Shown here piece after piece: positions 1 to 35,972 of a stretch of 35,972 nucleotides of DNA (positions are counted from its first letter, which is position 1; every line of letters begins with the position of its first letter). Below the pieces are notes generated by a model. The model was not told the origin of the DNA. It worked only from the letters and a program-made list of their open reading frames with translations, and did not search any database. The stretch is from an uncultured Woeseiaceae bacterium (GTDB lineage Bacteria; Pseudomonadota; Gammaproteobacteria; Steroidobacterales; Woeseiaceae), in assembly GCA_945788575.1 (NCBI GenBank), contig CALZMR010000012.1, forward strand, positions 1-35,972, read 5' to 3'. The translations under genes and the position numbers were made by a program.

Positions 1-513
1 GATCAGCCGCAGGAACTCGCGCATGTCGTCACGCCCGAGCATGCGAACATCGAGCCCCAGCCGGGCGAGAGTAAAGATATCGCGAGAGTTCTTCGTGCCC
101 AGCCGCGGCGGTGTCCGATTGAGATAGCGGCGAAGTAGTTCGGCGTAACGCTGCATCCTCTCGGCGAATCGGCCGTACTCTTCCGCCTCATGGGGGGCGA
201 CCCCCTCTACGGCGTCGTAAGAGATCCGTACGTGATCGCCATCCTCGCCGAGTGCAACGGTTTGCAGGTCGTCACCCACGAGATCGAGGTCGAGCTTCAG
301 GTCGCGAATAACCTCGGGCTGCAGCTGGTAGAGCAGGTGCGCGCACGCGGAGACACCGAATCCCGTCGCGAATTCTCGGGTCACTGCGGCGCCACCGACT
401 TGATCCGCTGCTTCGAGCACCAGCACGCGTTTGCCCACGCGCGCCAGCAACGCAGCACAGACCAGCCCGTTGTGTCCGGCGCCAATGACGATAGCATCGA
501 ATCGGTCAGTCAT
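1..513 (-). CDS. FAD-dependent oxidoreductase, PYROXD2/phytoene-desaturase-like (3' end cut by window)
   Basis: Only the N-terminal 171 residues are inside the window; the gene runs off the left edge. The protein opens with a Rossmann dinucleotide-binding motif (IVIGAGHNGL, from about residue 8), followed by the acidic end of the second beta strand (VLEA) and a GGAAVTREF stretch, the usual FAD-binding start of phytoene desaturase/PYROXD2-type flavoproteins. The ATG lies within the 3' end of the gene before it: start 513-511 and that gene's stop 508-506 share an 8-base overlap, so the two are probably translationally coupled. It is a tandem paralogue of that neighbour. The substrate is unknown. 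Its place downstream of a Rieske oxygenase suggests a redox role in the same oxidative pathway, which is an inference. Confidence 0.85.
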   Translation of the reverse strand, partial: MTDRFDAIVIGAGHNGLVCAALLARVGKRVLVLEAADQVGGAAVTREFATGFGVSACAHLLYQLQPEVIRDLKLDLDLVGDDLQTVALGEDGDHVRISYDAVEGVAPHEAEEYGRFAERMQRYAELLRRYLNRTPPRLGTKNSRDIFTLARLGLDVRMLGRDDMREFLRLI

Positions 514-2125
514 CGCCGAAGTTCTCCGGCACCGTGTTCGGCCGATTCAGGTCCGCGAGGATCTCGCGAGCGGCGTTCGCGCCCGGCGCCGCCATGACGC
601 CGCCGCCCGGATGGGTGCTCGATCCGCACATATAGAGCCCGTCGACAGGCGATCGATACTGAGCGAAGCCCGGCACCGGCCGGTTGAACAGGAGCTGATC
701 CATGGTCAGCTCACCATGGAAGATATTGCCCTCGGTGATGCCGATTTGATCCTCGATGTCCTGCGGCGTACGAATCTCGACGTGCAGGATCAGGTCGCGG
801 AAATTCGGGCTGTATTTCGCGATCTGATCGATGACGGTCTTGCCGAACGCCTCCCGTTCTTCGTCGGTCCATCGCCGGCGTTCTATCTGATGCGGGCAGT
901 ACTGCACGAAACAACTCATGAAGTGCTTACCCGGTGGCGCCATCGTCGGGTCGATCAGCGTCGGAATCAGCATGTCGATATACGGGTCCTTCGACCACGT
1001 ACCTGCCTTCCAGTCGTCGTAGGCACGCTCCATGCGCGCCATGGAGTCGATGAAGTGCATGTCGCTGTGCATCAGCGTACTGCCGGGCGGCAGTGCCGGA
1101 AATTCGGGAAGACCGTCGAGTGCGATGTTCAGCTTGCCGGACGAGCCGCGGATCTTGAAATTCCGCACACGATTCCGGAATTCGCCCGGCAGATCGCCAA
1201 CATCCATACAGTCGAGAAACGTTCGCTTCACGTCCATTGCCGACACGACCATGCGCGCGCGGATCTCCTCGCCGTTCTCGAGCCCAACGCCCTGCACCTT
1301 GCCCTGCTGGACGATGATCTTGTCGACGCCGGCTTCGGTCCTGAGTTCTCCGCCCGCCGCCTCGAAAGCACCAGCGATCGCTTTCGAGACTGCGCCCATG
1401 CCGCCGCGTGCAAATCCCCAGGTGCCCACATTGCCGTCGACGTCGCCCATTTTGTGGTGCAGCAGAACATATGCCGTGCCGGGCGAATGAATGCCGAGCG
1501 CCGTACCGATGATGCCGCTACCCGACATTGAGGCCTTGATGACGTCGGTTTCGAAATATTCATCCAGGTACTCGGCGACGCTCATCGTCCAGAACCGGAT
1601 CGTCTCGTACATCCGGTCCTCACCCATCTCGAGAAACTTGCGGCCGATATCGATGAGCCCGCGAATGTCTCCGAGCCGAACCGAGGTCGGATCGGGCGCG
1701 GTCTTCAGCAGAAAGTCGCGGATGAACCGGCACTGCCGAAGCGTGTCCGCCGAATAGGCTTTGTAAGCGTCGGCATCACGGCGCGAAAAGCGCGCCATCT
1801 CACGGTAAGCCACCTCCGGATCGTAATACGATCCGTAGTAATCGCCGTTCTCCATGAACGTGAGTGAGCCGCCGTAAGGCGTCACCTGCAAGCCGTGACG
1901 ATGCAACTCCAGCGCTCGATAGATCTCTGGACGCAGCAGACTGCAGACATAGGAGCAGTTGGAATAGATCCAGTCCTTGTGCAGCTCTCGGCTGACCGTC
2001 GCGCCGCCGATGTAGTCGTTCTTCTCGACGCAGACGACGTCCAGGCCTGCGCGGGCCAGAAATGCGGCTGTCGTCAGACCGTTGTGGCCTGCGCCGACGA
2101 CGACGACATCGCGTGTTCGGCTCAT
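506..2125 (-). CDS. NAD(P)/FAD-dependent oxidoreductase, PYROXD2-like
   Basis: The predicted 539-residue flavoprotein begins with the Rossmann fingerprint VVVVGAGHNGL at residues 6-16 and the GGATVSREL motif about 25 residues later. Near the C-terminus it has the second FAD-contact region (GLYMCGSSTHPGGGVMAAPG), typical of the phytoene desaturase/PYROXD2 family, whose members run 500-580 residues. I chose the ATG at 2125 rather than one nine codons upstream because it forms an ATGA overlap with the stop of the Rieske gene and puts the Rossmann motif at the expected distance. The gene sits between the Rieske oxygenase and a second copy of the same family, so three redox genes form one operon. 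The substrate cannot be read from the sequence; an amine, alcohol or polyene oxidation are all possible. Confidence 0.9.
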   Translation of the reverse strand: MSRTRDVVVVGAGHNGLTTAAFLARAGLDVVCVEKNDYIGGATVSRELHKDWIYSNCSYVCSLLRPEIYRALELHRHGLQVTPYGGSLTFMENGDYYGSYYDPEVAYREMARFSRRDADAYKAYSADTLRQCRFIRDFLLKTAPDPTSVRLGDIRGLIDIGRKFLEMGEDRMYETIRFWTMSVAEYLDEYFETDVIKASMSGSGIIGTALGIHSPGTAYVLLHHKMGDVDGNVGTWGFARGGMGAVSKAIAGAFEAAGGELRTEAGVDKIIVQQGKVQGVGLENGEEIRARMVVSAMDVKRTFLDCMDVGDLPGEFRNRVRNFKIRGSSGKLNIALDGLPEFPALPPGSTLMHSDMHFIDSMARMERAYDDWKAGTWSKDPYIDMLIPTLIDPTMAPPGKHFMSCFVQYCPHQIERRRWTDEEREAFGKTVIDQIAKYSPNFRDLILHVEIRTPQDIEDQIGITEGNIFHGELTMDQLLFNRPVPGFAQYRSPVDGLYMCGSSTHPGGGVMAAPGANAAREILADLNRPNTVPENFGDD

Positions 2126-3342
2126 GGGCGCGCGAGCTCCCCGAGGACCCACGACACCCAGTTTTGTTCAGCGCTTTCCATACCGCTAAAGGGTCCCGGC
2201 GTGTAGTAGCGGGACGCGATGCCCCGCGCGTTGTTCTGGATGATCTCCAGGTCCGCTTTCGTCGTCACGTCCCAGAGCCAGGTGATCTGATCCACATCGT
2301 AGTCGCAGCCGGCCTCGGCGTCACTGCGGACCAGCCAGTAGACCCGACACAGCGCACTGCCGTGATCGACCGGCGTGAAGACATAGGCGACGACGTGGTC
2401 GCTGTAGGCGAGCAGGAACGAGAAGCCGCCGAAGGAGAAATCCGAGGCGCCGCCATCGTAGTCGCTGAAGCTACCGAGCAGCGGCGCGACCGGCTTACCC
2501 TCGCGGCTGCCGTTCAGGTAGCCCTCGAACAAGGCATGCCGGTCGTAGCCGAAACCGATCTCACCCGGCGGGGCGAAGGTGTCCAGTCGATCTATGCAGT
2601 AGTCGTCGACGCCGCATGCCGGCATCCGAGCGCGCATCGCCTCCTGCAAACGCGGCCGCTTCTTCCGGTCCAGCATCAGCGTGTGCATGGCAGCGTACTC
2701 GGGATGAGCCGTCGCGCAGTGGTAGCACTCCTGATAGTTCTCGATTGCGAGCTTCCAATTAGCAGCGATCGGATAGTCTCGAACGGCCGCGACCTTGAGA
2801 TTCTCGAAGTCGAACATTGCCATTGGCGCGGCGAGTTCCTCGCGGCAGCGCTCGAGTGCCGGCGGATCCTCGCAGAATGCGATGAGCACCAGGCCGTGGA
2901 CGACCTCACAGGACACCGTCCGCAGCCCGAAGTCGGCTCTATCGACGGACTCCGGCAGATCCCGTGCCGCAACGAGCGCGCCTTCCGTATCGTACGTCCA
3001 GCCGTGATACGGGCACGCGAAGCGGCGTGCGTTGCCCTCGGACTCGAGGCAGACCAGCGAACCGCGATGTCTGCAGACGTTGGCGAATGCGCGGAGATTC
3101 CCGTCGTCGCCACGCACGATGAGCGCCGACTCACGGCCAACAGACAACACTTTGAAGTCGCCGGGGTTCACGAGTTCGGAAACGTGTCCGGCAAGAATCC
3201 AGTTGCGGCAAACAACGCGCTCTAATTCGAGCTCATAGACGTCGGGATCGGTGTAGAAACGCTGCTCGAGCGAGTATCCGGCCTGGTAATCGGCGATCAG
3301 TTCGTCGACCGTGCGTGTATCGGCATTGCTGACGCCAGTCAT
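2122..3342 (-). CDS. Rieske non-haem iron oxygenase, alpha subunit (GbcA/CntA-like)
   Basis: The 406-residue protein has the two signatures of ring-hydroxylating oxygenase alpha subunits. The Rieske [2Fe-2S] ligands are C90-x-H92 and C110-x2-H113 (CRH...CPYH). The mononuclear iron site is H208 and H213 in YHCATAH, with D364 a likely third ligand. The residue that bridges the two centres, Asp in naphthalene dioxygenase, is Glu here (E205 in QECYHC), as in the quaternary-amine demethylating branch (CntA/GbcA). That favours an N-demethylase/amine monooxygenase over an aromatic dioxygenase. The ATG at 3342 gives the usual length; the frame stays open upstream but that part is not family-like. It heads a minus-strand operon with two FAD oxidoreductases. 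No ferredoxin-reductase partner gene is visible, so electron delivery must come from elsewhere or from beyond the window. Confidence 0.9.
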   Translation of the reverse strand: MTGVSNADTRTVDELIADYQAGYSLEQRFYTDPDVYELELERVVCRNWILAGHVSELVNPGDFKVLSVGRESALIVRGDDGNLRAFANVCRHRGSLVCLESEGNARRFACPYHGWTYDTEGALVAARDLPESVDRADFGLRTVSCEVVHGLVLIAFCEDPPALERCREELAAPMAMFDFENLKVAAVRDYPIAANWKLAIENYQECYHCATAHPEYAAMHTLMLDRKKRPRLQEAMRARMPACGVDDYCIDRLDTFAPPGEIGFGYDRHALFEGYLNGSREGKPVAPLLGSFSDYDGGASDFSFGGFSFLLAYSDHVVAYVFTPVDHGSALCRVYWLVRSDAEAGCDYDVDQITWLWDVTTKADLEIIQNNARGIASRYYTPGPFSGMESAEQNWVSWVLGELARP

Positions 3343-3416
3343 GTACGGCGATTCCGAGCCCCGTCCAGTGGAGCGTCGAACGATATCACAGGCGCCAGCC
3401 GTTCCATCCTCCCGGG

Positions 3417-3446
3417 TTGACGCCTGGTTCGAGGCGCCGGTATACA
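3417..3446 (+). promoter_or_regulatory. sigma70-type promoter for the 3484 operon
   Basis: TTGACG at 3417-3422 and TATACA at 3441-3446 are separated by 18 bp. They lie 38 bases before an ATG that has a good ribosome binding site (AAGGGG, about 3473-3478). This is one of the best promoter matches in the window. It sits in the 141-bp gap between the divergent Rieske and M20 genes. Transcription would start near 3453. Confidence 0.55.
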
Positions 3447-3483
3447 CTTCGACCTGCCAGGAATCATTCCAAGGGGCCGAAAC

Positions 3484-4911
3484 ATGGGCACCGCGATACC
3501 AAGCACCATCGTTCTCATGCTGCTGGCCGCCAACGCCGCGGTTGCCGACGACGATCTCAAGGCGCTCGTCGTCGACTCGGTCGACGCCCAGTACGCCGAG
3601 ATGACGCGCATGAGCGATGCCATTTGGGCACATGCTGAGATCGCGTTGCACGAGCACGAGTCTTCCAGCGTGCTCGCCGACTACGCGGAGTCGCAGGGCT
3701 TCGACGTGACTCGCGGCGTGGCCGGGATGCCCACCGCCTTCATCGCGAGCTACGGTGAAGGCCAGCCGATCATAGGCGTGCTCGGTGAATTCGACGCGCT
3801 GCCACGTCTCTCGCAGTCTGCCTCGACGGCCCGCGACCCGGTCGTCCAGGGTGCGCCCGGCCACGGCTGCGGCCACAACCTGTTCGGGGTTGCGAGTCTC
3901 GCAGCCGCGACGGCAATCAAGGAGCGCATCGAGGCCGGCGACATTCAGGGCACGGTACGCTTCTACGGGACGCCGGCCGAGGAGGCCATTGGCGGTAAGA
4001 CTTACATGGCGCGCGCCGGATTATTCGATGATGTTGACGCCGTTCTTTCCTGGCATCCCTCGTTCGAAACGTGGATCGATGTAGCCGGTTCGCAGGCGAT
4101 CATCGAGATGATGGTCGAATTTCACGGCGAAGCGGCTCATGCGGCTTACGACCCATGGAATGGCCGCAGCGCGCTCGACGGCCTCGAACTGTTCATGCAC
4201 GCCCTCAACCTCTGGCGGGAACACGTGCGTCCTACCGTCCGAATCCACTACGCAGTCGTCGACGGCGGTGGCGCACCGAATGTCGTCCCCGAATCGGCCA
4301 GTGCCTCGGTGTGGATTCGTGACAACGATATGGACAGTGTGCTCGCCATGGTCGAGCGCATGCGGACCATGGCCGACGGCGCCGCGACCGCGGCCAACGT
4401 CGAAGCCAGCGCGCGGCTCGTCGCTGGCAACTACAACATGATCCAGAACAGGGAACTTGCCAGGCTCGTCCATGTCAATCTCGATAGCCTCGGTACGATC
4501 GAATACAGCGACGAAGAACAGCAATTCGCTCGTGAGCTGCAAGAGGCGATGGGGGTGCCCACGGTTGGAGTCGAAGGCCGCACGCGGCCGCTGGATCTCG
4601 AAGCTACCGAGATATCCGGGGGTTCGACCGATACGGCAGACGTAAGCTGGGTCCGGCCGACGCTGGAGTTCGGCGTCGTCACCGCGCCGCAGGATATCCC
4701 CTGGCACTCATGGGGCGTCGTCGCGTCGAGCGGCATGTCGATCGGCCACAAGGGCATGAATCAGGCATCGAAAGCGATCGCCATGACGATGATCGATCTG
4801 TACACATCGCCGGAGAACATCGCAGCGGTGAAATTGCAATTCGAGCGCGACCTGGAGGGTCGGGAATGGGTGCCGCAGCTGCCACCAGGGCCGCCGCCGG
4901 TGCCTGACTAA
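3484..4911 (+). CDS. Exported M20 amidohydrolase, AbgB-like
   Basis: A 475-residue M20-family (peptidase M20D/AbgB type) amidohydrolase with a cleavable signal peptide of about 20 residues ending NAAVA. The di-metal site is visible: H127-G-C129-G-H131-N, then the acidic pair E166-E167 in PAEEAIGG, and H191 in SWHP. This HGCGHN form with a Cys ligand is typical of the M20D branch that cleaves amide bonds of N-acyl or aminobenzoyl amino acids. The dimerisation/lid domain follows (VEFHGEAAHAAY). AbgB itself is cytoplasmic and works with AbgA; no AbgA partner is present, and the leader places this enzyme in the periplasm. It starts a five-gene plus-strand run behind a clear promoter. The exact substrate is unknown. 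Confidence 0.9.
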   Translation: MGTAIPSTIVLMLLAANAAVADDDLKALVVDSVDAQYAEMTRMSDAIWAHAEIALHEHESSSVLADYAESQGFDVTRGVAGMPTAFIASYGEGQPIIGVLGEFDALPRLSQSASTARDPVVQGAPGHGCGHNLFGVASLAAATAIKERIEAGDIQGTVRFYGTPAEEAIGGKTYMARAGLFDDVDAVLSWHPSFETWIDVAGSQAIIEMMVEFHGEAAHAAYDPWNGRSALDGLELFMHALNLWREHVRPTVRIHYAVVDGGGAPNVVPESASASVWIRDNDMDSVLAMVERMRTMADGAATAANVEASARLVAGNYNMIQNRELARLVHVNLDSLGTIEYSDEEQQFARELQEAMGVPTVGVEGRTRPLDLEATEISGGSTDTADVSWVRPTLEFGVVTAPQDIPWHSWGVVASSGMSIGHKGMNQASKAIAMTMIDLYTSPENIAAVKLQFERDLEGREWVPQLPPGPPPVPD

Positions 4912-4922
4912 AGGGGAAACGC

Positions 4923-5453
4923 ATGTACACGCTTTATCTGACGCTGCTGCTGGGACTTGGCACGGTCGAAATGCCGGGCTCGAGCGACCCATCCGCCTGC
5001 ATGGAGGGGCCGGTTTCTCAATTCGGTCGCTATATCGGCGACTGGAAGATCGAGGATGAGCAACTCGCACAAGACGGCTCTGGCTGGAGCCCGGGCGGCG
5101 GCGCGCGCTGGATCTTTGCCTGCGTAGGGGACGGCACGGCAATTCAGGATTTCTGGCATCCGAACGGCGGTGGCTTCGGCACCAATCTCCGCACGTGGAA
5201 TCCGGACACCGAGAGCTGGGAGATCGTCTGGGCGGCAAGAGCGCAGAATGGGCTCATGCACATCAGTGCGAAGCTCGACGACGAAGACCGGATCATGATG
5301 GATATCCTGTCACCGGTTCAGGACCCGCCACGCCGTATCATCTTCTTCCCGCCCGACGACGAAGGCTGGAACTGGGCCATGCAGTTTTCCCAGGACGGAG
5401 GCGACACCTGGATTGACGTCTATCGCATCCGAGCCACTCCCTGGCAGGATTAG
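4923..5453 (+). CDS. Small exported protein of unknown function
   Basis: A 176-residue protein beginning with a short hydrophobic leader (YLTLLLGLG). The ATG lies 11 bases after the M20 stop, with a strong ribosome binding site (AAAGGGGAAAC), so the two are co-transcribed. The body is rich in Trp, Asp and Gly, with spaced aromatic strands such as FGRYIGDWKIEDE, ARWIFACVGDG and FWHPNGGGFGTNLRTW. This pattern resembles the DUF1579-like/lipocalin-like beta-barrel proteins that measure residual small-molecule binding, but I cannot assign a family firmly. It has two cysteines (in the predicted mature N-terminus and in FACVG) that could pair in the periplasm. It may help the adjacent amidohydrolase, but that is only context. 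Confidence 0.75.
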   Translation: MYTLYLTLLLGLGTVEMPGSSDPSACMEGPVSQFGRYIGDWKIEDEQLAQDGSGWSPGGGARWIFACVGDGTAIQDFWHPNGGGFGTNLRTWNPDTESWEIVWAARAQNGLMHISAKLDDEDRIMMDILSPVQDPPRRIIFFPPDDEGWNWAMQFSQDGGDTWIDVYRIRATPWQD

Positions 5454-5467
5454 GTCCGGGTAAACGC

Positions 5468-5514
5468 CTGTCGAACCGTGGCATCGCCACGACTCCGTTA
5501 ACACGGTTCGACAG
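5468..5514. promoter_or_regulatory. 13-bp perfect inverted repeat, nested hairpin
   Basis: CTGTCGAACCGTG at 5468-5480 is exactly repeated in reverse complement at 5502-5514, with a 21-base loop. Inside, GTGGC-ATC-GCCAC (5478-5490) can form a smaller competing hairpin that uses the last three bases of the left arm. No T-run follows, so it is not a classical terminator. It lies 15 bases after the stop of the small exported protein and 214 bases before the preferred start of the flavoprotein gene. It could be an mRNA processing or stability element, or an operator. Confidence 0.6.
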
Positions 5515-5728
5515 TCTTCAATTCATGCAGCACCGCAGCCTTGAGAACAGGCTGATTCGAGTGCCCGTAATCGAGCCCATCACGGGCAGAAACAGTACGC
5601 TGCGACGCCTGTCGCAAGCGTGCAGCGGCCCGGGCCGATTGGTGCAGCCCAAACACGGCAACTACCTATTCAAAACCGGCCCTAACGGTCGTAATTTCAA
5701 TAATGTAGGCAATATTCGAGGTGTTGTC

Positions 5729-6340
5729 GTGCACACGGAATCGAGCGAGAACCGTTTGGTCGAGATCGAGACCGAGACACCGGTCTGGGATCGCTTTTTC
5801 ACCGTCGCGCCGCTGGTCCTGATAGGCACCCAGGACGAGGACGGATCACCGGACCTGGCGCCGAAACACATGGTGACGCCACTCGGCTGGCAGAACTATT
5901 TCGGCTTCGTTTGCGCACCCACTCACTCGACCTGCAGGAACATCCTGCGGACCGGCGAATTCACGGTCAGCTATCCGAAACCGTCGCAGGTGCTTTTCAC
6001 CAGCCTCGCCGCATCTGCTCGCCAGGAAGACGGCGAGAAGCCCGTACTGGATTACTTCACGACGTTCCCGGCAAGCAAGATCGACGGCGTCTTCATCGAC
6101 GACGCCTATCTCTACTTCGAGTGCCGGCACTACAAGACTTTCGACGACTTCGGTGACAACTGCCTCATCACGGGCGAGATCGTCGCAGCCTGCGCCGAGC
6201 CCGACTTCATCCGCTCGTCGGAGTACGACGACCAGCAGCTCGTCCACGATTCACCGCTGTTCGTATATCTGTCGCCGGGGCGATTTGCCGAGGTGGACCG
6301 TTCGAATGCCTTCCCCTTCCCGGCTGACATGAAGAAGTGA
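5729..6340 (+). CDS. Flavin reductase-like FMN-binding protein
   Basis: About 203 residues with the split-barrel flavin-reductase-like fold: APLVLIGTQDEDGSPDLAPKHM near the start, then GFVCAPTHSTCRNI and GEFTVSYP. This is the order seen in FMN-binding flavin reductase-like proteins. The frame is open back to an ATG at 5525, but that extension looks non-coding and is not family-like. I therefore prefer the GTG at 5729, preceded by GAGGTG with proper spacing, which gives the usual length of about 200 residues. It lies 7 bases before the next gene. It probably binds FMN; whether it acts as a reductase or as a flavin-dependent enzyme of its own cannot be told. Confidence 0.8.
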   Translation: MHTESSENRLVEIETETPVWDRFFTVAPLVLIGTQDEDGSPDLAPKHMVTPLGWQNYFGFVCAPTHSTCRNILRTGEFTVSYPKPSQVLFTSLAASARQEDGEKPVLDYFTTFPASKIDGVFIDDAYLYFECRHYKTFDDFGDNCLITGEIVAACAEPDFIRSSEYDDQQLVHDSPLFVYLSPGRFAEVDRSNAFPFPADMKK

Positions 6341-6347
6341 GGATGCA

Positions 6348-7514
6348 ATGGCAGCGATTGCGGAGCAGGTACTCGGCCGCGCGATGGCGCAGCGCGACGC
6401 CCTGACCGACCTCGTAAGGAACCTGGTCGAAGCCGAATCGCCGTCTACCGAACCGTACGTCCACGTCACGGCGCGGCGCATCTTCGAGAACGCACTGCAG
6501 GACGTAGGCTACCGTGTGCGCGACACCGGTCCCGATGGGGAGTACCGTCACGTGTACGCACGCCCCGCCACGCGTAGTCGGGGAGAGCCGATCCAACTCC
6601 TGCTGGGCCACTACGACACCGTATGGCCGGTCGGCACCCTTGCTGAACGGCCCTTCCGAGTCAACGGCAACACGATGCACGGCCCGGGCGTTTTCGACAT
6701 GAAGGGAGGACTCGCGCAGATCGTACTGGCGTTGCGCATCCTCGACGAACTCGGCCTCGAACCGCCGCTGACACCAGTGATCTTCGTCAATTCCGACGAG
6801 GAGATCGGCAGCCGGACGTCGACGAACTATGTACGCATGCTGGCGCGCCGCGCGGAGCGGGCGTTCGTACTCGAGCCGGCGATGGGCGAACTCGGCCACG
6901 TCAAGACCAGCCGCAAGGGCATCGGCCGCTTCACCATTACGGTGTTCGGCAAGGCCGCGCATGCCGGGCTCGATCCGGAGAGCGGCGCGAGCGCGATCCT
7001 CGAACTCTCACACATCATCCAGAAGCTGTTCGCACTGAACGATCCCGAGCGCGGCGTCACGGTCAACGTCGGCACGATTGACGGTGGTATCCACGCCAAC
7101 GTGATCGCCCCGCACAGCGAAGCTGTCGCGGACGTGCGCGTACCCACGATCGCCGACGGCGAGCGCATAGAAAAAGCGATTCGCTCACTCGAACCAGTGA
7201 CGCCAGGCGTACGCCTGCACATCGAAGGCCTAATTGGCCGGCCGGCCATGGAAGTAACGCCGAGGAATCAGGAACTCTGGTTACATGCACGAGACATCGG
7301 CCGGTCGCTCGGCCTCGATCTCGAGGACGCGCAGGCTGGCGGCGGTTCCGATGGCAACACGACGAGCCAGTACACCGCGACCCTGGACGGTCTCGGCGCC
7401 GTGGGCGATGGCGCGCATGCCGTGCACGAGCATCTCAATATCGACAAGACGCTGGAACGTGTCGCTCTGCTCGCGATGCTGCTGATGTCCGAACCCGTTG
7501 GACGTGCATCGTGA
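6348..7514 (+). CDS. M20 metallopeptidase, glutamate carboxypeptidase (CPG2)-like
   Basis: A 388-residue M20A-type peptidase without an evident signal peptide. The zinc site is readable: H88-x-D90 in GHYDTVWP, the bridging D117 in GVFDMKGG, the E151-E152 pair (general base plus ligand) in NSDEEIGS, a later Glu in VLEPAMG, and the C-terminal His in GAHAVHEHLN. The dimerisation domain contains GKAAHAGLDPESGASA. Length and motif order match carboxypeptidase G2-type enzymes, which release C-terminal glutamate or similar residues. It is the second M20 enzyme of this operon, the first being exported and this one apparently cytoplasmic. Its stop overlaps the GTG of the next gene by four bases (GTGA). 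Confidence 0.9.
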   Translation: MAAIAEQVLGRAMAQRDALTDLVRNLVEAESPSTEPYVHVTARRIFENALQDVGYRVRDTGPDGEYRHVYARPATRSRGEPIQLLLGHYDTVWPVGTLAERPFRVNGNTMHGPGVFDMKGGLAQIVLALRILDELGLEPPLTPVIFVNSDEEIGSRTSTNYVRMLARRAERAFVLEPAMGELGHVKTSRKGIGRFTITVFGKAAHAGLDPESGASAILELSHIIQKLFALNDPERGVTVNVGTIDGGIHANVIAPHSEAVADVRVPTIADGERIEKAIRSLEPVTPGVRLHIEGLIGRPAMEVTPRNQELWLHARDIGRSLGLDLEDAQAGGGSDGNTTSQYTATLDGLGAVGDGAHAVHEHLNIDKTLERVALLAMLLMSEPVGRAS

Positions 7515-8545
7515 AGGTCTTCGGATCAGTCGCACGAATCTCCGACCTCGATCGTGCGCCGTATGCAGTCGAGGCGCTGCCGAAGAGTGCCTGGGAGACG
7601 GGCGATTACGTCGAATGCGAGATCGCCGGCGAACCCTCGGTGCTATATCGAATAGAGGATACGCGGGGGGATATGGTGCCAATCGACCCCGGGGACATGC
7701 TGGTCGGAGTGCTGGGTGAACGCGAGGCGACACTGGAAGGTGTCGGAAGCTGGCGCGCCGTAGAGGACGGCCGCATGGATGCGATGACGAATGCCGGCCT
7801 CATCGGCCGATTTACGTCGCTGTCACAGTACCTTACCGGCATTACGGTTGCGCTCGAATACCGCGGCCACGTCGTCAGGCACGGCGAAAAGGTGCGCATG
7901 CAGGACTTTGCGCTGAACGAAGAAGAGCGTGAGTTCGCGACACCGACAATACTGCTTGTCGGAACGTCGATGTCCGCCGGTAAGACGACCTCGGGCAAGC
8001 TGGCCTGCAAAGTTCTCTCAGAGGCCGGCTTCCACGTGATCGGTGCGAAGCTCACTGGCGCGGGACGCTATCGCGACATACTCGGGTTCAAGGCCTCTGG
8101 TGCAGTCGCGGTGTACGACTTCGTCGACGCGGGCCTGCCGTCGACGGTCACTCCGGAGGATGAATTTCGGAGCGCCATTCGGCCACTGCTGTCGCACATA
8201 CAGTCGCGTGGCGCGGACGTGGTCGTCGTCGAAGCCGGTGCATCGCCGCTGGAACCCTACAACGGAGGGGCAGCGATCGATGAACTCGGCGAAAATGTTC
8301 GATGCACGATCCTCTGCGCGTCCGATCCCTATTCTGTCGTCGGCGTGCAAACGGCATTCGGCCTGCAGCCGGATCTCGTCGCCGGACCGGCAACGAATAC
8401 GTCCGCTGGAATCGCGCTGGTGAAGAAGCTAACCGGCGTCACCGGGATCAACGTCGTCGATCCGGATTCCGAAGAGGCATTTCGTAGCTTCCTGCTCGAA
8501 CGTCTCGGCTGGCGTGAGTCACCGTCTCTGAGCGTCGGCAACTGA
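7511..8545 (+). CDS. P-loop NTPase-domain protein (DUF1611/BioD-like)
   Basis: A 344-residue protein with a GTG start in a GTGA overlap with the M20 peptidase. Residues 1 to about 145 form an unrecognised N-terminal domain (strand-rich, with DMVPIDPGDMLVGVLGE). The C-terminal part is a P-loop domain: TILLVGTSMSAGKTTSGK holds the Walker A, followed by VVVVEAGASPLEP, which looks like a Walker B/switch segment, as in BioD/CobB-like or DUF1611 proteins. DUF1611 members include the D-glutamate N-acetyltransferase DgcN, which makes the link to a neighbouring N-acyl-amino-acid hydrolase suggestive; the similarity is only at the level of fold and P-loop, so this is a weak inference. Its 3' end overlaps the convergent SOUL pseudogene by 27 bp. 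Confidence 0.7.
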   Translation: MKVFGSVARISDLDRAPYAVEALPKSAWETGDYVECEIAGEPSVLYRIEDTRGDMVPIDPGDMLVGVLGEREATLEGVGSWRAVEDGRMDAMTNAGLIGRFTSLSQYLTGITVALEYRGHVVRHGEKVRMQDFALNEEEREFATPTILLVGTSMSAGKTTSGKLACKVLSEAGFHVIGAKLTGAGRYRDILGFKASGAVAVYDFVDAGLPSTVTPEDEFRSAIRPLLSHIQSRGADVVVVEAGASPLEPYNGGAAIDELGENVRCTILCASDPYSVVGVQTAFGLQPDLVAGPATNTSAGIALVKKLTGVTGINVVDPDSEEAFRSFLLERLGWRESPSLSVGN

Positions 8546-9167
8546 ACCCTCGTTCAGACCCGCATCGAAGTCAGCGATCTGAACCATCACCTCGTTCCGG
8601 CGCATGAAGAACGGGGTCATCGGGCCGTCGTAGCGGGCGAAGACCGGGTTACCCACGACCTCGAGGTTTCGCTCCCCGACGAACTCCAGGAGCTCCGACT
8701 CGTTGCGCTCGTAGTTGCCGTCAGTCCATAGCCCAGTGAAGCTACGAACGGCCATCGTTCTGGCGGGCACTTCGCGGAGCCGAATGCGCGGGTCGCTCGG
8801 GCAGCGTCTCCATCGTGTAGCGTCTCTCCATGACGAAGGAGTAGATGTATTCGCCCTCTCCCGTGCTCACCGACTCGACCGGCGCCGTCATGTTCATGCG
8901 CTCGCCCACTTCCTGTGTTTCCACTGGAGCCGTCATGTTCATTTCGGTGTTCGATCGGTTATTGCCGAAGATGTAGCCGGCGAGTATCCGGAACGCCGAG
9001 TTGCCCGACTGACGCATTGAGCCATCGACGGTCACCTCCGCGACGATGTACGGCTCGTAGTGGCGGATCTCGAACCCGTCGCTCGTCTCGATGACGGTAT
9101 AGTCAGGTTGTTCCAAAGCCATTGCAGGTCCCGATATGAGTATCAGCAGGGCAAGCAGTCTCTTCAT
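8519..9167 (-). pseudogene. SOUL-family haem-binding protein, frameshifted
   Basis: The first frame (start 9167, RBS GGGGAG) encodes a signal peptide and the N-terminal two thirds of a SOUL/HBP protein: YTVIETSDGFEIRHYEPY, GNNRSNTEMNMTAPVE and EGEYIYSFVMERRYT. It then drifts into nonsense after METLPE and stops at 8742. The rest of the family sequence continues in another frame: DPRIRLREVPARTMAVRSF, a YDGPMTPFFMRRNEV end, stopping at 8519. The break is at about 8796-8803. Restoring one 5-base unit (a second CCGAG on the minus strand) would give LPEPSDPRIRL, close to the family pattern, so loss of a tandem 5-mer is the simplest explanation. It could be a real recent mutation or a sequencing error. 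The last 18 residues read past the normal family end into the convergent gene. Confidence 0.88.
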
Positions 9168-9178
9168 TACGATCTCCC

Positions 9179-9207
9179 CAAAAGATTATGGGCACGTCCC
9201 TGTGCCC
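9179..9207 (-). terminator. Possible rho-independent terminator after the fasciclin gene
   Basis: On the minus strand GGGCAC-AGGGAC-GTGCCC (9207-9190) forms a 6-bp GC-rich stem. It is followed by ATAATCTTTT, a short T-rich tail at 9189-9180, just downstream of the fasciclin gene's stop at 9221 and before the SOUL gene's ribosome binding site. The tail is interrupted, so the terminator may be leaky. Confidence 0.35.
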
Positions 9208-9220
9208 GGCGTTGGGTTTC

Positions 9221-9742
9221 TTAAGAGCCGTTAGGCAGGATCACGCTGTCGATCACGTGAATGATGCCGTTGCTGGCTTCGATGTCTGCAGCGATGACGG
9301 TTGCGTTGTCGATGCTGACGGTGCCGTCCTCGAAGGCGATCGCGATGTCTTCGCCATTGACCGTGGTGGCCGAATCGAGGCCAACAACGTCAGCGGCCGA
9401 CACGGCGCCCGGTACGACATGATATGTGAGTACGGCGATCAACTGGTCGCGATTCTCCGGCAGGAGCAGCATCTCGACCGTGCCCTCGGGCAGCTGGGCA
9501 AATGCCTCGTCCGTCGGCGCAAATACCGTGAACGGGCCGTCACCCTTCAGGGTGTCCACGAGACCGGCAGCGGTCAGGGCAGCGGCGAGCGTCTCGAACT
9601 GACCGGCGGCGACAGCAGTGTCGACGATGTCAGCGGCTTTCTGTTCATCCGCAGCGTGGTGGCCGGCCGTAGCCATTCCGGCGATAAGCGCGAACTGCGC
9701 GGCGACAACCAGCGTCAGGGACTTCAGGATCGAACGTTTCAT
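9221..9742 (-). CDS. Exported fasciclin (FAS1) domain protein
   Basis: A 173-residue protein with a clear signal peptide (basic MKR start, hydrophobic core, cleavage near MATAG). The rest is one FAS1 domain. The H1 box reads [18 protein letters not shown], the [11 protein letters not shown] segment follows, and the H2 box near the C-terminus reads [13 protein letters not shown]. All key FAS1 blocks are present and in order, and the length is standard for the single-domain bacterial proteins annotated as fasciclin/beta-Ig-H3. These are periplasmic or surface proteins usually linked to adhesion; the ligand is unknown. The ribosome binding site is CTGGAG. It lies between the NDUFA9-like gene and the SOUL pseudogene on the same strand. 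Confidence 0.95.
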
Positions 9743-9854
9743 GTCGTATCTCCAGGATTGATAGTGATGTTGCGGAGAGACGGTAGCAGCGACCGACGCC
9801 GGTTCGGTTTCAACGGTGTGTGCATTTGTTTCCGGACGTTTCGCCCGGCAGACG

Positions 9855-10763
9855 TCAGCTCGACAGGTAGCTGAGCGACGTCTCGTCGAAGGCGCGCGGG
9901 TCGCGGCCGATGAGATCTCGGATCGGCTGCGGACTGCATTCGTTGCCCAGCTCGAGCATCGTCAGCTGGTCGCGGGTAACCGGGTAGAACGGCAGCCAGT
10001 CAAACAGTGTCGCACCGACCCGCATGAGCGCTGTCGGCATCGCAATCAACAGCTTGCGCCGGCCGGCCGCGGCCGCAATCCGGCGAATCATGTCATTCCA
10101 CGAGACCGCCTCGGGTCCGCCGAGTTCGTACGTTTGGCCGATCGTCTCCGGATTCCTGAGTGCCTCGACAAATGCGTCCGCCACGTCCTCGACGTGCACG
10201 GGCGACATACGGATGACTCCGGCCGATGGTCGCCAGCCCGTGTGAAAACCTACGGCGGGGATCGGCGGACGTACCATGTCGCGATACAGCTGCGTCGCGA
10301 ACTCCATGCGCCCGCGCGGATCGCCAAAGACAACTGACGGCCTCAGGACGGTCAGGTCGAAACCGGCTTCTGCTACGTAACGCTCGGCGTCGTACTTCGT
10401 GACCTGGTACGGGGTGCGCCGTGCCTCGACGCCATTGGCGCTCATGAGCACGAACCGAGTGATGCCGAGCTCGCGCGCGGCGTCGGCTACTCGCACCACG
10501 CCGTCATATTGGGTGGCCTCGAAAGTAATGCCCTTCCTGGGGAAGGCGCGCAGTATGCCGATCAGGTACATAACGGCATCGCAGCCTTCGAGCGTCTTCC
10601 GAATGGCAACCTCGTCGTCGATCGTGCCGGCTACCCGACGCGACTGCGCACTAGTATCGCCACCGTCGCGGGACAGCAGCGAAGTCTCGAAGCCGGCGCC
10701 GTGAAGCGCGTCGACGATATAGTTGCCCACAAAACCGGTACCACCAAACACAGCTACTCGCAT
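9855..10763 (-). CDS. NDUFA9-like atypical SDR, NAD(P)-binding
   Basis: A 302-residue atypical short-chain dehydrogenase. It begins with the nucleotide-binding motif [11 protein letters not shown] (residues 3-13), then has [20 protein letters not shown], a Y-x3-K pair in [11 protein letters not shown], and [11 protein letters not shown]. These blocks define the complex I NDUFA9-like branch of the extended SDRs. Bacterial members are standalone proteins often tied to quinone or membrane-lipid metabolism; a true complex I role is not shown. The ATG has an ideal AAGGAG site 8 bases upstream. It is divergent from the flavin reductase at 10929, with a 165-bp shared upstream region. Confidence 0.88.
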
Positions 10764-10865
10764 TGTCGCTACTCCTTGGCTCGATAGAGGCCGTGGCCTT
10801 GCTCGACCGGACGCTGACCGGGCTCGAGCAGACCAGAATCACACCGCTGGCCGAGGCCTGCTCGG

Positions 10866-10893
10866 TTGACATCGGGTTCGCATACTATACAAA
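10866..10893 (+). promoter_or_regulatory. Candidate promoter for the flavin reductase/MBOAT operon
   Basis: A perfect -35 hexamer TTGACA lies at 10866-10871. The best-spaced -10 is TACAAA at 10888-10893 (16 bp); the better-looking TATACA at 10886-10891 has only a 14-bp spacer. The element sits 36 bases before the ATG at 10929, in the gap between divergent genes. Confidence 0.4.
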
Positions 10894-10928
10894 CTCCGGG
10901 CCTCCCGTAGTCAGCGACCCCTTAATCG

Positions 10929-11399
10929 ATGAAACAGCTCCGGCAATGCCTCGGCCGGTTCGCCACAGGCGTAACGGTCGTCACCTGCTCGGACGCGGCT
11001 GGGAATCCTTACGGCATAACCGCCAACAGCTTCAGCTCCGTCTCGCTGGAGCCGCCGCTCGTGCTGTGGAACATCGCGAAGATATCCAACTCACTGCAGG
11101 CCTATCTGGACGCGACGCACTTCGCAATCCACGTACTCACCGCCGAACAGGAGTTCCTCGCCGAGCATTTCGCTCAAACGGATCATTCGCGCTACGACAA
11201 CATCGCCTACGACTTTTCCGAGACGGGCGTTCCATTGTTGCCTGACGTGTTGGCGAGATTCGACTGCCGCACTGCCGACATCTACGAAGGCGGCGATCAC
11301 TACATCATCGTCGGCGAGATCGAGAACCACCTGTTCGACGACGGTGAGCCACTGCTCTTCTATCGCGGGGACTATCGCAGGGTAGAGCATCCGGGATAA
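10929..11399 (+). CDS. Flavin reductase family protein (HpaC/DIM6-NTAB type)
   Basis: A 156-residue flavin reductase with the standard blocks of the short two-component monooxygenase reductases: RFATGVTVVTCSD near the start, GITANSFSSVSLEPPLVLWNI, the His-containing HFAIHVLTAEQEFLAEHFA, and the end motif GDHYIIVGEIENH...PLLFYRGDYR. Such enzymes reduce FMN or FAD with NAD(P)H and hand the reduced flavin to a monooxygenase. No monooxygenase lies next to it; instead the MBOAT gene follows after three bases, so co-transcription may be incidental. It is distinct in sequence from the other flavin-reductase-like gene at 5729. Confidence 0.92.
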   Translation: MKQLRQCLGRFATGVTVVTCSDAAGNPYGITANSFSSVSLEPPLVLWNIAKISNSLQAYLDATHFAIHVLTAEQEFLAEHFAQTDHSRYDNIAYDFSETGVPLLPDVLARFDCRTADIYEGGDHYIIVGEIENHLFDDGEPLLFYRGDYRRVEHPG

Positions 11400-11402
11400 T
11401 CC

Positions 11403-12818
11403 TTGGCGTTTAACTCCCTAACTTTTCTGATCTTCTTTGCGGTCGTTCTGGGGCTGCATTCCCTGCCGCTGCAGTGGCACGTCAAGAAAACCAATCTGCT
11501 GCTGGCGAGCTACATCTTCTACGCCGCCTGGAATCCGCCGTTCGTACTATTGCTGTGGATCTCCACGATGACGGACTGGTTCGCGGCGAAGCGGATGACG
11601 GAGTCCGAAGGCGGTAGACGACGGCTTTGGCTGATCCTGTCGATCGTCGTCAACTTAGGCCTGCTCGGCTACTTCAAATACGGCAGCTTCCTCGAAGAGA
11701 ACTTCGCGGTGCTGCTGAGCATGGCCGGCATCGACTATGGTGTGTCTGCCGGCAGCATCATCCTGCCGCTCGGCATCAGCTTCTACACCTTCCAGTCGAT
11801 GTCCTACAGCATCGACGTGTACCGGCGGAATATCAAACCCGCCGATTCGATGCTCGACTTCGCCCTCTACGTATCGTTCTTCCCGCAGCTCGTGGCCGGC
11901 CCCATTCTGCGTGCCGGCTACTTCATGACGCAGCTCCTCGAGGACAACAAGGATCGGGTTGCCGACTTCGGCTGGGGCATCGCACTGATCGTCGTCGGCA
12001 TGTTCGAAAAGGTCGTACTTGCCGACGGGCTGCTGGCGCCGGTTGTCGAGGACGTCTACGGCGCCGCGAGCGATGCGAGCACGATCGACGCCTGGATCGG
12101 CACGCTTGCATTCGCGGGCCAGATCTTCTTCGACTTCAACGGCTACTCGGTCATCGCAGTCGGCCTCGCCCGTTGCCTCGGCTTCCGGGTGCCGTGGAAT
12201 TTCCTGTCGCCGTACGCCGCTATCGGCTTCTCGGACTTCTGGCGCCGCTGGCACGTGACACTGTCGGCATGGCTCCGTGACTACCTCTATATCTCGCTCG
12301 GCGGCAACCGTATCGGTCGCGTCCGCACCTATGTGAACCTCGCCGTCACCATGCTGCTCGGCGGACTCTGGCACGGTGCGTCGTGGCTGTTCGTGATCTG
12401 GGGCGGCCTGCACGGGCTGCTGCTGGTCCTCGAGCGACTGGCACACCGGTTGTTCGGCGGCGTCGAATTCTTCAAGACCGGCTTCGCGCGCGTTCTGCTC
12501 GGCTTGCTGACCTTCGCTCTGGTTTGCCTGACGTGGGTGTTCTTCCGCGCGGAGAGCTTGGACGCGGCGACGGGACTGCTGAGCGTCATGCTCATGCCCG
12601 CGTCGGGACTCGGGGTCATCGACCTGAGTCAGGTGCTGACCGTCCTCGGTGTGATCGGCGCGCTGCTCGGCACTCACTGGTTCATGCGCAACCGCGAGTT
12701 CGGCTCGATGCTGAAGAGCCTGCCCTGGCCTGCGATCGGCATGATCCTCGCGGCGATGCTGATCGCGATACTGCTTTCTCCTGGAGAGGAACGTGACTTC
12801 ATCTACTTCGAGTTCTGA
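11403..12818 (+). CDS. MBOAT family O-acyltransferase (AlgI/PatA-like)
   Basis: A 471-residue polytopic membrane protein with about ten hydrophobic segments. The MBOAT signatures are present: LPLGISFYTFQSMSYSIDVY, FPQLVAGPI, the FSDFWRRWHVTLSAWLRDYLY block, and the invariant His H324 in GGLWHGASW. I accept a TTG start at 11403 because the protein then opens AFNSLTFLIFF, the common family N-terminus (M-x-FNS-x2-F), and no other start fits. MBOAT proteins move an acyl group, usually acetate, across the inner membrane onto a polysaccharide, with an SGNH-type partner. The next gene is such a partner, so O-acetylation of an exopolysaccharide, cell-wall or O-antigen sugar is likely. No glycosyltransferase genes are nearby, so the acceptor is unknown. 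Confidence 0.93.
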   Translation: MAFNSLTFLIFFAVVLGLHSLPLQWHVKKTNLLLASYIFYAAWNPPFVLLLWISTMTDWFAAKRMTESEGGRRRLWLILSIVVNLGLLGYFKYGSFLEENFAVLLSMAGIDYGVSAGSIILPLGISFYTFQSMSYSIDVYRRNIKPADSMLDFALYVSFFPQLVAGPILRAGYFMTQLLEDNKDRVADFGWGIALIVVGMFEKVVLADGLLAPVVEDVYGAASDASTIDAWIGTLAFAGQIFFDFNGYSVIAVGLARCLGFRVPWNFLSPYAAIGFSDFWRRWHVTLSAWLRDYLYISLGGNRIGRVRTYVNLAVTMLLGGLWHGASWLFVIWGGLHGLLLVLERLAHRLFGGVEFFKTGFARVLLGLLTFALVCLTWVFFRAESLDAATGLLSVMLMPASGLGVIDLSQVLTVLGVIGALLGTHWFMRNREFGSMLKSLPWPAIGMILAAMLIAILLSPGEERDFIYFEF

Positions 12819-13806
12819 GTCGCCTCCCTGGGCGTACGTCTGGGCTCTGGCGGTCGTATTGACTCTGGTCGTCGTCGGCGGCTGGGAGCTGATGCTTCGC
12901 GGCGCCGATCTGGGCCCCGAGTACCAGGACAACCGATCGCTCTGGGCGGACCAGCGACACCGTCTGAATGGTCTCGACGAGAACGCGATCGTGATCCTCG
13001 GCGCGTCGAGAGCTCAGCGCGCGATCGACGTAGACACGCTAAGCGCGGAGCTCGGCAGGCCGGTCGTGCAGCTGTCAGTCGAGGGCACGTCGGCCCTCGT
13101 CATGCTCGAGAACCTCGCCGTGGACCCGCGCTTTCGGGGCACGATCCTGTACTCGGTCGCGCCGCCCTTCACGTTCAATCGATTACAACCGCGCGTCGAC
13201 AACGGCCGGCAGCGTGAGTGGCTCGACTACTATCTGGGGCAACAGCGCTCCGAACAGATCGAGCAGTCGCTGCGACTCTGGTTCCAGGGGCGCCTCGCGC
13301 TTCTGTCGGGCGACGCCCGGCTGACGCGCGTCATCCCCTCACTCATTTCCGAGGGGGGATTCCCCGAGCGAGATCAGAAGACGACGTTAGCAAATCGGGT
13401 CGTGCTGATGGACTACGCAAAGATGCCGGTCGAGGCCGACGAGATCGGCATGATGCAACTCTATCTCGAACACTCGGCGCCGTACGAGCGCGACGAGTGG
13501 CTCGCAACGCTCAACCTGTTCCGGGTGCTCGTCCAGGCTCTGCGCGGCAAAGGCAGCGAGGTCATCTTTCTGCGACTGCCATCCGGTGAGCAGGTCAGCG
13601 CGCTCGAGGGCGTGATGTATCCGCGCGCACGCTACTGGAACGACATGGAGAACAACCTGAACGCCGGCTTCATCCATTCGGATGACGTACCGGCCATGCA
13701 GGGCTACGTCAGCGTAGACGGCTCGCACATCGAGTCGGAGCGGATCGTCGAATTCACGGAAGTGCTTGCCGAGGAACTGCGCCGAGAACTCGTTTCGACC
13801 AGGTAG
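12793..13806 (+). CDS. Membrane-anchored SGNH-like partner of the MBOAT
   Basis: A 337-residue protein with one N-terminal membrane anchor (about residues 12-34). The periplasmic domain carries an SGNH/DHHW-like signature: IVILGASRAQRAID contains the nucleophile Ser in G-A-S, and the C-terminal VDGSHIESE supplies the Asp-x-x-His pair. The start is GTG at 12793, behind a strong GGAGAGGA site lying inside the MBOAT gene, giving a 26-bp overlap and probable translational coupling. SGNH-like proteins paired with MBOATs (as in AlgI with AlgX/AlgJ, or PatA with PatB) perform or assist the final sugar acetylation in the periplasm. The middle of the protein resembles no family I can name. Confidence 0.82.
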   Translation: MTSSTSSSESPPWAYVWALAVVLTLVVVGGWELMLRGADLGPEYQDNRSLWADQRHRLNGLDENAIVILGASRAQRAIDVDTLSAELGRPVVQLSVEGTSALVMLENLAVDPRFRGTILYSVAPPFTFNRLQPRVDNGRQREWLDYYLGQQRSEQIEQSLRLWFQGRLALLSGDARLTRVIPSLISEGGFPERDQKTTLANRVVLMDYAKMPVEADEIGMMQLYLEHSAPYERDEWLATLNLFRVLVQALRGKGSEVIFLRLPSGEQVSALEGVMYPRARYWNDMENNLNAGFIHSDDVPAMQGYVSVDGSHIESERIVEFTEVLAEELRRELVSTR

Positions 13807-13823
13807 GTCGGTTAAGCGGGCCG

Positions 13824-14729
13824 TTACGGTTGTTCCGGCGGTGTCGCTCCTCCCGGCTCCGAACCCCTCCGATCCGTCCAGTCCTTGCGAAGCAACCAAC
13901 CGGCGCCGCCGGTCAGGCCTGCGAATAGGAACAACAACACCCGGCCGGCGGACTTTCGGACGTCGGCTTCGGACTCCAACTCCTCCAACCCGCTCCAGTC
14001 CCCGCGCGCCCCGGTTGCCCGAAGATACTGAAGCCCCTCAAGGACGTCGGGTCGTACCATCAAGACAGATCCCGAATCAGCTCTGCGGTCCTGCATGTAG
14101 ACATACCGATCGCGTTTCAACCTGGCCATTTCGCTGCTGCTCGCGTACCAGGACGTATAGCTCCAGCGATTTGCGACGCTCTCGTAGCCGGCCGCGCCGA
14201 CCGGAACGGCCAACGTCAGCATCAGAGCAGGAATCATGGCGACGCTGATTGCTGGCCGTCCCGTGCGGTAAACCCAATAGGCACCCACCGCCGCCAGCAC
14301 GCCGAGGAACAAATACTTCTCTGCTGTGTGTGTCGGGTCCCAGGGGAGGGGAATCGAGGGCGCATACGCGGGCAACTCGATCGTGTTCACGGCGAACGCA
14401 ACAATGAGCGCGGCAACGACTAGCGCCGCAGCGGCCATGCCGAGGAATACGGTCAATGGCAGGTGCGGCCGGCGAGAGAACACCAACGTCAACGCACTTT
14501 CGATGGACGGAAGGTCGGCCCGTCTGCGCCAAGCCGCGTTCGACGAGAACCAAGAGAGTACGCCGACGACGATGGTTATTAGGACGCCCTTGCTCAGCCT
14601 TGACCACTCGCCGTCAGCGACGAGCTCCGCCACGTTCGCCAGGAATGCGAGGACCAGACCGAGTAAGCCGAGACTCAGCAAGGCGCTGATGAGCAACAGC
14701 ATGATCGCAATGATGGATCGCATGGTCAT
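13824..14729 (-). CDS. Polytopic membrane protein of unknown function
   Basis: A 301-residue protein with about six membrane segments: near 5-33, 47-64, 92-116, 138-157, 164-186 and 264-283. Between the last two is a soluble loop of about 75 residues. This loop contains SYTSWYASSSEMARLKRDRYVYMQ-type sequence followed by an acidic stretch; given the position it may be extracytoplasmic. The C-terminal tail is short, charged and Pro-rich. An alternative ATG lies two codons in (14723). I do not recognise the family. It is convergent with the SGNH gene (17-bp gap) and separated from the amidohydrolase upstream by 129 bp containing a 6-bp hairpin, so it may be its own transcription unit. Confidence 0.75.
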   Translation of the reverse strand: MTMRSIIAIMLLLISALLSLGLLGLVLAFLANVAELVADGEWSRLSKGVLITIVVGVLSWFSSNAAWRRRADLPSIESALTLVFSRRPHLPLTVFLGMAAAALVVAALIVAFAVNTIELPAYAPSIPLPWDPTHTAEKYLFLGVLAAVGAYWVYRTGRPAISVAMIPALMLTLAVPVGAAGYESVANRWSYTSWYASSSEMARLKRDRYVYMQDRRADSGSVLMVRPDVLEGLQYLRATGARGDWSGLEELESEADVRKSAGRVLLFLFAGLTGGAGWLLRKDWTDRRGSEPGGATPPEQP

Positions 14730-14858
14730 ACCTGCCAGACGAATTTCGGCCGGGCTTTGTCAGCCCGTGCCGCTATCAGACAGTTTAGTCGAATCAGCAC
14801 GGAGGATAGCCGTGACCCTGAAGGAGCCCGAGTACGTTCGGACTTGCGGAGCGAAGGT

Positions 14859-16604
14859 TTAGAACCGAACCAGCCTGCCCGGCCTTGCCCCGGTCAGCGA
14901 ATCCGACGCAATCACCTGTTCACCGGCGACGAGCGTGGCAATGAAGCCATTGGCGTCCTGCAGCAGGCGCTGACCGCCGGCCGGTAAGTCCTGAACCATG
15001 TGCGGCGCGTTCAGTGACAGCCCGGCGTAGTCGATCACATTGATGTCGGCGCGTTGTCCGACCGCAATTCGTCCACGATCTTCGAGCCCGAGATAGTCAC
15101 CCGCGTCCGCGGTCAACATCTGCACGGCGCGGGCGAGATCGATCCGGCCGCGCTCGCGGTCACGCGTCCAGTGCGTTAGCAGATAGGCGGGGAAGCTGGC
15201 GTCGCAGATTGTGCCGACGTGCGCGCCGCCATCTGAAAGCCCAACGAGTGCGTTGGGATGCGTGAGCATCGTGTGCACGTTGTCGTAGGAGAATTCGGTG
15301 TAGTTGTAGATCGGGAAGTAGATGAGCTGCCGGCCGTCGAGTTCGAGACAGACGTCGTAGAGCCTGTCCATGATCGGCACGCCGTCACGCATGGCCTCGG
15401 CGCCGAGTGACTGTTCCTGCCCCTGCTCGTAGTCTGGGTTCTCGCCGAGTCGGAACAGCTTGAACGCCAGCGTGTCGATCTCGCTGATGACACGGTCGAC
15501 GATCGGTGGCACCGACGAGCCTTCACCCGACAGCTTGATAGGGGTTTCGGCCAGGCAGCGCGCCTTGAATTCCGGATCGCGCATGATCGCCGCTCGCTCG
15601 TCGAGCGGCTTGTCCTTGATGGCGAGATAGGAAGGTTGCGCGAGTATCGGATGAAACGTGCAGTCCAGACCGCTGAAGACGCCGATCGCGCGTGGGGCCA
15701 CCTGCACCCGGAAGTCGATGCCGTCGGCGTTCAGGCGCTCGGTCTCCGAGAGGATTCGGCGCCACTGGTCCGGAGCGAAGTCGCGCTGCATCAGCGAGAT
15801 CGAACACGGCCGGCCGCCGGCCCTCGCGAACGCTTCCAACACGGCGAATTCCGCATCGAACTGATCGCCTTCGCGTTCCAGATTGAAGTCGTTGACGGCC
15901 TGCAGCACTCCCCGCGAGCGTCCTTTGAGCGCGGAGGCAATACCTGCCAGTTCACCGGCGGTCGCTTCCGAGGACGGTGTCCAGTCTCCGTCCGCCGTGC
16001 GATGCACGTCGCTGCGCCCGGTCGAGAAGCCGGCCGCGCCTGCCTCCATGGCCTCGGCCACGATGTCGCGCATCGCGCGAATGTCGTCTTCGGTCGCAGG
16101 CTCGTTGCAGGATGCGCGCTCGCCCATGACGTAGACGCGGATCGGATCGTGTACCGCCATGACGGCGAAATCGATCGAGTGCGGTTTCGCGTCGATGTGG
16201 TCGAGGTATTCGGGGAACGACTCCCAGCCCCAGGAGATACCCTCGTGCAGCGCCGTGCCGGGAATGTCCTCGACGCCCTCCATGAGGCGGACAAGGCGAT
16301 CGTGGTCGGTCGGCCTCACGGGCGCGAAGCCGACGCCGCAGTTGCCGAGCACGGCGGTGGTCACGCCGAAATTGACCGACGGCTTAAGCTCCTCGTCCCA
16401 ACTGATCTGGCCGTCGTAGTGAGTGTGCAGATCGATGAAGCCCGGCGTAATGATGGCACCGGAGGCATCGAGCGTCGTTTGCGCCGCGCCGCAGCTACCG
16501 ATCTCGACGATCCGTCCGTCGCGTATGCCGATGTCGGCGGTATACGCCTCACCGCCGTTGCCGTCGTGGATCGTCCCGCCCGAAATTTTGGTGTCCAGCG
16601 TCAT
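14859..16604 (-). CDS. Amidohydrolase, N-acyl-D-amino-acid deacylase type
   Basis: A 581-residue member of the D-aminoacylase/dihydroorotase-like amidohydrolase group. The HxH metal motif is H60-T-H62 in PGFIDLHTHYD. GNCGVGFAP, the GFSTGRSD block, and the distal catalytic Asp D458 in GLSDGGAHVG follow in the usual order. The C-terminal beta domain ends GQRADINVID, another family mark. Typical D-aminoacylases are 480-500 residues, and the extra length matches the larger 'amidohydrolase family' relatives. These enzymes remove the acyl group from N-acyl-D-amino acids or related amides. The start codon lies one base after the stop of the transporter gene upstream, so uptake and hydrolysis of one substrate is a reasonable inference. 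No signal peptide is visible. Confidence 0.9.
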   Translation of the reverse strand: MTLDTKISGGTIHDGNGGEAYTADIGIRDGRIVEIGSCGAAQTTLDASGAIITPGFIDLHTHYDGQISWDEELKPSVNFGVTTAVLGNCGVGFAPVRPTDHDRLVRLMEGVEDIPGTALHEGISWGWESFPEYLDHIDAKPHSIDFAVMAVHDPIRVYVMGERASCNEPATEDDIRAMRDIVAEAMEAGAAGFSTGRSDVHRTADGDWTPSSEATAGELAGIASALKGRSRGVLQAVNDFNLEREGDQFDAEFAVLEAFARAGGRPCSISLMQRDFAPDQWRRILSETERLNADGIDFRVQVAPRAIGVFSGLDCTFHPILAQPSYLAIKDKPLDERAAIMRDPEFKARCLAETPIKLSGEGSSVPPIVDRVISEIDTLAFKLFRLGENPDYEQGQEQSLGAEAMRDGVPIMDRLYDVCLELDGRQLIYFPIYNYTEFSYDNVHTMLTHPNALVGLSDGGAHVGTICDASFPAYLLTHWTRDRERGRIDLARAVQMLTADAGDYLGLEDRGRIAVGQRADINVIDYAGLSLNAPHMVQDLPAGGQRLLQDANGFIATLVAGEQVIASDSLTGARPGRLVRF

Positions 16605-16605
16605 G

Positions 16606-17505
16606 TCACCGCCGATCGATAGCCCGCAATCCGAACACGATAAGCGCGCCTGCGATCAGATGCCAGACGCCCCAGACCGCGGCCATCGCGGCGGCGCCAC
16701 CAACGCCTTCCAATTGGGCGATGAGTATCACGATTGCCAGACCGGAGTTCTGGATACCGACCTCCATCGTCAGCGCACGTCGTATCGGCCCGTCGGCGCG
16801 CATTGCAAACCCCACTCCGGCGCCGAGCAGAAACGCCAGCGCGTTGTGCACGACGGCGATACCCAGAAGCAAGGGCAAAGCCCAGCCAAACAGCGGAAAG
16901 AAATACACGGCGCCGTAGACGATAACGGCGGCGAGCGTCAGCGAGCCGAGCAGCGCCGTGCGCTTGCGCAGTCGCTCGGCGACGTCCGGAACGCGTGCCG
17001 CTAGCAGCATGCCAGTAAGCAGCGGCAATCCGAGCAGCAGCATCGTCTGACCAAGAAACACCCACGGGCTGATGTCGAGTGTCTCAATGAGCGCAGCCGT
17101 CGGCGCATGGAGATGCGACCAGAACAGGATCGACGCCGGCGTCAATACGGCCGCGAGTACACTGGAGGTCGCCGTAAGCGCCACGGAGTACGCGACGTTG
17201 CCTCTTGCGAGAAAAGTCAGCAAGTTGGAAACCGCACCGCCGGGGCAGCAGGCGACGACGATCATCCCGAGCGCGATTGACGCGGGTACGTCGATGACGA
17301 TCACGATGAGGAAAGTAAGCAGCGGCAGGCCGACGATCTGGGTCAGCACTCCACCGACGTAAGTCAGTGGCTGCGTTTTCAGCAGCCCGAAGTCGCTGAC
17401 GCGCAGGCCCAGCGCAACGCTGAAAATCACCAGCATCAACGCCACGGCGATCCCGGCCTGACCGATCGGGTCGAGTACGATCCGTAGTTCGTCGAGGCCC
17501 TGCAT
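16606..17505 (-). CDS. Bile acid:sodium symporter (BASS) family transporter
   Basis: A 299-residue polytopic membrane protein with nine to ten hydrophobic segments. The family features are VALGLRVSDFGLL after the first helix, VACCPGGAVSNLLTFLARGNVAYSVALT in the middle (the discontinuous-helix region around CCPGG-x-x-SN), and TMEVGIQNSGLAIVI in the second crossover. These are the sodium- and substrate-binding regions of BASS/ASBT transporters. The frame extends upstream, but the ATG at 17505 gives the usual N-terminus and length. The cargo is an organic anion, not necessarily a bile acid. The amidohydrolase that follows one base later suggests an N-acyl amino acid or similar. Confidence 0.9.
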   Translation of the reverse strand: MQGLDELRIVLDPIGQAGIAVALMLVIFSVALGLRVSDFGLLKTQPLTYVGGVLTQIVGLPLLTFLIVIVIDVPASIALGMIVVACCPGGAVSNLLTFLARGNVAYSVALTATSSVLAAVLTPASILFWSHLHAPTAALIETLDISPWVFLGQTMLLLGLPLLTGMLLAARVPDVAERLRKRTALLGSLTLAAVIVYGAVYFFPLFGWALPLLLGIAVVHNALAFLLGAGVGFAMRADGPIRRALTMEVGIQNSGLAIVILIAQLEGVGGAAAMAAVWGVWHLIAGALIVFGLRAIDRR

Positions 17506-17569
17506 CGCTTGAGCCTGGCAGCAACACCAGCGGCTCGCAATCGCTTTGCTGCGGGTACACTGGGCAGCG

Positions 17570-18130
17570 ATGGTCGCGAATCTCGACATGCAGAGCGATA
17601 TCGACCTCGTCGATATCTGCAATACCGGCGATGCCCGGTCGGCGGAGGCGGCGTTCGGCGCGCTCTACGCCCGGCACAAGGATTTCGTGGTGAGAGTGGC
17701 GCTCGGTACCGTCGGTGACAACGCCATCGCGCTCGACACGCTGCAGGAAACCTTCACGTGGCTGCTCAAGCAGTTTCCGCCGGCCGGGAAAGGGCTGACG
17801 CTCACAGCCAAGCTGACCACTTTGCTGTACCCGGTAGCCCGCAATTTCGCCATCAGCGAATGGCGCCGAGGCAAGGCACTTGCGGCCGACGCCGATCCCG
17901 AAAACCTCGAAGCCCCCGGCGTAGACACGGCCAACGACGTGCAGCGCGTACTGCGGGAACTTCCGGTCGATCGCCGTGAGGCGGCGATACTGCGCTTCGT
18001 GCACGGGATGTCGCTCAACGAGATCGCGGAGGCGCTGGACGTGCCTCCGGGAACGGTCAAGTCGCGCCTGCATGCAGCCGTCACCCAACTCCGCAACTCG
18101 CCGAAATTAAAGGCGTTTTTCGAAAAATGA
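17570..18130 (+). CDS. ECF-type sigma-70 family RNA polymerase sigma factor
   Basis: About 186 residues. The region-2 part reads FGALYARHKDFVVRVAL...ALDTLQETFTWLL. The region-4 helix-turn-helix is well preserved: LPVDRREAAILRFVHGMSLNEIAEAL followed by VPPGTVKSRLHAAVTQLR. The order and length are those of group 4 (ECF) sigma factors. The ATG at 17570 is chosen; another in-frame ATG at 17588 is equally possible, and neither has a strong ribosome binding site. It begins a five-gene plus-strand cluster of membrane, secreted and lipoprotein genes and is probably their regulator. It is divergent from the transporter gene, with a 64-bp gap. Confidence 0.9.
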   Translation: MVANLDMQSDIDLVDICNTGDARSAEAAFGALYARHKDFVVRVALGTVGDNAIALDTLQETFTWLLKQFPPAGKGLTLTAKLTTLLYPVARNFAISEWRRGKALAADADPENLEAPGVDTANDVQRVLRELPVDRREAAILRFVHGMSLNEIAEALDVPPGTVKSRLHAAVTQLRNSPKLKAFFEK

Positions 18131-18155
18131 ACCTTTTTGGCGGCTGCCACGCTAT

Positions 18156-18554
18156 ATGCACATGGAGCCGCCGATCAACAGTGACGAGTTACCCGAGCTG
18201 CCCGACGAACTCGTCGAAGCTTTGCGGGAAGAAGACCTCACCCTGATCACGTCACGGGTCGATCGAAAGATCGCCGCGCGTGCGCGCCGGACGTTCAAGT
18301 CCCGAAAAGCAGCCAGACCGGTTCGCAAGCATCGGATAACCCGCTGGGCGGCGATTGCCGCGAGCGTCGTTGCGGCGGTCATCGTAATCGGCGACATGCG
18401 CAGTCCGCGTACGCTATACGCCGATCACGATCGCTCCGGACAGATCGACATCGCTGACGTGTTCACTGTCGCACGCGACGACGACGCGTACAGCCAGGAC
18501 GATCTCGACGCCTTCGCGATGCGGATCGTGTCGTTGAACGAGGACGCGTCGTGA
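18156..18554 (+). CDS. One-TM protein with dockerin-like EF-hand, possible anti-sigma
   Basis: A 132-residue protein directly after the sigma gene (25-bp gap). Residues 1-62 are a charged, probably cytoplasmic domain (ELPELPDELVEAL, then a basic stretch). Residues 63-79 form one membrane span (WAAIAASVVAAVIVIG). The outside tail holds a calcium-loop pattern D90-x-D92-x-S94-G-x-I97-D98-x-x-D101, like half of a type I dockerin or an EF-hand. The position and topology are those of an anti-sigma factor, but the zinc-type HxxxCxxC motif is absent. Sigma binding is inferred only from position. An ATG two codons in is also possible. The stop overlaps the next gene's GTG by four bases. Confidence 0.72.
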   Translation: MHMEPPINSDELPELPDELVEALREEDLTLITSRVDRKIAARARRTFKSRKAARPVRKHRITRWAAIAASVVAAVIVIGDMRSPRTLYADHDRSGQIDIADVFTVARDDDAYSQDDLDAFAMRIVSLNEDAS

Positions 18555-18991
18555 AGCGGCTCGCCGTTCTAATGTTGTTACTGGTCGCCGGTGCCAATGC
18601 CGCACCGCGCTTCCAGGCACTGGAGATCTGGATCGAGACGGACCAGCCGGTCGCCGCGTGGCAGTTCGAAATCCGGGACGCGAACGGATTCACGACGATT
18701 GTCGGCGTCGAGAACGGCGACAGCGACGCCTTCGGCGACGCACCCTACTACGACCGCGATGCAGTAGACGGCGGCAACGCCGAGCGCATCGTCGTCGCGG
18801 ACTACACGCTTGCCGACGATCTGCCGAGCGGCCACTTCCGGCTGGCTACCGTGCACGTGATGGTGGACGGCGGCGAACCCGAATTCGAACTTACACTCGT
18901 TACAGTAACTGACGGCGATGGCCGGCGCATCGATGCTTCGATCAGCGTACGCGAAGCCGGCATGCAGGATCACAATGGGAGGCAACCATGA
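18551..18991 (+). CDS. Small secreted protein, cohesin-like pattern
   Basis: A 146-residue protein with a GTG start (GTGA overlap) and a clear signal peptide (MKRLAVLMLLLVAGANAA). The mature part is beta-rich and contains no cysteine. The run VAAWQFEIRD (34-43), IVGVENGDSDAF (50-61), then APYYD and GHFRLATVHVMVDGGEPEF (94-112) recalls the alternation in cohesin/CBM-like jelly-roll domains, where a strand pair is followed by an 'L-x-T-V-x-x' strand. This similarity is from reading the pattern and is not proven. The neighbour upstream has a dockerin-like calcium loop on the outside of the membrane, so a contact between the two is an attractive guess. The stop overlaps the next ATG (ATGA). Confidence 0.7.
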   Translation: MKRLAVLMLLLVAGANAAPRFQALEIWIETDQPVAAWQFEIRDANGFTTIVGVENGDSDAFGDAPYYDRDAVDGGNAERIVVADYTLADDLPSGHFRLATVHVMVDGGEPEFELTLVTVTDGDGRRIDASISVREAGMQDHNGRQP

Positions 18992-21171
18992 AGAATCTGA
19001 TGGTGCTCGTGAAGGTAATTATTCTGGCCCTTGGTACGGCGCTGCTGGTGTTCGGCTGCTCGACCATGGAAAGCGCATCGGTACCCGAACCAACGGCATC
19101 AGACGGGTCCGGAGAGCTCGAGGAGATCATGGTCACGGGTAGTCGCATCATAAACGGGGCCGCCTCGTCCAACGCACCGGTGGTAGTCAACGTGGATGGT
19201 GGCGTCGCCCCGGGGCGTTGGCAGGGCTTAGCAGGAGTCGCGCAGGCATTGCCGAATCTCACCGATCCCAGTGAGGAGATCTGGGTCATCGCGCGCTACG
19301 ACGCCGAGACCCCGGCAAGCCAGCAGGACGACGAGGCCGGCACCGGCGCGCTGGTCGGATACCTGCCGGTGCAGCCCGATGAAGCCGAGATTCGCGTGCC
19401 GATGCCGCTGACGCACACGTCCGTGACGGCCAACATCGATGGCTACGTCTCGTCAGTCAATGTACGGCAGACCTTCGAGAATCCGTTCAATGAGAAGATC
19501 GAAGCCGTCTATATGTTTCCGCTGCCGGAGAAATCGGCCGTCAGCGAATTCCTGATGATCATCGGCGACCGCCGCATACGGGGCATCCTCCGTGAGAAGG
19601 AAGAAGCCGAAGAGATTTACGCGGAAGCGCGTCGCCAGGGCTATCAGGCCAGCCTGCTCGTGCAACATCGGCCGAACGTTTTCGAACAGCGTGTCGCGAA
19701 CATCGAGCCCGGCAACGCCATCGATGTCGACATCCGCTATTTCCACACACTCGCTTACCAAGACGGCTGGTATTCGTTCGTCTTCCCGACCGTCGTGGGA
19801 CCCAGATTCAACCCGCCGGGTTCGAGCGACCCGATCGAGGCCGTTGGCCGCGGCCAGCCGACACCCGATACCGCGGTCACCTACCTTCGCCCCAACGAGC
19901 GCTCGGGCCATGACATCTCGATCAGCGTCGACCTCGATGCGGGCGTCGAGATCGAGGACCTGCGCTCGACGCATCAGATCGTGACGTCGGCGACGAGGCC
20001 GGATTCCGTGCAGGTGTCGCTGGCATCGCAAGCAAGCATTCCCAATCGCGACTTCATCCTCGAATTTCGCGTGGCCGGCGAGCAGATTCGTTCGAACGTG
20101 CTGACTCACCGCGATCCGCAGTCGGGCGAGGGTTACTTCACGATGATGCTGTATCCACCGCAGGTGCCGGACAACCTGCCCAGACGCGCGATGGAGATGG
20201 TCTTCGTGCTCGACTGCTCCGGATCGATGAGCGGCCAGCCGCTCGACCAGGCGAAGGACGCGGTTGCCGCAGCCTTGTCTCACCTGCAGCCGCAGGACAC
20301 GTTCCAGATCATCCGCTTTTCCGAGAACGCCAGCCGGCTCGGCACGAGGCCGCTGCGCGCGACACCCGCGAACCTCGCGACGGCGCGCCGCTATCTCGCC
20401 AGCCTGAACAGCACCGGCGGCACGATGATGATCGAGGGCATCAAAGCGGCGCTCGACTTCCCGGACGATCCCGCTCGGCTCAGATTCGTCTCGTTCATGA
20501 CAGACGGCTACATCGGTAACGAGCGCGAGATTCTCGGCGCGGTGCACGAGCGGATCGGCTCGTCGCGCATCTTCAGCTTCGGCGTCGGTTCCTCCGTGAA
20601 CCGTTACCTGCTCGAGCGCATGGCGCAGGAAGGCCGTGGCGCCGTTGCGTGGCTGGGCCCGCAGGATTCTGGCAGCGACATCATGTCTTCGTTTTTCGCT
20701 CGCATCAGCCAGCCCGCCATGACCGACCTAAGCATCGACTGGGGCGGCATGCGGGTATCGGACGTCTACCCGTCGCGGCTGCCGGACCTGTTCGTCGGCC
20801 GCCCGATCGTCCTCACCGGCAGGTTCGACGGGCCGCTGTCCACGATCACGGTCACCGGCCTTGCGGGAGGGGAGACCGAGCAGTACGTCGTCCGGCCGTC
20901 GGCAGAGGACACGAATCCGAACCTCGGCAAGATCTGGGCGCGGCTTCGCATCGCGGACCTCTCGAATCGGCAGAACTGGCAGCAGGATCCGTACGGTGAA
21001 CTCGAGACGGCGATCCTTCAGACCGCGCTGCAACACCAGCTCGTCTCCGACTACACGGCCTTTGTCGCCGTGGACGCGAGCCACGTGACGGCCGGCGACC
21101 ACGGCACCACGGTCGAGCAGGCCGTGCCGGTTCCTGACGGAGTGCGTTACGAGACCACGGTTCAAGACTAG
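18988..21171 (+). CDS. VIT-vWA domain lipoprotein with TonB-box-like motif
   Basis: A 727-residue lipoprotein: the signal sequence ends in the lipobox VFG-C24. Residues 43-54 (ELEEIMVTGSRI) match the TonB-box/plug-entry motif of TonB-dependent receptors, though no receptor barrel follows. A VIT domain spans about 136-265 (NVRQTFENPFNEKIEAVYMF, EEAEEIYAEARRQG, FEQRVANIEPG). A vWA domain spans about 400-570, with an intact MIDAS start D409-C-S411-G-S413 and the later Asp in SFMTDGYIG. The C-terminal region (570-727) is of the kind found after vWA in such proteins. The fold resembles inter-alpha-trypsin-inhibitor heavy chains. The role is probably metal-dependent protein binding in the periplasm or at the outer membrane. 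It is the main cargo of the sigma cluster. Confidence 0.93.
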   Translation: MKNLMVLVKVIILALGTALLVFGCSTMESASVPEPTASDGSGELEEIMVTGSRIINGAASSNAPVVVNVDGGVAPGRWQGLAGVAQALPNLTDPSEEIWVIARYDAETPASQQDDEAGTGALVGYLPVQPDEAEIRVPMPLTHTSVTANIDGYVSSVNVRQTFENPFNEKIEAVYMFPLPEKSAVSEFLMIIGDRRIRGILREKEEAEEIYAEARRQGYQASLLVQHRPNVFEQRVANIEPGNAIDVDIRYFHTLAYQDGWYSFVFPTVVGPRFNPPGSSDPIEAVGRGQPTPDTAVTYLRPNERSGHDISISVDLDAGVEIEDLRSTHQIVTSATRPDSVQVSLASQASIPNRDFILEFRVAGEQIRSNVLTHRDPQSGEGYFTMMLYPPQVPDNLPRRAMEMVFVLDCSGSMSGQPLDQAKDAVAAALSHLQPQDTFQIIRFSENASRLGTRPLRATPANLATARRYLASLNSTGGTMMIEGIKAALDFPDDPARLRFVSFMTDGYIGNEREILGAVHERIGSSRIFSFGVGSSVNRYLLERMAQEGRGAVAWLGPQDSGSDIMSSFFARISQPAMTDLSIDWGGMRVSDVYPSRLPDLFVGRPIVLTGRFDGPLSTITVTGLAGGETEQYVVRPSAEDTNPNLGKIWARLRIADLSNRQNWQQDPYGELETAILQTALQHQLVSDYTAFVAVDASHVTAGDHGTTVEQAVPVPDGVRYETTVQD

Positions 21172-21184
21172 TCGGGAGCTGATC

Positions 21185-21961
21185 ATGGATAGAAGACTAC
21201 TGATGGTGCTGTTCGCACTCCTCGTCTCCGGCTGCGCCACCTATGTCACACCCGGCGGTGGCGTATCGATGGCCGGCATCGACGACGCCACGATCGAGGA
21301 AGCCTATTCGCGGCAACCGGCCAGCGCATTTCCGGCGAATATCGCGATGATCCGCGTGCAGCATGCCGGGTATCGGACAAGAACGGCACACGGCTACCAC
21401 ATCGGCACGTGGTCGGTCGTCACGACGCGCGACATCGAGTCCGAGGAGGCCATCGAGCGTATCGCCACGCTGCCACTGATCGACGGCGTAGCGCCGGTCG
21501 GCCGGCTGCTGCTGCCCCAGGACGCGCGTGGCATAAAGGATCTGCGCCGATCGGCCGCCCAACTCAGGGCCGATATGCTGCTGGTCTACTCCGTCGACAC
21601 TCAGTACACGGTCGAGGGCCAGACTTTCGGGCCATTCACGGCGATCTCGCTGGGCATGCTGCCCAACCGGACGGCGCACGTGACGTCCACCGTTGCCGGC
21701 CTTCTCGTCGATGACCGGACAGGATTCATCTACGGTTCGAGCGAATCGACGGCGACGGAGAGACCGCGCTCGGGCGCGTGGACGACCGCTGCCGCAGCCG
21801 ACGAGGCCCGGCTCAGGTCTGAACGGCAGGCGTTCGAGGATTTCGTGGACGAGTTCGCGCTGCTCTGGAGCGGCGTAGCGGCCGCTCACGCCGGCCGGCC
21901 CGCGGGTATCCCGGAGGTGCGAGATGACCCGGATAGCTGGCACTACTACCGCCGAGATTAG
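21185..21961 (+). CDS. Lipoprotein of unknown function
   Basis: A 258-residue lipoprotein: MDRRLLMVLFALLVSG-C17 is a textbook lipobox. The mature part has IAMIRVQHAGY, LRADMLLVYSVDTQYTVEG and ATERPRSGAWTTAAAADEARLRSE, with alternating strands and one long C-terminal helix. I do not recognise a named family. The middle (a promised value compared and stored, with strands around LLVYS) recalls small periplasmic stress lipoproteins, but this is not enough for a call. It starts 13 bases after the VIT-vWA gene, so it belongs to the same operon and is its last member before the repeat-rich intergenic stretch. Confidence 0.78.
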   Translation: MDRRLLMVLFALLVSGCATYVTPGGGVSMAGIDDATIEEAYSRQPASAFPANIAMIRVQHAGYRTRTAHGYHIGTWSVVTTRDIESEEAIERIATLPLIDGVAPVGRLLLPQDARGIKDLRRSAAQLRADMLLVYSVDTQYTVEGQTFGPFTAISLGMLPNRTAHVTSTVAGLLVDDRTGFIYGSSESTATERPRSGAWTTAAAADEARLRSERQAFEDFVDEFALLWSGVAAAHAGRPAGIPEVRDDPDSWHYYRRD

Positions 21962-21969
21962 CCGCCTGA

Positions 21970-21999
21970 GCGACCGATAGCGCCGCCGGCGGCAAAACG
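21970..21999 (+). repeat. 30-bp direct repeat, copy 1
   Basis: A 30-bp sequence (beginning GCGACCGATAGCGCCGCCGG) that recurs at 22141-22170 with one mismatch (G to A at the eleventh base). It lies nine bases after the lipoprotein stop. It contains the small palindrome GCCGCCGGCGGC, and its second half is complementary to the inner end of the left inverted-repeat arm at 22088-22103. Confidence 0.85.
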
Positions 22000-22048
22000 C
22001 CTCCCCCAAAGAGCATTCGGCGAGGAATGATGCAACAAGCAGATTCCA

Positions 22049-22209
22049 GGAGTCTGGCGGGGTGGTCGGGATGCCTCCTGCCGACGGCCGTTTTGTCGCC
22101 GGCAAGGCCAGAGGGAGCGCCGCGTAGCACCGCTACGCAAGCGACCGATAACGCCGCCGGCGGCAAAACGGACCCGGCAGGAGGTATTCCGGCCGCCCCG
22201 CCAGACTCC
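22049..22209. repeat. Large imperfect inverted repeat, MITE-like or structured RNA
   Basis: Arms 22049-22103 and 22156-22209 pair over about 54 bases with a few mismatches and one indel. The outer 14 bases, GGAGTCTGGCGGGG and CCCCGCCAGACTCC, are perfect. The centre holds a second hairpin, GCGTAGC-ACC-GCTACGC (22122-22138). No target-site duplication is obvious. It could be a miniature inverted-repeat element, a REP-like unit, or the structured 3' end of the sigma-cluster transcript. The 347-bp gap 21962-22308 shows no gene, and this element fills its centre. Confidence 0.8.
22141..22170 (+). repeat. 30-bp direct repeat, copy 2
   Basis: The second copy of the 30-bp unit at 21970-21999, with 29 of 30 bases identical. 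This copy forms the inner part of the right arm of the large inverted repeat, so the same unit takes part in both direct and inverted repetition. Confidence 0.85.
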
Positions 22210-22308
22210 AAGTTATTGTCAAATATTTGAACCAGTCGAACCTTATACGGTAGCGAACCCGCCTAAAATCGGGGTTTGCAGAGCCTCGACGAGCGAGGGC
22301 AGGGGTCG

Positions 22309-23274
22309 ATGGGCAAATTCATCATTGGACTGGTAGTGGCTGGCGTCGTCGGTTTCTTCGGCACGAAGTGGAAGCTGGAAAGTGACGTCGAAGCCGCCGT
22401 GGACATGATGGTCATGATGTCCTCGCCATATGCGGATATCGAGTACAGCGGCGTCAGCACGACGCTGACCGGTGAACTGACGGTCGACGATATTCGGATA
22501 AACGTCCACGGCATTGGCGACGAAATCTATATCGGCCGTTTCGGCATCGACACGCCGAGCTTCCTGTCGCTGATGAAGCTCGGCGACATGCAGTCGTCGT
22601 GGGGCTCTGACGACGAGATCCTGCCGAAGTACTTTGGGATCATCATCGAGCACGTTCGCCTGCCCACCAATGGCGACCTTGCGCGCCAGGGCTATCGAGA
22701 GCGTCTCGAGGAACTCGGCATCGAAGGCGACGTCGATACGGCTGCCGCCTGTACCGGGCGCTACGGCTTCTCGCCAGACGCATTTACCGCGCTGGGCTAC
22801 CGCGAGTTCGACCTATCGATGTCCATGCGCTTCCGCGACCTCGGCAGCCGCTACTCGGTCGAGCTCGAGGGCGAGAATGCCGGGGCAATTTCGATCAGCG
22901 GCGAGCTGATTCTGGCCGGCAATATGGTGACCGAGCTTGCCAAGGGTCCCCGCTATCGGCCGCGCCTCGACGAGATGCGCATCGAATACAACGATATTTC
23001 CCACAACGCACGCGTCGTCGAATACTGCCGCCGCCTCGGCCTGAGTGATGAGGAAATCCTCGCCGCGCAGATGGACACCTTCAAGTTCATGGGTGCCGAG
23101 TTCGGGGTCGAATTCGACGAGTACGTCCTCGTACCGCTCGAGGAGTTTCTGACCGGCGGCTCGACGCTCATCATCACAGCCGACCCGAACGACCCGGTCG
23201 CGCTGTCGCAGATCACGCTGTACAAGCCGAGCGACGTGCCGGCGCTGCTGCAGCTCACGGCCGAGGCGCGATAG
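22309..23274 (+). CDS. Membrane-anchored protein of unknown function
   Basis: 321 residues from the ATG at 22309, which follows a GAGGGCAGGGG site; a TTG 11 codons upstream is less likely. The N-terminus ([17 protein letters not shown]) is an uncleaved anchor or signal. The rest is probably periplasmic: [24 protein letters not shown] is the sort of amphipathic strand pattern seen at the start of DUF945/AsmA-like periplasmic proteins. The central part repeats it ([33 protein letters not shown]). A pair of cysteines (ACTGRYG and EYCRRLG) may be disulphide-bonded. I cannot name the family. It is 68 bp upstream of the aldolase but functionally unrelated to it as far as I can see. Confidence 0.75.
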
Positions 23275-23342
23275 ACCGAGCACACTTTCGTCCGCTTCCT
23301 GTACAATCCGCCACTTTCCCACCGGCGAGATACAGAGAAGAA

Positions 23343-24230
23343 ATGCATCAAAAGCAACTGGAGAAAGTCCGCAACGCACCCGGATTCATCGCCGCGCTCG
23401 ACCAGAGCGGCGGCAGTACGCCCAAGGCCCTTGGCCTTTACGGCGTCGGCGAGGACGCCTGGTCCTCCGAAGACGAGATGTTCGACGTCGTCCATCAGAT
23501 GCGCTCGCGCATCATCACGAGCCCGTCTTTCAACGGTAATCGGATTCTGGGCGCGATCCTGTTCGAGAACACCATGGACCGGCAGATCGAGGGCAAGTCG
23601 ACCGCGTCCTACCTTTGGGACGTCAAGAACGTGGTGCCGTTCCTCAAGGTCGACAAAGGCCTCGCAAACGAGGAGCACGGCGTTCAGCTCATGAAGCCGA
23701 TGCCGAACCTCGCCAAGCTATTGGGCAAGGCCAAGGTTGCTGGAATTTTCGGCACCAAGATGCGTTCGGTCATCAAGCACGCGAATCCGGCCGGCATCGA
23801 GGCCAACGTCATGCAGCAGTTCGAGATCGGCAAACAGATCTGCGCCGCTGGCTTCGTGCCGATCATCGAGCCGGAAGTCGACATCAACAGTCCGGACAAG
23901 GCCGAAGCCGAGGCCATCCTCCATACGCACCTCATGCAGCACCTGAACGATCTGAATGAGCATCAGCTGGTGATGCTCAAGCTGACGCTGCCGGAGAAGG
24001 ACAACCTGTACTCGGACTGCATTGCGCACAGCAACGTCGTTCGCGTCGTCGCACTATCCGGTGGTTATGCGCGTGAAGAAGCCAATGAGCGTCTGGCGAG
24101 ACAGAACGGCATGGTCGCGAGTTTTTCGCGGGCACTTTCGGAAGGCCTGACAGCGCAGCAGAGCAAAGAGGAATTCGACGCAATGCTGGATGCCTCGATT
24201 CAGGCCATCTTCGAGGCCTCCTCGACCTAG
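23343..24230 (+). CDS. fda: Fructose-bisphosphate aldolase class I
   Basis: A 295-residue class I (Schiff-base) fructose-1,6-bisphosphate aldolase of the short bacterial type known from staphylococci. It begins [23 protein letters not shown], the family N-terminus. The segments [17 protein letters not shown] and [20 protein letters not shown] follow, then [15 protein letters not shown], where the Schiff-base Lys is expected, and [18 protein letters not shown]. It reversibly splits fructose-1,6-bisphosphate into dihydroxyacetone phosphate and glyceraldehyde-3-phosphate in the cytoplasm. The length is that of the family. An RBS-like AGAAGAA lies before the ATG. No other glycolytic gene lies next to it, so it may be regulated independently. 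Confidence 0.95.
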
Positions 24231-24261
24231 CGTTCTTATCGCGCCGGCTGGTGCGATAACG
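24231..24261 (+). terminator. Hairpin after the aldolase gene, weak terminator candidate
   Basis: Directly after the stop, CGTT(C)TTATCGC (24231-24242) pairs with GCGATAACG (24253-24261), leaving one bulged C and a 10-base loop. No T-run follows. A second perfect 8-bp hairpin, CGGCCCCC/GGGGGCCG (24279-24302), lies just inside the end of the convergent gene, and the two together may end both transcripts. Confidence 0.35.
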
Positions 24262-24264
24262 TTG

Positions 24265-24723
24265 CTAAGACCCGTCGTCGGCCCCCGTCTCCTCGGGGGC
24301 CGATGCACATTCGCAGCGCAGACGCCGTGAGCGCACGCGCATGACGTCGATGTTTGCCGCGAGATAGTAGTCCTTGCTCAGCGCTACCGGCTCGGAATCA
24401 CTGCGCTGCCACTCCTCCTCAAACTCGACCGCACGGACCTCATCGTCGCCGCCGCGGTAACGCACTTCGAGCGCGTACGTGCCGCTCGAGGCTGCGCAGG
24501 ATTCGTTGAAGAGCGTGGTGTTGACGTGGACGCTGTCGCCCTTCTGGTAATACTCGACGTCCAATCGCGCTTCGCAGGCGTTGGTCGAGAATTCGTGCTC
24601 GGCTTCGATCTGAATGCTTATCTCCGCCGACTGAGCGCGGATCCCGTCCTCTTCGTCGCCTTGCCCATCGGCGAACGCCGCGGCGGCGGCGAAGAAACTG
24701 ACGAATGCGAGAGTTCGCTTCAT
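24265..24723 (-). CDS. Small exported cysteine-containing protein, unknown function
   Basis: 152 residues from the ATG at 24723, with a signal peptide (MKRTLAFVSFFAAAAAFA) and a cut near residue 18. The frame extends upstream, but only this start gives a leader. The mature part is highly acidic (DGQGDEEDG; DDEVRAVEFEEEW) and has four cysteines: C50 (TNACEAR), C76 (NESCAAS) and C137/C139 (RLRCECAS), so disulphides are likely. The strands SIQIEAEHEF, ARLDVEYYQKGDSVHVNTTLF and GTYALEVRYRGGDDEV suggest an immunoglobulin-like fold. I do not recognise the family. It is transcribed away from the nucleotidase gene across a 76-bp shared region. Confidence 0.75.
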   Translation of the reverse strand: MKRTLAFVSFFAAAAAFADGQGDEEDGIRAQSAEISIQIEAEHEFSTNACEARLDVEYYQKGDSVHVNTTLFNESCAASSGTYALEVRYRGGDDEVRAVEFEEEWQRSDSEPVALSKDYYLAANIDVMRVRSRRLRCECASAPEETGADDGS

Positions 24724-24799
24724 AATCTGTGGCTCGTTGGAACTGTGGTAGCCCGAGTGTACCGCAGGCACGTCAGCCACCTGCCCGCAAAGGATGCAG

Positions 24800-26545
24800 A
24801 TGTCAGTATCAAAGATTCCCCTTAAGCACGCCGTAGTCGCGCTGACCGCGGCTTTCGTCCTCGCATCCTGTGCAGTTGCGCCCGTCGCCGAAAGCCCTCT
24901 CGTTATTACGATCGTCGGCACCAACGACGTGCACGGTCAGATCCTTCCGAGACAAGGCGGCGGCGGGCTGGTGACCCTGTCCGGCTACGTCGAAGCACTG
25001 CGGGCGACGCAGGACGCCGTGCTGCTCATTGACGCCGGGGACATGTGGCAGGGAACCCTCGAATCGAACCTCAACGAAGGCGCTGCAGTCGTCGAGGCGT
25101 ACAACGCCATGGGCTATGTGGCAGCAGCGATCGGCAATCACGAATTCGATTTCGGTCCGGCCGGCGAGCTCTCGATTCCCCAGGGGCCGGACGACGATGC
25201 GCGCGGTGCTCTCAAGGCGCGAGCCACGGAGGCACAGTTCCCGCTGCTCTCGGTCAACTTACTCGACGCTGAGACCGGCCAGCTCGTCGACTGGGAGAAC
25301 GTCGCCGCATCGGTCATCGTCGAGACGGACGGCATCGACGTGGGCATCATCGGCGCGACGACGGAGCGCGCGCTGCAGACTACGATCGCGGCCAACGTGC
25401 GCGGTCTCGAAATGGCGCCGCTGGCCGCATCCATCGAACGCGAAGCGAGAGCGCTGCGCGAAGCGGGCGCGGAGCTGGTCATCGTCACGGCACACGCTGG
25501 TAGCCGGTGCAGAGAGTTCAACGATCCGGAAGACCTGAGCTCCTGCGAATTGCAGGGCGAGATCATGCGTGCGGCCGAGGCATTGCCGGCCGGGCTCGTC
25601 GACCACATCATCGCCGGCCACGTGCATGACGGTATCGCGCACGTGGTCAACGGCATCTCGATCACGTCGAGCTATTCGCTTACATACGCGTTCAGCCGCG
25701 TGGATTTCGTGCTCGACCGCGACAGTGGCGAAGTCATCGATCGCGTCGTCCACCCGCCGCAGCCGGTATGCCCTGCTTTCGACACCGCCAACGGCGATTG
25801 CGTCTGGGTTGCCAGCGACGACTTGCAGACCCGCGCCGCGACCTACGAGGGCCGGCCGCTGTCGCCCGACCCCGAGGTCCTGGCAGTCGCCGCTCGCGCG
25901 GAGCAAGCAGCGCGGAACTTGAAAGCAGAACCACTCGACGCACGCCTCGACATACCACTTACCCTCAAGGGCAACCCGGAATCGCTGCTTGGCAACCTCA
26001 TGACCGATGCGATGCTGGCATCCTTCGACGCCGATATCGCCGTCCACAACGTTTCCGGCGGAATCCGAGCGACACTGGCTGCGGGCGAGATCACCTTCGG
26101 CGCGATCTATGAGGTATTTCCCTTCGACAATCGGGTCGTGATCATCGAACTCAGCGGCAGGGAGCTGCGGCAAGTGATCGCCAATCAACTGCCGCGGGGA
26201 AGACGGCGGGCCGGCTTCTCAGGAATGCGTGTCGATGTGAGCTGCGAGCAGGATGTCCTCGAAATCGATATCCGGCTGGACGACGGTCGGCCGGTGGGCG
26301 AGGAGGATCGGGTCCGGATTGTCGCCAACGACTTTCTGGCCCTTGGCGGCGACGCCATTCTCACTCCGGTCATGCCGGAGGGCGGCTTCGCGTTCGACAA
26401 CAGCCTGCCGCTGGTGCGCGACAGCCTCGTCGCCTGGCTGCGCGGCCGCGGCGACCTCGAAGGCGAGTCGTTCTCCAGCGGAGATCGCCCGAAGTGGACA
26501 GTACCTGCTGAGATTCCGGCCGGCTGCGCCCTGCCTGGAATCTGA
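24800..26545 (+). CDS. 5'-nucleotidase/UshA-family lipoprotein metallophosphatase
   Basis: A 581-residue lipoprotein (LAS-C24 lipobox). The calcineurin-like metallophosphatase domain comes first, with the dimetal motifs in order: TNDVHG (D43, H45), DAGDMWQG, GNHEFDFG, and AGHVHDG further on. The 5'-nucleotidase C-terminal domain follows (LGNLMTDAMLASFDADIAVHNVSGGIR, FGAIYEVFPFDNRVV, ALGGD). UshA-like proteins of this size hydrolyse nucleotides or UDP-sugars in the periplasm, and this one is membrane-tethered instead of soluble. An ATG at 24794 is in frame, but the one at 24800 has the better AAAGGA spacing. It is divergent from the small cysteine protein and 114 bp upstream of the propeller/amidohydrolase gene. 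Confidence 0.93.
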   Translation: MSVSKIPLKHAVVALTAAFVLASCAVAPVAESPLVITIVGTNDVHGQILPRQGGGGLVTLSGYVEALRATQDAVLLIDAGDMWQGTLESNLNEGAAVVEAYNAMGYVAAAIGNHEFDFGPAGELSIPQGPDDDARGALKARATEAQFPLLSVNLLDAETGQLVDWENVAASVIVETDGIDVGIIGATTERALQTTIAANVRGLEMAPLAASIEREARALREAGAELVIVTAHAGSRCREFNDPEDLSSCELQGEIMRAAEALPAGLVDHIIAGHVHDGIAHVVNGISITSSYSLTYAFSRVDFVLDRDSGEVIDRVVHPPQPVCPAFDTANGDCVWVASDDLQTRAATYEGRPLSPDPEVLAVAARAEQAARNLKAEPLDARLDIPLTLKGNPESLLGNLMTDAMLASFDADIAVHNVSGGIRATLAAGEITFGAIYEVFPFDNRVVIIELSGRELRQVIANQLPRGRRRAGFSGMRVDVSCEQDVLEIDIRLDDGRPVGEEDRVRIVANDFLALGGDAILTPVMPEGGFAFDNSLPLVRDSLVAWLRGRGDLEGESFSSGDRPKWTVPAEIPAGCALPGI

Positions 26546-26659
26546 CCCGCCCCGCCGCGCCGAGGCGCGGCCAAGGGCGCCTGAGGTATGATCGCTCTCC
26601 CTCGGAGTCGAAAAACAACGAGCCGGTCCGTACCGGTACTGCTCTGTTGAAGGAATCCT

Positions 26660-29600
26660 ATGAATAACTACAGCTTCCTGCCGGCGTTGCTGGCAATCGC
26701 ACCCTTGAGCGCCGCGCTTGCCGACGACGGCGACAACGGCTGGGATGTCAACGCCATACCGGGCGAGTCGCGCAGCATCGCGATCGATACGCGCGAGGGT
26801 ACGTGGATGAGCCTGGACGTCAGCCCTGACGGCTCGACGATCGCGTTCGATCTGCTGGGCGACATCTACACGCTGCCGATCGAAGGCGGCGAGGCAACCT
26901 CGATCCGCAGCGGCTTCGAATGGTCAATGCAGCCCCGCTTCTCCCCGGACGGCTCGGAAATCGCCTTCACCAGCGATGCCGGCGGCGGCGATAACATCTG
27001 GATCATGGCTGCGGACGGCAGCAATGCGCGGGCGCTGACCAGCGAGTCGTTCCGCCTGCTGAACAACCCCTATTGGTCGCCTGACGGAACCTGGATCGCG
27101 GCGCGCAAGCATTTCACGACCGCTCGTTCGTTGGGCACCGGTGAGATCTGGATTTACCACCGAGATGGCGGCAACGGCGTCGCGGTCGTAGAGCGTCCCA
27201 ACGAAGACCACCAGAAAGAGCTCGGCGAGCCGGCGTACTCACCGGACGGTCGCTATATCTATTTCAGTCTCGACAGCACGCCTGGCGGCCGCTTCATCTA
27301 TGCGCAGGACTCGAACGGCCAGATCTTCGAGATTCGGCGGCACGATCTCGAGACCGGCGAAACGGAGAGCTTCGTAACCGGTCCCGGCGGCGCGGTTCGA
27401 CCGGCACCGTCGCCCGACGGCCGCTACCTCGCGTTCGTGCGCAGGATTCGCGCCGACAGCGCGCTGTTCATCAAGGACCTTGAGAGTGGCGAGGAACGTC
27501 CGATTTACACCGAATTGGACCAGGACGTTCAGGAGGTCTGGGCGGTCCATGGCGTGTACCCGAACATGGACTGGACACCCGACTCCGAGAGCATCGTGTT
27601 CTGGGCCGGCGGCGGCATCAAACGCATCGACGTAGCGACCGGCGAAGTCTCCGATATCGAGTTCCATGTCAGCGACACGCGCGAAGTCTACGATGCGCCG
27701 CGACCGCAGCGCGACGTTGCGCCCGCAACGTTCGAGACGTCGATGGTACGCAACGCCGACGTCTCTCCCGACGGCTCGAGCGTCGTGTTCGAGAGCACCG
27801 GTTTCCTTTACATCAAGTCGCTGCCTGACGGCGAGCCGCGACGGCTTACGCAGGATGCCGCCGATCATTTCGAGTATGACCCGAGCTGGTCCCGCGATGG
27901 GCGCAGCATCACGTTCATCGCGTGGGATGACGAGGCCCTCGGGAGCGTACGCACGGTAAGCGCCCGCGGCGGACGCAGCCGCAGCGTCACCGATACCCCG
28001 GGGCACTATCACGGACCGCGCTTTTCGCCCGATGGCGGTTCGATCGTCTACGAAGTAACCGGCGGCGGCTGGCTGACTTCGCCTGACTGGTCCATGGAGA
28101 CCGGGGTCTTTGTCGTACCGTCCTCGGGCGGTGACGCCCGGCTCATCACTGACGACGGCTCGAACCCGCATTTCGGCGCGGACGGCGAGCGCTTGTACGT
28201 AACGCGTGCCGGCGAAGGCGGCCGCAGTCTGGTCAGCATCGATCTCGACGGTAACAACGAGCGGACTCATGCCAGCGGCCAATACGTGACGCGCTACGAG
28301 GTCGCGCCCGACGGTGGTCACTTCGCCTTCCGCGAGAACTACCAGATCCACGCCCTTCCCTTGCCGCCCGGAGGCAAACCGCTGTCAATATCGACGAGCG
28401 TCGGCAATGTCAGCATGATTCAAGCTTCCGGAGACGGCGGCAACTTCCCGCACTGGTCGGATGCCGACACGCTCAACTGGTCGCTGGGGCCTGCGCTTTT
28501 CAGCGCCACGACCGAGGCGATGTTCCCACCCGGCGACGACGGCTACTCCGCTCCCGAACAAGGCGCGTCGATGTCGATGACACTGACGGCGGACGTGCCG
28601 GACGGCGTGATCGCGCTGACCGGCGCTCGAATCATCACGATGAGCGGCGAAGACGGCGGCGTCATCGATAGCGGCACGATCGTGATCGAAGGCAACCGCA
28701 TCGTTGCGGTCGGCGCCGACATCGACATTCCGGACGGCGCGGAAGTGGTCGACGTGGCAGGCAAGACGATCGTTCCCGGCCTCATCGATGGCCACGGGCA
28801 CGGCTCGCAAAGCGTCGGTTTCATCCCCGAACAGAACTGGCGAAACTACGCGACGCTCGCGCTCGGCGTGACGACGATTTTCGATCCGTCCAACGATGCA
28901 ACCGCAGTGTTCGCCGCCGCCGAGATGCAGCGCACCGGCCAGATCCTGGCGCCGCGCATCTACTCGACGGGCAATATAATTTACGGAGCGCGATCGACCT
29001 CGTTCGCCGCAATCGATTCTCTCGACGACGCTCGCGAACACGTGCGCAGACTTGCCGCGCAGGGCGCTATTGCCGTCAAAAACTACAACCAGCCGCGCCG
29101 CGAGCAGCGCCAACAGGTGACCACGGCCGCGCGCGAAGAAGGCATGCTTGTCGTATCGGAAGGCGGATCGCTGTATCACATGGACCTGTCGATGGTCGCC
29201 GACGGCAATACGGCTATCGAGCACAACCTGCCGCAGTCGACCCTGTACGACGACGTGCTGCAATTCTGGGGTCAGACGAACGTTGCCTATACGCCGACGC
29301 TGGTCGTCACCTTCGGCGGCCCGACCGTGGAGACGTATTTCTATCAGGAGACGGAGGTCTGGAAGCACCCGATCCTTACGCAATATGTGCCGCCGCACAT
29401 CCTGAACCCTGTGGCAGTGCGCCGCACGATTGCGCCGGACGAGGACTATCACCACATCCCGGTCGCTGCCGCCTCCCGCGACCTGGCTGACGCGGGCGTC
29501 ATCGTGACGATCGGCGCGCACGGCCAGCGCGAAGGGCTGGCCAGCCACTGGGAGATCTGGGGCTTCGCTCAGGGAGGCATGACGCCGCTCGAGGCGCTCG

Positions 29601-29827
29601 GCACCGCGACCATCGAGTCGGCGCGCAAGCTCGGCATGGAGCACGACATCGGCTCGCTCGAACCGGGCAAGCTCGCGGACCTCGTCATCCTCGACGTCAA
29701 TCCGCTGGAAGACATCTTCGCGACGGACCGCGTATCAATGGTCATGCTGAACGGCCGGCTTTACGAGGCGGCGACGCTGAACGAGGTCGCGACCGGCGAC
29801 CGTCGTACTCAGCCGTTTTATTGGCAG
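26660..29827 (+). CDS. Exported beta-propeller/amidohydrolase fusion
   Basis: A 1056-residue protein with a signal peptide ending near SAALA. The first two thirds (about 45-640) is a TolB/WD40-like propeller: many repeats of the type SPDGSTIAFD, SPDGSEIAFTSD, SPDGTWIAARK, SPDGRYIYFSL. The last part is a metal-dependent amidohydrolase of the imidazolonepropionase-like group: ALTGARIITMSGEDGG, the HxH motif H712-G-H714 in PGLIDGHGHG, AIEHNLPQ, IGAHGQREG, and the closing GKLADLVILDVNPL. These large two-domain enzymes occur in several bacterial phyla; a propeller often gates access to a peptidase-like active site. The substrate is unknown. The stop codon TGA is at 29828-29830 and overlaps the GTG of the next frame. 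Confidence 0.92.
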
Positions 29828-29832
29828 TGAGC

Positions 29833-30546
29833 ATGCTGAATCCAGATCTCGATCGGGCGGCCCTCGCCGCGGAGTTCGCCCGCGACGGGCGCCTGCGGGT
29901 CGACAATATTCTTGCTCCTGAGGTCGCTGAGAAGATTCGCGAGTACTGTCTTTCCGAGGTGCCCTTCGAGTATCTGTCGCACGTCGACGGTCGCAACGTC
30001 GCGATCCCTGCCGAGAAATTGCAGAAGTTGTCCGAGGCCGAACTCGCGGACCTGCAGAACAAGATATTCACCGCGGCGGCCGGCGGTGCCGGGTTCTTCT
30101 ACTGCGGCTACATGCTCGAGCACAAGAAGGGCGATGACGAGAGCGAAGCGCTGAACTATCTGCACAGCGTCTTCGATTTCCTGAATTCCGAGGAGATGCT
30201 CGGATTCATCTCCGAGGTGAGCGGTCGCGACGATCTGAAGAGCGCCGATGCGCAATATACCCGCTATACGCACGGCCAATTCCTGACCCGGCACCGCGAC
30301 GATGTCGGCGATCAGGAGCGGCGGCTGGCCTACGTCTTTTCGTTCAGCAAGAACTGGCACCCCGATTGGGGCGGCTTGCTGCAGTTCTTCGAGGATGATG
30401 GCACGCCGCGCGACACGTGGACACCGACCTTTAACAGCATGTCGCTGTTCGACATTGGCCACGTACACTCGGTGAGCTATGTGACTCCGTTCGCACCCGA
30501 GCCGAGGCTTTCGCTGACCGGCTGGTTCCGTTCGAAGGAGTGGTAG
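29833..30546 (+). CDS. 2OG-Fe(II) dioxygenase, prolyl 4-hydroxylase-like
   Basis: 237 residues from the ATG at 29833; a GTG at 29827, in a GTGA overlap with the preceding gene, is a serious alternative. It is a non-haem iron/2-oxoglutarate oxygenase: the HxD pair is H154-R-D156 (LTRHRDDVG), the distal His is H212 in GHVHSVSYV, and R225 in PEPRLSLTGWF would bind 2-oxoglutarate. These spacings match the P4H-like 2OG-Fe(II) family that hydroxylates amino-acid side chains or small molecules. The gene directly follows the fusion amidohydrolase and ends the plus-strand run. A 207-bp copy of its 3' third lies at 32544-32750. Confidence 0.93.
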   Translation: MLNPDLDRAALAAEFARDGRLRVDNILAPEVAEKIREYCLSEVPFEYLSHVDGRNVAIPAEKLQKLSEAELADLQNKIFTAAAGGAGFFYCGYMLEHKKGDDESEALNYLHSVFDFLNSEEMLGFISEVSGRDDLKSADAQYTRYTHGQFLTRHRDDVGDQERRLAYVFSFSKNWHPDWGGLLQFFEDDGTPRDTWTPTFNSMSLFDIGHVHSVSYVTPFAPEPRLSLTGWFRSKEW

Positions 30547-30590
30547 TTGCAGCGCCCTGGAGCCCGGCGCATAGAATCGGTTCGACCCAG

Positions 30591-30920
30591 TCAAATAACG
30601 GACGATTCTGAGAATACATTGATCACGATCACGCCGCTGATGATCAGTGCGATCCCGGCCACAGCCGGTGCGTCCAGCGCCTGCTTGAAAAAAACAACGC
30701 CGATGATCGTTATCAGGGCGATTCCCACACCTGCCCAAATCGCGTAGGCAATGCCTACCGGAATGGATTTGAGCACGAGGGCGAGGAAATAGAAGGCGAA
30801 TCCGTAACCTACAACCACCAACAGGCTCGGTCCGATCTTTGTGAAACCTTGCGACATTTTGAGCGCTGAAGTCCCGATCACTTCTGCAAGAATCGCGATA
30901 AACAAGAGCGTGTAAGCCAT
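30591..30920 (-). CDS. SMR-family multidrug efflux transporter, EmrE/QacE-like
   Basis: A 109-residue protein with four membrane helices. The essential Glu is E13 in IAILAEVIGTSALK, the position of E14 in EmrE, and GIAYAIWAGVGIALI and INVFSES complete the family pattern. Such proteins export cationic compounds by drug/proton exchange, working as dual-topology dimers. The frame runs 20 codons upstream, but the ATG at 30920 gives the correct family N-terminus. Its end lies 44 bp from the 2OG oxygenase stop, convergently. It is the first gene of what appears to be an accessory patch (30591-33438). Confidence 0.93.
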   Translation of the reverse strand: MAYTLLFIAILAEVIGTSALKMSQGFTKIGPSLLVVVGYGFAFYFLALVLKSIPVGIAYAIWAGVGIALITIIGVVFFKQALDAPAVAGIALIISGVIVINVFSESSVI

Positions 30921-31037
30921 ATGTATGCTCGCCTGATGCCTGGTGGGTCCCCAATTTTGCCTTAAGTCGAACGTCAGCAAACGACTAGCCGCAAGTCAGT
31001 TTGAAAATCTTCCTTCCCGCAAACTGATATTGCTCGA

Positions 31038-32501
31038 TCAATGCGGGTCGGGCGAGTCAACCTGCGTTCGCGCCATTTCAAACAACTGCCAGTACGGCGG
31101 CTCGTAGCCGTACTTGTCCCTGAAGGCATCAACCTGCATCAGCACCTCGGCCTTGATGGCCTGGTGCTGGTCATCGAGCCATTTGGAGCGCAATGCGGTC
31201 GCAGCACTCATGCCCTCCGGTACCGGACCGTGCCGACCAAACGCGTTGAGCAGCAGACTATAGGCTTTCATGATGCGAACCATCGGCAGGTAACGGTAGT
31301 CATACCCAACTGTGTTGCCAGCCTCTGCACCCTCCAACATGGCGTCAATGATCGCGTTGTCGACATGGTCATCGAACAGGGCTTCGTGATCTCGCCACTC
31401 CGCGACCACAACGAGCTTGGGGTCGTACTCCAGGTCCGATGGCCCGTGAGTTTCGAACTGCTCGACGCCGAGCGCCGAAAGCCACGCGGTCGTCCCGCTC
31501 GACGACATAGTCGTCAAACCCTCCCAGAGCTCAACGCCAAGATCCGCGTAAGGTGCGGATACAACCTCGGAGCAGAACTTCTTGCCCGGGTCCTCATAAT
31601 GCATCGCGAAATCGTATGGAATGTGGCGCTCGCGGACCTCGGTGAGCGCAGCGGTCGCCGCGCGGTGCGGAAGCAGCGGATCGGCGTGCATCTGTTGCAG
31701 GGAATCATCGAGTCGCAGCACCATGATCCGGAGTTTCGTGTCCGCGAGATACTGTTCAAGCGTGGAAACCGTGACGCCGACTTCGATGTGCGCTTCGATA
31801 ACACTGACCTCCTGCTGCTCGGAAACATGCAGGAGCGCAATGTGCGAGAAGTTGCCGGGATAGTCGTTACCGCGAGCAATCAACGCGCTAACGGGCGCGC
31901 CGCCGCGCGACACCAGGATGTCGCCGCTATGCACACGCAGGCCATTGGCGACGACCGACGGCGTCTGTGACGGCACATCGGTGCCCAGCATGAGATCTGG
32001 CACGACGTCGACGTCGCTCTGCAACAGGATCTCTTCGATTGCCATGCGCGCGCCGTAGAGGATTCGATAGACACGCTCTCGTGTGGCTTCGTCGCGAATA
32101 TCCCAGCTGCGGCTAGTGCGTTTCAACGCGGAACGCAATCGCTTTACGATGTCGAGCATCGAGGAAACATGCTGGGGGCACGCCGCCACCAGCGGCGCCA
32201 CAGCAAAGAGGCCATGTTCTATCGCATCAAGACGCTCATCGCCGGGTGAATGATCGCCGGCCTCCAGCCAATTGATGGCATCGGCCAGGCGACCAAACTC
32301 CAGGGCAATGCGCTCGTTTACGTTGGCGCATCCTGCGTTGCGGGTTGCGCCGAATTCGGCCTCCAAAGTACTCCAGAGCTCGTCCTGATCCCAGAGAAAA
32401 GGCGTGGCGTCAGCAGGCGGCAAAGTCGCCGGCGAACTCGCCGGAACAAACAGCCAGCCCATAAGCCCGAGCACGGACAAACCGATGAACATCCTTTTCA
32501 T
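31038..32501 (-). CDS. Exported permuted papain-like (YiiX/NlpC-P60 type) protein
   Basis: A 487-residue protein with an N-terminal leader (MKRMFIGLSVLGLMGWLF, no lipobox Cys). The central domain carries the two halves of the permuted papain fold: GDILVSRGG...NFSH220IALLH (candidate catalytic His), VSVIEAHIEVGVTVSTLEQYL, and later KKFC310SEVVSAPY (candidate nucleophile Cys). The arrangement His before Cys is that of the YiiX/YaeF permuted cysteine amidases, whose substrates may be lipids or cell-wall peptides. The N-terminal helical 170 residues and the C-terminal 140 residues are not recognised, and the protein is more than twice the size of YiiX. It is divergent from the 2OG-oxygenase fragment at 32528. 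Confidence 0.82.
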   Translation of the reverse strand: MKRMFIGLSVLGLMGWLFVPASSPATLPPADATPFLWDQDELWSTLEAEFGATRNAGCANVNERIALEFGRLADAINWLEAGDHSPGDERLDAIEHGLFAVAPLVAACPQHVSSMLDIVKRLRSALKRTSRSWDIRDEATRERVYRILYGARMAIEEILLQSDVDVVPDLMLGTDVPSQTPSVVANGLRVHSGDILVSRGGAPVSALIARGNDYPGNFSHIALLHVSEQQEVSVIEAHIEVGVTVSTLEQYLADTKLRIMVLRLDDSLQQMHADPLLPHRAATAALTEVRERHIPYDFAMHYEDPGKKFCSEVVSAPYADLGVELWEGLTTMSSSGTTAWLSALGVEQFETHGPSDLEYDPKLVVVAEWRDHEALFDDHVDNAIIDAMLEGAEAGNTVGYDYRYLPMVRIMKAYSLLLNAFGRHGPVPEGMSAATALRSKWLDDQHQAIKAEVLMQVDAFRDKYGYEPPYWQLFEMARTQVDSPDPH

Positions 32502-32527
32502 AGGGCGGCACTATAGCAGCGCGAAGG

Positions 32528-32782
32528 ATGAGCGCAGCTAACAAGGAGCGACGACTGGGCTACGTCGTCTCATTCCGCCGTAACGGGCACCCGGTCCGCG
32601 GCAGTCTGCTGCGGTTCCACGAGCACAATGGCACGCGGCGCGACACGTGGACACCGGCCTTCAACAGCATGTCGCTCTTCGACATCGGCCACGTGCAGTC
32701 GGTGAGCTACTTGACGCCGTTCGCGCCTGAGCCGAGGCTGTCGCTGACGGGGGATCCGTTCGAGGGAGCTGTGCAAGCGTAG
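32528..32782 (+). pseudogene. Truncated copy of the 2OG-Fe(II) oxygenase
   Basis: An 84-codon open frame whose codons 7-75 align without gaps to residues 161-229 of the oxygenase at 29833. By my reading 53 of 70 residues are identical, including DTWTP-F-NSMSLFDIGHV and TPFAPEPRLSLTG. The copied DNA is 32544-32750 against 30314-30520, both 207 bp. The fragment lacks the HxD pair, and its distal iron-ligand His (H212 in the parent) is Gln (GHVQSVSYL), so it cannot be a working oxygenase. Sequence after LTG is unrelated, so the copy ends just before the parent's stop. It is a remnant of a duplicated or imported paralogue with an opportunistic start codon. Confidence 0.9.
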
Positions 32783-32847
32783 CTGGAAGTCGCCCTACCG
32801 CACTATGTCAGGCATTTGCTTCGAGCAGAGGCTCAATCGCACCGTTC

Positions 32848-33438
32848 TCATGATTCTTCGTCTAGACCGAGTCTTTCATTATAGATATGAATTCCGCCCG
32901 TGAACCGCAGCAAGGGATTGGTCACTGAATGCAGGGCGTCTGTCGGCAGTAAAGCGGTGTCTCTCTGGAACAGCGCATCAGCGCCATACGCCTCGATTCC
33001 GTCGGGAGTCTTCTTCCAGAAGATATTGTCTTCGCGACCAGTATAGATCCCGATACTGGCCCACATCAGATGATCATGAGGCATCAGGTTCATTTGCGGA
33101 GTCCAGGTTGCGGCGAAGATCGTTAGCTCCGCGGAACTGAGCAATACATTGAGCCCGGCTCGGGCCGGCTCCCCGATAGCCTCTATTACCTTGTTCGGCT
33201 CGGCAACAGCTCTCGCCAGTACCTCACTCACCGCAGCTTGCGCCTCCCCTTCTCGATTGGCGGCCACACAGTCTTCGACGAAACGATCGATATCCATCCT
33301 TTCTGCTCCTATTGACGCAGGCCGCTTAGTAATTGCGTGAGACGATACTGGAATAATCAACTGGCTCGTCACCGCTATTGCTCCTGCAACAACCGCGCGC
33401 CGTTGAAGGCTAACCTGGGATTCACTGCGATTTGCCAT
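32848..33438 (-). CDS. Cupin/thiol dioxygenase-like protein with Tat-like leader
   Basis: 196 residues from the ATG at 33438; an ATG at 33447 is also possible. The N-terminus has a twin-arginine stretch (SLQRRAVVAGAIAVTSQLIIPVSSHA), so export by Tat is plausible. The body is a cupin of the cysteine-dioxygenase-like group: PH121-D-H123-LMWASIGIYTGREDNIFW and later TDALH170SVTNPLLRFTGGIH. The three His would form the 3-His iron site used by thiol dioxygenases. The substrate is unknown. A shorter form starting at 33297, without the leader, is possible. It is divergent from the second sigma operon, with a 319-bp gap. Confidence 0.78.
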   Translation of the reverse strand: MANRSESQVSLQRRAVVAGAIAVTSQLIIPVSSHAITKRPASIGAERMDIDRFVEDCVAANREGEAQAAVSEVLARAVAEPNKVIEAIGEPARAGLNVLLSSAELTIFAATWTPQMNLMPHDHLMWASIGIYTGREDNIFWKKTPDGIEAYGADALFQRDTALLPTDALHSVTNPLLRFTGGIHIYNERLGLDEES

Positions 33439-33757
33439 CCGCACCATCCTCGCCCTTGTCGGGCATCTATGTCGCAGGTTCGTCAGTGATTCGGGGCGAC
33501 ACGCCAGATTAGCATCAAATCGGAGCCAGGCTACTGCAATCGATCCCTGCAGGTGGACATCTTTCTTTGGTCCTCGGAACGGCCGGTCGGCTGATGAGAG
33601 CCAATAATGGACGTTCTTCATGCGGCGGCGCCGTAATGTATCTTTGCGGCTTTTGCGTCGATCCAGAACATGCTGCCCGACATCGGTATTGCCAGATTGG
33701 CGAATCCTTGCTAACCAAATCCGAAGCGCTGGCATCCAAGCTTCAATGGTGGCGGTA
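33439..33757. other. Intergenic region between divergent cupin and sigma genes
   Basis: 319 bp without a supported gene. It must hold the promoters of both divergent units, but I see no clear -35/-10 pair. Small open frames on both strands (about 60-70 codons) lack family-like sequence or a good ribosome binding site, and I treat them as chance. Confidence 0.6.
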
Positions 33758-34282
33758 ATGAAGAGCGGGTCACCGCCGACGCAGGCGGAGTTTCACGAGG
33801 CGATCTCGGCACGTGCCGATCGCTGGTTCGGCGCGTGCCTGCGTATCACCCACAGCCGGGAACTCGCCGAGGATGCGGTACAGGACGCCCTGCTCTCCGC
33901 CTGGCAGAAGCGCGATCAGTTCCAGCACGGCGCCCGGCTCGATACATGGATACACCGTATCGCGGTCAACGCCGCGCTACAGCTACTCAGGAAGCGCCGG
34001 CCCGGGGTTTTCGAGTCGCTGGACTTCGACATCGAAGACGAGGACTCCGTTCCCGATGCCGAGCGGCACACGGAAGAGCTCGGTGCCGACCTCGCCCAGG
34101 CTTTGACGAAGCTCTCCGACATCGAGCGCGTGTGTTTCGTGCTGAAGCATCTCGAGGAGTGGCGGCTCAAGGAAATCGCCGAAGAAATCGACAGCAGCGT
34201 CGGTACGGTCAAGCAGGCCCTCTTTCGGGGCGTTAGAAAGCTGCGCGGATCCATGCCGACTTTGCGGAGTGTGACGACATGA
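33758..34282 (+). CDS. ECF-type RNA polymerase sigma factor
   Basis: About 174 residues from the ATG at 33758; an alternative ATG lies at 33746, and the frame is open further upstream without family sequence. Region 2 is clear: ITHSRELAEDAVQDALLSAWQKRDQF, then LDTWIHRIAVNAALQLLRKRR. Region 4: LSDIERVCFVLKHLEEWRLKEIAEEI with SSVGTVKQALFRGVRKLR. The spacing and length are those of group 4 sigma factors. The ATG of the next gene overlaps its stop (ATGA), and that gene is a one-TM anti-sigma-like protein, so this is a classical sigma/anti-sigma pair. It is not closely similar to the sigma factor at 17570. Confidence 0.93.
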   Translation: MKSGSPPTQAEFHEAISARADRWFGACLRITHSRELAEDAVQDALLSAWQKRDQFQHGARLDTWIHRIAVNAALQLLRKRRPGVFESLDFDIEDEDSVPDAERHTEELGADLAQALTKLSDIERVCFVLKHLEEWRLKEIAEEIDSSVGTVKQALFRGVRKLRGSMPTLRSVTT

Positions 34283-35001
34283 AAGACGACATCCTTACTC
34301 TGTACTTCTACAACGACGGACTGAGCTCGAAGGAGCGCGAAGAGGTCGCCCGTGCATTGCAGTCTGACGCTGAAGTCGCTCGGCGCTATCAGAAACTGTG
34401 CGACGAACTTGCGGCCCTGCAGACACCTGCCGAAGAACCTCTGCCCGCGGATCTGGCGGCGAGATTCCACGCTACGATTGATCGCGCCGCGAACCTGGAG
34501 CGCGGTCGAGATTCAGCGGCACAGCCGAACGTGCACTTCTGGTCGTTCTTCTGGGGCGCCGCGGTGACGGCGGCTCTCGCGGTGGGAATCGGTATCGGTA
34601 TCTGGTTCGGCGGCGAGTCCACTCCGGAGGCGATTCAGCCGCCCGAAATACTTTCGGCGGCCAGCGCCCCGCCGGATGCCTTCGTGCGAAGCCTGCAAGT
34701 TCACTTCCGGGACAGTCGCGAGGAGCTTACTGGCCTCTCCGACATCTCGGCCGCCGATCGCATGATCCTCGTCGCCGGCCTCATCGAGCAGAATCGTCTC
34801 TACGCCCGCGCGGCAGAACAGAACGATGCAGAGAATCTCGCACGCGTCCTCAGAGCGTTCGAACCGATCCTTGTGCAGCTCGCGGCCGAGGACATTGCGC
34901 CGACCGACGCGGAAGCGCTGCGCGCCCAGCTCGCGTTCGAACTCGACGTAATGCTAACCAAACTCACACGCGAACCATCAGATCAGTCAGGTTCAACCTG
35001 A
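34279..35001 (+). CDS. Transmembrane anti-sigma-like protein
   Basis: A 240-residue protein in ATGA overlap with the sigma gene. The N-terminus (residues 1-85, KDDILTLYFYNDGLSSKEREEVARAL) is the short helical cytoplasmic domain common in anti-sigma factors of ECF units. One membrane span follows at about 88-110 (FFWGAAVTAALAVGIGIGIWF). The outer 125 residues are helical and acidic (SREELTGLSDISAADRMILVAGLIEQNRLY), possibly a sensing domain. No zinc-binding HxxxCxxC is present. The identification rests on position and topology. It continues into the HEAT-repeat gene after 14 bases. Confidence 0.8.
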   Translation: MKDDILTLYFYNDGLSSKEREEVARALQSDAEVARRYQKLCDELAALQTPAEEPLPADLAARFHATIDRAANLERGRDSAAQPNVHFWSFFWGAAVTAALAVGIGIGIWFGGESTPEAIQPPEILSAASAPPDAFVRSLQVHFRDSREELTGLSDISAADRMILVAGLIEQNRLYARAAEQNDAENLARVLRAFEPILVQLAAEDIAPTDAEALRAQLAFELDVMLTKLTREPSDQSGST

Positions 35002-35015
35002 GAGGAAACACCACG

Positions 35016-35909
35016 ATGACCAGATTCGCAAAACTTTCCGTCACGCTCCTGCTGCTGGCCTTCTCGGCCCAGGCGATCGCGCAGACGGACGACAACGAAG
35101 AGCTCAAGATCGCCGCTCTCGAAGCGCTGATCTCGGCGCCGCCCGAACGCGCTATGACCGTGGCCGGGCGAGTGCTCACAGGTGAGCACAGCGACGAGGT
35201 GAAAGAGCGCGCGCTGTTCATTCTCAGCCAGATCGATCTGCCGGAGGCACAGCAGATTCTGCTGGACACGGCGCGGAACGGCGAAGGCGAGATTCGCCTG
35301 GAGGCGATCCGCATGATTGGTATCGGCGGCAACGAAGAGACGCTGGCCAGCCTGGCGACGATGTACAGCGACAGCGACGAAGACACTCGAGATGCCGTGT
35401 TGGAAGCCTATCTCATCGCCGGCGATACGGAGTCCGTCCTGCGACTGGCTGAGAGCGCGACGACTGAAGACGAATTCGAAGCCGCTGTCGAGATCCTCGG
35501 CGCGATGGGTGCCCGTGACGAACTCCGCAGCCTGCGGAGTCGCGTCGGCATGTCCGAGAGCCTGATCGAGGCCTACGCGATATCCGGCGACTCGGAGACG
35601 CTGATTGAGATCGCATCGGACAACAGCGACCCCGAACAACAGGCCGAAGCCATCGAGGCGTTGGGTATCGTAGGCGGCGATGATGCAGACAATGCGCTGC
35701 TGGGTATCTATCGCAACGCGGCTAGCGACGACATCCGCGAGGCGGCACTAGACGGCATGCTGATCTCCGGCCACGACGCCGGCGTGCTCGAGCTGTATCG
35801 AAGCAGCGGCAACGATGCCGAAAAGAAAGAGCTTCTCGAGTACCTGGTGATAATGGGTAGCGACGAGGTCTGGGACCTGATCGACGCGGCGCTGGACGGT
35901 GGGCTGTGA
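35016..35909 (+). CDS. Exported HEAT-repeat protein
   Basis: A 297-residue protein with a signal peptide (MTRFAKLSVTLLLLAFSAQAIAQ, cut near residue 22) and a strong GAGAGGAAA site. The mature protein is a row of about eight HEAT-like helical pairs of roughly 30 residues: VKERALFILSQIDLPEAQQILLDTARNG, IRLEAIRMIGIGGNEETLASLATMYSD, TRDAVLEAYLIAGDTESVLRLAESA, QAEAIEALGIVGGDDADNALLGIYRNA and IREAALDGMLISGHDAGVLELYRSS. HEAT arrays are protein-binding scaffolds. It is probably periplasmic and may act with the anti-sigma sensing domain. Its stop overlaps the GTG of the next gene (GTGA). Confidence 0.9.
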   Translation: MTRFAKLSVTLLLLAFSAQAIAQTDDNEELKIAALEALISAPPERAMTVAGRVLTGEHSDEVKERALFILSQIDLPEAQQILLDTARNGEGEIRLEAIRMIGIGGNEETLASLATMYSDSDEDTRDAVLEAYLIAGDTESVLRLAESATTEDEFEAAVEILGAMGARDELRSLRSRVGMSESLIEAYAISGDSETLIEIASDNSDPEQQAEAIEALGIVGGDDADNALLGIYRNAASDDIREAALDGMLISGHDAGVLELYRSSGNDAEKKELLEYLVIMGSDEVWDLIDAALDGGL

Positions 35910-35972
35910 AGTCTTTGCTTCTAATAGCTGCCGCTGTGCTGCTGGCCGCTCCCGCCAGCAGCTTTGCGGCCT
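35906..35972 (+). CDS. Start of an exported protein (cut by window end)
   Basis: Only 22 codons are inside the window. The GTG start overlaps the HEAT gene's stop by four bases (GTGA). The residues MKSLLLIAAAVLLAAPASSF are an evident signal peptide, so this is another exported member of the second sigma operon. Nothing can be said about its function. Confidence 0.7.
   Translation, partial: MKSLLLIAAAVLLAAPASSFAA

Follow-up and report, generated by a model that had tools for sequence, protein, structure and literature searches.

The window, meaning the whole 35,972-nucleotide stretch analysed here (contig C12 of a Woeseiaceae-type gammaproteobacterial MAG), contains a cassette of five genes, all on the forward strand, whose open reading frames and coordinates we confirmed (17570–21961; Table 1). 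They encode an ECF sigma factor, a one-TM membrane protein, a small secreted protein, a VIT-vWA lipoprotein and a second lipoprotein. As described in a first-pass annotation of this DNA, the genes are joined by 4-base overlaps or short gaps: genes 2 and 3 overlap by 4 nt (GTGA at 18551), as do genes 3 and 4 (ATGA at 18988), while 25 nt lie between the sigma factor gene and gene 2, and 13 nt between genes 4 and 5. Directly 3′ of the cassette, the window encodes a 332-residue protein (22276–23274) that has no Pfam or NCBIfam match.

Table 1. Features of the five-gene cassette, in window coordinates.
Feature	Position	Strand	Basis or detail
Gene 1, ECF sigma factor of regions 2 and 4 without C-terminal extension	17570..18130	+	Starts at ATG 17570
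Gene 2, predicted one-TM membrane anti-sigma factor, 132 aa	18156..18554	+	Relatives, alignment
Predicted half dockerin of gene 2	18423..18551	+	Calcium loop DHDRSGQIDIAD at 18423–18458
Gene 3, predicted secreted cohesin, 146 aa	18551..18991	+	AlphaFold2 model, PDB fold matches
Gene 4, VIT-vWA lipoprotein	18988..21171	+	Pfam VIT, VWA_3
TonB-box-like peptide LEEIMVTGSRI in gene 4, between lipid anchor and VIT	19117..19149	+	Motif count against shuffles
VIT domain of gene 4	19408..19740	+	Pfam VIT, 5.8e-34
vWA domain of gene 4	20194..20643	+	Pfam VWA_3, 1.3e-17
Gene 5, second lipoprotein, 258 aa	21185..21961	+	Lipobox VSGC; family-less

The sigma factor consists of Sigma70 regions 2 and 4 only (Pfam Sigma70_r2, PF04542, 4.3e-7; Sigma70_r4_2, PF08281, 2.5e-14), which places it among the ECF sigma factors, and it scores 64.8 bits against TIGR02937, above the cut-off of 42.9. 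In related loci, orthologues of this sigma factor stand 5′ of the same gene set. Inspection of the promoters by eye revealed no ECF-type promoter upstream and no common ECF −35 element, for which reason autoregulation of the operon is not claimed; a TACACT sequence lies close to the start in some Woeseiaceae. A profile search proposed earlier for the whole cassette was informative for the sigma factor, VIT and vWA, and gave zero Pfam matches for the products of genes 2, 3 and 5. Since the 132- and 146-residue proteins of genes 2 and 3 thus had no Pfam match of their own, their dockerin and cohesin readings were checked through relatives and structure.

The gene 2 product comprises a cytoplasmic N-terminal part, a TM helix at residues ~63–80 and a periplasmic half dockerin. 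The layout of a membrane anti-sigma factor (cytoplasmic part, TM helix, periplasmic part and an adjoining sigma factor gene) is recognisable weakly in the window protein and clearly in its relatives. The window protein matches the anti-sigma model NF052375 at 9.7e-4, below the cut-off, and 21 of its 39 relatives match the NCBIfam anti-sigma model, the best at 6e-9. Furthermore, the zinc motif HxxxCxxC, which many anti-sigma factors share, is present in L054, L069, L073 and L079 as well as in distant loci. Because of these family matches and the zinc motif of its relatives, we assign the window protein to the ordinary anti-sigma lineage as a member that has lost its zinc site. The first-pass annotation had set it apart from normal zinc anti-sigma factors, correctly as regards the absent zinc site, but its lineage is an ordinary one in which relatives keep the motif.

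In related loci, the gene lying between those for the sigma factor and the cohesin likewise encodes a short cytoplasmic part and a TM helix. The Planctomycetota version carries a complete dockerin (DIDxSGRVDILDAF...DxNGDGxVxxxDV), whereas the gammaproteobacterial type has kept loop 1 and the second helix and has lost loop 2. For an assessment free of any motif, we picked upstream genes purely by position, taking the longest open reading frame that ends beside each cohesin start, and found one in 60 of 67 loci. At least one calcium loop follows the TM helix in 57 of these 60 genes (chance in shuffled sequences, 0.028 each), and two or more loops are present in 28. With the window protein added, 32 of 61 match PF00404, the best at 2e-10, and the dockerin family profile matches solved dockerins (best 7.4e-7). 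These position-picked counts replace two earlier ones: the statement that all 52 dockerins keep a calcium loop was withdrawn, that set having been chosen by the loop motif itself, and a dockerin count of 23 of 39 came from motif-picked members. Two of the three loop-less entries, L018:855-1256 and L022:5212-5631, retain the helices and have lost every calcium loop (L018 belongs to the same genus as the window; L018 and L023 are one 3,928-base contig), and the third, L052, is a spurious reading frame. The window protein itself lacks the two calcium-loop-helix repeats of a type I dockerin and has no PF00404 match; judged by its relatives, its C-terminus is a degenerate half dockerin of the dockerin lineage, not a full dockerin. 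The proposal of a one-TM protein with a dockerin-like external loop is therefore upheld as to lineage and needs qualifying as to extent, as only half a dockerin is present in the window.

Gene 3 encodes a signal peptide without a lipobox, followed by a mature domain from about 18608. An AlphaFold2 model built with 65 relatives reached a pLDDT of 91.4 and a pTM of 0.81, and its best PDB match in Foldseek was an Archaeoglobus cohesin (2.4e-4); the 50 matches listed were cohesins or cohesin-bearing chains except 4hss, 6e3f and 4p1x. VIA-align gave a Z-score of 10.2 and 2.8 Å over 114 residues, with cohesins in the first 44 rows. At the profile level, PF00963 is matched weakly by five of the 65 relatives (best E 0.0012) and not by the window protein, which does not reach the curated cut-off of the family, and a search of PDB sequences with the cohesin profile gave one chance match only. 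By its predicted fold, which resembles almost exclusively solved cohesins, gene 3 encodes a cohesin, in agreement with the cohesin-like pattern first noticed in this small secreted protein.

In one Planctomycetota locus (L067), the anti-sigma and cohesin genes lie in one frame with a single TAG between them, which we read through purely for modelling, yielding a 221-residue chain. Separate dockerin rows became misaligned onto the cohesin in joint alignments, and we therefore used five in-frame read-through rows (L067 and four others) together with cohesin rows as input. The resulting model has a pLDDT of 83.4 and a pTM of 0.76, with about 44 of the 221 residues disordered. Because a pTM of ~0.49 would be expected if the cohesin alone were placed, and ~0.75 if both domains were, the prediction apparently positions the dockerin against the cohesin; it does so in a single chain joined by the read-through linker and for the full dockerin of a planctomycete, of which the window protein has only half. 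Docking of the dockerin-like module onto the neighbouring cohesin, as first envisaged from the window alone, is made likely by this model.

The two proteins also appear to be reserved for one another. A family search finds one cohesin in the genome of the window (PF00963 itself finds none) and exactly one in each of ten relatives' genomes. No other dockerin in the window's genome exceeds the cut-off of PF00404, a profile that also misses the half dockerin of the window, and no other protein there matches the gene 2 profile in full, the next match (E 0.006) covering the N-terminal and TM part only. Pairwise distances of sigma factor, anti-sigma factor, cohesin and VIT-vWA protein correlate at 0.82–0.90. 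Judging from these comparisons, cohesin and dockerin apparently form a private pair, and the four proteins seem to have been inherited together.

The annotation of gene 4 as a VIT-vWA lipoprotein was confirmed by the matches in Table 1 and a lipobox (VFGC), and its vWA domain has an intact MIDAS (DCSGS). A TonB-box-like peptide occupies the linker between its lipid anchor and the VIT domain in 19 of 28 gammaproteobacterial-type members, where shuffled sequences would give 0.28; this excess is somewhat flattered because the motif pattern was written after inspection of the sequences. The peptide is found in one of 44 other members. Similar peptides occur in several TonB receptors of the same genome, and in L026, L027 and L081 the similarity continues into a plug-like stretch. 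In three Planctomycetota loci (L038, L040 and L051), the same interval is secretin-like (GDIPIVGGLY, GDTPLVGNLF and GDVPVVGGLF), and a scan of the linkers from 64 members detected PF00263 in three (best 2.8e-4) and carboxypeptidase-regulatory-like domains in two. Because such TonB-box-, plug- and secretin-like stretches recur in the linkers, there are hints that the VIT-vWA lipoprotein works at the outer membrane. The gene 4 N-termini of L013–L037 and L081 present TonB-box-like peptides in a lipoprotein that is free of any barrel.

Gene 4 shares its VIT-vWA architecture with the marine proteobacterial sortase target family TIGR03788, but was rejected as a member: its score of 485.4 bits is below the curated cut-off of 551.65, and the protein has a lipid anchor in place of a C-terminal sortase signal or TM segment, ending in TVEQAVPVPDGVRYETTVQD. 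Elsewhere in the genome (G000:C4:32296-32772, at a contig end), a sortase close to the marine sortase family scores 147 bits (cut-off 158); no VIT-vWA gene lies beside it up to the contig end. Gene 5, the second lipoprotein noted at the end of the cassette, is one by its lipobox, and searches against Pfam, NCBIfam and PDB sequences gave no match. It comes after VIT in L072 and the Woeseiaceae-type loci; in L139, a relative (pairwise E 0.001) lies downstream of the cohesin.

Conservation of the gene order was assessed in genomes chosen by a cohesin search alone, gene order playing no part in their selection. The cohesin is present in 11 of 99 genomes (the window's own, 60 of the genus and 38 of the order); in the ten others, a VIT-vWA gene is downstream in every case and a sigma factor gene upstream in nine, the tenth (L016) being on a contig that begins inside the operon. 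Across Pseudomonadota as a whole it is rarely found, with the window's own genome as the one positive among 398. Planctomycetota yielded 20 positive genomes out of 199, with 13 strong and seven weak matches, one of the 20 being the genome of L067, which was used as centre. Among the strong matches, a dockerin anti-sigma gene is upstream in 12 of 13 (not seen in L134), and VIT-vWA is downstream in 12 of 13, the contig of L125 leaving only 1.1 kb. Six of the seven weak matches (L139–L144) have an ECF sigma factor, at least in part, a zinc-motif anti-sigma factor with a C-terminal dockerin of one or two loops (all six covered to the end) and a lipobox cohesin, with no VIT-vWA gene within the stretch examined. 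Some of these anti-sigma factors have a long, coiled-coil-like middle. At L138:1075-1866, a 98-residue dockerin protein and a cohesin lipoprotein are neighbours, and no sigma factor lies within reach.

Because L139–L144 keep sigma factor, dockerin-bearing anti-sigma factor and cohesin with no VIT-vWA gene in reach, these three constitute the core of the system, as judged by comparison of loci, and VIT-vWA is an addition to it. The gene order is kept in Gammaproteobacteria and in MAGs of Planctomycetota, Acidobacteriota, Myxococcota-type bacteria and Fermentibacteria, so that conservation in relatives, which had been named as a check on the first-pass annotation, extends to several phyla. Neither result that would have counted against that annotation, small proteins of unrelated families or an order lost in relatives, was obtained. 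In a midpoint-rooted tree of VIT-vWA proteins, the gammaproteobacterial type forms one cluster, including one MAG labelled Deltaproteobacteria, that lies beside a Phycisphaeraceae sequence and within the diversity of Planctomycetota; this nesting suggests, from the sequences, a source of the cassette in Planctomycetota.

Cohesin–dockerin pairs are familiar as the modules that hold cellulosomes together, and many genomes also encode them outside cellulosomes, in most cases with no function assigned. The pair described here resembles the cellulosomal one (PF00963, PF00404) in cohesin fold, dockerin and predicted docking. Unlike in cellulosomes, it is a single private pair in a Gram-negative periplasm, its dockerin is fused to an anti-sigma factor (and is halved in the Gammaproteobacteria studied here), and no enzyme or scaffoldin is encoded at the locus. 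The arrangement suggests that the clasp serves the control of gene expression, not the assembly of an enzyme complex. In the SigI–RsgI systems of cellulolytic clostridia, a sigma factor is likewise paired with a membrane anti-sigma factor that has an outside sensing module, in the setting of cohesin and dockerin biology. There, dockerin and cohesin genes belong to the regulon and neither of two papers describes a dockerin on the anti-sigma factor (PMC6056542, PMC4711584), whereas here the dockerin is on the anti-sigma factor itself. The ‘planctosome’ of freshwater Planctomycetes is another case of non-cellulosomal cohesin–dockerin modules, proposed to form a peptidase scaffold with no sigma or anti-sigma factor in the proposed complex (PMC6461901); the cassette has both.

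The closest parallel in gene order is rpoE-rseA-rseB, in which sigma factor, anti-sigma factor and periplasmic binder follow one another (PMC4598750, PMC4336711), and in which the periplasmic protein sits on the anti-sigma factor, shielding it from cleavage until displaced by a signal (PMC4598750). Here too, the genes for an ECF sigma factor and a one-TM anti-sigma factor precede that of a periplasmic protein whose expected target is the anti-sigma factor's periplasmic end, so that the order fits, with the binding being modelled. The cassette differs from σE–RseA–RseB in its periplasmic partners, dockerin and cohesin, and in the VIT-vWA and second lipoproteins of the operon, and its control of the sigma factor is putative. 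We consider it probable that the cassette is an ECF sigma/anti-sigma operon for envelope sensing, similar to RseA/RseB, with cohesin and dockerin as a periplasmic clasp or switch. By homology, the N-terminal domain of the anti-sigma factor would hold the sigma factor at the inner membrane, while its periplasmic dockerin would pair with the dedicated cohesin encoded directly downstream, the folds being predicted and the binding modelled. The cohesin would act in the manner of RseB, protecting or clamping the anti-sigma factor when bound, and a change in the envelope would shift the clasp, upon which the anti-sigma factor would release the sigma factor or be cut. The two lipoproteins, probably at the outer membrane, may serve as sensors or anchors. 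In distant relatives, whose cohesin has its own lipid anchor, the clasp could fasten the anti-sigma factor to the outer membrane. A bolder version, in which the cassette represents an undescribed, widespread class of sigma signalling whose clasp links outer-membrane lipoproteins to the anti-sigma factor, with coupling to TonB through the TonB box in Gammaproteobacteria, appears doubtful to us.

Instead of sensing, the pair might only recruit, localising the anti-sigma factor or cohesin at an envelope scaffold while the signal takes another route. The binding known from cellulosomes is tight and structural, and in distant loci the cohesin is itself a lipoprotein, both of which would suit recruitment. 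Mere recruitment is nevertheless rather unlikely in view of the privacy of the pair and the position of the cohesin gene, which overlaps or directly follows that of the anti-sigma factor, as expected of a dedicated regulator. Calcium as the signal, which the first-pass annotation had put forward, would have the dockerin fold and grip the cohesin only above a threshold of periplasmic calcium. That 57 of the 60 position-picked genes encode a loop behind the TM helix is consistent with this, and the vWA MIDAS likewise binds metal. However, L018 and L022 carry neither loop and yet keep sigma factor, cohesin and VIT-vWA, which argues against a general calcium signal; calcium in ordinary dockerins is structural and may be only that here, making a calcium sensor quite unlikely.

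A further possibility concerns Gammaproteobacteria, where TonB might pull on the VIT-vWA lipoprotein through its TonB box and pass the force to cohesin and anti-sigma factor, as a barrel-free analogue of FecA–FecR–FecI. Although the enrichment of the motif, its plug-like continuations and the similar peptides in the genome's own TonB receptors would suit such coupling, we regard it as very unlikely: the core system manages without a TonB box, since only one of the 44 other members has the motif. The TonB-dependent β-barrel transducer of FecA–FecR–FecI signalling has no counterpart among the five genes. A reading of the VIT-vWA protein as surface adhesin or sortase target, with the sigma factor merely transcribing its gene, is highly improbable. 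The resemblance to TIGR03788 and the sortase elsewhere in the genome are set against a sub-threshold score and a lipoprotein lacking any C-terminal sortase signal or TM segment, and this reading would leave unexplained the dockerin and cohesin, which distant loci keep in the absence of VIT.

The periplasmic clasp thus remains our preferred reading. A link between a dockerin and an anti-sigma factor was not found in the open literature searched, although an earlier mention is possible, and neither an ECF review nor a paper on anti-sigma classification mentions dockerin or cohesin. The cassette, flagged at first as a candidate undescribed system, is real and conserved and represents an apparently undescribed variant of ECF sigma signalling. 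A private cohesin–dockerin pair within a putative sigma/anti-sigma switch, kept in several phyla, provides these modules with a definite part in signalling that can be put to the test. As a periplasmic clasp on an anti-sigma factor it would be of a new kind, and it offers a way to approach what VIT-vWA proteins do in Planctomycetota.
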